Of a DNA stretch of 64,000 nucleotides, positions 1 to 64,000 are shown piece by piece. The position numbers and the translations under genes are program-made. The stretch's first letter is position 1, and each line of letters starts with the position of its first letter. Where the stretch lies: assembly GCF_001839655.2 (NCBI RefSeq), contig NZ_CP056087.1, forward strand, positions 248,001 through 312,000. Reading direction: 5' to 3'. The notes beneath the pieces were generated by a model. It made no database searches. It saw only the letters and a program-made list of their open reading frames with translations, and was not told the origin of the DNA. The DNA is from Pseudomonas argentinensis. GTDB taxonomy: Bacteria > Pseudomonadota > Gammaproteobacteria > Pseudomonadales > Pseudomonadaceae.

Positions 1-1
1 C

Positions 2-1306
<1,305 letters not shown>

Positions 1307-1386
1307 AACGGCTGCGGGCTTCAGGCCGCCGGCTGCACGCGGTAGACTGCGCACCTGAAGCCTGCCGCCTGTAGCCCGAAGCCCTT

Positions 1387-2106
1387 ATGCGCCTTTCCCG
1401 TTTCTTTATCGACGCTCCACTCTCCCTCGGCCAGCACCAACTGCCCGAAGCCCAGGCCCATTACATTGGCCGGGTGCTGCGCCATGCCGCTGGCGATGCG
1501 GTGCAGCTGTTCGATGGCAGTGGCAGGGAGTTTCTCGGCGAGCTGGTCGAGGTGGGCAAGAGAACCGTGCGCGTCGAGCTGCGCGAACAATTCGCCGGGC
1601 AGCCCGAGTCGCCGCTGCACATCCACCTGGGCCAGGGTCTGTCGCGCGGTGAACGCATGGACTGGGCGATCCAGAAGGCCACCGAGCTCGGCGCCCAGGA
1701 GATCAGCCCGATCGTCAGCGCACGCTGCGAGGTGCGCCTGAAGGATGAACGCACCGACAAACGCACGGCCCACTGGCGCCAGGTGGCGATCAGTGCCTGC
1801 GAGCAATGTGGCCGCTCGGTGATTCCCGTGATTCATCCGCCCATCGCGCTGAACGACTGGCTGCAGCAAACCCAGGCGGATCTCAAGCTGGTGCTGCACC
1901 CCGTTGCCGAGCCGCTGAGCAGCCATGCCAAACCCGCTTCGCTGGCCTTCCTGATCGGCCCCGAGGGCGGCCTGGCCGATGCCGAGGTCGAGCAGGCGAA
2001 GGGCGCCGGCTTTCACGCCGCCCGCCTCGGGCCACGGGTATTGCGCACCGAAACCGCGCCGGTTGCCGGCCTTGCCCTGGCCCAGCACCTGTGGGGCGAT
2101 TTCTGA
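1387..2106 (+). CDS. rsmE: 16S rRNA (uracil(1498)-N(3))-methyltransferase RsmE
   Basis: This 239-residue SPOUT-class methyltransferase methylates N3 of U1498 in 16S rRNA, using SAM. The N-terminal part (MRLSRFFID, then HYIGRVLR near residue 30) is the PUA-like RNA-binding domain. The C-terminal knot carries LIGPEGGLADAEVE and LGPRVLRTETAPVAGLAL, the SAM-binding signature of the family. The length is normal. It follows bioA in the same direction after an 80-bp gap that contains only a weak inverted repeat (GGCTTCAGG/CCTGAAGCC). Confidence 0.95.
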   Translation: MRLSRFFIDAPLSLGQHQLPEAQAHYIGRVLRHAAGDAVQLFDGSGREFLGELVEVGKRTVRVELREQFAGQPESPLHIHLGQGLSRGERMDWAIQKATELGAQEISPIVSARCEVRLKDERTDKRTAHWRQVAISACEQCGRSVIPVIHPPIALNDWLQQTQADLKLVLHPVAEPLSSHAKPASLAFLIGPEGGLADAEVEQAKGAGFHAARLGPRVLRTETAPVAGLALAQHLWGDF

Positions 2107-2232
2107 CCCATCGATGGTGAGCCATGTCGGTGACGTGACAGCGAGCCGCGCAAAGCCATGAGTAGATCATGACCAATTGGCTATCATCGGCAGGTGGCCC
2201 CCGCGCCTGCCGGGCATGATGAGAAGCGAACC

Positions 2233-2756
2233 ATGAATGACCGCTATTCGGGCACCCAGATCGCGCTGCACTGGCTCAGCGCCATGCTGGTCATCTGCAC
2301 CCTGTCACTGCCCTATGCCCAGGATCTGGTCGCTGACCTGCTCGGCGGCACCGGCGGGGTGTTCACCCTGCACAAATCCCTGGGCCTGACCATTTTGCTG
2401 CTGACCGTGCTGCGCCTGCTGGTACGCGCTCGGCATGGCGCACCCCAGTTGCTGGCCGACAGCGCCCGCTGGCAGCGCTCGGCGGCCAAGCTGGCCCATG
2501 GCACCCTGTACCTGCTGTTGCTGGCAATGCCGCTGAGCGGCCTGCTGTTCGGCAAACGCCCGGTGGAGCTGTTCTGGCTGCTGACCATCGATCCGTTGCC
2601 GGTTTCCGACAGCACCCGCGCCCTGGCTCGCCAGTTTCATCTGACGACCAAGTACCTGCTGTTCGCGCTGATTCTGGGCCACGCCTGCATGGCGCTCTGG
2701 CACCACTATCGGCTGCGCGACGGTGTGCTGGGGCGATGCTGCCGCGGCGCAGCTGA
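2233..2756 (+). pseudogene. Cytochrome b561 family protein with frameshifted C-terminal tail
   Basis: This is a small inner-membrane di-heme cytochrome b561 of the YodB/CybB type, expected to pass electrons within the membrane. About four membrane segments are visible, with candidate heme histidines at H13, H47, H89, H136 and H150. Codons 1-166 are intact, up to HHYRLRDGVL at 2730. The family normally ends soon after with a short basic tail. Here that tail (GRMLPRRS and a stop at 2754-2756) lies one frame away, consistent with one base lost at about 2731-2735. Read as it stands, the frame runs on to 3069 through non-coding DNA and antisense to chpC, giving unrelated Ser/Arg-rich sequence. The start at 2233 was chosen because homology begins at MNDRYS. 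It could be a real mutation or a sequencing error; most of the protein may still be made. Confidence 0.7.
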
Positions 2757-2819
2757 AACCTGGCACTGCGCAACACAGTGCCAGCGGCGGCTATCGATTG
2801 CAGCCTATCGGGCTGCCGG

Positions 2820-3290
2820 TCAGATCAGCTCGGCATCGGCCAGCAACTGCTCCAGCCCTTGCAGATCGGGAACGCGCAGTACCGCGTCATCCATCTTCAC
2901 GGCAGCCAGTTCCAGGGGCGCCAGCGCCACGTCGGCCCGCGGCAGGTCCTCGCTCACCCGCAGGGAACGGGGAATGCCCTGGACCAGCAAGGCGATGAAC
3001 TTGACGTTGGCACGGCCGCCCAGGGCATTGAGGATGGCGATGCGCGCGCCGCTGCCCACTACCGGCTGACCGCCACTTGCGGCCTCGAAACTGAGCAGCG
3101 GCAGGCTCAGGTCGCGCCAGGCCACCTGACCGAGGAACCAGTCCGGCATGCCGGCCATGGCCGGTGGCGCACGATAGGGAATCAGCTCGGCCACCGCCAC
3201 GTTGGGCAGTAGCAGCGCGCGATCGGCCAGCGGCACGACCAGACCGGTCAGGCTGCTGACGCTGTTCTGGGTAACGACGGCTTGGCTCAT
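2820..3290 (-). CDS. chpC: CheW-like chemotaxis protein ChpC
   Basis: This 156-residue CheW-domain protein is an accessory coupling protein of the Pil-Chp pathway and probably links additional receptors to the kinase ChpA. The CheW fold is visible from LTGLVVPLADRALLLPNVAVAELI through WFLGQVAWRDLSLPLLSFE. It starts 12 bp downstream of the chpB stop, so it is the last gene of the pilGHIJK-chpABC transcript. From memory, P. aeruginosa has chpD (AraC type) and chpE (LysE type) next. Both are missing here, and the cytochrome b561 gene converges directly on chpC. Confidence 0.88.
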   Translation of the reverse strand: MSQAVVTQNSVSSLTGLVVPLADRALLLPNVAVAELIPYRAPPAMAGMPDWFLGQVAWRDLSLPLLSFEAASGGQPVVGSGARIAILNALGGRANVKFIALLVQGIPRSLRVSEDLPRADVALAPLELAAVKMDDAVLRVPDLQGLEQLLADAELI

Positions 3291-3302
3291 GAAAACATCC
3301 TG

Positions 3303-4361
3303 TCAGACAGCGAACGAGGTAGGAGAAGAGTGCCGATCACCGGCGCACTGTTCGGCGAGGTGCTCGACCAGCGCCGCGGCCAGCTCCCGCGGATCGGCGG
3401 TGAAGCTGCTATAGCCGCCCTCGCGCAGGCTGTCGGGCATGCTCGAGCAGGCGCAACTCTCGGCCCGCTGGGTCCAGATGATGCCACCCTGGCGTTTCAC
3501 GTAGGCAGCCGCGGCGCTGCCATCGCTGCCCATGCCACTGAAAGCGATCACGCCACTGTTGGCAGCGTAGCGCTGGGCCAGGTTGAGCATCATCTGGTCG
3601 ATCGACGGGCTGTAGGGTTCCGGCCAGGGACGATTGGCGACACGCATGGCACCGTCATCGGCAAAGGTCAGTTCGTTGCTGATCGGCACCACCACCACTT
3701 CGCCGCAGCGCAGGGCATCGCCATCACGTACGGTGCCGACCCGCCACTGGCTGTGGCGGCCCACGGCCTGGGGCAGTGTGGCTTCGAAACTGGGATCGAT
3801 ATGCTGGGCATACAGGAAGGCCACCGGCAGGCCGCCCGGCAGCGCGTCGAGGAACGCCTTCACCGCCGCCGGCCCGCCCAGGGAGGCCGCCAGCAGCCAC
3901 ACCTGCCGGGCCGGCTCGCCAGCCTGCAGCGGCGTGTTGGCCAGCAGCGCCGGCAATTCGATGCGACCGGGGCGCTGGGCCTCGGCCAGCACGCCATCCA
4001 GGCCGCCATCCACGGCGGCCAGGGCGGGATCGCCGACCAGCTTCTTCAGTTTGCCGACCAGGCGGCGCTCCCAGCGCGGGTAGTGCTCGGAGCTGCGCTC
4101 CGGCGCATGGCCCTCGCCGAACAGCACGGGTACCTCGGCGTCGGCCATCAGGGTGTCGATCAGCGGCAGGTCATCGGACTGTACCAGGTCGACCAACCAC
4201 AGGTCCGCTTCACAGGCCTGCAGCGCTGCATCATCGAGGCGCCCCGGATCGCTGTTGAGCACCACCTGATAACCGTTGCTGCTCAGGGCCTGCTGCAGCA
4301 CATGGCGCTGCAGCGAGGTGTCGGCGATCACGGCGATACGCGCTGCACTGGATTGGCTCAT
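3303..4361 (-). CDS. chpB: Chemotaxis response-regulator methylesterase ChpB (CheB family)
   Basis: This CheB-like enzyme removes methyl esters from the receptor PilJ, opposing PilK. The start chosen (ATG at 4361, protein MSQSSAAR) overlaps the chpA stop as ATGA; an alternative start 15 bp upstream is less likely. Length is about 352 residues. The N-terminal receiver-like domain is poorly conserved but retains LVDLV. The C-terminal methylesterase domain has all three catalytic positions: Ser in LAASLGGP, His in YAQHIDPSF and Asp in GMGSDGSAAAAYVK. It is translationally coupled to chpA. Confidence 0.92.
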   Translation of the reverse strand: MSQSSAARIAVIADTSLQRHVLQQALSSNGYQVVLNSDPGRLDDAALQACEADLWLVDLVQSDDLPLIDTLMADAEVPVLFGEGHAPERSSEHYPRWERRLVGKLKKLVGDPALAAVDGGLDGVLAEAQRPGRIELPALLANTPLQAGEPARQVWLLAASLGGPAAVKAFLDALPGGLPVAFLYAQHIDPSFEATLPQAVGRHSQWRVGTVRDGDALRCGEVVVVPISNELTFADDGAMRVANRPWPEPYSPSIDQMMLNLAQRYAANSGVIAFSGMGSDGSAAAAYVKRQGGIIWTQRAESCACSSMPDSLREGGYSSFTADPRELAAALVEHLAEQCAGDRHSSPTSFAV

Positions 4362-7300
4362 GAGCGCTTGGTCCATTTCTCGATGGAGCCGAGCAACAGC
4401 GACTCCTGGTACGGCTTGCCGAGGTACTCGTTGACGCCGATGCTCATCGCCCGCTCGCGGTGTTTCTCACCGGTACGCGAGGTGATCATGATGATCGGCA
4501 GGTCCTTGAGGCCTTCGTCGTGGCGAATCAGGTTGGCGACCTCGAAGCCGTCCATGCGCGGCATCTCGATGTCCAGCAGCATGATGTCGGGCCGATGTTC
4601 CTGCAGCTGGGCGATGGCGTCGACACCGTCCTTGGCGGTCAGCACGTTCATGCCGTTGCGCTCCAGCAGGCGGCTGGTGACCTTGCGTACGGTGACCGAG
4701 TCGTCCACCACCATGACCAGGGTCGGGCGCTCGACCTCGACCTCTGCCACGGCACTGGCATCGGCCGACAGCCGCGGCCGTACCTGATACTGCAGGTGGG
4801 CGTGCAGCTCGCGGATGGTCGCCAGCAAGTCGAGAATCACCACCACGCGGCCGTCGCCGAGGATGGTCGCCCCGGAAATGCCCGGCACCGTGGCGAACTG
4901 CGGGCCGAGGCTCTTCACCACGATCTCCCGCGAGCCGGCCAGGGAATCCACCTGCACGGCCACCGCGTGTTCGCTGGAACGCACCAGGATCACCGGCAGC
5001 GGCAGGCTCTGGCCGACCAGCTTGGGATGCTGGCCGTTGTTCAGCAGGTCGCCCAGGTAACGCAGTTCGTAGGCTTGCCCGGCGTATTCGAAGCGCGGCG
5101 CATCGGGGCCGTAGTAGCTTTCCAGCTCGTAGGGCGAAACGCGCACGATGCCTTCGATGGTGTTGAGCGGAATGGCGTAGAGGTCTTCGCCGGACAGCAC
5201 CATCAGCGCCCGGTTGACCGATACGGTGAACGGCAGGCGAATACGGAAGGTGGTGCCTTCGCCGCTGACCGAGTCGATGCTCATCGAGCCACCGAGCTGC
5301 TTGACCTCGGCGTTGACCACGTCCATGCCGACGCCGCGCCCGGAAATCTGCGTGACCTTCTCGGCGGTGGAGAACCCGGCCTCGAGAATGAACTGCAGAA
5401 TCTCGTGCTCGCTGAGGTCGGCGCCAGTGTCCATCAGGCCGCGCTCGATGGCCTTGCGGCGCACCGCATCGAGGTTGATGCCGGCACCGTCGTCGCTGAG
5501 CGTCAACACGATGTCGCCACCTTCACGGCCCAGTTCCAGGCGAATGCTGCCCTGCTCCGGTTTGCCGGCCTTGCTACGCACCGCAGCGCCTTCGATACCA
5601 TGGTCGACGGCGTTGCGCAGCATGTGTTCCAGCGGTGCGACGATACGCTCGAGCACCGTGCGATCCATCTCGCCATCGGCGTTGCCGACGGTGAACTCGA
5701 CCTGCTTGCCCAGCTCACTGGCGACTTGGCGCACGATACGGCGCAGGCGCGGCACCAGGCGATCGAAGGGCACCATGCGCGTACGCATCAGGCCTTCCTG
5801 CAGCTCGGTGTTGACCCGTGCCTGTTGCAGCAACAGGGTTTCCGCATCGCGGTTACGCGAGGCCAGGGTTTCCTTGAGGTCCAGCAGGTCGGAAGCCGAC
5901 TCGAACAGGGCCCGCGACAGCTGCTGCAGTTGGGAGTGGCGGTCCATCTCCAGCGGGTCGAACTCTTCGTAACCGGCGCGCTCGGCCTCGGCCTGGTAGC
6001 GGCTGAGGATCTGCGCCTGGGTTTCGGTATCCAGGCGGCGCAGCTGATCGCGCACCCGGTCGATGGTGGCTTCCATCTCGCTGAGGGTGAAGCCGAAATC
6101 GCTGACCTGCTGCTCGACGCGGCCGCGGAAGATCGAGGTTTCACCGGCCAGGTTGACCAAGCCCTCGAGCAGATCGGCGGGCACCTTGACCAACTCCTGC
6201 GGGGCACGCCGCGCGGCGGCCTCCTCGGCGGCCACTTCGGCGCGCTGCACGAACGGCAGCACGCGGTTCTCCACCGCGGCCGTCGGCAGCTCGCTGGCGG
6301 CGACGATGGACGTCACCGCCCGTGCCACCGGCTGCTCCGGCTCGGCCGCCGGGCGCTCGTCCTGGGGTTGTTGCAGCAGGCGCGTACGCAGCTCGTCGAG
6401 ACTCTTCTGCAGGCCCTCGAAGCCGGACTGCACGTCGAGGAACAGGCTGTCCGGCCAGGGCGCGCCCTGGGTCTGGGCTTCGGTCAGGTGCTGCTCGAGG
6501 TCGTGACTCTGGTCACCCAGCTGCTTCTGCCCGGCCAGCCGCGCGCCACCCTTGAGGGTGTGCAGGATGCGCAGCAGGTCGTCGATGCAACTGGCATCCT
6601 CACGCCGCTCTTCCCAGCGACCGATGCCAGCCTCCATGGCTTCGAGCAGGTCGTCGGCTTCCTCGAGGAAGATATCGAGGATGTCATCGCCGTCGGCGTC
6701 GAAGGATTCTTGCGGCGCAGCGCTCAGGGGCACCGCGCGCGGCATGCTCAGCTGCTCGTCCGGGTTGGCGCGCAGGCGGCGAATGGTCTCGATCAGCTCG
6801 TCGCCGTTCGGCACCTGGCGCTGCGAACGCACGGCGTCGAGCATTTCGGCGAGACGGTCGTGGCAGGCATGCAGCAGTTCGAACAGCATCGGACTGGGGC
6901 GCAGGCGGCCGTTGCCGAGATCCTCGTAGAGGAACTCCAGCTCGTGGGCCAGATCGCCGATTTCGCGGATCTCGGCCATCCGCGCACCACCCTTGAGGGT
7001 GTGCAGGTCACGCTGCAGGGATTCCAGATCGAGGCTGTTGTCGACATCGTCCATCCAGTGGGTCAGGGCCGCGCCGGCGCTGTCGATGATGTCGAAGCCT
7101 TCCTCGAGAAAGATCTCGACCAGTTCGGGATCGCGCTCGCTGTGCACCGCCGCTTGCGGCGCCGGTTCAGCGTGCACCAACGGCGGCTCGGCTGGCGCCA
7201 CGATGGGCTCGGCGGCTGGCGGTTCGGGCTCCGGCTCAGGCCAGGCATCCGCGGGGTCGACCGCCTCGGGCATCATCGCTGCGTCAGGCTCGGCGTGTTG

Positions 7301-10300
7301 CTCGTCCTGGCCACCACGCTGGCGGAACTGGCGAATGGCGGCGACCAGCTCGTCGGCCGGCTGCGCCGGCTGGCGGGCCTGCAGGTTGGCGAGCATGGCG
7401 CCGAGCAGCCCATGGCCCCGTTGCACGCTGTCGGTGGCGAAGGGGGAAACGCCGTAGCGGCGGTCCACCAGCCCTTCGTAGAGGGCTTCCAGTTCGTGGG
7501 CCAGTTCGCTGATCGGTGTCACGCCGGCCATGTTGGCGCCGCCCTTGAGGGTGTGCATGTCCCGTTGCAGCGACGACAGCAGCGTGCGGTTGTCCGGCTC
7601 TGCCAGCCAGCGCTGCAGGTTGCCGGCGGCGCTGTCGAGGATATCGGCCGCCTCTTCGAGGAAGATCGACTCTAGCTCGTTGTCGCCTGACTCGGCGGCC
7701 TCGACAGGCTCGCCGAGTGGCTGTTCAGCAACTTCCGACGCTTGCAGGGCGCGAGTCGCTTCTTCCAGCTCGATCACCTGCAGGCCCGGTACATCGCTCG
7801 ACAAAAGTGCCAGCTTGGCCGGGTCCAGCGCTTCGTCGAACAGCGCACGCAAGGCGGCTACGCGCTCGGGGCAGGCGCTGACTTGGAGGCCGGCGGCCAC
7901 CTGGTCCATCATGCTGACCAGCGCTTCGTGGGCCTGCTCGGCTTCATCGAAGAAGCGCTCGCTGACCGCCAGGCTGCCGTCTTCCACGGCGCCGTAGACG
8001 TCCAGCAGCGCTTCGCACAGCTCGTCGATCTGCGGCAGTTCGGCCATTTCCGCGCCGCGCCCGAGGGTGGTCAGCTCTTCGAGCAGGGTATTGAGTTCCT
8101 GGCGCTCGGACGGCTGGGCGCGCCAGCGGCGCAGCAGGTCTTCGGCATCGAGCAGGATGTCCATGCCCTCGGCCAGGAAGATGCTGATCAGTTGCGGATC
8201 GCGGCTCTCGCCGTGCTCGTCCTGGCGTTGGCTCTGGGCGTGTTCGAGGCGCTGCTGGTGCAGCTGCTGCACGCGCTCCAGAAAGTCCTCGGTACCCGCA
8301 ATCGGCCGCAGCGGGTCGCTTTCCAGCTGGGCCAGGCCCTGACGGAACAGCGCCTGGGCCTCGACCAGCACCTCGGCTTCGGCCAGATCCAGGGGCACCA
8401 GGTTGACCTTGAACTCCTTGACCATCTTCTCCAACGGCGCGGCCACTTCCGCCATCGGCAGGATGCCCGCCATATAGGCGCTGCCCTTGAGGGTGTGCAG
8501 GGCACGCTGCAGGTCATCGGTCACCGGCTGCGGCATTTCCCGGGCGCAGTCGTCGAGAAAGGCGGCCAGGGTGTCGAGGTGGTTTTCCGCCTCGTTGCGA
8601 AAGATTTCCAGCAACTGCGGATCCAGCCCAGCGGCCTCTTCACTCGCTGGTTCTTGATTGGCCGATGCGGCAGCCACGATCTCGCCCGCGGGCTCGGCTA
8701 CCGCAGCAGCCGGGGCGTCATGCTTTGGGAGGTTCAGCCCCTTGGCCAGGGCATGGGCGTCGGCCGCCAGGCGGTCGACGTCATCACGCTGGCGCTGGGC
8801 CTGGGCGGCGAACTCGTCGACCAGCTCGGGCGTCAGCGCGACGACCTGGTTGATCACCTGCTTGACCTCGTCACCGGGCTGGATGCTGCGGTCGAGCACC
8901 CGATTGAGCAGGTTCTCGATCGACCAGGCCAGCTCGCCGATGACCAGGGCGCGCACCATGCGGCCACTGCCCTTGAGGGTGTGGAAGGCGCGGCGGATCT
9001 CGATCAGCGCCTCGCGATCCTCGGTATCGGCGCACCAGCGCGGCAGGAACTCGGCGATGGTTTCCAGCACCTCGCCGGCTTCCTCGATAAAGACCTCGCG
9101 CAGCTCCTCGTCGATGGGTTCTTCATCGGCGGGCGGCGGCAGCAGGCTCGGTGGCACGTCCGCCGCCGGCGGGTTGATCGCCTGCACCGGTGCGGCCATC
9201 ACATCGGCCATGGACATCGGCTTTTCGCCCACTGGCTCCTCGACCACGGGCGCCTCGGGCAAACCGGGCAGCTCGACTTCCGGCAACTGCAGGTCGTCCA
9301 GGTCGACTTCGTTCCACTGCGGTTCCCCGCTCGCCTCCAGATCCAGCGACTCGAGTTCCAGCGGCTGTTCTTCGAAGCCCTGGGAGGGCAGGTCGAGGGC
9401 CGGCAGCTCGGCTGCCGTTGGTTCGGAGTTGCCAGGCTCGAGATCGCTTCGCAGCTCGTCGAGCGACCACAGCTCGTCCTCGGCGCGGCCGTGCGGCTCG
9501 GGCGAGGCGACCGGCTGGTCGTCGAGGTCGAAGGACCAGGTGTCGTCGGCGATGGAAGCGGGGTGCTCGGCGAGCGGCAGCACCTGGGGTTCGCCAAGCT
9601 CCAGCGGCTCGGCGGAGAGCAGAATGTCGTCGTCCTGCTGCGCGGTGCCGGGGGTTTCCTCCAGCAGATTGCTGTCATCCAGCGACCAGACATCATCGGC
9701 CATGGCAGCCTTGGCATCGGCGTAGGGGTCGTCGTCCAGCTCGCTCAGGTCCAGTGCGTAAGGATCAGTCGCGGCATCGACTTGCCCTGGCGTCAGCGCC
9801 TGGGGTTGCTCGTCGGTCAGCGACCAGCTGTCGATCGTCTCCGCATCCCGGCTCTCTACCAGGGTCTCGGCGGCCTGTTCACCGGGTTCGATCACCTCGG
9901 TGGGCAGTTCAGGCAGGTCGGCTGGCTGAGAAGCCAGAGGCTCGGAGGCTTGTTCGTCCTGGGGCCAGTGCTTATCGGCCACGTCGGTAGCCAGGTCGAC
10001 TGGCTCACTGGCCAGCTCCGGTTGCTCGAAAGCGGGCTCGTCCAGCACGGGCAGTTCATCAGCGACCGGCGCCGCCGCTGCGTCCGTCTCGGCGCTTTCG
10101 ACACCGGGAGCAGCCAGCACGTCGATATCGTGCAGCGGATCGTCCAGCGGCGCCGGCTCGTCTTCGACGGGTGCATCGAGGATCGAGGGTTTTTCCTGCA
10201 GCGGATAACCCAGGGCGCCGAGGCTTTCCTCGGCAACGTCGAGAATCAGGTCGCCCTGGGTGGCGTGGTCGTCGGACAGCCGCTCCAGGTAATACTCGAC

Positions 10301-11878
10301 GCTGGTGATGGCATCGGCCAGGGTGTCGAGGTTCTGCCAGTTCGGCACCGCCTTGCGGGCCAGCAGCTGTTCCTGGATATAGCGGTTGCAGGCATTGAGC
10401 AGCGCCGCGGCACGCTCCAGCGGAATCATCGCCAGGCCGCCACGCACCTGGGTCAGCAGTTCCGGCACACGGGCCAGGTGATCGTGATTCCACTGCGAGG
10501 CGATGAACTCGATGATCGCGTCCTTGGCCTGCTCCAGGCCATTGCGCGCTTCCTTGATCACCAACTGGTGGATCTGCCCGACATCGGTGGTGGGCAGGTG
10601 GCTTTCTTCGCGCTTGTTGCCGTCGTTCTGGCCGACCATGCCGGTCAGCGTCGCTTCGACATAGAGCAGCGCACCGGCGACGTCCATCAGCACGGCGTCG
10701 CTCGGCGACTGGGCGCCTTCGGTCAGGGCGCGTACCACGTCGAGCTGGTCGACGATGACCTTGCGCGGCTGGGCGAAGCCGAGCACCGCCAGGGTGTCGG
10801 CGATCTGCTTGAGCGGCACCAGCAGCGCCTGCAGCTCGTTGACCTGGGCGCGGTCGCTGCGCACGAACAGGTCGAGGCTGTCCTTGACCCGCACCAGCTC
10901 CTCACAGAGTGCGGCCACCACCGAGCGCATGGCATCGCGGTCGGGGCCGGCCAGGCGGGCCCGCTCCTCGTCGACCACACCCTCGCCGGGCAGCGCTTCG
11001 TCGAGGTTGTAGCGCTCGCGCAACACCCTGTTGCGCGGCGACTGCGGCGAGGCCTTGGCGACGTAGAACAGCAGGTTCTTGGTGAGTTCGTCCGGGGCGC
11101 TCTGGTTGATGCCGTCGGCGCCCTGCTCGGTCAGGCGCTTGAGCTCCTTGTCGACCTGGCGCAGCAGCGTGCGCACCGAGGTGCCGTTGGCGATGCTGCC
11201 GTTGGACAGGCCTTCGACGACGCCGGAGGCGATCTGCCACAGCGACTCCAGCGGCGAGTGCTTGCACAGGGTTTCCAGGCGCGCGAACACCCGCGCCATG
11301 TAGCCGAGATTGGTGCCCATGTCCTGCTGGCGAATGACCCCGACCAGGGCCACCTGCAGCATCTGCCGCAGCTTGCGCAGCAAGGTCGGCAGCTCGGCGG
11401 TACGCAGTTGGGTCAACGACTCGGGCGACAGCGCCGCGGCACGGGTGGACAGATCCGGAGCGAACAGGCTGGTTTCCGACAGCAGCTTCTCTCCCCGCGC
11501 TGCGCGCAGGTCGTTGAGCAGCGGCAGCACCACCATGGGCAGGTCGCGGCGCGCGGTCTGGATGCGGTCCAGGTACACCGGCAGTTGCAGGATGGCCTGC
11601 ATCAGCACTTCCAGCGCTTCGCCCTGGTTGGCCACACGACCGTCGATCAGCGCCTGGGACAGGTGCTCCATCTCCTCGGCGAGCAAGGCCGCGCCGAAGA
11701 ACTCGACCATCTGCAGGGTGCCGTGTACCTGATGCACGTAGGTCTGGCAGAAACGCATGCGCGTCGAATCCTGCGGATTCTCGACGAACGCCTCCAGTGC
11801 CTGTCGCGCCTGCTTCAGGGTTTCCGCGATTTCGCCCTTGACCCACTCCAGGGCGACATAGTCGTGCCGATCACCCAT
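4358..11878 (-). CDS. chpA: Hybrid chemosensory histidine kinase ChpA with multiple phosphotransfer domains
   Basis: This very large CheA-type kinase (about 2,506 residues, near the P. aeruginosa length) is the centre of the pathway controlling twitching motility and surface-dependent cAMP signalling. Visible in order: an N-terminal FimL/Hpt-like region; a long acidic Pro/Glu-rich linker (about residues 560-930); five clear Hpt motifs with HTLKGS or HTLKGG near residues 963, 1126, 1441, 1625 and 1771; a degenerate Hpt without histidine near 1272; the dimerisation and ATPase domain with LRNAVDHG near 2085 and GRGVGMDVV; a CheW domain; and a C-terminal receiver (VVDDSVTVRK, phospho-acceptor in LLDIEMPRMDG, K in LGKPYQ). 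The ATG at 11878 was chosen over an in-frame GTG two codons earlier because GGAG lies 5 nt upstream of it. Confidence 0.96.
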   Translation of the reverse strand: MGDRHDYVALEWVKGEIAETLKQARQALEAFVENPQDSTRMRFCQTYVHQVHGTLQMVEFFGAALLAEEMEHLSQALIDGRVANQGEALEVLMQAILQLPVYLDRIQTARRDLPMVVLPLLNDLRAARGEKLLSETSLFAPDLSTRAAALSPESLTQLRTAELPTLLRKLRQMLQVALVGVIRQQDMGTNLGYMARVFARLETLCKHSPLESLWQIASGVVEGLSNGSIANGTSVRTLLRQVDKELKRLTEQGADGINQSAPDELTKNLLFYVAKASPQSPRNRVLRERYNLDEALPGEGVVDEERARLAGPDRDAMRSVVAALCEELVRVKDSLDLFVRSDRAQVNELQALLVPLKQIADTLAVLGFAQPRKVIVDQLDVVRALTEGAQSPSDAVLMDVAGALLYVEATLTGMVGQNDGNKREESHLPTTDVGQIHQLVIKEARNGLEQAKDAIIEFIASQWNHDHLARVPELLTQVRGGLAMIPLERAAALLNACNRYIQEQLLARKAVPNWQNLDTLADAITSVEYYLERLSDDHATQGDLILDVAEESLGALGYPLQEKPSILDAPVEDEPAPLDDPLHDIDVLAAPGVESAETDAAAAPVADELPVLDEPAFEQPELASEPVDLATDVADKHWPQDEQASEPLASQPADLPELPTEVIEPGEQAAETLVESRDAETIDSWSLTDEQPQALTPGQVDAATDPYALDLSELDDDPYADAKAAMADDVWSLDDSNLLEETPGTAQQDDDILLSAEPLELGEPQVLPLAEHPASIADDTWSFDLDDQPVASPEPHGRAEDELWSLDELRSDLEPGNSEPTAAELPALDLPSQGFEEQPLELESLDLEASGEPQWNEVDLDDLQLPEVELPGLPEAPVVEEPVGEKPMSMADVMAAPVQAINPPAADVPPSLLPPPADEEPIDEELREVFIEEAGEVLETIAEFLPRWCADTEDREALIEIRRAFHTLKGSGRMVRALVIGELAWSIENLLNRVLDRSIQPGDEVKQVINQVVALTPELVDEFAAQAQRQRDDVDRLAADAHALAKGLNLPKHDAPAAAVAEPAGEIVAAASANQEPASEEAAGLDPQLLEIFRNEAENHLDTLAAFLDDCAREMPQPVTDDLQRALHTLKGSAYMAGILPMAEVAAPLEKMVKEFKVNLVPLDLAEAEVLVEAQALFRQGLAQLESDPLRPIAGTEDFLERVQQLHQQRLEHAQSQRQDEHGESRDPQLISIFLAEGMDILLDAEDLLRRWRAQPSERQELNTLLEELTTLGRGAEMAELPQIDELCEALLDVYGAVEDGSLAVSERFFDEAEQAHEALVSMMDQVAAGLQVSACPERVAALRALFDEALDPAKLALLSSDVPGLQVIELEEATRALQASEVAEQPLGEPVEAAESGDNELESIFLEEAADILDSAAGNLQRWLAEPDNRTLLSSLQRDMHTLKGGANMAGVTPISELAHELEALYEGLVDRRYGVSPFATDSVQRGHGLLGAMLANLQARQPAQPADELVAAIRQFRQRGGQDEQHAEPDAAMMPEAVDPADAWPEPEPEPPAAEPIVAPAEPPLVHAEPAPQAAVHSERDPELVEIFLEEGFDIIDSAGAALTHWMDDVDNSLDLESLQRDLHTLKGGARMAEIREIGDLAHELEFLYEDLGNGRLRPSPMLFELLHACHDRLAEMLDAVRSQRQVPNGDELIETIRRLRANPDEQLSMPRAVPLSAAPQESFDADGDDILDIFLEEADDLLEAMEAGIGRWEERREDASCIDDLLRILHTLKGGARLAGQKQLGDQSHDLEQHLTEAQTQGAPWPDSLFLDVQSGFEGLQKSLDELRTRLLQQPQDERPAAEPEQPVARAVTSIVAASELPTAAVENRVLPFVQRAEVAAEEAAARRAPQELVKVPADLLEGLVNLAGETSIFRGRVEQQVSDFGFTLSEMEATIDRVRDQLRRLDTETQAQILSRYQAEAERAGYEEFDPLEMDRHSQLQQLSRALFESASDLLDLKETLASRNRDAETLLLQQARVNTELQEGLMRTRMVPFDRLVPRLRRIVRQVASELGKQVEFTVGNADGEMDRTVLERIVAPLEHMLRNAVDHGIEGAAVRSKAGKPEQGSIRLELGREGGDIVLTLSDDGAGINLDAVRRKAIERGLMDTGADLSEHEILQFILEAGFSTAEKVTQISGRGVGMDVVNAEVKQLGGSMSIDSVSGEGTTFRIRLPFTVSVNRALMVLSGEDLYAIPLNTIEGIVRVSPYELESYYGPDAPRFEYAGQAYELRYLGDLLNNGQHPKLVGQSLPLPVILVRSSEHAVAVQVDSLAGSREIVVKSLGPQFATVPGISGATILGDGRVVVILDLLATIRELHAHLQYQVRPRLSADASAVAEVEVERPTLVMVVDDSVTVRKVTSRLLERNGMNVLTAKDGVDAIAQLQEHRPDIMLLDIEMPRMDGFEVANLIRHDEGLKDLPIIMITSRTGEKHRERAMSIGVNEYLGKPYQESLLLGSIEKWTKRS

Positions 11879-11892
11879 ACACACTCCGTCTC

Positions 11893-12741
11893 TTAGCCCT
11901 TGCGGGTATACGCCAGCACTCGCTCATCGGCCACCGGAAGCATGTCCGGGTGCTGCCAGCCGACCACTTCGCCTACCCCGATCACCAGCAAGCCACCCGG
12001 CGCCAGGCACTCGGCCAGGCGGTTGAGGATCTCGCGGCGTCGCCAGCGGCGAAAATAGATCAGCAAGTTCTGACAAAAAATAACGTCCATGCCGGTCATT
12101 GGCGCCTTGTCCAACTCCAGCACGTTGAGCCTGGCACAGCACACCCGTGCGGCCAGTTCCGGCAAAACCTTGAAGCGTTCATCACCCTGGCGCGTGAAAT
12201 AGCGCGCGCGCAGGTCTTCATCCAGCGGTTGCAGCCGGCGTCCGTCGTACAGGCCTTCCCGGGCCTTGGCCAGGGCGCTGCGGCTGATGTCGGTGCCGGT
12301 GACCCCGAATCGCCCCTGCGGCCCCAGCGCTTCGCTGGCACCGATGGCCAGCGAGTAGGCCTCTTCACCACTCGAGCAGCCCACGCTCCAGATCGCCAGT
12401 GGCTTGTCCAGGCCCTGCTCGCCACGGCGGGCGACGTAGGCCTGGTACACCTCGAACGAAGCCGGATGCCGGTAGAAACGGGTTTCCTGTACGGTCAGCC
12501 GATCCAGCAGGTTCGCCCATTCCACGGCGCCGCGCGGGCCATCGGTGACCTGCCGGTAGTAGCTGGCGTAGTCGGCGATGCCCAGTTCGCGCATGCGCGT
12601 GCTCAGGTTGGTCTGCAGAAACACCCGGCGCTGCTCGTTGACCACCATGCCCAGGCGCGATTCCAGCAACTGCTGCCAGTCGCGGAACTCCGTGGCGGAC
12701 ATGTCCGCCACTGGCTGCAAGGCCCAGACGCCTGACTGCAT
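11893..12741 (-). CDS. pilK: Chemotaxis methyltransferase PilK (CheR family)
   Basis: PilK is a SAM-dependent methyltransferase expected to methylate glutamates of the receptor PilJ. The all-helical N-terminal CheR domain (EFRDWQQLLESRLGMVV) is followed by LTVQETRFYRHPASFE and the SAM-binding motif IWSVGCSSGEEAYSLA. FCQNLLIYF and APGGLLVIGVGE close the Rossmann fold. The start at 12741 (MQSGVWALQP, 282 residues) has GAGGG 7 nt upstream. An in-frame ATG at 12783 would add 14 residues but has no clear ribosome-binding site. It lies between pilJ and chpA in the chp operon. Confidence 0.92.
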   Translation of the reverse strand: MQSGVWALQPVADMSATEFRDWQQLLESRLGMVVNEQRRVFLQTNLSTRMRELGIADYASYYRQVTDGPRGAVEWANLLDRLTVQETRFYRHPASFEVYQAYVARRGEQGLDKPLAIWSVGCSSGEEAYSLAIGASEALGPQGRFGVTGTDISRSALAKAREGLYDGRRLQPLDEDLRARYFTRQGDERFKVLPELAARVCCARLNVLELDKAPMTGMDVIFCQNLLIYFRRWRRREILNRLAECLAPGGLLVIGVGEVVGWQHPDMLPVADERVLAYTRKG

Positions 12742-12809
12742 GATGAAACCCTCGCTCGAGCACGCGACCGCCGCCTGGTGCATCGTTCAATGCGCCAGAC
12801 GGCAGAGAA

Positions 12810-14858
12810 TCACGCCTGCTCGCCGTCGTGTGGCAGGGTGAAACCGGACACCGAGTTGCGCATTTCACTGGCCATCTTGGCCAGGTTACCAATGCTCTTG
12901 GCGGTGGCGGTGGTACCGGACGAGGTCTGCGAGGTGATCTCCTGAATCACGTTCATGGTGTTGGAGATGTGGCCGGCAGACGATGCCTGCTGGCGCGCGG
13001 CGTTGGAAATGTTCTGGATGAGCGCGGCGAGGGTCTTGGATACCCTCTCGATCTCTTCCAGGGCCACACCCGCGTCCTGCGCCAGGCGTGCACCACGTAC
13101 CACCTCGGAGGTGGTCTGTTCCATGGAGATAACCGCTTCGTTGGTGTCGGTCTGAATGGTCTTGACCAGTGCCTCGATCTGCTTGGTCGCACCCGAGGAA
13201 CGTTCTGCGAGGCGCTGTACCTCGTCCGCTACCACGGCGAAGCCGCGGCCGGCGTCACCGGCCATGGAGGCCTGGATCGCGGCGTTCAGGGCGAGGATGT
13301 TGGTCTGGTCGGCAATGTCGTTGATCAGGCTCACGATGTCACCGATCTCCTGGGACGATTCACCGAGGCGCTTGATTCGCTTCGAGGTGTCCTGGATCTG
13401 CTCGCGGATGTTGTCCATGCCGGTGATGGTGTTGTGTACGACTTCGTTGCCCTTGTTGGCGATGGCTACGGAACGTTCCGCTACCGCGGAGGACTCCGAG
13501 GCGTTCGCCGATACCTGGTCGATCGACACGGCCATTTCGTTGATCGCCGCCGAGGCACCGGCGATTTCCTGGGCCTGGTGCTCGGATGCCTCGGCCAGGT
13601 GCATGGCGGTGGCCTGGGTTTCCTGGGCGGCGCCGGCTACCTGCACGGCGGTCATGTTGATCGTCGCGACCAGGTCGCGCAGCTGGTCGATGGAGTAGTT
13701 GATGGAGTCGGCGATGGCACCGGTGAAGTCTTCGGTTACCGTCGCGGCCACCGTCAGGTCACCGTCGGCGAGGTCGGCGATCTCATCGAGCAGACGCAGA
13801 ATCGCGGTCTGGTTACGTTCGTTCTTCTCGGCGGTTTCGGCCAGTCGACGGTTGGTCTCCTGCACCATCACCAGGCCGATGATCAGAATCGAACCCAGCG
13901 CCAGGGCGCCCAGCACGTAACCGGCGATGGTGTTCAGCGAGCGGCCCGAGGCCAGCCCCTCGAAGCCCTCGGACAGGGCCGAGGCCTTGTCGAGCAGGGT
14001 CTGCGAAACGGTGAAGATGGTGTTGGCCGATTCACGAACCTGGAACAGCTCCGGCGAGGTTTCGAGAATCTCGTCCACGGAACCGGAAATGAATTCGAAC
14101 AGCTCGGAAATCTCCGCCAGACGCTCCAGGGCTTCCTGGTCGCTGACCTTGGTGATCTCCATGGCCGCGTTGCCTTCCTGCATGGCGCTGAGCACGCGGC
14201 CGAACAGACTGGCGTCGCGACCGAACATATCGGCGGCCTGCACCGAATCCTGGTCACCGGCCAGCACCTTGTTCACCGAGCCGAGAATACGTTCGGCCAG
14301 CAGCGACTGACGCTGGGCAACCGATACCTGGGCAGCGGGTGCGCCGCTTTCCAGCAGGATGTCGACCACTTCCTCGTACTCGACCTGCAGTTGCGGAATG
14401 GTTTCGGCCAGGGTGGCGGCCACCTGGTGCAGCGACAGAACGGTCTGCTCGCTGGCCAGAATGGCGTCGGCGTTCTGCCGCAGGGCATCCCAGTCCTGCT
14501 GCACGGCGGCCATCTGCGCCTGCACCGCGGCCGGCGCGGCGGGCAGGCCGGTCTGCGCGTTACCATCGGTCAGGTAGGCCCAGCGCGTCTGGAAGTCGTT
14601 GCGCGCATCGCGCAACAGGGCGAAGGCTTCGGCCTTGCCCGCCGCGGATTCGGTGGCGTCCTTGGCGATACGCTGGGACAGTACGCGCAACTCGCCCCCA
14701 TGGCCGAGGTACTCGGTGTCGTAGTTAGCCTGCGTATTCATGTACGCGAAGTTGGCGAACAGCATCACGATCGAAACGATCAGGACGACGAACAGCCCCG
14801 CCACGAGTGCGCCGACCCGTGTCCCCGCCAGTACGTTGTTGGAGATTACTTTTTTCAT
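12810..14858 (-). CDS. pilJ: Type IV pilus methyl-accepting chemoreceptor PilJ
   Basis: PilJ is the receptor of the Pil-Chp system; it senses pilus retraction or surface contact and signals through PilI/ChpC to ChpA. The 682-residue protein has an N-terminal membrane segment ([18 protein letters not shown]), a periplasmic region with tandem PilJ-type helical repeats ([15 protein letters not shown] and later [12 protein letters not shown]), a second membrane segment near residue 310, a HAMP-like region and a cytoplasmic MCP domain. The signalling tip reads [20 protein letters not shown] and [18 protein letters not shown]. It is 82 bp downstream of pilI in the same operon. Confidence 0.96.
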
Positions 14859-14940
14859 TATCTGGCCCCCGCCTGGACCCTACCGCACTTCGAATTCCAT
14901 CTAACGTCAGAAGGCTGGCTGCGCCGCCCCCACCGAAAAG

Positions 14941-15480
14941 CTATCTGTATGCCACGTCGCCAAACTCTGGGGCCTGGGCCAGCGCATGAGGGCTGAACAC
15001 CAACCAGGGCTGCTCGCGCTGGAACACACCATGAATGTATGGCGCGATGGACGCCTCGAGCGCTGGTAACTGCTCGGAAAAGGTATCCACCGCAAAATGC
15101 TGCATGCCGAACACCTCGTCGACCGTCAGGCCCGCGAAGATGTCCTGATGATCGACCACCAGCACCCGCCGCTGCTTGCGCAGGGGCGACAGCTCAGCGC
15201 CGAAAAAGCCGCACAGGTCCATCACCGGCAGCAATCGTCCACGCACGTTGGCCACGCCCTTGACCCAGCTTTTCACGCCGGGCAGCAAGGTATGCCGTGG
15301 CTCGTGCAACACCTCACCGACCTCACCCATCGGTGCGACGAAAAATCGCTCGCCCATGCGAAAGCCAATGCCACTCCAGGTCTGCACCGCCACCTGCTGC
15401 GATGGCAAGCCCGCTGCCAATGCGCGGCAGCGCTGCTCGATGCCGAGAAGGATCTGAAAGGGGCTGCGTGTCTCTGACAT
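14941..15480 (-). CDS. pilI: CheW-like adaptor protein PilI
   Basis: This 179-residue CheW-domain protein couples the receptor PilJ to the kinase ChpA and is required for normal twitching. Segments typical of CheW are visible: GERFFVAPMGEVGEVL, WVKGVANVRGRLLPVMDL, RRVLVVDHQDIFAGLTVDEVFG. It sits between pilH and pilJ, 43 bp downstream of pilH, in the minus-strand chp operon. Confidence 0.93.
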   Translation of the reverse strand: MSETRSPFQILLGIEQRCRALAAGLPSQQVAVQTWSGIGFRMGERFFVAPMGEVGEVLHEPRHTLLPGVKSWVKGVANVRGRLLPVMDLCGFFGAELSPLRKQRRVLVVDHQDIFAGLTVDEVFGMQHFAVDTFSEQLPALEASIAPYIHGVFQREQPWLVFSPHALAQAPEFGDVAYR

Positions 15481-15523
15481 GCCTGTCGTGACCTTCTTCT
15501 TTATCGTGTCGCGCTGCGCGGCC

Positions 15524-15889
15524 TCAGCCGGCGAGCACCGCGTTCAGTGTTTTCAGCAGCGTAGCTTCGTCCACCGGCTTGGTCAGGTAGTCCTTGGCGC
15601 CCTGGCGCTTGCCCCAGACCTTGTCGGTTTCCTGATCCTTGGTGGTGACGATGATCACCGGGATGTGGCTGGTTTCGGCATCCTTGGTCAGCTGCCGGGT
15701 GGCCTGGAAGCCGTTGAGCCCGGGCATGACGATGTCCATCAGCACCACATCGGGTTTTTCCTGGCGCGCCAGGGCGACGCCGTCGGCGCCGTTTTCGGCC
15801 TTGAGTACCTGATGGCCATGTTTTTCCAGCATGGCGGTCAGCTTGTACATTTCGGTCGGCGAGTCATCAACAATCAGAATTCGAGCCAT
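15524..15889 (-). CDS. pilH: Response regulator PilH
   Basis: This single-domain CheY-like receiver of 121 residues is one of the two output regulators of ChpA, and has been linked to PilT-driven retraction and phosphate-sink behaviour. The acidic pocket is ILIVDDSP, the phospho-acceptor Asp lies in VVLMDIVMPGLNG and the conserved Lys in YLTKPVDEA. The start at 15889 (MARILIV) has GGGA 6 nt upstream; four further in-frame codons upstream are probably not translated. Confidence 0.95.
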   Translation of the reverse strand: MARILIVDDSPTEMYKLTAMLEKHGHQVLKAENGADGVALARQEKPDVVLMDIVMPGLNGFQATRQLTKDAETSHIPVIIVTTKDQETDKVWGKRQGAKDYLTKPVDEATLLKTLNAVLAG

Positions 15890-15937
15890 GATGTTTCCCA
15901 ATACATGAAGAGAGGCGGTTGTAGCGACAGCCGGGCG

Positions 15938-16345
15938 TCAGGACGCCTGCTCGACCGGAGAAAACTCCGGCACGTGGGTCTTGATCGCGCCGAGCAGCTC
16001 TTCCTTGCTGAATGGCTTGGTCAGGTATTGATCAGAACCGACGATACGCCCCTTGGCCTTGTCGAACAGGCCGTCCTTGGACGACAGCATGATAACGGGC
16101 GTGGACTTGAAGGCACTGTTGTTCTTGATCAACGCACAGGTCTGATAGCCATCGAGACGCGGCATCATGATGTCGACGAAAATGATGTTCGGATGGGTGT
16201 CGGCGATCTTCGCCAGGGCATCGAAGCCATCCACAGCGGTGATCACGTCACAGCCCACCTTTTTCAGCAGGGTTTCCGCTGTACGACGAATCGTCTTCGA
16301 GTCGTCGATCACCATCACCCTCAAGCCTTCCGAATGCTGTTCCAT
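15938..16345 (-). CDS. pilG: Response regulator PilG
   Basis: This CheY-like receiver of 135 residues is the other output of ChpA. In P. aeruginosa it promotes pilus extension and activates adenylate cyclase signalling. Key residues are visible in VMVIDDSKT, IIFVDIMMPRLDGY (phospho-acceptor Asp) and YLTKPFSKEE (Lys). It starts at 16345 (MEQHSEG) and is the first gene of the minus-strand operon pilGHIJK-chpABC. It faces gshB across a 228-bp gap. Confidence 0.95.
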   Translation of the reverse strand: MEQHSEGLRVMVIDDSKTIRRTAETLLKKVGCDVITAVDGFDALAKIADTHPNIIFVDIMMPRLDGYQTCALIKNNSAFKSTPVIMLSSKDGLFDKAKGRIVGSDQYLTKPFSKEELLGAIKTHVPEFSPVEQAS

Positions 16346-16424
16346 GTCTGCCCTGCCACCACTTCGGTGAGTCGTTGTATTACGCCATATCCAGTGCGCC
16401 GGAGGCCCTGAAACCAATGGGCCC

Positions 16425-16445
16425 GGCCCATCGCTGGGCCTTTTT
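16425..16445 (+). terminator. Intrinsic terminator with no obvious gene upstream
   Basis: The stem GGCCCA/TGGGCC with a 4-nt loop TCGC (16425-16440) is followed at once by five T residues. It works only for plus-strand transcription, yet it lies before gshB and after no plus-strand gene. It may end a short leader RNA or an antisense transcript from the pilG end. Confidence 0.6.
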
Positions 16446-16573
16446 AGCACACTCTCCACATGCAAGCCATCGGCCTGGTCGCCCTTGACCACCAGCCCCG
16501 TCAGCGCCACCCTTGGCGCCCATCCCTGCTACCTTCGCGGCTGCATCGCACCGCCCTCTACGGAGATACCTCA

Positions 16574-17536
16574 ATGAGCGTTCGGCTCGGCATCGTCATG
16601 GATCCCATCGCACAGATCGCCTACAAGAAGGACAGCTCGCTGGCCATGCTGCTGGCTGCCCAGGCGCGCGGCTGGAGCCTCTTCTATATGGAGCAGAAGG
16701 ACCTCTACCAGGCCGCCGGTGTCGCCCGCGGCCGTACCCGCCCGCTCACGGTGTTCGCCGATCCCCAGCACTGGTTCGAGTTCGGTGACGAGCAGGACAT
16801 GCCCCTGGCCGAACTCGACGTGATCCTGATGCGCAAGGATCCGCCCTTCGATAACGAATTCGTCTATTCAACCTACCTGCTCGAACAGGCCGAGGAAGCC
16901 GGCACCCTGGTGGTCAACCGCCCCCAGAGCCTGCGCGACTGCAACGAGAAGTTCTTTGCCACGCGCTTTCCTGAGTTCACGCCGGAAACCATCGTCAGCC
17001 GTAGACCCGACATTCTGCGTGATTTTGCGCGACAGCACCGTGACATCATTCTCAAACCCCTCGATGGAATGGGCGGATCGATGATCTTTCGTCACCGCGA
17101 GGGCGACCCGAACCTGTCGGTGATCCTCGAAGCCCTCACCGCCCACGGCAGCCAGCAGATCATGGCGCAGCGTTACCTGCCGGCCATCGTCGACGGCGAC
17201 AAGCGTATTCTGATGATAGACGGTGAACCGGTGCCCTACTGCCTGGCGCGCATTCCGGCCAGCGGCGAAACCCGCGGCAACCTGGCCGCCGGCGGCCGCG
17301 GCGAAGCCCGCCCGCTCACCGAGCGCGATCGCGAGATCGCCGCCGCCGTCGGCCCGAGCCTGCGCGAACGCGGCCTGCTGTTCGTCGGCCTGGACGTGAT
17401 CGGCGACCGCCTCACCGAGATCAACGTCACCAGCCCGACCTGCATTCGCGAGATCGATGCGGCCTTCGACACGCGTATCGGCGAACGGCTGATGGACAAG
17501 ATTGCCGAAAAGCTCAATGCGCGGAGTGCTTCATAG
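16574..17536 (+). CDS. gshB: Glutathione synthetase GshB
   Basis: This ATP-grasp ligase joins gamma-glutamylcysteine and glycine to give glutathione. The 320-residue protein begins MSVRLGIVMDPI. The start at 16574 has GGAGA about 7 nt upstream. Family motifs include MRKDPPFDNEF, NEKFFATRFPEFTPETIVS, ILKPLDGMGGSMIFR, RYLPAIVDGDKRILMIDGEP and GLDVIGDRLTEINVTSPTC. Divergent from pilG; the next gene is the tonB3-like gene 84 bp downstream. Confidence 0.96.
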   Translation: MSVRLGIVMDPIAQIAYKKDSSLAMLLAAQARGWSLFYMEQKDLYQAAGVARGRTRPLTVFADPQHWFEFGDEQDMPLAELDVILMRKDPPFDNEFVYSTYLLEQAEEAGTLVVNRPQSLRDCNEKFFATRFPEFTPETIVSRRPDILRDFARQHRDIILKPLDGMGGSMIFRHREGDPNLSVILEALTAHGSQQIMAQRYLPAIVDGDKRILMIDGEPVPYCLARIPASGETRGNLAAGGRGEARPLTERDREIAAAVGPSLRERGLLFVGLDVIGDRLTEINVTSPTCIREIDAAFDTRIGERLMDKIAEKLNARSAS

Positions 17537-17620
17537 ACTTTTGCCCATCGCCTCGGCAGACTGCGCGGCAACCCAGCACACCCGTGCCGAAACGCTGACA
17601 GCCCCTGACGACAGATAGTG

Positions 17621-18517
17621 ATGAACGCCACAGCCACCCCACCCGATCTCAACTCCTCCGGCGTTCGCCCGGCGGATCGGCTGGGGTTCACCCTGTTCTT
17701 GGCGGCGGTGCTACACGCCGCGCTGATTCTCGGCGTCGGTTTCACCTTCGCCGAGCCCGGGCAGATCAGCAAGACCCTGGAAATCACCCTGTCCACCTTC
17801 AAGAGCGATGAAAAGCCCAAGGAGGCGGACTTCCTCGCCCAGGACAACCAGCAGGGCAGCGGCACCCTGGACAAGAAAGCGGCGCCGACCACCACCGAAC
17901 AGGCGCCCTTCCAGGACACCGAAGTGCGCAAGGTAACGCCCGCCGCCGCGCCGCCACCGCCAGCCGTCAAGCCCGAAGCGCCGAAAGCCGCGGTGACCAC
18001 CCGCGCCCCGCAACAGCAGAAGGCGCCGGCCAAGCGCGAGGAAACCAAGCCGACGCCGCCGAGCCCGGAGGCGCCGTCCTTCGACAGCGCGCAGTTGTCC
18101 GCCGAGATCGCCAGCCTGGAAGCCGAGCTGTCCGACCAGGTGCAGCAGTACGCCAAACGGCCGAAGATCCACCGTCTCAATGCGGCCTCGACCATGCGCG
18201 ACAAGGGCGCCTGGTACAAGGACGAGTGGCGCAAGAAGGTCGAGCGCATCGGTAACCTCAACTACCCGGACGACGCGCGCCGCCGGCAGATCCACGGCAG
18301 CCTGCGCCTGCTGGTGTCGATCAACCGCGACGGCAGCCTGTACGAAGTGATGGTGCTGGAGTCCTCCGGCGAGCAGGTACTCGATCAGGCCGCCATGCGC
18401 ATCGTGCGCCTGGCCGCGCCCTACGCGCCGTTCACTGGCGATCTGGCCGACATCGACCGTCTGGAGATCATCCGCACCTGGCGTTTCGAGCGTGGCGACC
18501 GCCTGTCGAGCAACTGA
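17621..18517 (+). CDS. tonB3: TonB-family energy transducer (TonB3-like)
   Basis: This inner-membrane TonB-family protein of 298 residues has an N-terminal membrane anchor (LFLAAVLHAALILGVGFTF, about residues 25-45), a Pro/Ala/Lys-rich periplasmic linker, a short coiled-coil-like segment (SAEIASLEAELSDQV) and a TonB C-terminal domain (NYPDDARRRQIHGSLRLLVSI to TWRFERGD). Its position between gshB and algH matches P. aeruginosa tonB3, reported to be needed for twitching motility. No exbB/exbD lies beside it. The ATG at 17621 directly follows an in-frame GTG at 17618. Confidence 0.85.
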   Translation: MNATATPPDLNSSGVRPADRLGFTLFLAAVLHAALILGVGFTFAEPGQISKTLEITLSTFKSDEKPKEADFLAQDNQQGSGTLDKKAAPTTTEQAPFQDTEVRKVTPAAAPPPPAVKPEAPKAAVTTRAPQQQKAPAKREETKPTPPSPEAPSFDSAQLSAEIASLEAELSDQVQQYAKRPKIHRLNAASTMRDKGAWYKDEWRKKVERIGNLNYPDDARRRQIHGSLRLLVSINRDGSLYEVMVLESSGEQVLDQAAMRIVRLAAPYAPFTGDLADIDRLEIIRTWRFERGDRLSSN

Positions 18518-18586
18518 AGAGGCCCCAGGGTTTTCGACCGTACATGCAGCTTGTAGCTTGCGCCGCGCAGCTTCAAACTAGCGGCC

Positions 18587-19156
18587 ATGAAAGACGCCAG
18601 CCCGAGCATTCTCAAACACCACTTTCTGATCGCCATGCCGCACATGGACGATCCGAATTTCGCGCACACCGTGATCTACCTGATCGATCACAACGACCAG
18701 GGTGCCATGGGCCTGGTGATCAACCGCCCCAACGGCCTGAACCTGGCCGACGTGCTCGAGCAGCTGCGCCCCGATAGCCAGCCCGCGGCACTGTGCCAGA
18801 GCCTGCCGATCTTCAGCGGCGGCCCGGTGCAGACCGATCGCGGCTTCGTCCTGCACCCCGAGGGCCCGCAGTTCCAGGCCACGGTCAACCTGGGCGAGCT
18901 GGGCCTGTCGACTTCCCAAGACGTGCTGTTCGCCATCGCCGAAGGCCACGGCCCGGCCAGTCACCTGATCGCCCTCGGCTATGCCGGCTGGGGTGCCGGC
19001 CAGCTGGAGGCCGAACTGGCCGACAATGCCTGGCTGACCTGCCCGGCAAACCCGGCGATTCTTTTCGAAACCCCCTACGACCAGCGCCTTGGCGCCGCGG
19101 CCGCACTGCTCGGTATCGACCTCAACCTGCTCACCGCCCAGGCGGGCCACGCCTGA
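18587..19156 (+). CDS. algH: YqgE/AlgH family protein
   Basis: This 189-residue cytoplasmic protein of the UPF0301 (YqgE/AlgH) family was named for an effect on alginate production; its biochemical role is not settled. Family features: LKHHFLIAMPHMDDPNF at the N-terminus, VIYLIDHNDQGAMGLVINRP, FSGGPVQTDRGFVLH and LGYAGWGAGQLEAEL. Its stop TGA shares one base with the ruvX start, so the two are translationally coupled. The 69-bp gap before it holds short GCTTG-type repeats. Confidence 0.93.
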   Translation: MKDASPSILKHHFLIAMPHMDDPNFAHTVIYLIDHNDQGAMGLVINRPNGLNLADVLEQLRPDSQPAALCQSLPIFSGGPVQTDRGFVLHPEGPQFQATVNLGELGLSTSQDVLFAIAEGHGPASHLIALGYAGWGAGQLEAELADNAWLTCPANPAILFETPYDQRLGAAAALLGIDLNLLTAQAGHA

Positions 19157-19599
19157 TGGCCGAGGTCGATAAACAATCGCTGCGCCTGTTGCTCGGCTTC
19201 GACTACGGCACCAAGCAGATCGGCGTCGCCGTCGGCCAGCCGATCACCGGCTCGGCCCGCGAGCTGTGCATCCTCAAGGCCCAGAACGGTGTACCGGACT
19301 GGCAGAAGGTCGAAGCGCTGATCAAGGAGTGGCAGCCCGACGCCATCGTCGTCGGCCTGCCGCTGAACATGGATGGCACACCGAGCGACATGAGCGAGCG
19401 CGCCGAGAAGTTCGCCCGCCGCCTCAATGGCCGTTTCAACCTGCCGGTCTTCACCCACGACGAACGCCTGACCACCTACGCTGCCAAGGGCGAGCGCCTA
19501 CAACAGGGGCAAACCGGCGGCTACCGCCAGCGCCCGGTCGACGCCCTGGCCGCCGCCCTGCTGCTGCAGGGCTGGCTGGAAGAAAACTGCCTGGGCTGA
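19156..19599 (+). CDS. ruvX: Holliday junction resolvase-like protein RuvX/YqgF
   Basis: This 147-residue RNase H-fold nuclease is implicated in 16S rRNA 5'-end maturation and, in some species, resolution of recombination intermediates. The catalytic Asp lies in [16 protein letters not shown], the second acidic site near [15 protein letters not shown], and the C-terminal Asp in [16 protein letters not shown]. The ATG at 19156 overlaps the algH stop by one base. pyrR follows after 21 bp. Confidence 0.93.
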
Positions 19600-19620
19600 C
19601 CCGGCCACAAGGAGCTTTAG

Positions 19621-20142
19621 ATGAGCCTACCCAACCCCGCCGACCTGCTGCCGCAGATGGCCACCTCGCTGAGCAGCCACCTGAACCGCCGGCAGATCGC
19701 CACGCCTCGCTTTATCGGCATCCGTACGGGCGGCGTGTGGGTGGCCCAGGCGCTGCTCGAACAGCTAGGCCGCGACGAGCCGCTCGGCGTGCTCGACGTG
19801 TCCTTCTACCGCGACGACTTCACCCAGAATGGCCTGCATCCGCAGGTGCAGCCGTCCGAGCTGCCGTTCGAGATCGAAGGCCAGCACCTGGTGCTGATCG
19901 ACGACGTGCTGATGAGCGGGCGCACCATCCGCGCCGCGCTGAACGAGTTGTTCGACTACGGCCGCCCCGCCAGCGTGACCCTGGTCAGCCTGCTCGACCT
20001 GGACGCCCGCGAACTGCCGATCCGCCCCGACGTGGTCGGCGCGACGCTGTCGCTGGCGGCCGATCAGCGGGTAAAATTGTCCGGCCCCGCGCCCTTCACC
20101 CTCGAACTCCAGACGCTTTCCGACCAAGGCCGTCCGCAATGA
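19621..20142 (+). CDS. pyrR: PyrR-like bifunctional regulator / uracil phosphoribosyltransferase
   Basis: This PRTase-fold protein of 173 residues binds PRPP and uracil or UMP. In Gram-positives PyrR is an RNA-binding attenuator; in Pseudomonas the homologue is thought to affect pyr expression differently. The PRPP loop reads [19 protein letters not shown], and the N-terminal [13 protein letters not shown] is typical. The stop overlaps the pyrB start as ATGA, indicating coupled translation of pyrR-pyrB-pyrC'. Confidence 0.93.
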
Positions 20143-21146
20143 CCGCACTCGATGCCAAGCGCCCGCTGCAACTGAACGACCAGGGCCAGTTGCGCCATTT
20201 CCTGTCCCTCGACGGCCTGCCCTGCGAGCTGCTGACGGAAATCCTCGACACCGCCGACTCCTTCCTGGAAGTCGGTGCCCGCGCCGTGAAGAAGGTCCCG
20301 CTGCTGCGCGGCAAGACGGTATGCAACGTGTTCTTCGAGAACTCCACGCGCACCCGTACCACCTTCGAGCTGGCGGCCCAGCGCCTGTCCGCCGACGTGA
20401 TCAGCCTCAACGTGTCGACCAGCTCGACCAGCAAGGGCGAAACGCTGTTCGACACCCTGCGCAACCTCGAAGCCATGGCCGCCGACATCTTCGTGGTGCG
20501 CCATGCCGGCTCCGGTGCCGCGCACTTCATCGCCGAGCACGTGTGCCCGAACCTGGCGATCATCAATGGTGGCGACGGCCGCCACGCGCACCCGACCCAG
20601 GGCATGCTCGACATGCTGACCATCCGCCGCCACAAGGGCAGCTTCGAGAACCTTTCGGTGGCCATCGTCGGCGACATCCTGCATTCGCGGGTGGCGCGCT
20701 CCAACATGCTGGCGCTGAAAACCCTCGGCTGCCCGGACATCCGCGTGATCGCGCCGAAGACCCTGCTGCCCATCGGCCTGGAAGAAAGCTACGGCGTGCG
20801 GGTGTTCAGCGACGCCAACGAAGGCCTCAAGGATGTCGACGTGGTGATCATGCTGCGCCTGCAGCGCGAGCGCATGACCGGCGGCCTGCTGCCCAGCGAG
20901 GGCGAGTTCTACCGCCTGTTCGGCCTGACCGAACAGCGCCTCAAGCTGGCCAAGCCCGATGCCCTGGTCATGCACCCGGGGCCGATCAACCGCGGCGTGG
21001 AGATCGAGTCGGCGGTGGCCGACGGCCCCCAGTCGGTGATCCTCAACCAGGTCACCTACGGCATCGCCATCCGCATGGCCGTGCTGTCCATGGCCATGAG
21101 CGGCCAGAACGCGCAACGCCAACTCAACGCTGAGGAGCACAACTGA
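20139..21146 (+). CDS. pyrB: Aspartate carbamoyltransferase catalytic subunit PyrB
   Basis: PyrB condenses carbamoyl phosphate with aspartate in pyrimidine synthesis. In Pseudomonas it forms a large complex with the inactive PyrC'. It has 335 residues. Carbamoyl-phosphate site [13 protein letters not shown], then [23 protein letters not shown] and [12 protein letters not shown] are visible. The N-terminus has the short extension typical of Pseudomonas ATCase ([21 protein letters not shown]). Start ATG 20139 overlaps the pyrR stop; stop TGA overlaps the pyrC' start. Confidence 0.96.
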
Positions 21147-22417
21147 TGCGTACCCGTATCCTCGGCGCCCGCGTCATCGACCCGGGCAGCGGCCTCGATC
21201 AGGTCGCCGATCTGTATATAGAAGGCGGCAAGCTGAACGCCATCGGCCAGGCGCCGGCCGGTTTCGCAGCAGACCAGACCCTGGACGCCAGCGGCCTGGT
21301 CGCGGCGCCCGGCCTGGTCGACCTGTCCGTCGCCCTGCGCGAGCCCGGCTACAGCCGCAAGGGCAGCATCGCCAGCGAAACCCTGGCCGCGGCGGCTGGC
21401 GGCGTGACCAGCCTGTGCTGCCCGCCGATCACCAAGCCGGTGCTGGACACCTCGGCGGTGGCCGAGCTGATCCTCGACCGCGCCCGCGAAGCCGGCCACG
21501 CCAAGGTGTTTCCGATTGGCGCCCTGAGCAAGGGGCTCGATGGCGAGCAACTGGCCGAGCTGGTCGCCCTGCGCGATGCCGGCTGCGTGGCGTTCGGCAA
21601 CGGCCTGAACAATTTCCGCAACGCACGCACCCTGCGCCGCGCCCTGGAATACGCGGCCACCTTCGACCTCACGGTGATCTTCCACTCTCAGGATCACGAC
21701 CTCGCCGAAGGCGGCCTGGCCCACGAAGGCGCCACTGCCAGTTTCCTCGGCCTGTCGGGCATCCCGGAAACCGCCGAGACCGTGGCCCTGGCGCGCGACC
21801 TGTTGCTGGTCGAGCAGAGCGGCGTGCGTGCCCACTTCAGCCAGCTGACCAGTGCCCGCGGTGCCCAGCTGATCGCCGATGCCCAGGCCCGCGGCCTGCC
21901 GGTGACGGCCGACGTGGCGCTGTACCAGTTGATCCTCACCGACGAAGCGCTGATTGATTTCTCCAGCCTCTATCACGTGCAGCCGCCGCTGCGCACCCGC
22001 GCCGACCGCGATGGCCTGCGTGAGGCGGTGAAGAGCGGTGTGATCAGCGCCGTTTCCAGCCATCACCAGCCCCACGAACTCGACGCCAAGCTGGCGCCGT
22101 TCGGCGAGACCGAGCCGGGTATGAGTGGTGTGCAACTGCTGCTGCCGCTGGCCATGACCCTGGTACAGGACGGCCTGCTGGATCTGCCGACCCTGCTCGC
22201 ACGCCTGAGCAGCGGCCCGGCCCGGGCGCTGCGCCTGCCGGTCGGCCAACTCAAGCAGGGCGGTGCGGCGGATATCCTGCTGTTCGACCCACAGGCCTCT
22301 ACTGTGGCCGGCGAAAGCTGGTACTCCAAAGGCCGCAACAGTCCCTTCCTTGGCCATTGCCTGCCCGGCCAGGTGCGCTACACCCTGGTGGACGGGCATA
22401 TCAGCTTCAAAGGCTGA
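21146..22417 (+). CDS. pyrC': Inactive dihydroorotase-like subunit PyrC'
   Basis: This 423-residue dihydroorotase-fold protein serves as structural partner of PyrB in the Pseudomonas ATCase holoenzyme. The metal-binding HxH of active dihydroorotases is replaced: the segment reads GLVDLSVALREPGYS, where active enzymes have DxHVHLREPG. This agrees with the known loss of activity, so a separate pyrC elsewhere must supply dihydroorotase. It shares one base with pyrB and is the last gene of the group. The region after it holds a REP-like hairpin. Confidence 0.95.
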   Translation: MRTRILGARVIDPGSGLDQVADLYIEGGKLNAIGQAPAGFAADQTLDASGLVAAPGLVDLSVALREPGYSRKGSIASETLAAAAGGVTSLCCPPITKPVLDTSAVAELILDRAREAGHAKVFPIGALSKGLDGEQLAELVALRDAGCVAFGNGLNNFRNARTLRRALEYAATFDLTVIFHSQDHDLAEGGLAHEGATASFLGLSGIPETAETVALARDLLLVEQSGVRAHFSQLTSARGAQLIADAQARGLPVTADVALYQLILTDEALIDFSSLYHVQPPLRTRADRDGLREAVKSGVISAVSSHHQPHELDAKLAPFGETEPGMSGVQLLLPLAMTLVQDGLLDLPTLLARLSSGPARALRLPVGQLKQGGAADILLFDPQASTVAGESWYSKGRNSPFLGHCLPGQVRYTLVDGHISFKG

Positions 22418-22435
22418 TCTACCACCGGCTGGCTG

Positions 22436-22465
22436 ATGTGGGAGCGGGCCATGCCCGCGAAATAA
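22436..22465. repeat. REP-like palindromic element
   Basis: The sequence GTGGGAGCGGGCCATGCCCG, with stem GCGGGC/GCCCGC at 22444-22458, matches the extragenic palindromes widespread in P. fluorescens/P. putida-type genomes (GTGGGAGCGGG...CCCGCGA). It lies 20 bp past the pyrC' stop and could also stabilise the 3' end of that mRNA. Confidence 0.7.
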
Positions 22466-22536
22466 TCCGCATCAACCAGGCATCCTGTCGCCCCACAAGG
22501 GCCGGCAGCGATGCCTGGCTTCACCTTCCAGCAAAC

Positions 22537-22935
22537 CTATCCATTGCGCGCATTCTCGATCGACACCTGGTTATTCAGCGTCCACAGGTCGTAGAGCACG
22601 CCGACCAGAAACAGGCCGCCAGTCAGCAGATAGAGAATCCCGGTGATCCACTTGCCCTGGTACATGCGGTGCGCGCCGAAGATGCCCAGAAAGGTCAGCA
22701 GGATCCAGGCGACGTTGTAGTCGATCCGACCGGAGGTGAAACGCAGGTCCGCTTCCCGGTCCATCGCCGGGATCAGGAACAGGTCGATGATCCAGCCAAT
22801 GAACAGCAGGCCCAGGGTGAAAAACCAGATGGTGCCGGTCACCGGCTTGCCGTAATAGAAGCGGTGCGCACCGAGAAAGCCGAAGATCCACAGCAGGTAG
22901 CCGATGATCTTGCTGTGGGTGTCAGGACGCTGCAT
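22537..22935 (-). CDS. TM2 domain-containing membrane protein
   Basis: This 132-residue inner-membrane protein contains two TM2 repeats: GYLLWIFGFLGAHRFYYGK with WFFTLGLLFIGWIIDLF, and VAWILLTFLGIFGAHRMYQG with LYLLTGGLFLVGVLYDLW. Each has the typical GAHRFY/GAHRMY motif between two membrane helices. Function of the family in bacteria is unknown. It is transcribed alone on the minus strand, divergent from the radical SAM gene, with 140 bp between them. Confidence 0.85.
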   Translation of the reverse strand: MQRPDTHSKIIGYLLWIFGFLGAHRFYYGKPVTGTIWFFTLGLLFIGWIIDLFLIPAMDREADLRFTSGRIDYNVAWILLTFLGIFGAHRMYQGKWITGILYLLTGGLFLVGVLYDLWTLNNQVSIENARNG

Positions 22936-23042
22936 CGGATTCTCCAGTCATATAGGTTGATTCGCTTCGATCCATGATGGCGGCGCAGGTTTCGCCTGTC
23001 ACCGACGAGACGACCTTGCGGGGGCCGGGGGCTTACTGAATA

Positions 23043-23058
23043 CTGTACATAAATACAG
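23043..23058 (+). promoter_or_regulatory. LexA (SOS) box
   Basis: The 16-mer CTGTACATAAATACAG fits the gamma-proteobacterial LexA consensus CTG-N10-CAG, with a near-alternating AT centre. It ends 17 bp before the ATG at 23076, a repressing position for the radical SAM/DUF4130 operon. Confidence 0.82.
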
Positions 23059-23075
23059 CTATCGAATCGTTACCC

Positions 23076-24287
23076 ATGGAATTGATCGAAAAGCTCACGG
23101 TACTCGCCGACGCCGCCAAATACGATGTTTCCTGCGCCAGCAGTGGCGCGCCCAAACGCAGCTCGAAAGGCCAGAGCGGCATGGGCGCCACCGACGGCAT
23201 GGGCATCTGCCACAGTTTCACACCGGACGGGCGCTGTGTCGCCCTGCTGAAGATCCTGCTGACCAATTTCTGCCTGTACGATTGCCAGTACTGCGTCAAC
23301 CGCCGCTCCAGCGACGTGCCCCGCGCACGCTTCACACCCGAGGAAGTGGTCACCCTGACCCTGGATTTCTACCGCCGCAACTGCATCAGCGGGCTGTTTC
23401 TCAGCTCCGGCATCATTCGCTCGGCCGACTACACCATGGAGCAGCTCAACCGGGTTGCCAAGCTGCTGCGCGAAGAGCACGAGTTTCGCGGCTACATCCA
23501 CCTCAAGACCATTCCCGATGCCTCCCCTGAGCTGATCGCCGAGGCGGGCCGCTACGCCGATCGCCTCAGCGTCAACATCGAGCTGCCCACCGAAACCAGC
23601 CTGATCCGCCTGGCACCGGAAAAGAGCGTGGCGCCGATCAAGCAGGCCATGGGCACCATTCGCAATGGCGTCGAGGAGGCCGACAGCGAGAAACGCGCGC
23701 CGGCCTTCGCACCGGCCGGGCAGAGCACGCAGATGATCGTCGGCGCCGATGCCACCGACGACAGCACCATCCTGCACACCGCCCAGTCGCTGTATGGCGA
23801 TTTTCGCCTCAAGCGTGTCTATTACTCGGCCTTCAGCCCGATTCCGCAGAGCCCCAAGAGCGTGCCCTTCGAGGCGCCGCCGCTGCTGCGCGAACACCGC
23901 CTGTACCAGGCGGACTTCCTGATGCGCGGCTACGGCTTCAAGGCCACCGAGCTGCTCGACGGCCCCGGCAACCTGGCCCTGGATATCGACCCCAAGCTGG
24001 CCTGGGCGCTGAACAATCGCCAGCACTTTCCCGTCGACCTCAACCGCGCCGACGTGACCCTGATCGCCCGCATCCCCGGCATCGGCGTGCTCAGCGCCCA
24101 GCGCCTGGTCGCCCTGCGCCGGCAGAAACGCATCCGCTTCGCGGACGTCGGCCGCCTGCGTTGCGTGCTGGAAAAGGCCAAGCCGTTCATCGTCACCCAG
24201 GATTATCGCCCGGCTCAGGCGACCCGTGAATCCCTGGTGCTGCGTCAGCAATTGAGCGAAGCGCCGCAGCAGATGGGGCTGTGGTGA
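23076..24287 (+). CDS. Radical SAM protein, putative DNA modification/repair
   Basis: This 403-residue radical SAM enzyme belongs to the family described as a putative DNA modification/repair radical SAM protein, usually next to a DUF4130 or uracil-DNA-glycosylase-type partner. The [4Fe-4S] cluster cysteines are in CLYDCQYC (CxxxCxxC), near residue 67. A C-terminal helix-hairpin-helix (IARIPGIGVLSAQRLVALRR) suggests DNA binding. It starts 17 bp after a LexA box and its stop overlaps the start of the DUF4130 gene, so the pair forms an SOS-type operon. The substrate is unknown; repair of a DNA lesion is an inference. Confidence 0.85.
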   Translation: MELIEKLTVLADAAKYDVSCASSGAPKRSSKGQSGMGATDGMGICHSFTPDGRCVALLKILLTNFCLYDCQYCVNRRSSDVPRARFTPEEVVTLTLDFYRRNCISGLFLSSGIIRSADYTMEQLNRVAKLLREEHEFRGYIHLKTIPDASPELIAEAGRYADRLSVNIELPTETSLIRLAPEKSVAPIKQAMGTIRNGVEEADSEKRAPAFAPAGQSTQMIVGADATDDSTILHTAQSLYGDFRLKRVYYSAFSPIPQSPKSVPFEAPPLLREHRLYQADFLMRGYGFKATELLDGPGNLALDIDPKLAWALNNRQHFPVDLNRADVTLIARIPGIGVLSAQRLVALRRQKRIRFADVGRLRCVLEKAKPFIVTQDYRPAQATRESLVLRQQLSEAPQQMGLW

Positions 24288-25144
24288 TGCATTCGGTGTG
24301 TTTCGACGGCAGCTTCGCTGGCTGGCGAGACGCGGCCAGAACGCAGCTGCGCCGCGGCATGGCCCCGCATCAACTGAGCTGGGTGCAGGACAGCCAGGAA
24401 AATCACGACCTGTTCGGCCAGCTGGACGAGCCGCAACCGGCCGTGGCGGCTGATCGCCCGGTGCGCGTACCGCGCGCCTTGATCGATCAGCTGGAAAGCG
24501 CCGCACGCTTTCGCTGCGCCCAGCGCTGGGCGCTGCTGTACCGCATCCTCTGGCGCGTCGCCAACGGCGACCAGGCCGCCATGCTGGCGGGTGATATCGA
24601 TGGCAGCGAACTGCACGCCCGCCTCAAGGCGGTCCGTCGCGAGGCGCACCACCTGCACGCCTTCCTGCGCTTCAAGCCGCGGGACGCCAGCGCCGGCGGG
24701 CCGGAACTGGTGGCCTGGCACGAACCGGCCCACGACATCCTCGCCAGCGCCTCGGGGCACTTCGCCGAGCGCCTTGGCCGGCAAACCTGGTTGATCGCCA
24801 CGCCGGACGACGGTGTGTACTGGGATGGCGAGAAGCTGCACCACGCCGACCCCTGCCCACCGCAATGGCAGCAACTGGCCCAGGGTACCGATGACCGCAA
24901 CGAAGCGATGTGGCTGGCCTACTATGGCAGCACCTTCAACCCGGCCCGGCTCAATCGCAGCGTGCTGGAAACCAATATGCCGGTGCGCTTCTGGCGCAAC
25001 CTGCCCGAAGGCCCGCTGATTCCCCGCCTGATGAGCCAGGCTCGCGCCGGCGCCCAGGCTGACGGCCAGGCCCAGGCAGTCGCCGCCCAGCCGGGAAAAC
25101 GTATCCATGCAGATGCGGAGAAAGTGCTGCCTATACGGCAGTGA
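24287..25144 (+). CDS. DUF4130 domain protein partnered with radical SAM enzyme
   Basis: This 285-residue protein is the usual partner of the preceding radical SAM enzyme (the SAM-linked DUF4130 family). In other bacteria the same domain is fused to a uracil-DNA glycosylase domain; that domain is absent here. Conserved-looking blocks include HHLHAFLRFKPRD, ASGHFAERLGRQTWLIATPDDGVYWDG and MPVRFWRNLPEGPLIPRLM. The ATG at 24287 shares its A with the TGA of the upstream gene. The final residues VLPIRQ and the stop are encoded within the first CRISPR-like repeat, so the natural C-terminus may have been altered. Confidence 0.82.
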   Translation: MHSVCFDGSFAGWRDAARTQLRRGMAPHQLSWVQDSQENHDLFGQLDEPQPAVAADRPVRVPRALIDQLESAARFRCAQRWALLYRILWRVANGDQAAMLAGDIDGSELHARLKAVRREAHHLHAFLRFKPRDASAGGPELVAWHEPAHDILASASGHFAERLGRQTWLIATPDDGVYWDGEKLHHADPCPPQWQQLAQGTDDRNEAMWLAYYGSTFNPARLNRSVLETNMPVRFWRNLPEGPLIPRLMSQARAGAQADGQAQAVAAQPGKRIHADAEKVLPIRQ

Positions 25145-25330
25145 ACATTGGCCAGCCAGCACAGCTCTGCCTTGTTCTTTTCTTATCTGCCTACGCGGCA
25201 GTGAACGTGGTGCTGATCGTGCTCGAGCAGGTGCACCATTTCTAAGCTGCCGTGTAGGCAGCTCAGAAACCGTACCCTGTAAGCGGTGAGCAGAAGCCGG
25301 CATTTTACTGCCGCATAGGCAGCCCCGAGT
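25119..25330. CRISPR. Degenerate type I-F-like CRISPR mini-array (4 repeats, 3 spacers), no cas genes
   Basis: Four 15-nt palindromic cores typical of type I-F repeats lie at 25127 (CTGCCTATACGGCAG), 25187 (CTGCCTACGCGGCAG), 25247 (CTGCCGTGTAGGCAG) and 25308 (CTGCCGCATAGGCAG). Spacing is 60, 60 and 61 nt, as expected for 28-nt repeats plus 32-nt spacers. The second copy (25179-25206) matches the recalled I-F repeat at 26 of 28 positions in minus orientation. The first keeps the GTGAAC end. The third and fourth cores read in plus orientation, and the third has an AGAAA-type handle on both sides. Spacers are 25147-25178 and 25207-25238 (32 nt each) and about 25270-25302. No cas gene is in the window. 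Confidence 0.62.
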
Positions 25331-25331
25331 G

Positions 25332-25360
25332 ACCAACGAAAAACCCGCCGAAGCGGGTTT
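25332..25360 (-). terminator. Intrinsic terminator downstream of pilU
   Basis: The inverted repeat AAACCCGC/GCGGGTTT with loop CGAA (25341-25360) reads on the minus strand as a stem followed by five T residues. It is 30 bp past the pilU stop and separates pilU from the CRISPR-like array. Confidence 0.75.
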
Positions 25361-25389
25361 CGTTCTGTACGAGCCAAGCAGCCCAGCGA

Positions 25390-26535
25390 TCAGCGGAAGC
25401 GCCGCCCCTGATCCTCGTCGCTGATTTCCAAAGACAGCCCCTGGGAAACGCTGGTCAGGTGCTCGCCGTCGGTTTCCGAGCCGAGCTTGATCATCAGGCG
25501 CAGGTCGTTTGCCGAGTCGGCGTACAGCAGGGCGTCTTCGTAGGTGATCTCGCCCTGGCTGTAGAGGTTGTAGAGCGCCTGGTCGAAGGTCTGCATGCCG
25601 TGTTCGGTGGAGCGTTTCATCAGCGCCTTGAGTTCGTGCACCTCGCCCTTGCGGATCAGGTCAGCCGCCAGCGGGGTGTTGATCAGTACCTCGATCACCG
25701 CGCGGCGGCCCTTGCCGTCGGGCGTGGGGATCAGCTGCTGGGCGACGATGGCCTTGAGGTTCAGGGACAGGTCCATCCACACCTGGTTCTGCCGGTCCGC
25801 CGGGAAGAAGTTGATGATCCGGTCCAGCGCCTGGTTGGCGTTGTTGGCGTGCAGGGTGGCCAGGCACAGGTGGCCGGTCTCGGCGAAGGCTACGGCGTGG
25901 TCCATGGTCTCGCGGGTCCGCACCTCACCGATGAGGATCACGTCCGGCGCCTGGCGCAGGGTGTTCTTCAGCGCGACTTCGAAGGAGTCGGTGTCGATAC
26001 CCACTTCGCGCTGGGTGACGATGCAGTTCTGGTGCTGGTGGATATACTCGATCGGGTCTTCGATGGAAATGATATGGCCGCTGCTGTTCTTGTTGCGGTA
26101 GCCGATCATCGCCGCCAGGGAAGTGGACTTGCCGGTACCGGTGGCGCCGACGAACAGCACCAGGCCGCGCTTGGTCAGCGCCAGCTTCTTGAGGATCTCC
26201 GGCAGTTTGAGGTCGTCCAGCGTCGGGATGTTGGTCTCGATACGGCGCAGCACCATGCCGGCCAGGTTGCGCTGGTAGAAGGCACTGACCCGGAAGCGAC
26301 CAATGCCACGGGCGCTGATCGCGAAGTTGCACTCATGGTTTTCGGCGAAATCCCGGCGCTGCTGCTCGTTCATCACCCCGTGCACGGTTTCACGGGTCAT
26401 TTCCGGCGACAGCGGGGTCTTGGTCACCGGCATGATCTTGCCGTTGACCTTCATCGACGGCGGCACGCCAGCGGTGATGAACAGATCGGAGCCGCCCTTC
26501 TCGACCATCAGGCGCAACAGTTTTTCGAATTCCAT
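25390..26535 (-). CDS. pilU: Type IV pilus retraction ATPase PilU
   Basis: This PilT-like hexameric ATPase of 381 residues assists PilT in pilus retraction and works at the cytoplasmic base of the pilus machine. Walker A GATGTGKSTSLAAMIG, Asp box HIISIEDPIEYIH, Walker B VILIGEVRTRETM and His box GHLCLATLHANNA are visible. It lies downstream of pilT on the same strand, separated by 209 bp that contain a structured repeat element, with an intrinsic terminator after it. Confidence 0.96.
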   Translation of the reverse strand: MEFEKLLRLMVEKGGSDLFITAGVPPSMKVNGKIMPVTKTPLSPEMTRETVHGVMNEQQRRDFAENHECNFAISARGIGRFRVSAFYQRNLAGMVLRRIETNIPTLDDLKLPEILKKLALTKRGLVLFVGATGTGKSTSLAAMIGYRNKNSSGHIISIEDPIEYIHQHQNCIVTQREVGIDTDSFEVALKNTLRQAPDVILIGEVRTRETMDHAVAFAETGHLCLATLHANNANQALDRIINFFPADRQNQVWMDLSLNLKAIVAQQLIPTPDGKGRRAVIEVLINTPLAADLIRKGEVHELKALMKRSTEHGMQTFDQALYNLYSQGEITYEDALLYADSANDLRLMIKLGSETDGEHLTSVSQGLSLEISDEDQGRRFR

Positions 26536-26603
26536 GGGTGCTTACCTAAATGCGCTGGCGCGATGTTCAATTGCCGGCGGATGGCTATCCGCCGGTCGGG
26601 CCA

Positions 26604-26745
26604 AGAATCTGTTCACGATCTTGCGAGCTAGAGCGATACAAGGCAAAAACAAGCGAGGAAGCGGAGTTTACGAGTGGTAAATGAGCATTCCGAGCTTGTT
26701 TTTAACGCAGTAGCGCCGACGCGCAGCTGATCGTGAATAGATTCT
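26604..26745. repeat. Dispersed structured repeat, copy A (between pilT and pilU)
   Basis: This 142-bp element has 17-bp inverted ends (AGAATCTGTTCACGATC at 26604; its complement with one mismatch at 26729-26745). The right end touches the pilT stop codon. The 55-nt core hairpin is at 26647-26701: outer stem AAACAAGC/GCTTGTTT, middle GGAA/TTCC, inner TTTAC/GTAAA. The same layout with other bases occurs at 32591-32645 and 40432-40486. Confidence 0.75.
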
Positions 26746-27779
26746 CAGAAATTTTCCGGTGTCTTGGCTTTCTCACGGGCACTTTCACGGCTGACCAGGC
26801 CTTTGGAAACCAGCCTTTTCAGGCAGGCATCCAGGGTCTCCATGCCCAGCGCACCGCCGGTCTGGATGGCCGAGTACATCTGCGCCACCTTGTCTTCGCG
26901 GATCAGGTTACGGATCGCCGGGGTGCCGATCATGATTTCGTGGGCCGCTACCCGACCGCCGCCGATCTTCTTCAGCAGGGTCTGGGAAATTACCGCCTGC
27001 AGCGACTCGGAAAGCATCGAGCGCACCATGGACTTCTCTTCGGCCGGGAACACGTCGACCACCCGGTCGATGGTCTTGGCGGCGGAGGTGGTGTGCAGGG
27101 TGCCGAACACCAGGTGACCGGTTTCCGCGGCGGTCAGCGCCAGGCGGATGGTTTCCAGGTCGCGCATCTCGCCGACCAGGATGATGTCCGGGTCTTCACG
27201 CAGTGCCGAGCGCAGGGCTTCGGAGAAGCCGTGGGTGTCGCGGTGCACCTCACGCTGGTTGATCAGGCACTTCTTCGACTCGTGAACGAATTCGATGGGG
27301 TCTTCGACGGTGAGAATGTGGTGGTACTTGTTGCTGTTGATGTAGTCGAGCATCGCCGCCAGGGTGGTGGATTTGCCCGAACCGGTCGGCCCGGTCACCA
27401 GCACCAGGCCGCGCGGCACGTCGGAGATCTTCTTGAAGATCTCGCCCATGCCGAGGTCTTCCATGCTCAGAACTTTCGAGGGAATGGTCCGGAACACCGC
27501 ACCACTGCCGCGGTTCTGGTTGAAGGCGTTGACCCGGAAGCGCGCCACCCCCGGCACTTCGAAGGAGAAGTCGGTCTCCAGGAACTCTTCGAAATCCTTG
27601 CGCTGCTTGTCGTTCATGATGTCGTAGATCAGCGCGTGCACCTGCTTGTGATCCAGGGCAGGCAGGTTGATCCGGCGTACATCGCCGTCGACCCGGATCA
27701 TCGGCGGCAAGCCTGCGGAAAGGTGCAGGTCCGACGCGCCTTGCTTGGCGCTGAAGGCAAGCAGCTCGGTGATATCCAT
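26745..27779 (-). CDS. pilT: Type IV pilus twitching motility ATPase PilT
   Basis: PilT is the main hexameric motor for pilus retraction, and also matters for phage sensitivity. It is 344 residues, the usual length. Walker A GPTGSGKSTTLAAMLD, Asp box HILTVEDPIEFVH, Walker B IILVGEMRDLETI, His box GHLVFGTLHTTSA and the C-terminal AIRNLIRE motif are all present. It is divergent from the PLP homeostasis gene and upstream of pilU. Confidence 0.97.
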   Translation of the reverse strand: MDITELLAFSAKQGASDLHLSAGLPPMIRVDGDVRRINLPALDHKQVHALIYDIMNDKQRKDFEEFLETDFSFEVPGVARFRVNAFNQNRGSGAVFRTIPSKVLSMEDLGMGEIFKKISDVPRGLVLVTGPTGSGKSTTLAAMLDYINSNKYHHILTVEDPIEFVHESKKCLINQREVHRDTHGFSEALRSALREDPDIILVGEMRDLETIRLALTAAETGHLVFGTLHTTSAAKTIDRVVDVFPAEEKSMVRSMLSESLQAVISQTLLKKIGGGRVAAHEIMIGTPAIRNLIREDKVAQMYSAIQTGGALGMETLDACLKRLVSKGLVSRESAREKAKTPENF

Positions 27780-27915
27780 GGGACTCCCTAATGACGGTAG
27801 AATGCCGCGTAACTTAAGGATAGGGGCCTTGGGGGATCACCAGGCGGCTGCGCGAGCACGCCCTTGGCAGAACACCGTGGGGCCCGCAGAAACGCTCAGG
27901 CGGCAGGCGCAGGTA

Positions 27916-28602
27916 ATGTCCACGATAGCAGAGAATATTGCAAAGGTCGGTGTGCGGATCCGTGAGGCGGCGCAAGCCTCGCAGCGAGATTTTTCCTCGG
28001 TCGGGCTGCTGGCGGTGAGCAAGACCAAGCCCGCCGGAGCGATTCGCGAGGCCCACGCGGCCGGCCTGCGGGATTTCGGCGAGAATTACCTGCAGGAAGC
28101 CCTCGACAAGCAGGCGCTGCTCGCCGACCTGCCGCTGACCTGGCATTTCATCGGCCCCATCCAGTCCAACAAGACCCGCCCCATCGCCGAGCACTTCGCC
28201 TGGGTGCATTCGGTGGATCGCCTGAAGATCGCCGAACGCCTGAGTGCCCAGCGCCCGGCCGAGCTGCCGCCGCTGAACATCTGCCTGCAGGTCAACGTCA
28301 GCGGTGAGGCCAGCAAGTCCGGCTGCCGCCCCGACGAGCTCGCGGCTCTGGCACAGGCGGTTACACAACTGCCCAACCTGCACCTGCGCGGATTGATGAC
28401 AATCCCCGAGCCCACCGACGACGCCACCGCCCAACGGGCTGCCTTCGCTCGCTTGCGCGCCTTGCGGGACGGCCTGAACCTCGATCTCGACACCCTGTCC
28501 ATGGGCATGAGCCACGACCTCGAAGCGGCCATCGCCGAGGGCGCGAGCTGGGTGCGCATCGGCACGGCGCTGTTTGGCGAACGCGACTACGGCAAGGCCT
28601 GA
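27916..28602 (+). CDS. yggS: Pyridoxal phosphate homeostasis protein (YggS/PLPBP)
   Basis: This 228-residue, single-domain alanine racemase-like protein binds PLP and buffers vitamin B6 and amino-acid balance. The PLP lysine lies in LLAVSKTKPAG; GENYLQEALDK, WHFIGPIQSNK, LMTIPEP, LSMGMSHDLEAAI and VRIGTALFG are family motifs. The start at 27916 (MSTIAENIAKV) follows AGGT. Divergent from pilT and upstream of proC, the common arrangement yggS-proC-yggT. Confidence 0.95.
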   Translation: MSTIAENIAKVGVRIREAAQASQRDFSSVGLLAVSKTKPAGAIREAHAAGLRDFGENYLQEALDKQALLADLPLTWHFIGPIQSNKTRPIAEHFAWVHSVDRLKIAERLSAQRPAELPPLNICLQVNVSGEASKSGCRPDELAALAQAVTQLPNLHLRGLMTIPEPTDDATAQRAAFARLRALRDGLNLDLDTLSMGMSHDLEAAIAEGASWVRIGTALFGERDYGKA

Positions 28603-28638
28603 ATCACCGATATCGACCCTCTAGACAGGAACCTCACC

Positions 28639-29457
28639 ATGACCACTCCCCGCATCGCCTTTATCGGCGCCGGCAACATGGCTGCCAGCCTGATCGGCGG
28701 GCTGCTCGCCCAGGGCCTGCCGGCGGGCGCCATCCGCGCCAGCGACCGTGGCGCCGAGCAACGCGAGAAGATCGCCGCCGAACAGGGTATCGACGTGGTG
28801 GCCAGCAATGCCGAGGCCTGCCGTGACGCCGACGTGATCGTCCTGGCGGTCAAGCCCCAGGTCATGAAGGACGTATGCCTGGACCTGGCGCCCCATGTGC
28901 AGGCCGGCCAGTTGATCGTCTCCATTGCCGCCGGCATCACCAGCGCCAGCCTGGAAAACTGGCTCGGCCCGCGCGCCATCGTGCGCTGCATGCCCAACAC
29001 CCCGTCGCTGCTGCGCCTGGGCGCCAGCGGCCTGTACGCCAATGCCCAGGTCAGCGGCGAACAGCGCCAGCAGGCCGAGCAACTGCTTAGCGCTGTCGGC
29101 ATGGCGGTGTGGCTGGACGAGGAAAAACTGATCGACGCGGTCACCGCCGTGTCCGGCAGCGGCCCGGCCTACTTCTTCCTGCTGATCGAGGCGATGACCG
29201 CCAGCGGCGAGAAGCTCGGCCTGCCCCGCGGCGTCGCCGCCAAGCTGACGATGCAAACCGCCCTGGGCGCCGCGCAGATGGCATTGAACAGCGACGTCGA
29301 CGCCGCCGAGCTGCGCCGCCGCGTCACCTCGCCGGCCGGCACCACCGAGGCGGCGATCAAGACATTCCAGGCTGGCGGCTTCGAAGCCCTGGTCGAGCAG
29401 GCCGTCGCGGCCGCCGACCGGCGCTCGGCCGAGCTGGCCGAACAACTGGGTCAATAA
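28639..29457 (+). CDS. proC: Pyrroline-5-carboxylate reductase ProC
   Basis: ProC catalyses the last step of proline synthesis, reducing pyrroline-5-carboxylate with NAD(P)H. It has 272 residues. N-terminal Rossmann motif IAFIGAGNMAASLIGG, VLAVKPQVM, RCMPNTPSLLRLGASGLYAN and the C-terminal signature TAVSGSGPAYFFLLIEAM with SPAGTTEAAI are present. It follows yggS by 36 bp and precedes yggT by 11 bp. Confidence 0.97.
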   Translation: MTTPRIAFIGAGNMAASLIGGLLAQGLPAGAIRASDRGAEQREKIAAEQGIDVVASNAEACRDADVIVLAVKPQVMKDVCLDLAPHVQAGQLIVSIAAGITSASLENWLGPRAIVRCMPNTPSLLRLGASGLYANAQVSGEQRQQAEQLLSAVGMAVWLDEEKLIDAVTAVSGSGPAYFFLLIEAMTASGEKLGLPRGVAAKLTMQTALGAAQMALNSDVDAAELRRRVTSPAGTTEAAIKTFQAGGFEALVEQAVAAADRRSAELAEQLGQ

Positions 29458-29468
29458 GGAGACAATCA

Positions 29469-30059
29469 ATGATCGGTCTGAACACCGCAGCCGTTTACAT
29501 CCTGCAGACCATCGGCAGCTTCTACCTGCTGATCGTGCTGCTGCGCTTCATCCTGCAACTGGTCCGCGCGGACTTCTACAACCCGCTCAGCCAGTTCATC
29601 GTGCGCGCCACCCACCCGCTCCTCAAGCCGCTGCGCCGCATCATCCCGAGCATCGGCGGCCTCGACCTGGCCTCCCTGGTGCTGGCGCTGATCGTGCAGT
29701 TCATCTTGATGGCCCTGACCCTGATGCTGATGGGCGTCGGCGTCGGCGATCCGCTGCTGATCCTGGTGTGGTCGATCATTGGCGTCACCGCCCTGCTGCT
29801 CAAGGTGTTCTTCTTCGCCCTGATCATCAGCGTGATCCTCTCCTGGGTCGCCCAGGGCACCCACAACCCGGCTGCATTGCTGGTGAACCAGATTTGTGAG
29901 CCGCTGCTGGCACCGATCCGCCGCATCCTGCCCAACCTCGGCGGCCTGGACCTGTCGCCGATCGTGGCGTTCCTGATCCTCAACCTGATCGACATGCTGG
30001 TGATCCGCAACCTGGCGATCAGCACCGGTATGTTCAGCGGCCTGAGCCTGGCGATCTAA
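29469..30059 (+). CDS. yggT: YggT family integral membrane protein
   Basis: This 196-residue inner-membrane protein has two YggT repeats, each with a hydrophobic pair and the motif PLLKPLRRIIPSIGGLDL or PLLAPIRRILPNLGGLDL. Function is not firmly known; osmotic tolerance and division-site roles have been suggested in other organisms. Start ATG 29469 has AAGGAG about 10 nt upstream. Part of the yggS-proC-yggT-yggU cluster. Confidence 0.92.
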   Translation: MIGLNTAAVYILQTIGSFYLLIVLLRFILQLVRADFYNPLSQFIVRATHPLLKPLRRIIPSIGGLDLASLVLALIVQFILMALTLMLMGVGVGDPLLILVWSIIGVTALLLKVFFFALIISVILSWVAQGTHNPAALLVNQICEPLLAPIRRILPNLGGLDLSPIVAFLILNLIDMLVIRNLAISTGMFSGLSLAI

Positions 30060-30064
30060 AAGCG

Positions 30065-30361
30065 GTGGCGTTCTTCCGCTGGGACGGCGCTGCGTTGATC
30101 CTCGACTGCCACCTGCAGCCCAAGGCGAGCAATGACGTTTTCGCCGGGCTGCACGGCGAGCGCCTGAAGATTCGCCTCACCGCCCCGCCGGTGGACGGCA
30201 AGGCCAATGCACAGCTGCTGGCCTTTCTGGCCAACGCCTTTGGCGTCGCCAAGAGCCAGGTCAGCCTGCTGAGTGGCCAGCAGAGCCGCCAGAAGCGCGT
30301 GCGTATCCAGGCGCCCGCCCTATTGCCCGCCGAACTCGGCCTGACCGCTCGCCCGGCCTGA
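30065..30361 (+). CDS. yggU: DUF167 family protein YggU
   Basis: This 98-residue protein of the UPF0235/DUF167 family has unknown function. Family motifs are LQPKASNDVFAGLHGERLKIRLTAPPVDGKAN and VSLLSGQQSRQKRVRI. Translation probably starts at a GTG at 30065, only 5 bp after the yggT stop, which indicates coupling. Confidence 0.9.
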   Translation: MAFFRWDGAALILDCHLQPKASNDVFAGLHGERLKIRLTAPPVDGKANAQLLAFLANAFGVAKSQVSLLSGQQSRQKRVRIQAPALLPAELGLTARPA

Positions 30362-30469
30362 ACGACCATCAGGTACCATTACGAGCAGCCGCCATTGACG
30401 CCGCCGCGCGCCCTCCCATAATGCTTGGCAGCCCGCATCAACGCCGATGCCCTGTCAGGGAACCCACCA

Positions 30470-32452
30470 ATGAGCATGGAACGTCTCAGTGAACAGGTCG
30501 ATGCCTACGTCGCCTGGAAGCGCGAACTGGTTCGCGAGATCACTCGCTACCGGAGCTGGCTGGCCCATAACCGGCTGAGCAGCGAGGGCGTCGAGGCGCG
30601 CCTGGAGCGGGCACTGCGCCTGCTGCGCACCGACCACATCACCCTGGCCTTCGTCGGTGAGTTCTCCCGCGGCAAGACCGAGCTGATCAACAGCCTGTTC
30701 TTTTCCGAATACGGCCAGCGCCTGCTGCCCTCCCAGGCCGGGCGCACCACCATGTGCCCGACCGAGATCCTTTTCGATCCGGGCGCCGCGCAGCCCTATA
30801 TCCGCCTGCTGCCCATCGAGACACGCATCGCCGACGCCAGCGTGGCGCAGTTCAAGCGCACGCCGCGCCACTGGGTGAATGTCGCCCTGGACACCGGCGA
30901 CCCGGACGGCATGGCCAAGGCCTTCGCCCAGGTCGCCGCCAGCAAGCGCATGCCGGTGGAGAAGGCCATCGCCCTGGGCTTTCACCCGGACAACCTGGAA
31001 AGCACCGAACAAGCCGGCCAGGTGCTGGTACCGGCCTGGCGCCACGCCATCGTCAACTTCGATCACCCGCTGCTGCGCCAGGGCCTGCGTATTCTCGACA
31101 CGCCAGGCCTCAATGCCCTGGGCTGCGAGCCGGAGCTGACCCTGTCGATGCTGCCCAGCGCCCAGGCGGTGATCTTTCTGCTGTCCGCCGACACCGGCGT
31201 GACGGCCAGCGACCTGGATATCTGGCAGCAACATGTGCAACCGCTCGACGAGGAGCGCCAGGGCTGTCTGTACGCGGTGCTGAACAAGATCGACGTGCTG
31301 TGGGACGACCTGGCCGGCGAGGCCTTTGTGGCCAACGCCATCGAGCGGGTGCGCATGCAGGCCGCCCGCCACCTGGGCATTGCCGGCCGGGACATCCTGC
31401 CGCTGTCGGCCAAGCAGGCGTTGCTCGCCAAGGTGCGCCAGGACCCGGCGCTGCTGGCGCGCAGCCAGATGGCCGAGCTGGAGACGCTGCTCTGCGAGCG
31501 CATCGTCGCGCAAAAGGAACAGCTGCTCGAAGAGCGTGTGGTGCGCCAGGTGCTGGCCATGCTCAACAACAGCCAGCACGTGCTCGGCCTGCGCCTGGCC
31601 AAGGTCAACGAACAGCTGGAGCTGCTCGACGAGCGCCGCCAGGACAACGGTCAGATGCTGATGGAGCTGACCAGCCGTACCAAGGACGATCACACCCTGC
31701 ACCACAAGCGCCTGGTGGCGCTGCGCACCAACCAGCGCCTGCTGCGCAACCAGGGCGAGCGCCTGAAGACCTCCGCCCAGGCGGAGAAGCTCGAAGCGCA
31801 CCTCGCCCAGCTGCGCCGCCAGCTCAACGGCGCCTGGACGACCCTGGGCATCAACCAGTCGATCCTGAATTTCTTCACCGCGGTCGAGGACGACCTGCAC
31901 AGCCTGGCCCACGATGCCGACATGGCCAACCGCATGGTCGAGGCCATCTACCGCCGGCACAACGAGGAAAATCCGCTGCAGGCGGTCGATGCGCCGCGTT
32001 TCGAGCTGGCGGGCTACGTGCGCGAACTGCGTCATTTGCAAAAGAAGGGCGACCGCTTCCGCCTGCGCCTCAAGACCCTGCTGACCGAGCAGCGCAGCCT
32101 CGGCCGGCGCTTCTTCGCCACCCTGGTGCAGGAAGTCATCGGCCTGCACCGCCGGCTGCGCCGTGATGCCGAGCGCTGGGCCGACGAGGCGCTGATGCCG
32201 CTGATGCAGCACACCCTGGAGCACAAGCAATTGCTGGAAGGCCATATGCTGCGCCTCAAGGCCCTGGCCCAGGACACCCAGCACGGGCGTCAGCGCCATC
32301 AACAGCTGGCCCAGTATGCCGAGGAGCTCAAGGGGCAGCTGGCCCAGGCCGGCGACATGCTGCGCGTGATGCGCCGCCCGGCGCCCATCCAGCGTCAGGC
32401 CAAGGTGGTCACCCTCAAGGGCATGCCACGCCCGGTCGGCAACCTCGAGTAG
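30470..32452 (+). CDS. Dynamin-like GTPase family protein
   Basis: This 660-residue large GTPase has a bacterial dynamin-like GTPase domain. G1 is GEFSRGKTELINSLF (about residue 65), G3 is LDTPGL and G4 is NKID. The rest is predominantly helical with several Gln/Leu/Arg-rich coiled-coil stretches (residues about 350-640). I see no clear membrane helix. Bacterial dynamin-like proteins act in membrane remodelling or repair, but no substrate is known for this one. Start ATG 30470 (MSMERLSEQ) has AGGGA about 8 nt upstream. It lies between yggU and metX, followed by a 161-bp repeat element. Confidence 0.8.
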   Translation: MSMERLSEQVDAYVAWKRELVREITRYRSWLAHNRLSSEGVEARLERALRLLRTDHITLAFVGEFSRGKTELINSLFFSEYGQRLLPSQAGRTTMCPTEILFDPGAAQPYIRLLPIETRIADASVAQFKRTPRHWVNVALDTGDPDGMAKAFAQVAASKRMPVEKAIALGFHPDNLESTEQAGQVLVPAWRHAIVNFDHPLLRQGLRILDTPGLNALGCEPELTLSMLPSAQAVIFLLSADTGVTASDLDIWQQHVQPLDEERQGCLYAVLNKIDVLWDDLAGEAFVANAIERVRMQAARHLGIAGRDILPLSAKQALLAKVRQDPALLARSQMAELETLLCERIVAQKEQLLEERVVRQVLAMLNNSQHVLGLRLAKVNEQLELLDERRQDNGQMLMELTSRTKDDHTLHHKRLVALRTNQRLLRNQGERLKTSAQAEKLEAHLAQLRRQLNGAWTTLGINQSILNFFTAVEDDLHSLAHDADMANRMVEAIYRRHNEENPLQAVDAPRFELAGYVRELRHLQKKGDRFRLRLKTLLTEQRSLGRRFFATLVQEVIGLHRRLRRDAERWADEALMPLMQHTLEHKQLLEGHMLRLKALAQDTQHGRQRHQQLAQYAEELKGQLAQAGDMLRVMRRPAPIQRQAKVVTLKGMPRPVGNLE

Positions 32453-32530
32453 CCTGCAGCGGCAAAGGCCTCGCTAGCAGGCTCGGCCAGCGCGGCCAGC
32501 AGTTTCCTTGCCGCTGACAGGCGCGCTCTG

Positions 32531-32691
32531 TAGCAGGCCGTTGAAAAACGTAGGCGAGGCAGCCAGTGCAAGGCCTGGGCGGCCCCACAAAAACAGCCGA
32601 AAAAGCGCAGTTTACGTGCTGTAAATGAGCATTTTGAGGCTGTTTTTTTACGCGGCAATGGCAACGTAGGTAGTTTTTCAACGGCCTGCTA
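32531..32691. repeat. Dispersed structured repeat, copy B (upstream of metX)
   Basis: This 161-bp element has perfect 19-bp inverted ends, TAGCAGGCCGTTGAAAAAC at 32531-32549 and its complement at 32673-32691. The 55-nt core at 32591-32645 has outer stem AAACAGCC/GGCTGTTT, middle AAAA/TTTT and inner TTTAC/GTAAA. No clear target-site duplication is seen. It ends 42 bp before the metX start. The rest of the 281-bp gap shows nothing recognisable. Confidence 0.8.
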
Positions 32692-32733
32692 GACTGCTGC
32701 TCTTTTTCGTACCTACCTAGCCGAGCAGAGTCG

Positions 32734-33873
32734 ATGTCGACTGTTTTTCCTCAAGACTCCGTTGGCCTGGTGACGCCGCAGATCGCCAGGTTCGCCGAGC
32801 CACTGGCGCTGGCCTGCGGCCGCAGCCTGGCCGACTACCAGCTGATCTACGAAACCTACGGCGAGCTCAACGCCAATGCCAGCAACGCGGTGCTGATCTG
32901 CCACGCGCTGTCCGGCCATCACCACGCCGCCGGCTACCACAGTGCCGATGACCGCAAGCCGGGCTGGTGGGACAGCTGCATCGGCCCCGGCAAGCCGCTG
33001 GACACCAACCGCTTCTTCGTCGTCAGCCTCAACAACCTGGGCGGCTGCAATGGCTCGACCGGCCCGTCGGACACCAACCCGGCGACCGGCAAACCGTTCG
33101 GCGCCGACTTCCCGGTGATGACCGTGGAAGACTGGGTCAACAGCCAGGCCCGCCTGGCCGACCTGCTGGGCATCGGCCAGTGGGCCGCGGTGGTCGGTGG
33201 CAGCCTGGGCGGCATGCAGGCCATGCAATGGACGATCAGCTACCCGGAGCGCGTGCGCCACTGCCTGGCCATTGCCTCGGCACCGAAACTCTCGGCGCAG
33301 AACATCGCCTTCAACGAAGTGGCGCGCCAGGCGATTCTCACCGACCCCGAGTTCCACGGCGGGCACTTCCAGGACCAGGGCGTGATCCCCAAGCGCGGGC
33401 TGATGCTGGCGCGCATGGTCGGCCACATCACCTACCTGTCCGATGACGCCATGGGCGAGAAATTCGGCCGCGGCCTGAAGAACGAGAAGCTCAACTACGA
33501 CTTCCACAGCGTGGAGTTCCAGGTCGAGAGCTACCTGCGCTACCAGGGCGAGGAGTTCTCCGGGCGTTTCGACGCCAACACCTACCTGCTGATGACCAAG
33601 GCGCTGGACTACTTCGACCCGGCCGCCGAGCACGACGGTGATCTGGCCAAGACCCTGGCCAAGGCCCAGGCCGACTTCTGCGTGATGTCGTTCACCACCG
33701 ACTGGCGCTTCTCGCCGGCCCGCTCGCGGGAAATCGTCGATGCCCTGCTCGCCGCCCGCAAGAACGTCTGCTATCTGGAAATCGACGCGCCCCAGGGCCA
33801 TGACGCCTTCCTGATGCCGATCCCCCGCTACCTGCAGGGTTTTGCCAGCTACATGAAACGGATCGAGGTATAA
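32734..33873 (+). CDS. metX: Homoserine O-acyltransferase MetX
   Basis: This alpha/beta-hydrolase-fold enzyme acylates homoserine as the first committed step of methionine synthesis. Pseudomonas MetX enzymes have been reported to use succinyl-CoA; the acyl donor cannot be told from sequence by eye. It has 379 residues. Catalytic Ser in [14 protein letters not shown], Asp in FTTDWRFSP and His in [25 protein letters not shown] is a typical family motif. It is followed by metW after 2 bp. Confidence 0.95.
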
Positions 33874-33875
33874 GC

Positions 33876-34496
33876 ATGCGCGCCGACCTAGAGATCATCC
33901 AGGAATGGATTCCCGCCGGCAGCCGCGTCCTCGACCTGGGTTGCGGTGACGGCGAACTGCTCGCCTGGCTGGGCGCCAACAAGCAGGTTACTGGCTACGG
34001 CCTGGAGATCGACCCGGACAAGATCGCCCAGTGCATCGGCAAGGGCGTCAACGTCATCGAACAGAACCTCGACGAAGGCCTGGGCAACTTCGCCAGCGAC
34101 AGCTTCGACGTGGTGGTCATGACCCAGTCGCTGCAGGCGCTGCACTTTCCCGACAAGGTGCTGGCCGAGATGCTGCGCGTCGGCAAGACCTGCATCATCA
34201 CCTTCCCCAACTTCGGCCACTGGCGCTGCCGCTGGTACCTGGCCAGCAAGGGCCGCATGCCGGTTTCCGACTTCCTGCCCTACACCTGGTACAACACCCC
34301 GAACATCCATTTCTGCACCTTCGAGGACTTCGAGCGCCTGTGCCACCAGCAGAGCGCCCGGGTACTCGACCGCCTGGCCGTGGACCGCGAGCACCGGCAT
34401 GGCTGGGCCAGTCGCGCCTGGCCGAATCTGCTGGGCGAGATCGGTATCTACCGCATCAGCGGTCACAACGCGCACGACGTGCGCATTGCCAACTAG
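33876..34496 (+). CDS. metW: Methionine biosynthesis protein MetW
   Basis: This SAM-dependent methyltransferase-fold protein of 206 residues is always found next to metX in Pseudomonas and required with it for methionine synthesis; its exact reaction is unclear. SAM motif I is RVLDLGCGDGELLAWLG; FDVVVMTQSLQALHFPDKVLAEMLRVG follows. It sits 2 bp after metX and 8 bp before a secreted DUF4426 protein. Confidence 0.95.
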   Translation: MRADLEIIQEWIPAGSRVLDLGCGDGELLAWLGANKQVTGYGLEIDPDKIAQCIGKGVNVIEQNLDEGLGNFASDSFDVVVMTQSLQALHFPDKVLAEMLRVGKTCIITFPNFGHWRCRWYLASKGRMPVSDFLPYTWYNTPNIHFCTFEDFERLCHQQSARVLDRLAVDREHRHGWASRAWPNLLGEIGIYRISGHNAHDVRIAN

Positions 34497-34504
34497 GTCG
34501 CGCC

Positions 34505-34909
34505 ATGCGCATCTCCACTCTGCTGATCGCCTTGAGTCTGAGCCTGTCGGCCGCTGCCGCCGAGCGCATGCAGCGCCTTGGTGACCTGCAGGTGCATTAC
34601 AGCGCCTTCAACGCCAGCTACCTGCAGCCGCAGATCGCCAGGGCCAGCGGTCTGGTGCGCAGTGGCCAACTGGGCGTGCTGAACATCAGCGTGCTGCGCG
34701 GTGGCAAATCCACCGCGGCGGCGGTCAGCGGCGAGGTGAAGAACGTGCTTGGCCACGGCCAGGCACTGACCTTCATCGAGCAGCGCGAAGGCGAATTCGT
34801 TTCGTACCTGGCGCAGTTTCCCCTCGAATCCCGTGAGGTGCTGCTGTTCAACCTGCAGGTGAACGGCCAGCGCCTGGACTTCAACCAGGAACTCTTTCCG
34901 GAGCCATGA
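34505..34909 (+). CDS. DUF4426 domain secreted protein
   Basis: This 134-residue protein has a signal peptide ([19 protein letters not shown], cleavage after about residue 19) and a DUF4426 domain ([43 protein letters not shown]). It is predicted periplasmic; function unknown. Its stop overlaps the rdgB start as ATGA. The order metX-metW-DUF4426-rdgB-hemW is conserved in Pseudomonas. Confidence 0.88.
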
Positions 34910-35499
34910 TGCCTTTCCCAGAACTCGTCCTCGCCAGCCACAACGCCGGCAAACTCAAGGAACTGCAAGCCATGCTCGGCGACCGCGTGCGCCTGCGCTC
35001 GGTCGCTGAATTCAGCCAGGTGGAGCCGGAGGAAACCGGCCTGTCGTTTGTCGAGAATGCCATTCTCAAGGCCCGCAACGCCTCGCGCCTGTCCGGTTTG
35101 CCGGCACTGGCCGACGACTCCGGCCTGGCGGTGGACTATCTCGGCGGCGCGCCGGGCATCTATTCGGCCCGCTACGCCGATGGCCAGGGCGATGCGGCGA
35201 ACAACGCCAAGCTGCTGGCGGCCCTCAAGGATGTGCCGGACGCCGAGCGCGGCGCCCAGTTCGTCTGCTGCCTGGCCCTGGTACGCCATGCCGACGACCC
35301 ACTGCCGATCCTCTGCGAAGGCCTGTGGCACGGCCGCATACTCCACGAAGCCCGTGGCGAGCACGGCTTTGGCTACGACCCGCTGTTCTGGGTCGAGGAG
35401 CGCCAGTGCTCCAGCGCCGAGCTGCCGCCGGCCGACAAGAACCAGCTCAGCCACCGCGCCATTGCCATGAAGTTGCTCAAGCAACGTTTGGGGCTATGA
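34906..35499 (+). CDS. rdgB: RdgB/HAM1 family non-canonical purine NTP pyrophosphatase
   Basis: RdgB hydrolyses ITP, dITP and XTP to monophosphates, keeping deaminated purines out of nucleic acids. It has 197 residues. Motifs [59 protein letters not shown] and [11 protein letters not shown] are present. Start at 34906 overlaps the preceding stop; its stop overlaps the hemW start. Confidence 0.95.
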
Positions 35500-35578
35500 A
35501 AGCCACAAGCCACAAGCCACAAGCTGCAAGTGAAAACGCCGCGGACAACTTGCAGCCTGCAGCTTGCAGCTTTGAGCT
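35496..35578. repeat. Short tandem and inverted repeats at the hemW start
   Basis: Three 7-nt units of the AGCCACA type follow the ATG, then AAGCTGCAAG, and about 20 nt later CTTGCAG-type units that are its complement. Together they can form a hairpin across the hemW start region. Similar GCTTGNAGC units occur singly upstream of algH (18544) and ridA (43935). Confidence 0.6.
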
Positions 35579-36706
35579 GCCGCCTCTGGCGGCCTACATC
35601 CATATTCCCTGGTGCGTGCGCAAGTGCCCCTACTGCGATTTCAACTCCCACGCCGCCGGCCCCAACCTGCCGGAAGAGGCCTACGTCGACGCGTTGCTCG
35701 CCGATCTCGACAGTGATCTGCAGCAGGCTCATGGCCGCCCCTGACCTCGATCTTCTTTGGCGGCGGCACGCCCAGCCTGTTTTCCGCCAGGGCCCTTGGC
35801 CGCCTGCTGGAAGGCGTGGAGCGGCGCATCCCGTTCGCCGGCGATATCGAGATCACCCTGGAAGCCAACCCCGGCACCTTCGAGCAGGAGAAGTTCGCCG
35901 CGTATCGGCGCCTGGGCATCAACAGGCTGTCGATCGGTGTGCAGAGCTTCCAGGCCGACAAGCTCAAGGCTCTGGGCCGCATCCATGATGGCGACGAAGC
36001 GATTCGCGCCGCCGACATGGCCCGTGCCGCCGGCTTCGACAACTTCAACCTGGACCTGATGCACGGCCTGCCGGATCAGTCCCTGGATGACGCCCTGGGC
36101 GACCTGCGCATCGCCATCGCCCAGGCGCCGACCCATCTGTCCTGGTATCAGCTGACGGTGGAGCCGAACACGGTGTTCTGGAACCAGCCACCGGTGCTGC
36201 CCGAAGACGACACCCTGTGGGACATCCAGGAAGCCGGCCAGACGCTGCTCGCCGAACACGGCTACGCCCAGTACGAGGTCTCGGCCTACGCGCAGCCCGG
36301 CCGCATGGCGCGGCATAACCTGAATTACTGGACCTTTGGTGATTTTCTCGGCATCGGCGCCGGCGCCCACGGCAAGCTCAGCACCCCGCAAGGGCGCATC
36401 AGCCGCACCTGGAAAACCCGCCTGCCCAAGGATTACCTCGACCCCGCCAAGCGATACAGCGCTGGCGAGCGCGTCCTCAGTGCGGACGAACTGCCGTTCG
36501 AGTTCCTGATCAACGTGCTGCGCCTGACCGATGGCTGCGCCGCCGAACTGTTCAGCCAGCGCACCGGCCTGCCCCTCGAACAGCTGGCCAAGGCCCGCGC
36601 CCAGGTCGAGCAACGCGGCATGCTGCAAAAGGACCCGACGCGCCTGGCGGCGACCCGTGAAGGTCAGCTGTTTCTCAATGATCTGCTGCAGTACTTTCTG
36701 CCCTGA
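35496..36706 (+). pseudogene. hemW: HemW-like radical SAM protein, split by a single-base frameshift
   Basis: HemW is a radical SAM, heme-binding protein related to coproporphyrinogen III dehydrogenase, thought to insert heme into target proteins. The 5' part (35496-35744) has YIHIPWCVRKCPYCDFNSH with the CxxxCxxC cluster motif, then stops at HGRP. The rest of the protein (EANPGTFE, GVQSFQ, NFNLDLMHGLPDQS, GIGAGAHGK to LLQYFLP) continues one frame away. One missing C in the run at about 35738-35741 explains it: with it restored, the reading is GRPLTSIFFGGGTPSLF. It could be a real mutation or a homopolymer error. The first ~28 codons encode repetitive sequence unlike the family. The ATG overlaps the rdgB stop. 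Confidence 0.85.
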
Positions 36707-36785
36707 ATCACCGGTGCCCGCGAACCAAAAGCGCGCCGGATGATCCCAGGCAGCAGGATTCAACCGTCATGCCAGAGGAGCAACC

Positions 36786-37109
36786 ATGGATTATGTGCTG
36801 GACCTGATCGCCACCGTTTCACGCTGGAGCCGTGGCCACCTCAGCGAGATTTCCCTGGGCCTGATGGCCACCCTGCTGGTGCTGTTCGGCCCGGCCATCA
36901 ACGCCTGGATACAGGGTCGTATCGGCAGCCTCAACTTCGTGCTGCGCACCCTGATATTCGTTGCGGTCTGCGTGGTCGGCTACGGCCTGGCGCTGGTCTA
37001 CCTGACGCCCCTGCTCACCCAGTTGCTGGGCCACTTCAACAACTACACCCTGGCGCCGGTATTGCTGGTGGTGATGTTCCTGATCGGCGTGCTGGCCGAT
37101 CGCAGCTGA
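36786..37109 (+). CDS. DUF3392 family membrane protein
   Basis: This 107-residue protein has about three membrane helices (LGLMATLLVLFGPAINAWI, LIFVAVCVVGYGLALVYL, VLLVVMFLIGVLADR) and belongs to the DUF3392 family; function unknown. AGAGGAGCAACC precedes the ATG. In P. aeruginosa the homologue also follows hemW. It converges on the minus-strand gene at 37116. Confidence 0.85.
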   Translation: MDYVLDLIATVSRWSRGHLSEISLGLMATLLVLFGPAINAWIQGRIGSLNFVLRTLIFVAVCVVGYGLALVYLTPLLTQLLGHFNNYTLAPVLLVVMFLIGVLADRS

Positions 37110-37115
37110 ACCGCT

Positions 37116-38114
37116 TCAGGGCACGATCCTGATCCAGTCGATTACACCCACGTCGCCATTACGGTGGGTGCCCAGTACCTCACCGCCAACATCCTGCTCG
37201 ACCGACAGGTCGGGCTCGATGGGCTTGCCACTCAGGCGATCGACCGCGGGCGCCTCGACCTGCGGGCTGAACAGCAGGTTACCGTGAAAGGCGCGCACCC
37301 GAGTGGTCGCGGGGTACTGCATGGGACCGAACTCGACCGGCTCGGTCAGCTCGGCCTGCCAGTCCAGCAACGCGCCATAGGGCCCGTCGAGCCACAGGTT
37401 CCATAGCCGTACCTCGAGCCCCTGGAAACGCACCGGCGTAGTGTCGGTTTCCAGCTGCCAACGGCCCTCCTCCACCGCGTGCACGGTCATCGGCCCCGGC
37501 CAGATGATGCCGGCGATTTGGCTGCCGGCAGCCAGTGTGCAGCTCTCCAGCCGCCATTGCTGGGGCGCAAAACGTGCGCCGGCGCGATAGCCGAAGGTAA
37601 CCGGTTCCTGCGCCGAGCACTGCCAGCCGGCCAGCGCGGCATCATCAACGAGCTTGACCTCGGCCCCGGTATCGCCCAGGTCCAGGCGCCGCACGGCGGC
37701 GCCCTGCACCACGCCGGGCTGGCCGTCGAACTCGGCGCGCTGCAGGCTCTGCAAGCCATGGGGCAATGGCTCGCCACTGAGGTGCTTGCCGGGTTCCAGG
37801 CGCTCCAGCCACACCCGGGTACCGGCCGGCAGCACCAGTTCGCCCAGCACCTGTTGACTCTCCAGACGAGGACTGAGCGCGCGCTGGTCGAGCCAGTGCG
37901 CTGCCTGCCAGCGCAGGAATTCGACGGTAGGCAGGCTGCCGGCGACCAGGAATATGGCAAGCAGCCCGAACCACCAGGGGTGCGCGCGGATAAAGCGTCG
38001 GGAGCGAGCATTCAGGCAGGCAATCAGCAGCGCCGCCAGCGCCGCGACGCACATCAGCGACACCAGCAGGAACAGCGATCCGAGCATCATGGCCAGTGGG
38101 TTGATGGGGATCAT
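37116..38114 (-). CDS. Hypothetical membrane-anchored protein
   Basis: I do not recognise a family for this 332-residue protein. The N-terminus has two hydrophobic stretches (LGSLFLLVSLMCVAALAALLIACL and FGLLAIFLVAGSLPTVEFL), so it is probably an inner-membrane protein with a large periplasmic part. That part is rich in aromatic residues and short beta-strand-like segments (VWLERLEPGKHLSGEPLP, VEFGPMQYPATTRVRAFHGN). Start ATG 38114. It follows the DUF4870 gene across a terminator, so it is likely transcribed separately. Confidence 0.65.
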   Translation of the reverse strand: MIPINPLAMMLGSLFLLVSLMCVAALAALLIACLNARSRRFIRAHPWWFGLLAIFLVAGSLPTVEFLRWQAAHWLDQRALSPRLESQQVLGELVLPAGTRVWLERLEPGKHLSGEPLPHGLQSLQRAEFDGQPGVVQGAAVRRLDLGDTGAEVKLVDDAALAGWQCSAQEPVTFGYRAGARFAPQQWRLESCTLAAGSQIAGIIWPGPMTVHAVEEGRWQLETDTTPVRFQGLEVRLWNLWLDGPYGALLDWQAELTEPVEFGPMQYPATTRVRAFHGNLLFSPQVEAPAVDRLSGKPIEPDLSVEQDVGGEVLGTHRNGDVGVIDWIRIVP

Positions 38115-38202
38115 GGGTGTCCTTGTAAGCTCGACGGGGCTATTTCGTGGCAGAGCTTAAAAGTCACCCCAAAGCGAATCAACACCTGGTTACACTTCAA
38201 TA

Positions 38203-38229
38203 AAAAAGCCGACAGTCTGCCGGCTTTTC
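38203..38229 (-). terminator. Intrinsic terminator after the DUF4870 gene
   Basis: The stem AAAAGCCG/CGGCTTTT with an extended partly paired loop reads on the minus strand as a hairpin followed by six T residues. It is 18 bp past the stop of the DUF4870 gene. Confidence 0.75.
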
Positions 38230-38246
38230 CTTCGATCAGGCGCTGA

Positions 38247-38621
38247 TCATTTGATCAATCGCAGGCAGAAAGGATAGCGGTAGTGCTTGCCCTCACCGGC
38301 CTTGATGCCGCCGATGATGGTCAGCACCACGGTGCCGATGCACAGCAGGCCCATCAGCAGAAAGCCGATCAGCACCAGCATCAGCAACAGGCAGACGATG
38401 CCGGCGATGGCCACGGTCAGCTGGAAGTTGAGCGCTTCCTTGCCCTGCGCGTCGATAAAGGCGTGTTGGTCCTTCTTGACCTGCCAGACCACCAGCGGGC
38501 CGATCAGGTTGCCGAAGGGAAACACGAAGCCGAGGGCGGCCGCGAAGTGGCAGATCATCGCCCACTGACGCGCTTCGCGGTCAGGCTCGGCGGGCGTTAC
38601 GGCGTTGTGCTCATCCATCAT
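38247..38621 (-). CDS. DUF4870 domain membrane protein
   Basis: This inner-membrane protein of about 124 residues has the DUF4870 pattern: WAMICHFAAALGFVFPFGNLIGPLVVW, KDQHAFIDAQGKEALNFQ, two further hydrophobic helices and a C-terminal GEGKHYRYPFCLRLI. Function unknown. The ATG at 38621 has GAGGAG about 7 nt upstream; a GTG one codon earlier is also possible. It lies 26 bp downstream of rph on the same strand. Confidence 0.85.
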   Translation of the reverse strand: MMDEHNAVTPAEPDREARQWAMICHFAAALGFVFPFGNLIGPLVVWQVKKDQHAFIDAQGKEALNFQLTVAIAGIVCLLLMLVLIGFLLMGLLCIGTVVLTIIGGIKAGEGKHYRYPFCLRLIK

Positions 38622-38647
38622 CACGACTCTCCTCGGTCAAAGGCCGG

Positions 38648-39370
38648 TCATTCGGCCAGTGCGGCCTGCTGCAGAGTGAACAGCTCGCCCATGCCCTGCT
38701 GCGCCAGGGCCAGCATGGCATTCAGTTCGGCCGGCTGGAACGGCGCACCTTCGGCGGTGCCCTGCACTTCGATGAAACCACCGGTACTGGTCATCACCAC
38801 GTTGAGGTCGGTCTCGGCGGCGGAGTCTTCCAGGTAATCCAGATCCAGCACCGGTTCGCCCTGGTAGATGCCCACGGATACCGCCGCGATCATCTGCTTG
38901 AGCGGGTCGCCGCCTTTCAGGCCGCCACGTTTCTTCATCACCTTCAGGGCATCGACCAGGGCAACCATGGCGCCGGTGATCGATGCGGTGCGGGTGCCGC
39001 CGTCGGCCTGGATCACGTCGCAGTCGACATACAGGGTGTTTTCGCCCAGTTTGCTCATATCCAGTGCGGCACGCAGCGAGCGGCCGATCAGCCGCTGGAT
39101 TTCCAGGGTGCGGCCGCCCTGCTTGCCCTTGCTGGCCTCACGCTGGTTACGGTCGCCGGTGGCGCGCGGCAGCATGCCGTATTCGGCGGTCACCCAGCCC
39201 TGGCCCTGACCTTTCAGAAAACGCGGTACGCCCTGCTCGACGCTGACGGTGCAAATCACCTTGGTATCGCCGAACTCCACCAGCACCGAACCTTCGGCAT
39301 GCTTGGTGTAGTTGCGGGTGATGCGGATCGAACGCAACTGATCGGCGGCGCGGCCACTGGGACGTTTCAT
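38648..39370 (-). CDS. rph: Ribonuclease PH
   Basis: This phosphate-dependent 3'-5' exoribonuclease trims the 3' ends of tRNA precursors. The 240-residue protein begins [15 protein letters not shown]. Motifs [74 protein letters not shown] and [19 protein letters not shown] are all present. Start at 39370 is set by homology; the frame upstream is open but non-coding. Divergent from yicC, with a perfect TATAAT on the minus strand at 39405-39410 as a possible -10. Confidence 0.96.
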
Positions 39371-39463
39371 CAAAATACCTGCTCTCGAGTAGAATCTGCC
39401 GCCCATTATAGGGGCTGTTGCCGCCGGGCCGCGACCGCGACCGCCCGATGGCCCTGCCGGCGA

Positions 39464-39493
39464 TTGGGAGCCAATGCCGCACTGCGCTACAAT
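39464..39493 (+). promoter_or_regulatory. Candidate sigma-70 promoter for yicC
   Basis: TTGGGA (39464-39469), an 18-nt spacer and TACAAT (39488-39493) lie 38 bp upstream of the yicC ATG in the divergent rph-yicC gap. Seen by eye only. Confidence 0.5.
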
Positions 39494-39530
39494 CGCCGCC
39501 TTTGCCCCACCGCAAACCGAGGTAAGCCGC

Positions 39531-41200
<1,670 letters not shown>

Positions 41201-41210
41201 GGATAAGCGG

Positions 41211-41234
41211 ATGGACGGCCCGCAAACCGTCCAT
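41211..41234 (+). terminator. Hairpin after gmk (possible weak terminator or processing site)
   Basis: Perfect stem ATGGACGG/CCGTCCAT around loop CCCGCAAA, 10 nt past the gmk stop. There is no T-run after it, so termination would be Rho-dependent or absent. Confidence 0.35.
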
Positions 41235-41378
41235 CTGGGCCGCGAAAATCCCTTTCTGCGCCGCGAACTCGTGCCTCTCGGCGAGTTTCGCTTCCCTTAA
41301 TGCCGGCGTTTTTCTAGACTATCCAGTCCGCTCGCCCATTCGGGCCCAGCCAATTTTGCATTCGCTACGAGGAACACC

Positions 41379-41642
41379 ATGGCCCGCGTTACCGTTGAAG
41401 ACTGCCTGGACAACGTCGATAACCGCTTCGAGCTGGTCATGCTCGCCACCAAGCGCGCTCGTCAAATCGCCACCGGCGGCAAAGAGCCGAAAGTGGCGTG
41501 GGAAAACGACAAGCCGACCGTGGTCGCCTTGCGCGAGATCGCCAGCGGCCTGGTAGACGCCGAAATCGTCGCCCAGGAAGACATCATCGAAGAAGAACCG
41601 CTGTTCGCTGCCTTCGAGGAAGAGGCGAACGAGCCTCTGTAA
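41379..41642 (+). CDS. rpoZ: RNA polymerase omega subunit
   Basis: This 87-residue omega subunit helps RNA polymerase assembly and forms part of a ppGpp binding site. [34 protein letters not shown] is diagnostic; the C-terminus is acidic. AGGAA lies before the ATG. spoT follows after 60 bp. Confidence 0.96.
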
Positions 41643-41702
41643 GCCTATGCCGGGTCGAAAGCGTACGTCGCAGGTGCACAATGCGTGGCATGGGAGACTC
41701 CC

Positions 41703-43811
41703 ATGGCGAGCATAGACGCCCTCGCCGACAGGCTTTCGGGCTACCTGGGCGACGAGCAGGTCAATCTCGTTCGTCGCGCCTACTTCTACGCCGAACAGGC
41801 GCACGACGGGCAACGCCGCCGCAGCGGCGAAGCCTACGTGACCCATCCGCTGGCCGTGGCCAGCATCCTCGCCGACATGCACATGGACCATCAGAGCCTG
41901 ATGGCCGCCATGCTGCACGACGTGATCGAAGACACCGGCATCGCCAAGGAAGCCCTGCACGCGCAGTTCGGCGAGTCCGTGGCGGAGCTGGTGGATGGGG
42001 TCAGCAAGCTGACCCAGATGAACTTCGAGACCAAGGCCGAGGCGCAGGCAGAGAACTTCCAGAAGATGGCCATGGCCATGGCGCGGGACATCCGCGTGAT
42101 CCTGGTCAAGCTGGCCGACCGCCTGCACAACATGCGCACCCTGGAAGTGCTGTCCGGCGAGAAACGCCGGCGCATCGCCAAGGAAACCCTGGAGATCTAC
42201 GCGCCCATCGCCAACCGGCTGGGCATGCACAGCATGCGCGTGGAATTCGAGGACCTGGGTTTCAAGGCCATGCACCCGATGCGCTCCGAGCGCATTCGCG
42301 CCGCCGTGCGCCGCGCCCGGGGCAACCGCAAGGAAATCGTCACGCGCATCGAGGAGTCGCTGCTGCACTGCCTCGAACGCGAAGGCCTGAGCGGCGAAGT
42401 GGTGGGCCGCGAGAAGCACCTCTACAGCATCTACCAGAAGATGCGCGGCAAGCGTAAGTCGTTCAACGAGATCATGGACGTCTACGCCTTCCGCATCGTG
42501 GTCGACAAGGTCGACACCTGCTACCGCGTGCTCGGCGCCGTGCACAATCTGTACAAGCCGCTGCCGGGCCGCTTCAAGGATTACATCGCGATTCCCAAGG
42601 CCAACGGCTACCAGTCGCTGCACACCACGCTGTTCGGCATGCATGGCGTGCCCATCGAAATCCAGATCCGTACCCGTGAGATGGAAGAGATGGCCAACAA
42701 CGGCATCGCCGCGCACTGGCTGTACAAGTCCAACGAGGACGAGCTGCCCAAGGGCAACCACGCCCGCGCGCGCCAGTGGGTCAAGGGCGTGCTGGAGCTG
42801 CAGCAACGCGCCGGCAACTCGCTGGAATTCATCGAGAGCGTGAAGATCGACCTGTTCCCGGACGAGGTCTACGTGTTCACGCCCAAGGGCCGCATCATGG
42901 AGCTGCCCAAGGGCTCCACGGCCGTGGACTTCGCCTACGCGGTGCACACCGACGTTGGCAATACCTGCATCGCCTGCCGTATCAACCGCCGCCTGGCGCC
43001 CCTCTCCCAGGCCCTGGAAAGCGGCTCCACGGTGGAAATCGTCAGCGCCCCGGGCGCACGCCCCAATCCGGCCTGGCTGAATTTCGTGGTCACCGGCAAG
43101 GCGCGCACCCATATCCGCCATGCCCTGAAGCTGCAGCGCCGCTCGGAATCGGTGAACCTCGGCGAGCGCCTGCTCAACAAGGTGCTGGCCAGCTTCGAGA
43201 GCCATCTCGACAAGGTACCTGCCGAACGCCAGCTGGCCGTGCTCAACGAATACCGCCTGGAAACCTTCGACGACCTGCTCGAGGATATCGGCCTGGGCAA
43301 CCGCATGGCTTACGTGGTGGCGCGCCGCCTGCTGGCCAGCGACGGCGAGGAGCTGCCCAATGCCGAAGGCCCCCTGGCCATTCGCGGCACCGAGGGCCTG
43401 GTGCTCAGCTACGCCAAGTGCTGTACGCCGATTCCGGGCGACCCGATCGTCGGCCACCTCTCGGCCGGCAAGGGCATGGTGGTGCACCTGGATACCTGCC
43501 GCAATATCAGCGAAGTGCGCCACAACCCGGAGAAATGCATCCAGCTGGCCTGGGCCAAGGATGTCACCGGCGAATTCAACGTCGAGCTGCGTGTCGAGCT
43601 GGAGCACCAGCGCGGCCTGATCGCCCTGTTGGCCGGCAGCGTCAACGCCGCCGACGGCAACATCGAGAAGATCAGCATGGACGAGCGCGACGGCCGTGTC
43701 AGCGTGGTGCAGCTGGTGGTCAGCGTACACGACCGCGTGCACCTGGCCCGGGTGATCAAGAAGCTGCGCACCCTGCCCGGGGTCATGCGTATCACCCGCA
43801 CGAAGGCGTGA
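41703..43811 (+). CDS. spoT: Bifunctional (p)ppGpp synthetase/hydrolase SpoT
   Basis: SpoT makes and degrades the alarmone (p)ppGpp. The 702-residue protein has an N-terminal HD hydrolase domain (AHDGQRRRSGEAYVTHPLAVA, MLHDVIEDTG), the synthetase domain (FKDYIAIPKANGYQSLHTTLFG), a TGS domain (DEVYVFTPKGRIMELPKGST), a linker with KCCTPIPGDPIVGHL and a C-terminal ACT domain. The ATG at 41703 has GGGAGA 6 nt upstream; GGGAG/CTCCC flanking the start is a small palindrome. An in-frame GTG/ATG six codons upstream is less likely. Confidence 0.96.
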   Translation: MASIDALADRLSGYLGDEQVNLVRRAYFYAEQAHDGQRRRSGEAYVTHPLAVASILADMHMDHQSLMAAMLHDVIEDTGIAKEALHAQFGESVAELVDGVSKLTQMNFETKAEAQAENFQKMAMAMARDIRVILVKLADRLHNMRTLEVLSGEKRRRIAKETLEIYAPIANRLGMHSMRVEFEDLGFKAMHPMRSERIRAAVRRARGNRKEIVTRIEESLLHCLEREGLSGEVVGREKHLYSIYQKMRGKRKSFNEIMDVYAFRIVVDKVDTCYRVLGAVHNLYKPLPGRFKDYIAIPKANGYQSLHTTLFGMHGVPIEIQIRTREMEEMANNGIAAHWLYKSNEDELPKGNHARARQWVKGVLELQQRAGNSLEFIESVKIDLFPDEVYVFTPKGRIMELPKGSTAVDFAYAVHTDVGNTCIACRINRRLAPLSQALESGSTVEIVSAPGARPNPAWLNFVVTGKARTHIRHALKLQRRSESVNLGERLLNKVLASFESHLDKVPAERQLAVLNEYRLETFDDLLEDIGLGNRMAYVVARRLLASDGEELPNAEGPLAIRGTEGLVLSYAKCCTPIPGDPIVGHLSAGKGMVVHLDTCRNISEVRHNPEKCIQLAWAKDVTGEFNVELRVELEHQRGLIALLAGSVNAADGNIEKISMDERDGRVSVVQLVVSVHDRVHLARVIKKLRTLPGVMRITRTKA

Positions 43812-43993
43812 CCTGTCGCGCCCCTGCCTGAAAGCACACCCTCCCGCACTTTTCAGCCCCCGCTGCCTGGAAGCGTCATTGCCTATCCAAAAGGCGCAAC
43901 GACGCCGGTCTTGGCTTGAGGCGGCGAACGTCAGCCTGTAGCCTGCCTGCGTCCGTCTTGCAGCCTGAGGCTGCCCCTATCGAGGAGTTCTCC

Positions 43994-44374
43994 ATGAGCA
44001 AGAGCGTCATCAACAGCGACAAGGCCCCGGCCGCCATCGGCACCTACTCCCAGGCCATCAAGGCCGGCAACACCGTCTACCTGTCCGGGCAGATCCCCTT
44101 GAACCCCAAGACCATGGAGCTGGTGGAAGGCTTCGAAGCGCAGACCGTGCAGGTCTTCGAAAACCTCAAATCGGTGATCGAAGCCGCCGGTGGCTCGTTC
44201 AACGACGTGGTCAAGCTGAACATCTTCCTTACCGACCTCTCCCACTTCGCCACCGTCAACGAGGTCATGGGCCGCTACTTCCAGCAGCCCTACCCGGCAC
44301 GCGCCGCCATTGGCGTGGCTGCCCTGCCGAAAGGCGCCCAGGTGGAAATGGACGGCATCCTGGTCATCGACTGA
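43994..44374 (+). CDS. ridA: RidA family reactive intermediate deaminase
   Basis: RidA hydrolyses reactive enamine/imine intermediates formed by PLP enzymes. It has 126 residues. [29 protein letters not shown], the conserved Arg in [23 protein letters not shown] and [11 protein letters not shown] are diagnostic. GAGGAG lies about 7 nt before the ATG. The 182-bp gap to spoT holds short GCCTG-type repeats and nothing else I can identify. It follows spoT as in other Pseudomonas. Confidence 0.95.
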
Positions 44375-44412
44375 CCTGCCCACGCCCGGAGCAACGCCTC
44401 CGGGCTCTGCCT

Positions 44413-45270
44413 TCAGCTGTCCTCTAGCACCGCGGCATAGCCCTCGCGATAACTGGGATACCGCGGCGCCCAGCCCAGCGACCGGGCCCGGGCATTGCTG
44501 CAGCGCTTGCTGCCGGAACGGCGCACCGCCGAATCCTCGGCCCAGTGCTCGACCCCGAGCTGCTCACGCAGCCAAGCGACCACTTCATGCAGCGGCGCCG
44601 GCTCGTCGTCCACGCCGATATAGCAGTGGTCCAGCGCCTTGCCCGCCAGATCGGCCTGCAGCAGAAAGGCCAGCAACCCGGCCGCATCGTCGACATGGAT
44701 ACGGTTACCGAACAGCGGCGGTTCCACCGCCACCCGATAGCCCATGCGCACCTGCTTGAGCAGCCATTCTCGACCGGGTCCGTAGATGCCCGTCAGGCGC
44801 AGCACGGTGGTAGGCACCCCACTGTTCCATGCCACCTGCTCGGCCTCGCGCATGATCCGCCCGGAATAGCTCTGCGCCTCGGCAGGCGACGTCTCGTCGA
44901 CCCATTCGCCGCCCAACTGGCCATACACACCGCTGCTGGAGACGAAGATCAGTCGCCTGGGGCGCTGCCCACGGGCCTGCAGCCAGCCCAGCACATGGCG
45001 CAGTCCGTCGACGTAGGCCTGCCGGTAGCCCGCCTCGTCATGCTGGGTGGCGGCCGCGCTGTACACCAGGTAATCCAGCGCACCGCGGGGCCACTGGTCG
45101 GGACAGCCCGCCCGGTGCAGATCGCCGGCCACCGGCACGATGCCTGCGGGCAGTTCCGACACCCTGCGGCGCATGCCGTAGACCTGCCAGCCCGCATCAC
45201 GCAGGCGCACGGCCAGCCGGCCTCCCACATCGCCACAACCGGCGATCAGCGCCTCTGCCACTTTACTCAT
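44413..45270 (-). CDS. NAD(P)-dependent epimerase/SDR family protein (YeeZ-like)
   Basis: This 285-residue atypical extended SDR has a Rossmann N-terminus (ALIAGCGDVGGRLAVRLRDAGW), LDYLVYSAAATQ, the active-site-like segment FVSSSGVYGQLGGEWVDE and LRLTGIYGPGREWLL. The usual YxxxK is not obvious (SYSGRIMREAEQV follows), so catalytic activity is uncertain. The best known relative is E. coli YeeZ, function unknown. It is convergent with ridA and divergent from exbB. Confidence 0.82.
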   Translation of the reverse strand: MSKVAEALIAGCGDVGGRLAVRLRDAGWQVYGMRRRVSELPAGIVPVAGDLHRAGCPDQWPRGALDYLVYSAAATQHDEAGYRQAYVDGLRHVLGWLQARGQRPRRLIFVSSSGVYGQLGGEWVDETSPAEAQSYSGRIMREAEQVAWNSGVPTTVLRLTGIYGPGREWLLKQVRMGYRVAVEPPLFGNRIHVDDAAGLLAFLLQADLAGKALDHCYIGVDDEPAPLHEVVAWLREQLGVEHWAEDSAVRRSGSKRCSNARARSLGWAPRYPSYREGYAAVLEDS

Positions 45271-45433
45271 CCGCCCCCCTCAACCTGGCAAGCGCTCAAA
45301 AGCGCCACATAAAGGTAATAAGATTACACCAGCACTTTCATGAACAAGAATTACTTGCAATAATGCTTAGCCTATTTTTCCGCGCGCCCCATGGCCGCGC
45401 AGGTCACCGCCCTCACATTCAGGTCCGGCAAGC

Positions 45434-46567
45434 ATGAACTCTATCGCCCATAGCGCCAAGCCAATCACCGTCGCCGCTCGGCCGCAACGCCTCGGCGCCT
45501 CTCTCGCCCTGCTGCTCAGCCTGATGCTGGCGCCGATCGCGGGCTTCGCTGATCAGACCGCCCCGGCGCCCGCTCAACCTGCCGCCGAGCAACCGACAAC
45601 CGCACAACCTGCCGCAGCCGGGCAGCAAGTACAGCCGCTGACGCCAGAGGCGGCCGCACAGGTCGATGCCCTTGGCGACAAGCTCGAAGCCCTTGGACCG
45701 CAGGCTACTCCCGAGCAGCTGAACGCAGCACGTCAGCAGTTCTTCAGCGAGAACAACATCGCTCCCCAGGATGCGGACAAGCTCAACCAGGCGCTGGCCG
45801 CCCAGCAGAGCGCCGACGCCCAGGCGCTGAACAGCGATCCCGCCGCCGAAGCCGAGCAGGTGTTCCACGACCTGTCGCCGTGGGGCATGTACCAGGGCGC
45901 CGACGTGGTGGTGAAAAGCGTAATGATCGGCCTGGTGCTGGCGTCGATCCTCACCTGGACCATCTGGATTGCCAAGACCATCGAACTGGTGACCGCCCGC
46001 CGCCGTCTGCGCCGCGAGATCGTCGAGCTCAAGGGCGCCCGCAACCTGGCCCAGGCCAGCGACCAGGCTCGTGCCAAGCACAGCTTCAGCGAAATCCTCA
46101 TCGAGGACGCCCGCGAAGAACTGAAACTCTCGGCCAGCAGCCGCGAGAAGGAAGGCATCAAGGAACGCGTCAGCTTCCGCCTCGAGCGCCTGGTCGGCGC
46201 CTGCGGCCGCGACATGAGCAAGGGCACCGGTGTGCTCGCCACCATCGGCTCCACCGCGCCCTTCGTCGGTCTGTTCGGTACCGTATGGGGCATCATGAAC
46301 AGCTTCATCGGCATCGCCAAAACCCAGACCACCAACCTTGCCGTGGTTGCCCCCGGCATCGCCGAAGCGCTGCTGGCGACCGCACTGGGTCTGGTCGCGG
46401 CGATTCCGGCGGTGATCATCTACAACGCCTTCTCGCGCTCGATCAGTGCCTACAAGGCCCAGGTGGCCGATGCCTCGGCCCAGGTACTGCTGCTGGTGAG
46501 CCGCGACCTGGACATGCAGCCGGGCCATGATCGCGCCCAGCCGCCTCATGTGGTCAAGGTGGGTTAA
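45434..46567 (+). CDS. exbB: TonB-system energizer ExbB (with signal peptide and extended N-terminus)
   Basis: ExbB is a proton-channel subunit that powers TonB with ExbD. The 377-residue protein is longer than E. coli ExbB because of an N-terminal signal-like segment (LGASLALLLSLMLAPIAGFADQ) and an Ala/Gln/Pro-rich periplasmic region. The core has the first membrane helix near VVKSVMIGLVLASILTWTIWI and the MotA/ExbB block GVLATIGSTAPFVGLFGTVWGIMNSF with ALLATALGLVAAIPAVIIYN. exbD starts 4 bp after it, then tonB. The upstream gap is AT-rich (45300-45380), but no convincing Fur box was found. Confidence 0.94.
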   Translation: MNSIAHSAKPITVAARPQRLGASLALLLSLMLAPIAGFADQTAPAPAQPAAEQPTTAQPAAAGQQVQPLTPEAAAQVDALGDKLEALGPQATPEQLNAARQQFFSENNIAPQDADKLNQALAAQQSADAQALNSDPAAEAEQVFHDLSPWGMYQGADVVVKSVMIGLVLASILTWTIWIAKTIELVTARRRLRREIVELKGARNLAQASDQARAKHSFSEILIEDAREELKLSASSREKEGIKERVSFRLERLVGACGRDMSKGTGVLATIGSTAPFVGLFGTVWGIMNSFIGIAKTQTTNLAVVAPGIAEALLATALGLVAAIPAVIIYNAFSRSISAYKAQVADASAQVLLLVSRDLDMQPGHDRAQPPHVVKVG

Positions 46568-46571
46568 GGCC

Positions 46572-46996
<425 letters not shown>

Positions 46997-47000
<4 letters not shown>

Positions 47001-47740
47001 AGAAATCCAGCCGCACGTTCTCCTGGGTCGCCAGCCTGGTCATCGTGGTTGGGCTGCACGTCGGCCTGTTCCTCTGGGCCATGTACTGGCAGCCCCAGGC
47101 GACGCCCATCGAGCTGCCGCCACCGGCGGCGATGATCGTCGAGCTGGAGCCCTTGCCGCCAGCCGCGCCCAAGCCTGCACCACCGCCGCCACCGGAAGTG
47201 GTGCCGGAGGAGCCCGAGCCGCAGCCGAAAATCGCCGAAGCGCCGAAGCCCACGCTGGCGGTCACGCCGCCCAAGCCGAAGCCCAAGCCGAAGCCGCCGA
47301 AACCCAAGCCGCCCGAGCCCAAGCCACCGGAGCCCCAGGAGCAGCCGCCAGCAGAAGCGCCGCCGGCACCGCCCGCCCCGGCCGAGGCCAAGCCGGCAGC
47401 GCCGCAGCAGGCGCCGGTCAGTTCGCCGAGCAAGGCGGAGAGAACCTGGCAGAGCGAGCTGCTGGCCCACCTGGCCAAATACAAGCGTTACCCCGAAGAC
47501 GCGCGCCGCCGCGGCCTCGAAGGGGTGAACCGCCTGCGCTTCGTGGTCGATGCGGACGGCAAGGTGCTGTCCTACACGCTGGTCGGCAAATCCAGCAGCG
47601 CGTCGCTGGATCGCGCCACGCTGCAGATGATTCGTCGCGCCCAGCCGCTGCCCAAGCCGCCGGCGGAAGTGCTCAACAACGGCAGCATCGAGATCGTCGC
47701 ACCCTTCATCTACTCGCTGGAGCGCGGCCGCGGCCGCTGA
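46997..47740 (+). CDS. tonB: Energy transducer TonB
   Basis: This 247-residue TonB passes inner-membrane energy to TonB-dependent outer-membrane receptors. It has one N-terminal membrane helix (SWVASLVIVVGLHVGLFLWAMYW, including the expected His), a long Pro-rich and Lys-Pro/Glu-Pro-rich spacer (residues about 38-145) and a C-terminal TonB domain (LLAHLAKYKRYPEDARRRGLEG to PFIYSLERG). It completes the exbB-exbD-tonB operon and ends before a strong hairpin. Confidence 0.94.
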
Positions 47741-47751
47741 CTCCAGCCCTG

Positions 47752-47781
47752 CAGCTACCCCGGCAAACGCCGGGGCAGCTG
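47752..47781 (+). terminator. Strong hairpin after tonB
   Basis: CAGCT, CCCCGGC, loop AAAC, GCCGGGG and AGCTG form a 12-bp stem with one unpaired base each side, 11 nt past the tonB stop. The T-run expected of an intrinsic terminator is missing. It overlaps a CTGTCA/TGACAG inverted repeat (47779-47798) upstream of oxyR. Confidence 0.5.
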
Positions 47782-47892
47782 TCATCCCCTCCTGACAGTC
47801 ATCGCGCTGGCTGACATTATTTGAGCGCCCTGAACAGTTGGTTCCCTTGAAGACAGCGGCTATGCTTGGCGCCATCTCAATGGATTAAGACT

Positions 47893-48816
47893 ATGACCCT
47901 CACCGAACTGCGCTATATCGTGACGCTCGCCCAGGAACAGCACTTCGGTCGTGCCGCGGAGCGCTGTCACGTCAGCCAGCCCACGCTGTCGGTCGGCGTG
48001 AAGAAGCTCGAGGACGAGCTCGGCGTGCTGATCTTCGAGCGCAGCAAGAGCGCCGTGCGCCTGACCCCCGTCGGCGAAGGCATCGTCACCCAGGCGCAGA
48101 AGGTGCTGGAACAGGCCCAGGGCATTCGCGAACTGGCCCAGGCTGGCAAGAACCAGCTGGCGGCACCGTTGAAGATCGGCGCCATCTATACCGTCGGCCC
48201 CTATCTGTTTCCCCATCTGATCCCGCAGCTGCATCGCGTGGCCACCCAGATGCCGCTGTACATCGAGGAAAACTTCACCCACGTGCTGCGCGACAAGCTG
48301 CGCACCGGCGAGCTGGATGCGATCATCGTCGCCCTGCCGTTCCAGGAAGCCGACGTGCTGACCCTGCCGCTGTACGACGAGCCCTTCTATGCGCTGCTGC
48401 CGGCGGACCACCCGTGGACGGCCATGCAGACCATCGACACCAAGCTGCTCAACGACAAGAGCCTGCTGCTGCTCGGCGAAGGTCACTGCTTCCGTGACCA
48501 GGTGCTGGAGGCCTGTCCGACGCTGCGCAAGGGCGAAGAAAACGCCAAGCACACCACGGTGGAATCCAGTTCGCTGGAAACCATTCGCCACATGGTCGCC
48601 TCGGGGCTGGGCGTATCGATCCTGCCGTTCTCGGCGGTCGACAGTCATCACTACGCGCCCGGCGTGATCGAAGTCCGCCCGCTCAGCCCACCGGCGCCGT
48701 TCCGCACCGTGGCCATCGCCTGGCGCGCCAGTTTCCCGCGCCCCAAGGCCATCGAAGTGCTGGCCGACTCCATTCGCCTGTGCTCGGTCGCCAAGCCACT
48801 GCCGCGTAACGTCTGA
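47893..48816 (+). CDS. oxyR: Hydrogen peroxide-responsive regulator OxyR
   Basis: This LysR-family activator of 307 residues senses peroxide through a disulfide. The N-terminal HTH reads MTLTELRYIVTLAQEQHFGRAAERCHVSQPTLS. The two redox cysteines are at C199 (GEGHCFRD) and C208 (VLEACPTL), the same numbers as in E. coli OxyR. The start at 47893 is set by homology; nine upstream in-frame codons are not expected to be translated. recG starts 8 bp after its stop, the arrangement known from P. aeruginosa. Confidence 0.96.
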   Translation: MTLTELRYIVTLAQEQHFGRAAERCHVSQPTLSVGVKKLEDELGVLIFERSKSAVRLTPVGEGIVTQAQKVLEQAQGIRELAQAGKNQLAAPLKIGAIYTVGPYLFPHLIPQLHRVATQMPLYIEENFTHVLRDKLRTGELDAIIVALPFQEADVLTLPLYDEPFYALLPADHPWTAMQTIDTKLLNDKSLLLLGEGHCFRDQVLEACPTLRKGEENAKHTTVESSSLETIRHMVASGLGVSILPFSAVDSHHYAPGVIEVRPLSPPAPFRTVAIAWRASFPRPKAIEVLADSIRLCSVAKPLPRNV

Positions 48817-48824
48817 GGATCGCG

Positions 48825-50900
48825 ATGAGCGAGCTGTCGACGGTTTCCGTTACCGACCTCAAGGGCGTTGGCGCGGCCTTGGCGGAAAAGCTCGCCAAGG
48901 TCGGCCTGGAGACCCTGCAGGACATCCTCTTCCACCTGCCGCTGCGCTACCAGGACCGTACCCGCATCGTGCCCATCGGCGCCCTGCGCCCCGGCCAGGA
49001 TGCCGTGGTCGAGGGCACGGTTTCCGGCGCCGACGTAGTGATGGGCAAGCGCCGCAGCCTGCTGGTGCGCCTGAGCGACGGCAGCGGCACCCTGAGCCTG
49101 CGCTTCTACCATTTCAGCAACGCCCAGAAAGAAGGCCTCAAGCGCGGCACCCAGGTGCGCTGCTATGGGGAGATCCGCCCCGGCTCGTCGGGCCTGGAAA
49201 TCTATCATCCCGAATACCGCGCGCTGACCGGCGACGAACCGCCGGCGGTGGACCAGACGCTGACACCGATCTACCCGACCACCGAAGGGCTGACCCAGCA
49301 GCGCCTGCGCCAGCTCAGCGAGCAGGCGCTGGCCCGCCTCGGCCCGCACAGCCTGCCGGACTGGTTGCCTCGGCAGCTGGCCAAGGAATACGGCCTGGCG
49401 CCACTGGATCAGGCGATTCGCTACCTGCATCGCCCGCCACCGGACGCCGACCTGGAAGAGCTCGCCGAGGGCCGCCACTGGGCTCAGCACCGGCTGGCCT
49501 TCGAGGAACTGCTGACCCATCAGCTGTCGATGCAGCGCCTGCGCGAAAGCGCTCGGGCGCAACAGGCGCCCTCGCTGCCGGTCGCCAAGCGCCTGCCGCA
49601 GCAGTTTCTCGACAACCTCGGCTTCAAGCCCACCGGCGCCCAGCAGCGGGTCGGCGCGGAGATCGCCTACGACCTCAGCCAGCACGAGCCGATGCTGCGC
49701 CTGGTACAGGGCGACGTCGGCGCCGGCAAGACGGTGGTGGCGGCCTTCGCGGCGCTGCAGGCCATCGAGGCCGGTTACCAGGTGGCGCTGATGGCGCCCA
49801 CCGAGATCCTCGCCGAGCAGCACTTCATCAACTTCACCCGCTGGCTGCAGCCCCTGGGCCTGGAGACCGCCTGGCTGGCCGGCAAGCTCAAGGGCAAGGC
49901 GCGGGTGGCGGCCCTGGAACAGATCGCCGCCGGCACGCCCATGGTGGTCGGTACCCACGCGCTGTTCCAGGATGAGGTGCGCTTTCGCAACCTAGCCCTG
50001 GCGATCATCGACGAGCAGCATCGTTTTGGCGTGCAACAGCGCCTGGCCCTGCGCCAGAAGGGCGTGGGCGGCCGGCTCAGCCCGCACCAGCTGATCATGA
50101 CCGCCACGCCCATACCGCGCACCCTGGCGATGAGCGCCTACGCCGACCTGGACACCTCGATCCTCGACGAACTGCCCCCTGGCCGCACGCCGGTGAACAC
50201 CGTGCTGGTCGCCGACAGCCGCCGCTTCGAAGTGGTCGAACGGGTGCGCTCGGCCTGCGACGAAGGTCGCCAGGCCTACTGGGTCTGCACCCTGATCGAG
50301 GAATCCGAGGAACTGACCTGCCAGGCGGCGGAAACCACCTACGAGGACCTGTCGGCCGCGCTGGTCGGCCAGCGGGTCGGGCTGATTCACGGGCGCATGA
50401 AGCCGGCCGAAAAGGCCGCGGTGATGGAGCAGTTCAAACAGGGCCACCTGCAGCTGCTGGTGGCCACCACGGTGATCGAAGTGGGCGTCGACGTGCCCAA
50501 TGCCAGCCTGATGATCATCGAGAACCCCGAGCGCCTCGGCCTGGCCCAGTTGCACCAGCTGCGAGGCCGGGTCGGCCGTGGCAGCGCGGCCAGCCACTGC
50601 GTGCTGCTCTACCACCCGCCACTGTCGCAGATCGGCCGCGAGCGCCTGGGCATCATGCGCGAAACCTGTGACGGCTTCATCATCGCGGAGAAGGATCTGG
50701 AGCTGCGCGGGCCCGGAGAAATGCTCGGTACTCGACAAACCGGCCTGTTGCAGTTCAAGGTAGCCGATCTGATGCGTGACGCCGACCTGCTGCCGGCGGT
50801 ACGCGATGCTGCCCAGGCGCTGCAGGAGCAATGGCCGCAGCATGTCAGCCCGCTGCTGGAGCGCTGGCTGCGCCACGGGCAACAATATGGGCAAGTGTGA
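48825..50900 (+). CDS. recG: ATP-dependent DNA helicase RecG
   Basis: RecG remodels stalled replication forks and branched DNA. It has 691 residues. The N-terminal wedge/OB domain (DILFHLPLRYQDRTRI, LSLRFYHFSNAQ) is followed by SF2 helicase motifs: Walker A VQGDVGAGKTVVAAFAAL, DEQH-type box IIDEQHRFGVQQR, TATPIPRTLAM, VEVGVDVPNASLM-like TTVIEVGVDVPN and QLHQLRGRVGRG. It forms an operon with oxyR, so expression may follow oxidative stress. Confidence 0.96.
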   Translation: MSELSTVSVTDLKGVGAALAEKLAKVGLETLQDILFHLPLRYQDRTRIVPIGALRPGQDAVVEGTVSGADVVMGKRRSLLVRLSDGSGTLSLRFYHFSNAQKEGLKRGTQVRCYGEIRPGSSGLEIYHPEYRALTGDEPPAVDQTLTPIYPTTEGLTQQRLRQLSEQALARLGPHSLPDWLPRQLAKEYGLAPLDQAIRYLHRPPPDADLEELAEGRHWAQHRLAFEELLTHQLSMQRLRESARAQQAPSLPVAKRLPQQFLDNLGFKPTGAQQRVGAEIAYDLSQHEPMLRLVQGDVGAGKTVVAAFAALQAIEAGYQVALMAPTEILAEQHFINFTRWLQPLGLETAWLAGKLKGKARVAALEQIAAGTPMVVGTHALFQDEVRFRNLALAIIDEQHRFGVQQRLALRQKGVGGRLSPHQLIMTATPIPRTLAMSAYADLDTSILDELPPGRTPVNTVLVADSRRFEVVERVRSACDEGRQAYWVCTLIEESEELTCQAAETTYEDLSAALVGQRVGLIHGRMKPAEKAAVMEQFKQGHLQLLVATTVIEVGVDVPNASLMIIENPERLGLAQLHQLRGRVGRGSAASHCVLLYHPPLSQIGRERLGIMRETCDGFIIAEKDLELRGPGEMLGTRQTGLLQFKVADLMRDADLLPAVRDAAQALQEQWPQHVSPLLERWLRHGQQYGQV

Positions 50901-50995
50901 GCGAGACACGGGACGATGGTCGACTCGAACGGTTGCGTCGTCAGCTTGCTGGTTATACTTGGGACGTTGCGCTCCCTTTGAAGACGGAATACGTC

Positions 50996-52399
50996 ATGAC
51001 TGAACTAGCCATCGCCGACACCTCCCCTCAACCGCCTCATGTAATCCGTCAGCTGCTGGAGAAACTCGGTGTGACTTATCAGGCTCGCCACGACCAACCC
51101 GGCATCCCGGCTGCCCAACGGGTACAGACCGTGCTGCTCGAGGACGCCGTGGGCGCCCTGCTGGTGCTGTTCCCGCAGAATCAGCTGCTCGATCTCAACC
51201 GGCTTGCCGAGCTGACCGGCCGCAAGCTGACAGCCGTCAAGCCCGAGCGCCTGACCCGCATGCTGGGCAAGCATGACCTGGCCATGCTGCCGGGCATTCC
51301 GGCCCTGACCAGCTCCCCCTGTCTGTACGACGAGCGCCTGCTCGAGGTGCCGAGCCTGTACATCCAGTCCGGCCAGCAGGGCGTGCTCCTGGAGATCGGC
51401 ACCGAAGCCTTCAAGGGTCTGCTCGGCAAGGCCAGCGCGGCGCGTTTCGGCGAGCCGGCGAGCAAGGTGCGCCCCAACTTCAGCCGCCCCGAAGACGATC
51501 GCCAAGAGATCAGCCAGGCAGTGCAGGCGTTCACCGCACGCCGCATCCAGCAGCGCCTGGAAGAAACCATCGAGATTCCGCCGCTGGCCGAGACGGCGCA
51601 GAAGATCATCAAGCTGCGGGTCGACCCCAATGCCACGGTCGACGACATCACCGGCGTGGTGGAAACCGATCCGGCGCTGGCCGCCCAGGTGGTCAGCTGG
51701 GCGGCATCGCCCTACTACGCGGCGCCGGGCAAGATCCGCTCGGTCGAAGACGCCATCGTGCGTGTGCTGGGCTTCGATCTGGTGGTCAACCTGGCGCTGG
51801 GCCTGGCCCTGGGCAAGACCCTGAGCCTGCCCAAGGATCAGCCGCAGCATGCCACGCCCTATTGGCAGCAGGCGATCTACACCGCCGCCGTCATCGAGGG
51901 CCTGACCCGCGCCATGCCGCGGGCGCAGCGCCCGGAAGTGGGCCTGACCTACCTGGCCGGCCTGCTGCACAATTTCGGCAATCTGGTGCTGGCCCACGTG
52001 TTTCCGCCGCACTTCTCGCTGATCTGCCGACACCTGGAGGTCAACCCGCACCTGCCGCACAGCTACATCGAGCAACACCTGCTGGGCATCAGCCGCGAGC
52101 AGATCGGCTCCTGGCTGATGCGCTACTGGGACATGCCCGAGGAACTGGCGGTCGGCCTGCGTTTCCAGCATGACCCCACCTACGCCGGCAACCATGCCAC
52201 CTACCCGAACCTCGTCTACCTGGCGGTCAGCCTGCTGCACAACCGCGGTATCGGTAACGGCCCCGCGCGCGAGATTCCGGCAAGCCTGCTGGACAACCTG
52301 GGTATCACCCGGGAAAAGGCCGAGGAAGCACTCAACAAGGTGCTGGCTGCCGAAGTCGCCTTGCGCGACCTGGCCACCCAGTTCGGCTCACCGCACTGA
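50996..52399 (+). CDS. YbaK/aminoacyl-tRNA deacylase-like domain fused to HDOD domain
   Basis: This 467-residue two-domain protein starts at an ATG at 50996. Residues about 10-160 resemble the YbaK/ProRS editing fold (VIRQLLEKLGVTYQARHDQPG, QTVLLEDAVGALLVLFPQNQLLDLNRL). Residues about 195-430 form an HDOD signalling domain (IPPLAETAQKIIKLRVDPNATVDDI, ETDPALAAQVVSWAASPYY, GLLHNFGNLVLAHVFP, FQHDPTYAGNHATYPNLVYLAVSLL). HDOD domains are catalytically inactive HD relatives tied to signalling, so a regulatory role is likely. Why an editing-like domain is attached is not known to me. Confidence 0.8.
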   Translation: MTELAIADTSPQPPHVIRQLLEKLGVTYQARHDQPGIPAAQRVQTVLLEDAVGALLVLFPQNQLLDLNRLAELTGRKLTAVKPERLTRMLGKHDLAMLPGIPALTSSPCLYDERLLEVPSLYIQSGQQGVLLEIGTEAFKGLLGKASAARFGEPASKVRPNFSRPEDDRQEISQAVQAFTARRIQQRLEETIEIPPLAETAQKIIKLRVDPNATVDDITGVVETDPALAAQVVSWAASPYYAAPGKIRSVEDAIVRVLGFDLVVNLALGLALGKTLSLPKDQPQHATPYWQQAIYTAAVIEGLTRAMPRAQRPEVGLTYLAGLLHNFGNLVLAHVFPPHFSLICRHLEVNPHLPHSYIEQHLLGISREQIGSWLMRYWDMPEELAVGLRFQHDPTYAGNHATYPNLVYLAVSLLHNRGIGNGPAREIPASLLDNLGITREKAEEALNKVLAAEVALRDLATQFGSPH

Positions 52400-52444
52400 C
52401 CCGCCGCCGCGGCCCGCCCGTGGAAGCGCGCCGCGGCAATTGCC

Positions 52445-52837
52445 TCAGGCCGCCTTCTGGTCGGCCGAGCGCTTCCTGGGCCGCAGGTACTTGGTCAGGC
52501 CCTGAAACCAGATGACCAGGGCCGGGTTGCCCTGAATCTGGATGTCCTTGTTCTGGATACCCTGCATGAACGCCAGTTGCTTGTTCTGGGCGGTCAGCGT
52601 GGCGTAGCCATAGGCAGCATCCTTGAAGCCGATGGCGAAGGCTGGCGCGCTGGCGGTGCCGCGCTTGCTGGTGATGCGCTGGTTGTCGACGATGAAATGA
52701 CGGGCCACCTTGCCGTCCAGGGTATGCAGCTGGAAGACCAGGTCACGGCCTTCGAGTTGCTGGCGGAACGCCGGGTTGTCACGGCTGGCCTTGGCCATCA
52801 GACGACCCAGCATCCACAGAAGAAAACGAAATTTCAT
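52445..52837 (-). CDS. Small hypothetical protein (SCP2-like fold possible)
   Basis: This 130-residue protein has a basic hydrophobic N-terminus (MKFRFLLWMLGRLMAKAS) followed by a segment resembling SCP2-type lipid-binding proteins (LVFQLHTLDGKVARHFIVDNQRITSK, FAIGFKDAAYGYATLTAQNKQLAFMQGIQNKDIQIQGNPALVIWFQGLTKYL). A homologue lies between recG and the HU gene in P. aeruginosa, annotated hypothetical. The lipid-binding idea rests only on pattern resemblance. Confidence 0.75.
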   Translation of the reverse strand: MKFRFLLWMLGRLMAKASRDNPAFRQQLEGRDLVFQLHTLDGKVARHFIVDNQRITSKRGTASAPAFAIGFKDAAYGYATLTAQNKQLAFMQGIQNKDIQIQGNPALVIWFQGLTKYLRPRKRSADQKAA

Positions 52838-52926
52838 GGCATGGCCTGTTCGCGCGAGTGAGAGAGCCGTGCATTGTAGCGACCTACCCGAAGCCTGACA
52901 GCCGGACGTGCTGGCGGGTAGTGGAG

Positions 52927-52985
52927 GTCTGCTGAGATTTCAACGCTGCGGCGCAGTGGTTGTCCGGGCGGAAATCTCAGCAGAC
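52927..52985. repeat. 59-bp inverted-repeat element
   Basis: Perfect 15-bp ends GTCTGCTGAGATTTC (52927) and GAAATCTCAGCAGAC (52971-52985) enclose 29 bp. It sits 5 bp before a second, longer inverted-repeat element in the 413-bp gap between the SCP2-like gene and hupB. Confidence 0.75.
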
Positions 52986-52989
52986 CCAA

Positions 52990-53245
52990 GGGTCTGTTCC
53001 CGTTTCACGCACGGCCGCGCCGGAGCCACATTTTGCGCGAGGCAAGGCACGAGATGCGAAGTTTGGCGGGCCAAATGAGCCACCGAGTAACGCCGAATCG
53101 CGCAAAAATTGGCCCGGCCCTGCGGGTTGCGCGGGAAATGACCTCCGCTGTCGTTGCAGGACTTGGCAAGGGACACCATTCCCTGCGTCCTGCGCCTAAC
53201 CGGAGATCATTTCAACGCGGCTCGCGCTGAAACGGGAACAGACCC
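52990..53245. repeat. 256-bp MITE-like element next to hupB, related to the dispersed hairpin family
   Basis: Perfect 18-bp inverted ends GGGTCTGTTCCCGTTTCA (52990-53007) and their complement (53228-53245). Inside, TTTTGCGCGA (53031) pairs with TCGCGCAAAA (53099-53108), and an inner hairpin GTTTGG/CCAAA followed by TGAGC resembles the inner stem of the 26604, 32531 and 40395 elements. No open reading frame of note. The right end is 6 bp from the hupB stop. Confidence 0.75.
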
Positions 53246-53250
53246 TAAGC

Positions 53251-53523
53251 TCAGTTGATCGAGTCCTTGAGGGCCTTGCCCGGCTTGAAGGCAACGGTAT
53301 TGCTGGCTTTGATCTTCACTGGCTGACCGGTTTGCGGGTTCTTGCCGGTACGGGCGCCGCGGTGGCGCTGCACGAAGGTCCCGAAGCCGACCAGTGTGAC
53401 GCTGTCCTTGCGGTTCAGTGCCCCGGTGATTTCTTCGAGAACGGCGTTGAGTACACGATTGGCCTGATCCTTGGTCAGATCAGCTTTTTCCGCGATAGCG
53501 GCGGCGAGTTCCGGTTTACGCAT
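53251..53523 (-). CDS. hupA: DNA-binding protein HU
   Basis: HU is a small histone-like protein of 90 residues that bends and compacts DNA. MRKPELAAAIAEKADLTKDQANRVLNAVLEEITG and the DNA-binding arm VGFGTFVQRHRGARTGKNPQTGQPVKIKAS are diagnostic. Start ATG 53523 is set by homology with GAGG 6 nt upstream. A CAACAACAACAA stretch lies in its 5' leader region (53538-53554). The symbol follows PAO1 naming at this locus. Confidence 0.93.
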   Translation of the reverse strand: MRKPELAAAIAEKADLTKDQANRVLNAVLEEITGALNRKDSVTLVGFGTFVQRHRGARTGKNPQTGQPVKIKASNTVAFKPGKALKDSIN

Positions 53524-53692
53524 GATTGCCTCATTTACGGTTTGTTGTTGTTGTGTTCCGCGCCCTGGCGCCAACGCGCGCCGACAGCTCTACGCTGCGG
53601 TCAGGCCTGGGGAGAATGGCATGCTCTGGGGGCCTTCGCCAGCCCTGCACTTAGCTAAAACCGGCATTTCTGTCGAGCAGGCGACAGATCGC

Positions 53693-54841
53693 CTACGCCA
53701 GCAGGGCCGGCAGCTGGCGATTCAGCGCCAGGCGCTCCTGCACCGCAGCGCCGGTCAGCGCGTAGCCCAGCAGGGCACCGCTGGCATCGTGGCACAGGGC
53801 GCGGATATCGGCGCCGCTGCCTTCTACCGTCCAGTGTCCCTGGCTGCCCCGCGGCGGTGGTGACACCACCAGCGGGCAGGCCGGGGTCTTCACGGTAACC
53901 GGCATGGCGCCGTAGGCCACCTCGCTCGGCGTGCCGGCCAGGGTCCTGGCCAGCGCCCGGGCGCAGGCCATCAACGGCATCACGTAGAGCAGGCTGAGCC
54001 CTCCGACCTCGGCACAATCACCCAAGGCGTAGATGTGCTCGTGTGAGGTGCGCAGCAGGCGGTCGACCACCACGCCGCGGTTCAGCGCCAGGCCGGCTGC
54101 CGCCGCCAGCTCGGTGCGCGGGCGCAGGCCCACGGCCGAGATCACCGCATCGCAGGCAATGGTCTGGCCATCCGACAGATGCGCCTCGAGCCCGCCGCCA
54201 GCATGCTGCAGGCGGCTCAGTACGGGGCCCAGGTGAAAGCGCACACCCAGCGTTTCGAGGCCACCCTGCACCGCGGTAGCGGCCTCGACCGGCAGCAGGG
54301 CCGGCATCAGCTGCTCGCAAGGCGCCCCCAGGTCGACTTGGTAACCGCCCAGGGACAGGTCGTTGGCGAACTCGCAGCCAATCAGCCCGGCGCCCAGAAT
54401 CAGCACCTTGCGCTTGCCCTCGACGGCCTGGCGAAACCGCCCATAGCCCTGCAGATCGTTGACCGTAAACAGCTGGTCAGCCGCGTCGCCCTCGACGGGT
54501 ACGGCGAGCACCTCGGCGCCCCAGGCCAGCACCAGGTCGCGATAGGCCACCGCCTCTTCGCCGATCCACAGGCGGCGGTGACCGGGATCGATGCCGGTGA
54601 CCCGGGTGTGGGTCCACACCTGCGCATTCAGCTGTTCGGCCATGGCGCCCGGCTCGGCCATGCACAGGCCATCGGCATCCTTGTTCTTGCCGAAGCCGGT
54701 GGACAGCATCGGCTTGGAATACGAGCGTCCGTCGTCGGCGGTAATCAGCAGCAACGGCGTTTCGCTGTCCAGCTTGCGAAACTCGCGGGCCAGGTTGTAG
54801 CCGGCCAGGCCGGTGCCGATGATGACGACGGGATCACTCAT
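53693..54841 (-). CDS. alkT: Rubredoxin-NAD(+) reductase
   Basis: This FAD flavoprotein of 382 residues passes electrons from NADH to rubredoxin, which in turn serves alkane hydroxylases or oxidative-stress enzymes. FAD motif [20 protein letters not shown] at the N-terminus, NAD motif [17 protein letters not shown] near residue 150 and [18 protein letters not shown] near residue 275 are visible. It is directly downstream of the rubredoxin gene on the same strand (37-bp gap). Confidence 0.93.
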
Positions 54842-54878
54842 GGTTGCTCCTGTTACAGCTGTTGTCGGGTTTGATCGC

Positions 54879-55046
54879 TCAGTTGATTTCGATCATCTCG
54901 AAGTCCATCTTGCCCACGCCACAGTCGGGGCACAGCCAATCCTCGGGCACGTCTTCCCAGCGGGTGCCCGGCACGATGCCGTCATCCGGCCAACCCTCGC
55001 GTTCGTCATAGATCAGTCCGCAGACCACACATTGCCACTTCTTCAT
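54879..55046 (-). CDS. rubA: Rubredoxin
   Basis: This 55-residue iron-only electron carrier begins [20 protein letters not shown]. The iron is bound by two CxxC pairs, CVVCG near residue 6 and CPDCGVGK near residue 39. Length and the [16 protein letters not shown] segment are typical. It lies upstream of the reductase gene. P. aeruginosa, from memory, has two rubredoxin genes here; only one is present in this window. Confidence 0.93.
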
Positions 55047-55190
55047 ACAGGCTCTCCGGCGCTACTCACGGTCATTGCGCGGGCACGCTACCGCAAATGC
55101 CGCGCTATCGCCAAGCGGGCGTGACGAATGCCCAGGGGCCGGCAACGCCCATGGTAGACTCCGCGCTCCGCCCCATCGCGAACCTGTACC

Positions 55191-55733
55191 GTGCCCCATC
55201 CTGCCTCCCAGACACCCGCCTGGCTCACCCGCGACCTGCTACCCAGCGTGCCCTCGGCCAGCGTTTGCGACTGGCTGTTCAACGAACAATCCCTTACCCG
55301 GCGGCTGACCGAGCTGTCGGCGGGCGGTTTCAGCGTCTCCCCGTTGCGTGAAGGCTGGCTGACGCTGCGTGACGACGAATGCGCAGCCCTGGACGTACCG
55401 CCGGGCAGCCTTGGCTGGGTGCGCGAGGTCTACCTGCGCGGCAATGGCCAGCCCTGGGTGTTCGCCCGCAGTGTGGCCGCCCGGCAGGCACTGCAAGGCT
55501 CGGGCCTGGATCTTCAGCAACTGGGCAGCCGCTCCCTGGGTGAGCTGTTGTTCAGTGACCAGGCCTTTACCCGCGGCGAACTGCAGGTCTGCCGCTACCC
55601 TGGCGCCTGGCTGCCGGCAGAAGCCTTGCAGGACGGTTTGTGGGCACGCCGCTCGTGCTTTCGTCGCGGCCCGCTGGCGGTGCTGGTCGCCGAAGTGTTC
55701 CTGCCGGCCTTCTGGCCTGCGGCGAGCCGCTGA
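55191..55733 (+). CDS. ubiC: Chorismate pyruvate-lyase UbiC
   Basis: UbiC removes pyruvate from chorismate to give 4-hydroxybenzoate, the ubiquinone ring precursor. It has 180 residues. [29 protein letters not shown] and [18 protein letters not shown] are family features; the Arg and Glu expected at the active site lie in these blocks. Translation likely starts at GTG 55191. ubiA follows after 56 bp, as usual. Confidence 0.92.
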
Positions 55734-55789
55734 CCCCGCGGCCGGCGCGGCGCCGTATAATCCGCGCACCGCGCCAGGAGAACCACCCG

Positions 55790-56680
55790 ATGTACATCCG
55801 CATGCTGCAATCGCTCAATCGCCTGCACCCACGTACCTGGGATTTCCTGCAGCTGACGCGCATGGACAAGCCGATCGGCATCTACCTGCTGCTGTGGCCG
55901 ACGCTGTGGGCACTGTGGATCGCCGCCGAAGGCGTGCCCAGCATCAAGAACCTGCTGATCTTCGTGGTTGGCGTGGTGCTGATGCGCGCTGCCGGCTGCG
56001 TGATCAACGACTATGCCGACCGTAATTTCGACGGCCACGTCAGCCGCACCAAAGCCCGTCCGCTGGCCAGCGGCAGGGTCACCGCCCGCGAGGCACTGAT
56101 CCTCTTCGTCGTGCTGATCGCGCTCAGTTTCGCTCTGGTGCTGCTGACCAACGCCACCACCGTATGGCTGTCGTTCGGCGCCCTGGCCGTGGCGGCGCTG
56201 TATCCATTCATGAAGCGCTACACCTATTACCCCCAGGTGGTGCTCGGCACCGCCTTTTCCTGGGGCATGCCGATGGCCTTTACCGCCGAGACCGGCGAGC
56301 TGCCGGCGGCGGCCTGGCTGCTGCTGCTGGCCAACGTGATCTGGACCGTGGCCTACGACACCTACTACGCCATGGCCGACCGCGAGGACGACCTGAAGAT
56401 CGGTGTGAAATCCACGGCGATCCTGTTCGGCGATGCTGACCGGGTGATCATCCTCGGTCTGCAGGGCATGGCCCTGCTGTGCCTGCTGCTGGCCGGCGCG
56501 CGCTTCGAACTGGGGCTGTACTTCCATCTCGGCCTGCTGGTGGCCGCCGGCTGTTTCGCCTGGGAATTCCACATTACGCGCCAGCGCGAGCCGATGGTCT
56601 GCTTCCGTGCCTTCCTGCACAACCACTGGGCGGGCCTGGCGATCTTCGTCGGCATCGTGCTGGATTACGCCTTGCGCTAA
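55790..56680 (+). CDS. ubiA: 4-hydroxybenzoate octaprenyltransferase UbiA
   Basis: This membrane prenyltransferase of 296 residues attaches the polyprenyl tail to 4-hydroxybenzoate. Eight to nine membrane helices are expected. Both Asp-rich motifs are present: [20 protein letters not shown] near residue 70 and [20 protein letters not shown] near residue 195. AGGAG precedes the ATG at 55790. It follows ubiC and precedes phoB. Confidence 0.96.
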
Positions 56681-56710
56681 GGGTGGCCGCGCGAGGCGCC
56701 TGCCGCACGG

Positions 56711-56728
56711 CTGTCATATCGCTGCAAT
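56711..56728 (+). promoter_or_regulatory. Pho box upstream of phoB
   Basis: CTGTCAT-ATCG-CTGCAAT matches the PhoB-binding direct repeat (CTGTCAT, 4-bp AT-rich spacer, CTGTCAT) with two mismatches in the second half. It is 55 bp upstream of the phoB ATG, fitting autoregulation by PhoB. Confidence 0.75.
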
Positions 56729-56782
56729 AATTCCGTTATCTAATGCGCCGCATTGACAGTTGAATGAACCGAGGCTCAACCC

Positions 56783-57472
56783 ATGGTTGGCAAGAACATC
56801 CTGATCGTCGATGACGAAGCGCCGATCCGCGAAATGATCGTGGTAGCGCTGGAAATGGCCGGGTACGAGTGCCTGGAAGCGGAAAACACCGGGCAGGCCC
56901 ACGCCATCATCGTCGACCGCAAACCCGACCTGATCCTGCTCGACTGGATGTTGCCCGGCACCTCCGGTATCGAGCTGGCCCGGCGCCTGAAGCGCGACGA
57001 GCTGACCGGCGACATTCCGATCATCATGCTCACCGCCAAGGGCGAAGAGGACAACAAGATCCAGGGCCTGGAAGTCGGCGCCGACGACTACATCACCAAG
57101 CCGTTCTCGCCACGCGAGCTGGTCGCCCGCCTCAAGGCCGTGCTGCGTCGCGCCGGCCCGAGCGACAGCGAAGGCCCGATCGAAGTGGGTGGCCTGCTGC
57201 TCGACCCGATCAGCCACCGCGTGACCATCGACGGCAAGCCGGCGGAAATGGGCCCCACCGAATACCGCCTGCTGCAGTTCTTCATGACCCATCAGGAACG
57301 CGCCTACACCCGCGGCCAATTGCTCGACCAGGTCTGGGGCGGCAACGTCTATGTCGAGGAGCGTACCGTCGACGTGCATATCCGTCGCCTGCGCAAGGCG
57401 TTGGGCGAGGCCTATGAAAATCTGGTGCAGACGGTACGTGGCACCGGTTATCGTTTCTCCACCAAGGGCTGA
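56783..57472 (+). CDS. phoB: Phosphate regulon response regulator PhoB
   Basis: PhoB is an OmpR-family regulator of 229 residues that activates phosphate-starvation genes. Receiver: [13 protein letters not shown], phospho-acceptor in [17 protein letters not shown] in [11 protein letters not shown]. The C-terminal winged helix has [30 protein letters not shown] and [13 protein letters not shown] Pho box precedes it and phoR follows after 52 bp. Confidence 0.97.
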
Positions 57473-57524
57473 GCGATAGCCTGATTTTCACCACGACAGG
57501 GATTGGCTGGCGGATGAGCGAAAC

Positions 57525-58832
57525 GTGACGAGCAACTGGCGTGGCGCCATAACCCGCCGCCTTATGCTGCTGATCGCGGCCTGCCTGGCCGCTGGAGTGA
57601 TCACCGGCGAATATGCCTGGGCCATCGCCATTGGCCTGGCCGCCCACCTGCTGTGGAACCTCAGCCAGTTGCTGCGCCTGCATGCCTGGCTCAAGGATCA
57701 CCAGCCCGACGAACCGCCACCCGACGGCTACGGTCTGTGGGGCGAGGTGTTCGACAGCATCTACCACCTGCAGCGCCGCAACCAGCGGGCGCGGGGCCGC
57801 CTGCAGGCGGTGATCGACCGCGTGCAGGAGTCCACCGCGGCACTGCGCGATGCGGTGATCATGCTCGATAGCCACGGCAACCTGGAATGGTGGAACAAGG
57901 CGTCGGAAACCCTGCTGGGCCTGAAAACGCCCCAGGATAGCGGCCAGTCGATCACCAACCTGGTACGCGACCCACGCTTCAAGGACTACTTCGAGCGCGG
58001 CAATTTCCTCGAACCCCTCGACCTGCCCTCGCCGGTCAACCCGCGCAAGCAGCTGCAGCTCAACATCACCCGCTACGGTAATCAGGAGCACCTGATGCTG
58101 GTGCGCGACGTCACCCGCCTCCACCAACTGGAGCAGATGCGCAAGGACTTCGTGGCCAACGTTTCCCACGAACTGCGCACGCCGCTGACGGTGATTTCCG
58201 GCTACCTGGAAACCCTGCAGGACAACGTCGACGAGATCAATCCGCGCTGGCGCCGCGCCCTGCAGCAGATGCAACAGCAAGGCGCGCGCATGCAGGGCCT
58301 GCTCAACGACCTGCTGCTGCTGGCCAAGCTGGAAGCCACCGATTACCCCTCCGACAACCACCCGGTGGCGGTCGACCTGCTGCTGCAGACCATCCGCAAC
58401 GACGCCCTGGCGCTGTCTGCCGAGCGCAACCACCGCATCAGCCTGGAGGCCGACGCCGGCCTCAGGCTCAAGGGCAGCGAATCGGAACTGCGCAGCGCGT
58501 TTTCCAACTTGGTGTTCAACGCCGTGAAATACACCCAGGCCGACGGCGAGATCCGCATTCGCTGGTGGCAGGACGCACAGGGCGCGCACCTGTCGGTGCA
58601 GGACACCGGCCCCGGTATCGAGGCCAAACACCTGCCGCGCCTGACCGAGCGTTTCTACCGGGTCGATTCCAGCCGCGCCAGCCACACCGGCGGCACGGGC
58701 CTGGGCCTGGCTATCGTCAAGCACGTGCTACTGCGCCACCGCGGTGGGCTGGAGATCACCAGCGTGGTCGGCAGGGGCAGCCTGTTCACCTGCCATTTCC
58801 AGCCGGCGCAGATCGCCGCGCCGGCCCGCTGA
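57525..58832 (+). CDS. phoR: Phosphate regulon sensor histidine kinase PhoR
   Basis: PhoR phosphorylates PhoB when phosphate is scarce. It has 435 residues: N-terminal membrane segment (LMLLIAACLAAGVITGEYAWAIAIGLAAHLLW), a PAS domain (RDAVIMLDSHGNLEWWNKASETLLGL), the phospho-acceptor His in FVANVSHELRTPLTVISGYLE, and ATPase boxes NLVFNAVKYTQ, DTGPGI and GGTGLGLAIVKHVL. The probable start is a GTG at 57525. The upstream ATG at 57514 runs into a stop. Confidence 0.95.
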   Translation: MTSNWRGAITRRLMLLIAACLAAGVITGEYAWAIAIGLAAHLLWNLSQLLRLHAWLKDHQPDEPPPDGYGLWGEVFDSIYHLQRRNQRARGRLQAVIDRVQESTAALRDAVIMLDSHGNLEWWNKASETLLGLKTPQDSGQSITNLVRDPRFKDYFERGNFLEPLDLPSPVNPRKQLQLNITRYGNQEHLMLVRDVTRLHQLEQMRKDFVANVSHELRTPLTVISGYLETLQDNVDEINPRWRRALQQMQQQGARMQGLLNDLLLLAKLEATDYPSDNHPVAVDLLLQTIRNDALALSAERNHRISLEADAGLRLKGSESELRSAFSNLVFNAVKYTQADGEIRIRWWQDAQGAHLSVQDTGPGIEAKHLPRLTERFYRVDSSRASHTGGTGLGLAIVKHVLLRHRGGLEITSVVGRGSLFTCHFQPAQIAAPAR

Positions 58833-58835
58833 ATA

Positions 58836-58884
58836 GGCTCTGTTGAGGTTGCACGCACTGCCGCGCTGAATCGTCAACAGACCC
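58836..58884. repeat. 49-bp inverted repeat after phoR, related to the hupB-side element ends
   Basis: GGCTCTGTTGAGG at 58836 and CGTCAACAGACCC ending at 58884 are complementary apart from two positions. The outer bases resemble the GGGTCTGTT ends of the element at 52990. It may be a short deletion derivative and lies 4 bp past the phoR stop. Confidence 0.5.
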
Positions 58885-58951
58885 TAGGTCCTATTGCAAA
58901 GCGCCCGCCCAGGCCCCACCCTTTAGCAACATCCGGTCACACGAACCCGTT

Positions 58952-60292
58952 ATGGATCCCTCTACGAGCGTCTCCTTCTCCAGTTATTTCGCTGACATGG
59001 GCCTGGTGCTGTTCGCCCTGTTCCTGGTGCTGCTCAACGGCTTCTTCGTGGCCGCCGAGTTCGCCATGGTCAAGCTGCGCGCCACCAAGGTCGAAGCCCT
59101 GGCCAAGAAGAACGGCTGGCGGGGGCATATTCTACGCACCGTGCACAGCCAGCTCGACGCGTACCTGTCCGCCTGTCAGCTGGGCATCACCCTGGCCTCC
59201 CTGGGCTTGGGCTGGGTGGGTGAACCGGCCTTCGCGCACCTGCTCGAACCGCTGCTGAGCTCGATCGGCATCGAATCGCAGAAGCTGATCGACGGCATCG
59301 CCTTCTTCACCGCGTTCTTCATCATTTCCTACCTGCACATCGTAATCGGCGAGCTGGCCCCGAAATCCTGGGCGATCCGTAAGCCGGAGCTGCTGTCGCT
59401 GTGGACGGCGGCGCCGCTGTACCTGTTCTACTGGATGATGTACCCGGCGATCTTCCTGCTCAACGCCAGCGCCAACGCCATCCTGCGCATTGCCGGTCAG
59501 GACCAGCCCAGCGGCCACCACGAGCACCATTACAGCCGCGACGAGCTCAAGCTGATCCTGCATTCCAGCCGCGCCAGCGACCCGAGCGACCAGGACATGC
59601 GCGTGCTGGCCTCCGCCGTGGAGCTCGGCGAACTGGAGGTGGTGGACTGGGCCAACTCCCGCGAAGACCTCATCTACCTGGAACTCAACGCCACGCTGGA
59701 CGAGGTGTTCAGCCTGTTCCGCCGCCACAAGTACAGCCGCTTCCCGATCTACGACGAAGCCGCGGGTGAGTTCGTCGGCGTGCTGCATATCAAGGACCTG
59801 CTGCTGCACCTGTCACTGCTGGAAATGCTGCCCTCGACCCTGCGCCTGGGCGAGCTGATGCGGCCGATCGAGAAGGTCAGCCGCAACCTGCCGCTGTCCG
59901 ACCTGCTGGAGCAATTTCGCAAGGGAAGCGCGCACTTCGCCCTGGTCGAGGAGGCCGACGGCAAGGTGATCGGCTACCTAACCATGGAAGATGTGCTCGA
60001 AGCCCTGGTCGGCGACATCCAGGACGAACACCGCAAGACCGAACGCGGCATCCTCGCCTACCAACCCGGCAAACTGCTGGTGCGTGGCGACACCCCGCTG
60101 TTCAAGCTCGAGCGGCTGTTGGGCATCGATCTGGACCATATCGAAGCGGAGACCCTTGCCGGCCTGATCTACGAAACCCTCAAGCGCGTGCCCGAGGAAG
60201 AGGAATCACTGGAAGTCGCCGGCCTGCGGTTGATCGTCAAGAAGATGAAAGGGCCGAAGATTCTCCTGGCCAAGGTCATCAAGCTCGACTGA
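58952..60292 (+). CDS. CNNM/CorC-type transporter-associated protein (hemolysin family)
   Basis: This 446-residue membrane protein of the HlyC/CorC (CNNM) family is linked to divalent cation (Mg/Co) export or homeostasis. It has an N-terminal DUF21 domain with about three to four membrane helices (VLFALFLVLLNGFFVAAEFAMVKLR, LSACQLGITLASLGLGWVGEPA), a CBS pair (SRFPIYDEAAGEFVGVLHIKDLL, FALVEEADGKVIGYLTMEDVLEALVGDI) and a C-terminal CorC-HlyC domain. The ATG at 58952 was chosen by homology. It stands alone, downstream of phoR. Confidence 0.9.
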   Translation: MDPSTSVSFSSYFADMGLVLFALFLVLLNGFFVAAEFAMVKLRATKVEALAKKNGWRGHILRTVHSQLDAYLSACQLGITLASLGLGWVGEPAFAHLLEPLLSSIGIESQKLIDGIAFFTAFFIISYLHIVIGELAPKSWAIRKPELLSLWTAAPLYLFYWMMYPAIFLLNASANAILRIAGQDQPSGHHEHHYSRDELKLILHSSRASDPSDQDMRVLASAVELGELEVVDWANSREDLIYLELNATLDEVFSLFRRHKYSRFPIYDEAAGEFVGVLHIKDLLLHLSLLEMLPSTLRLGELMRPIEKVSRNLPLSDLLEQFRKGSAHFALVEEADGKVIGYLTMEDVLEALVGDIQDEHRKTERGILAYQPGKLLVRGDTPLFKLERLLGIDLDHIEAETLAGLIYETLKRVPEEEESLEVAGLRLIVKKMKGPKILLAKVIKLD

Positions 60293-60355
60293 GACCAGTA
60301 CTTGGGCGGCTGCGAGCGCACCCGCCCAGACGCCGATCGTGCCGCTCTGGCAACT

Positions 60356-60369
60356 TGACCGATCGGTCA
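60356..60369. promoter_or_regulatory. Perfect 14-bp palindrome, candidate operator
   Basis: TGACCGATCGGTCA, preceded by a T so that TTGACC could be a -35 element. Its form resembles TetR-family operators. It lies 159 bp upstream of the outer membrane protein gene. The rest of the 235-bp gap shows a GGGCGG/CCGCCC hairpin at 60304-60327 and little else. Confidence 0.5.
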
Positions 60370-60527
60370 TCTATGGCGGGTGATCAGCATCACCGTCGCC
60401 TTCCAAGACAAGCACTTACGACCATTCGTCGGCTTGTTCGAATGTCGCCTGCAGCTGGGCAGTCCACCGCGGGCATCGATGGAATCGGTGCATGCCGTCA
60501 CCTAAACAGACTGCCAAGGATTCAGCC

Positions 60528-61286
60528 ATGCAAATCAGTGGAATCACCTCGAAAACCCTACTCGCCCTGTGCCTCGCCGGCGCTTCCCATGCTTACGCCG
60601 ACTCGATCACCGATCCGATTTCGACCATCGGGGTGATCGGCTCGCACAATCAGTACAAACTGAGCACCTTTGGCGAAAGCGACAAGGAGCGTCTGAATCA
60701 GGGCGGTCTGTTCTACAACTTCGGCAACAAGCTGACGGGTCACGAAGGCTTCATCTACCAGGCCGGTATCGAAGGTCAGTACCGCGAGAAGGACGATGAC
60801 GAATACAAGGCGGCCCGCGCCGACATCGACCTGGGCCTGCGCGCTGCGCTGAGCACCAACAACTACATCGACTTCGTCGTTGGCGGTGGCTACGACTGGG
60901 GCCGTATCGAGCAGGACGACGTCGGCCCGTTCGACACCAACGTCAAGCTGACCAGCAAGGCGCCGTTCGCCAAGGCGGGCGTCGGCTACAACTACCTGAC
61001 CCCGGACTACACCGTGCGCCTGGAGGCCGGCGCACGCTACTCGCTCGACGCCGAAGCCGAGCTGAAAGTCAGCGGCGAAGGCAGCGACACCGTCGACCTG
61101 AAGGACAAGGCCAACCCCTACGCCGAGCTGACCGTGCTGTGGAACAAGGGCATCAACAACCTGCCGATCAGCACCAGCCTCTACTACACCCGCACCAATT
61201 ACAAAATCGATAGCGACAGCGTGCTGGCGGAAAACAGCAAGCTCAAGCAGGAGCAGGTTGGCCTGAAGGTCGGCCTGGCGTTCTGA
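60528..61286 (+). CDS. Outer membrane beta-barrel protein
   Basis: This 252-residue protein has a signal peptide (MQISGITSKTLLALCLAGAS, cleavage probably after HAYA near residue 24). Alternating aromatic/hydrophobic strands follow: LNQGGLFYNFGNKL, GFIYQAGIEGQYRE, DFVVGGGYDWG, AGVGYNYLTPDYTVRLEAGARYSL, LPISTSLYYTRTNYKI. It ends in LKVGLAF, with the C-terminal Phe typical of outer membrane barrels. About 8-10 strands are likely. Ligand unknown. The start at 60528 puts the signal peptide first; a longer version is open but unlikely. Confidence 0.8.
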   Translation: MQISGITSKTLLALCLAGASHAYADSITDPISTIGVIGSHNQYKLSTFGESDKERLNQGGLFYNFGNKLTGHEGFIYQAGIEGQYREKDDDEYKAARADIDLGLRAALSTNNYIDFVVGGGYDWGRIEQDDVGPFDTNVKLTSKAPFAKAGVGYNYLTPDYTVRLEAGARYSLDAEAELKVSGEGSDTVDLKDKANPYAELTVLWNKGINNLPISTSLYYTRTNYKIDSDSVLAENSKLKQEQVGLKVGLAF

Positions 61287-61303
61287 TCACGCCGCCGTAA
61301 TCG

Positions 61304-61330
61304 AATCGCCCGGCCTGCCGGGCGATTTGC
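61304..61330 (+). terminator. Intrinsic terminator after the outer membrane protein gene
   Basis: Perfect 10-bp stem AATCGCCCGG/CCGGGCGATT with loop CCTG, followed by TTGCATT. It is 17 bp past the stop codon. Confidence 0.75.
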
Positions 61331-61448
61331 ATTCAGGTCGCCATACACCGGCAAACCGGCCCTGGGTGCCAGGCGTCGGGTATACTGCGCCATCGTTTCA
61401 GCACCCACGAAATCCCTTAACGCCTCTCTCACAGCTCCCCCTGATCCC

Positions 61449-62195
61449 ATGTCGCTCAGCATCGCCTCCATCAATATCGAACGTTCCAGGCACCTGTCGC
61501 GGGTCGCCGCCTTTATCGACCGTGAGCGCCCGGAGCTGCTCTGCCTGCAGGAGCTCTGCGAGCGCGACATCCCCTTCTTCGAAGCCCTGATGGGCGGCGC
61601 CATGGCCTTTGCGCCCATGGCCCGCTATCCCGAGGAAGGCCCCGCCAATGTGGTGGGCGTCGGCATGCTGGCCCGCGGTGGCGCCCTGGCGAACCTGAGG
61701 GCCGAGTACTACTCGGGCAGCCCCGAGGGCATTCAGGAGATGGCCTTCGTCACCCTCGAGGGCAAGCGCATGGCCGACCCGCTGAGCATCGCCGAAGTGA
61801 TGCTCAGCGCCACGGTCGATGGTTTCCGCGTCGCCGTCACCCATCTCAACGTCACCCCGTTCGGCAGCTCCACGCCGTACCAGCGTGAAAGCGCCGGCAA
61901 GCTGATCGCCCTCGCCGAGGCGCAAGCCACAGCAGCGGGCGGGCTGCTGCTGACTGGCGACTTCAACGCGCCGCGCGGGCGCGCCACCTTCGACCTGATC
62001 GCCGAACACTTCATCGACGGGATACCGGCGCATTACACCAGCAGCATCGACGGCTCGCTGCACCGCGCTGGCGACATTCCGTTCATGGTCGATGGGCTGT
62101 TCCATACGCCGAACTATCGGCTGGAAGACGCCAGGCTGACCACCGGCGTGTCCGACCACTGCGCAGTGAGCTGCCGCCTGAGCAAGGCCAGTTAG
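61449..62195 (+). CDS. Endonuclease/exonuclease/phosphatase (EEP) family hydrolase
   Basis: This 248-residue protein has the EEP fold. Motifs: SLSIASINIERSR, CLQELCERD (metal-binding Glu), VAVTHLNVTPFG, LLLTGDFNAPRGRATFD (the D-x-N catalytic pair) and GVSDHCAVSCRL (the C-terminal Asp-His). No signal peptide is visible, so it is probably cytoplasmic. The substrate (nucleic acid, phospholipid or nucleotide) cannot be told. It is convergent with the M23 peptidase gene. Confidence 0.85.
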   Translation: MSLSIASINIERSRHLSRVAAFIDRERPELLCLQELCERDIPFFEALMGGAMAFAPMARYPEEGPANVVGVGMLARGGALANLRAEYYSGSPEGIQEMAFVTLEGKRMADPLSIAEVMLSATVDGFRVAVTHLNVTPFGSSTPYQRESAGKLIALAEAQATAAGGLLLTGDFNAPRGRATFDLIAEHFIDGIPAHYTSSIDGSLHRAGDIPFMVDGLFHTPNYRLEDARLTTGVSDHCAVSCRLSKAS

Positions 62196-62210
62196 CCGAG
62201 GCCGAAGGCC

Positions 62211-63116
62211 TCAGTCGCCACCCACGGCGAAATTGGGCAGGCTGTCCACCGGCTGGGCGAACTCGAAGGGGATCGACTCCAGCGCCATGCCCACGTTGCG
62301 CTGCACCACGAAGTGCAGGTGCGGGCCGGTGCTGTTGCCGGTATTGCCGGAGCGGCCGATCGGCGCGCCGACCGGGACGCGCTGCCCCTCACGCACGTTC
62401 ACCGAGCCCTGCATCAGGTGCAGGTACACGCCCATGGTGCCGTCGTCATGCAGGATGCGCACGAAGTTTCCCGAGGGATTGGTGCCACGCCCGCTCTGGT
62501 CGTTCTCGGTCTTGACCACCACCCCGGCACGCGCCGCGACGATCGGCGTGCCCTCGGGCATGGCGATATCCAGGGCGTAGCGGCCCTTGGGCGTGAAGTG
62601 GCTGTACTGGCCATTGGCGCCCTGGGTCAGGCGAAACGGCCCACCGCGCCACGGCAAGGGGTACGGCTGCTTGATCGGCAGCAGCCGGGGGTCGCCCAGG
62701 GCGTAGTCGAGCTTGGGCGTGTAGCGCAGCGGCTTGGCCGGGTCCAGCGGCGCCAGGGTGGCCAGGCGGATCTCGCTGCGCGGCGGCAGCACCCAGTTGA
62801 TCGGTTTGCCCGGCGCGCCACTGACGTTGCTCAGCTGTTCCAGCCTGAGCTCCACCTGCACCGGCGCATACAGATCATTGCGCACCAGCAGGGTTTCGCC
62901 GGCGGCGTGCTTGCGGGTTTCCAGCTTTACCTGGTTGTCGAGCTTCTCGACCATACGGTCGCTGAACACGAACACCTTCGCACCGGGCGCCGCCTGGTCA
63001 CTGTAGGTGACCACGCCATTGGCATCGGTGTACTTGTAGACGGTCAGCGCACTCGCCTGGCAGGCGAACGCAGCGAGTCCCAGCAGCAGTGAGAGGCGCC
63101 CTAGCGTACCTAGCAT
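62211..63116 (-). CDS. M23 family peptidase with N-terminal DUF4124
   Basis: This predicted periplasmic or exported peptidoglycan hydrolase has about 301 residues. A signal peptide (LGRLSLLLGLAAFACQASA) is followed by a DUF4124 segment (VYKYTDANGVVTYSDQAAPGA), a linker and a C-terminal LytM/M23 domain. The zinc ligands are expected in YSHFTPKGRYALDIAMPEG and GPHLHFVVQRN; YLHLMQGSV also fits. The ATG at 63116 was chosen; a TTG seven codons upstream is possible. Its position near phoBR fits PAO1. Confidence 0.88.
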   Translation of the reverse strand: MLGTLGRLSLLLGLAAFACQASALTVYKYTDANGVVTYSDQAAPGAKVFVFSDRMVEKLDNQVKLETRKHAAGETLLVRNDLYAPVQVELRLEQLSNVSGAPGKPINWVLPPRSEIRLATLAPLDPAKPLRYTPKLDYALGDPRLLPIKQPYPLPWRGGPFRLTQGANGQYSHFTPKGRYALDIAMPEGTPIVAARAGVVVKTENDQSGRGTNPSGNFVRILHDDGTMGVYLHLMQGSVNVREGQRVPVGAPIGRSGNTGNSTGPHLHFVVQRNVGMALESIPFEFAQPVDSLPNFAVGGD

Positions 63117-63276
63117 AAGATTCGATCTGGTTATCAAGTGTTCGGCAGGGCAAGACTAGCAGCGTCTCGATGGCCGGGCGACTGCCGGCGCTGCGCTTTG
63201 CGACAACCGGCACAGGCCTGGCGAGCCTGGCGCACAGAACGCACCCGGTGCTGCCGCCCACAGCCGGCAGCCGCGC

Positions 63277-64000
63277 TCAACCCACCTCGATCCGGTTGCG
63301 CCCGCCGCGCTTGGCGCGATACAGGGCCTGGTCCGCCCGCTCGAACACCTGCTCGCTGCGCTCGGCGCTGCTGAACGAACTGATGCCACCGGACAGGGTG
63401 ATGGTCACGCGTTCGCCCTTGAAATGGAACGGGCAGTTCTCGATCGCCGAGCGCAGCGTGTCGAGCAGCTTCAAGCCGCCCTCCATGGGCGTGGACGGAA
63501 CCAGCAGCACGAACTCTTCGCCGCCGAAGCGGGCGATGAAGTCGGTCTTGCGCAGCCGCTTGAACAGCTCGCCGGCGATGATCTTCAGCACCTTGTCGCC
63601 GGCCAGGTGGCCGTAATCGTCGTTGATGCGTTTGAAGTGATCGATATCCAGCACCGCCAGCAGCAGGTCGCCGCCATAACGCTGCAGGCGCGCCAGCTCG
63701 AGATCCAGGCGTTCGGTCCAGGCCGCCCGGTTGGGCAGCCCGGTGAGCGGGTCGAGCAGGGCCTTCTGGCGTTGCTCTTCAAGGTGGTCGCGAAAGCCCT
63801 TGGCCTCCAGCTCCATGCTGGCCACCCGATCGACCAGAATCTGCAGGCGCTCGCCAACCTGCAGCTCGCGGGCATCGCGCTGCTGCTGGTACTGGCTCAT
63901 GGTGCCAAGCAGGCCGCTGAGACGGTTTTCCACCAGTTCCTTGAGATTGTCGAGATCGGTAGCCTCCTGCACGCTGCTGTGCAGACCGTCGACCTGCTGG
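63277..64000 (-). CDS. Diguanylate cyclase (GGDEF), 5' end cut by window
   Basis: This is the C-terminal part of a GGDEF protein; the frame is open to the window edge, so the N-terminal sensor region is missing. A coiled-coil-like segment ([21 protein letters not shown]) leads into the catalytic domain: [35 protein letters not shown] and the active site [14 protein letters not shown] five residues before GGEEF is a complete inhibitory I-site. It should be an active c-di-GMP synthase with product feedback. Confidence 0.92.

Follow-up and report, generated by a model that had tools for sequence, protein, structure and literature searches.

A mirror-image type I-F repeat as the probable scar of a lost CRISPR-Cas locus in Pseudomonas

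Introduction

What does a handful of type I-F-like repeats signify when no cas gene stands beside it? Such a locus occurs in a stretch of 64,000 nucleotides of Pseudomonas argentinensis (contig NZ_CP056087.1, positions 248,001 to 312,000), hereafter called the window, between a DUF4130 gene and a gene which, following the initial annotation of this DNA, we take to be pilU. The annotation described an orphan, degenerate type I-F mini-array and offered three origins for it: a decayed array, a cas-less array served in trans, or a site seeded by off-target integration. Loss of CRISPR immunity is mostly inferred from absence. In Pectobacterium, according to one report, toxic self-targeting selects for cas mutations and genome deletions (PMC3630108).

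Results

Repeat cores and layout of the locus

A pattern scan of the 64-kb window found exact repeat cores starting at 25127, 25187, 25247 and 25308, spaced 60, 60 and 61 nt, precisely as initially annotated. At zero mismatch these four matches stood against none in 100 dinucleotide-preserving shuffles, which rules out chance hairpins as their source; with up to three mismatches the window had 13 matches against a chance mean of 12.2, which is no excess. The Rfam family CRISPR-DR4 (RF01317) matched positions 25179-25206 on the minus strand with 36.2 bits (gathering score 35), and was the sole Rfam match above the gathering threshold across the window. In the genome, scanned as one contig of 5,076,637 bases (5.08 Mb), CTGCC-N5-GGCAG was present at 41 places and the I-F loop form CTGCCG-NN-TAGGCAG at only these four, so a common genome-wide palindrome, the alternative that the annotation had itself raised, was rejected. 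Palindromic cores between convergent genes would also suit an intergenic hairpin repeat unrelated to CRISPR, but the Rfam match, the 60-nt phase, the single genome location and, as described below, a phage-matching spacer and a piece of cas3f in a sister genome reduce that reading to a practically negligible one.

The second copy (R2) scored 26/28 against the I-F repeat, the same value as in the initial annotation (Table 1). The orientation of the copies and the mirror symmetry of the third had escaped that annotation. R1 and R2 read leftward, as minus-strand repeats, and R4 reads rightward on the plus strand, whereas the third copy, P, has the 3' half of the repeat on either side and is thus a mirror-image repeat. 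The remaining order is R1-S1-R2-S2 (minus), P, S3-R4 (plus), in which two divergent arrays meet at P. The locus shares with I-F arrays the 28-nt repeat of the family and a period of about 60 nt with 32-nt spacers. It differs from them in that its repeats are not near-identical and in one orientation (R1 and R2 minus, P symmetric, R4 plus, no two alike) and in that no leader lies beside a first repeat, only 32 and 33 nt flanking P. The left arm of P (CTTAGAAA) differs from the end of R2 (ATAAGAAA). Folding of the region as RNA gave nested R1-R4 and R2-P duplexes (z -5.15), which result from the inverted layout of the repeats.

Table 1 Features of the locus (positions in the window). Scores out of 28 are similarities to the best of six I-F consensus repeats
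Feature	Position	Strand	Evidence
DUF4130 gene, 287 aa, last codons and stop forming the R1 core	24281..25144	+	PF13566; C-terminus VLPIRQ (VLPVRQ in array-less relatives)
R1, leftward end repeat sharing bases with the end of the DUF4130 gene; last eight nt (3') unlike the repeat	25119..25146	-	22/28; same gene end in relatives without array
Spacer S1, 32 nt, no protospacer found	25147..25178	-	Position between R1 and R2
R2, best-preserved I-F repeat	25179..25206	-	26/28; RF01317
Spacer S2, 32 nt, no protospacer found	25207..25238	-	Position between R2 and P
P, mirror-image repeat built of two 3' halves; proposed to be where two arrays join	25239..25269	.	Symmetric arms; 24/28
Spacer S3, 33 nt, protospacer in temperate phage contig	25270..25302	+	27/27 leading nt, 28/33, CC flank
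R4, rightward end repeat, degenerate 3' end	25303..25330	+	21/28; counterpart in sister genome G393
Presumed pilU, right-hand neighbour	25390..26535	-	PF00437

Absence of cas genes and spacer targets

The annotation had seen neither a cas gene nor a leader. Profile searches of the whole genome with two families, Cas1 (PF01867) and Csy3 (TIGR02566), gave no match to either, and the locus has no room for a leader; on both grounds it is most likely an inert orphan. No sigma-70-like site was found in 25050-25420.

Among the three spacers, S3 had a target beside CC. It matched a contig of IMG/VR with CC directly 5' of the protospacer, whereas five shuffles of S3 reached 18-19 of 33 positions in the same piece of the contig. 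CC on that side of the protospacer is the PAM of type I-F systems, and the match is consistent with the right side of the locus reading on the plus strand. The target lies inside a small gene near a phage integrase, the contig being that of a temperate phage, and the encoded protein is 100% identical (95% covered) to a protein of Pseudomonas argentinensis, a species among the close relatives retrieved by the DUF4130 gene. The spacer search proposed in the annotation thus succeeded for S3 in the viral contigs, S3 having no match in the phage collection; S1 and S2 had no convincing protospacer in phages, plasmids or viral contigs. The best for these two, a match of S2 to a plasmid record (a transporter gene on a Neorhizobium replicon; 24-25 nt at 96%, E 0.02), was not counted.

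The good preservation of R2 and the phage target of S3 with its CC flank are what might be expected if the array still worked, with a cas locus at another place or on a plasmid serving it in trans. The genome, however, has neither Csy3 nor Cas1, and the array has neither a leader nor a sigma-70-like site, so this second of the annotated options finds no support in this genome and is very improbable.

The DUF4130-pilU site in related genomes

Seven named relatives have the same 287-aa DUF4130 protein. Five of them (L031-L035) have no array before pilU and two have P, namely Pseudomonas sp. PA15 (L036, apparently the same assembly as G397) and Pseudomonas flavescens (L037). The DUF4130 gene retrieved 246 loci, of which 80 were kept, and among these a scan showed I-F repeats in the same two. 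In P. flavescens two leftward repeats, P and six rightward repeats follow each other, the left repeats being of the GTTAA and the right of the CTTCA type, and each arm of P follows its own side: CTAAGAAA equals the inner left repeat and CTCAGAAA five of the six right repeats.

The closest genome found, G393 (PilU 381/381, DUF4130 97%), has in order the DUF4130 gene end, three leftward repeats, a 3' piece of cas3f, hipA, P and R4. The cas3f piece (68% over 117 aa, E 1e-41) scored above the cut-off of PF21802 and had no NCBIfam match; its match to the cas3f of G054 begins 3 nt past the last repeat. Because of this piece we think that an I-F operon once stood between DUF4130 and pilU, a position where none of the genomes examined has an intact I-F locus. 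By itself hipA does not place an operon: a gene 81% identical to it sits between cas3f and csy1 in G013, yet its closest counterpart (92% over 333 aa, cut by the end of the stretch) lies past the right-hand array of G113, outside the operon. The spacers at the site differ among the window, G393 and P. flavescens, so the sister-strain comparison showed array-like variation, not a conserved sequence. Together with the Rfam match, the 60-nt period, the phage-matching spacer and the absence of Cas1 and Csy3, this bears out the annotation of the locus as an orphan, degenerate array of type I-F.

Genes resembling hipA (HipA_C, Couple_hipA) were also seen at L123 1168-2448 (G013), L114 10860-11777 and 19002-20000 (G113) and L137 9496-10782 (G393), as well as in L115, L116 and L122. 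The one between cas3f and csy1 in G113 is more distant and on the opposite strand, another lying just past the right array, and similar hipA matches occur in the cas3f-csy1 interval of G270, G078 and G177. Possibly they represent a toxin-type kinase linked to I-F loci.

The core of R1 codes for the C-terminus of the DUF4130 protein, with the variant given in Table 1 in all five array-less relatives. The 3' end of the gene (window 25119-25146) reads as the 5' half and core of an I-F repeat, also in L031-L035. An incoming locus may have recombined with a gene end that already resembled a repeat; alternatively, the gene end may derive from an older array.

The third annotated option was that off-target integration by Cas1-Cas2/3 at this repeat-like gene end seeded an array which later decayed. 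R1 being a gene end also in the array-less relatives is in its favour, as is the distance to the next repeat, 60 nt in the window, G393 and G397 and 58 nt in P. flavescens. Since a repeat is duplicated in full at every integration, yet R2 does not have the last eight bases of R1, straight seeding fits poorly; the cas3f piece in G393 also argues against it, and P and the rightward half would be left unexplained. We regard such seeding as quite unlikely.

Of the annotated options the decayed array is favoured, not as one array but as two divergent ones joined after the loss of what lay between them. We consider it probable that a type I-F CRISPR-Cas locus was lost here and that the repeats in the window are its scar, in which two outward-pointing arrays were fused core to core. 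The two arrays would have flanked a cas operon between DUF4130 and pilU, both pointing away from it, and a deletion with one end in a core of the left array and the other in a core of the right array would have taken out both leaders and the operon. The cores share the CTGCC/GGCAG stem in either orientation, and a join between two of them would have brought two 3' halves together in a single mirror-image repeat, P. From co-oriented arrays, such as those of E. coli strain 503025, the same loss would leave an ordinary repeat. That the junction in the window formed core to core we infer, as we do the number of steps and the route of recombination.

Mirror-image repeats in the genus Pseudomonas

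Of 398 genus genomes, 9 contained the pattern TTTCTNAG-CTGCC-N5-GGCAG-CTNAGAAA with at most one mismatch; the same pattern read backwards, as a control, gave no match in any row of the scan. The opposite symmetry, with two 5' halves, was absent from 396 genus genomes, the pattern covering the GTTCA type only and not CTTCA or GTTAA on both arms. At the class level, where genomes were taken irrespective of their I-F content, P was present in 1 of 367, the window's own. IMG/VR contained no exact match to P, so P as a phage-borne element is unsupported.

With P. flavescens, found via its DUF4130 gene, the nine genomes make ten P loci. At seven of these (the window, P. flavescens, G130, G009, G346, G257 and G332) outward repeats lie 60-61 nt off on both sides, agreeing at 17-20 of 20 positions, whereas 2000 null draws from the flanks of one genome never exceeded 14; in G346 the right-hand repeat is degenerate and was overlooked by a stricter flank scan. 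Only one side of P bears an outward repeat in G393 and G397. In G356 (L128 1448-1523) the only clear neighbour of P points inward (19/20) and the other side reaches just the null maximum, which the fusion of two arrays does not explain. The P of G393 cannot be a plain array-to-array join, since cas3f and hipA lie to its left; an extra step is needed.

The arms of P pair 3-4 nt beyond the repeat in G393 (to 18 nt from the centre) and in G397 (to 19), and for this reason hairpin-templated correction is suggested in these two, added to the fusion or replacing it. More generally, P might have been made within one array by hairpin-templated repair, the polymerase copying one arm from the other and so making a mirror image of an ordinary repeat, with the inverted neighbours due to other rearrangements; the locus would still be a decayed I-F remnant. 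The extended pairing and the one-sided repeats of G393 and G397 are in keeping with such an origin. It does not explain the in-phase outward arrays on both sides of seven of the ten P loci, nor the non-identical arms in the window and P. flavescens, where in the latter each matches the repeat type of its own side, and it would be expected to give the opposite symmetry too, which the 396 genomes do not have. As the source of P in the window it appears unlikely.

Relation to complete type I-F loci

Csy3 was found in none of the nine P genomes and in 14 of 396 genus genomes, none of which carries P. As Csy3 is rare in the genus, its absence from nine genomes is alone weak evidence for loss, and synteny provides stronger evidence. 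Between its phn-type ABC transporter genes and queA, G190 has first a leftward array (22 repeats), then csy4-csy3-csy2-csy1-cas3f-cas1f and finally a rightward array (26 repeats); its cas genes were named through their homologues in G127, themselves named by NCBIfam. In G346 all that lies between the same flanking genes is P, with a degenerate leftward repeat on one side and a rightward repeat on the other; QueA is 97% and the PhnE-type permease 91% identical between the two genomes, a tRNA-Leu lies beside queA, and the genes opposite queA encode the phnE-type permease, a phosphonate/selenate-type binding protein and an ATPase. The phnE-queA site thus holds a complete outward I-F locus in G190 and only the scar in G346. 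In G257 P lies beside the same transporter genes and in G130 beside queA, while G009 and G332 share other neighbours; P is found at more than one site, sites being counted here and not independent events.

Of the 14 Csy3 genomes, judged from the stretches retrieved, two (G190 and G127) had plain outward arrays, four (G113, G270, G078 and G177) co-oriented arrays, five (G293, G361, G013, G054 and G250) one array within the stretch, and three (G018, G370 and G319) a mixed layout. According to PMC12814883, the two arrays beside an I-F cas locus can each face either way, independently of one another. Divergent array pairs about 500-650 nt apart were seen beside cas1 in G370 (L145 666-1803) and G018 (L143 15560-17414), with cas genes present; at these pairs P could form without loss of the cas genes. 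In G078 two I-F repeat-like hairpins lie 55 nt apart between cas3f and csy1 (L116 10834 and 10889), absent from the other loci scanned; they may be a small mini-array that regulates cas genes. The idea that P is a regular feature of the cas3f-csy1 interval is unsupported, as none of 13 complete loci scanned (G319 left out) had a symmetric one there.

The spacers of eight P loci, 47 of 48 intervals with G393 left out and including S1-S3 of the window, were compared with 16 I-F loci. None matched their cas genes, S1-S3 had no match in these loci at all, and an anti-cas function of the array was therefore dismissed; one P. flavescens spacer had a 17-nt match in an I-F locus, outside the cas genes located there.

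Discussion

The fusion of two outward arrays draws on several observations that differ in kind. The frequency of P against its reversed control, the missing opposite symmetry and the outward repeats on both sides of most P loci agree with it, and the arm types of P. flavescens, the pair G190/G346, the cas3f piece of G393 and the CC flank of the S3 target likewise count in its favour. The same applies to E. coli, in which one I-F locus examined (strain 503025) has co-oriented arrays and a P-like 31-mer (one query variant) had no place covering 80% of it in 5,426 genomes, among the matches listed. Against it stand, besides G393, the inward neighbour in G356, the mismatch between the arm of P and the end of R2 in the window, the plain outward layout in only 2 of the 14 Csy3 genomes and the lack of an intact locus between DUF4130 and pilU.

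Whether this describes a general route is a more tentative matter. I-F loss in Pseudomonas may be recurrent and defined by sequence, outward arrays fusing core to core and shedding the cas operon and both leaders, with P marking each loss; we hold this possible, with the balance of opinion somewhat against it. If it were so, scars (9/398) would be nearly as common as intact systems (14/396), and past immunity, its place and some phage memories could be read from genomes that now look CRISPR-free. P would then be a positive mark of loss, searchable in any genome. P is readily explained by a join of two opposed arrays and was found in the genus nearly as often as Csy3, and the remnant in the window keeps at least one phage-matching spacer in a genome without Csy3 or Cas1.

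Orphan I-F remnants are already known. For the symmetric scar repeat no account was found in the open-licence literature, which is no proof of novelty. According to PMC8616872, E. coli has lost I-F cas genes with a small array left behind, as in CRISPR4, and the spacers of these orphans mostly match I-F cas genes. The window resembles them in having a short array with the I-F cas genes gone, but differs in the P-like 31-mer, absent from E. coli among the matches listed, and in that the 47 spacers of P loci had no match in the cas genes of the 16 I-F loci. With the complete outward loci of G190 and G127 it shares the repeat family and the outward orientation, the G190 locus occupying the site where G346 has the scar; unlike the window, these loci have a cas operon, intact repeats and no P. 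In Legionella pneumophila, as described in PMC7056967, collapsed I-F arrays bear recombination scars, and there too recombination between repeats removes the intervening DNA and can leave a readable scar. The Legionella join lies within one co-oriented array, whereas here it would have been made between two opposed arrays, giving a mirror-image repeat.
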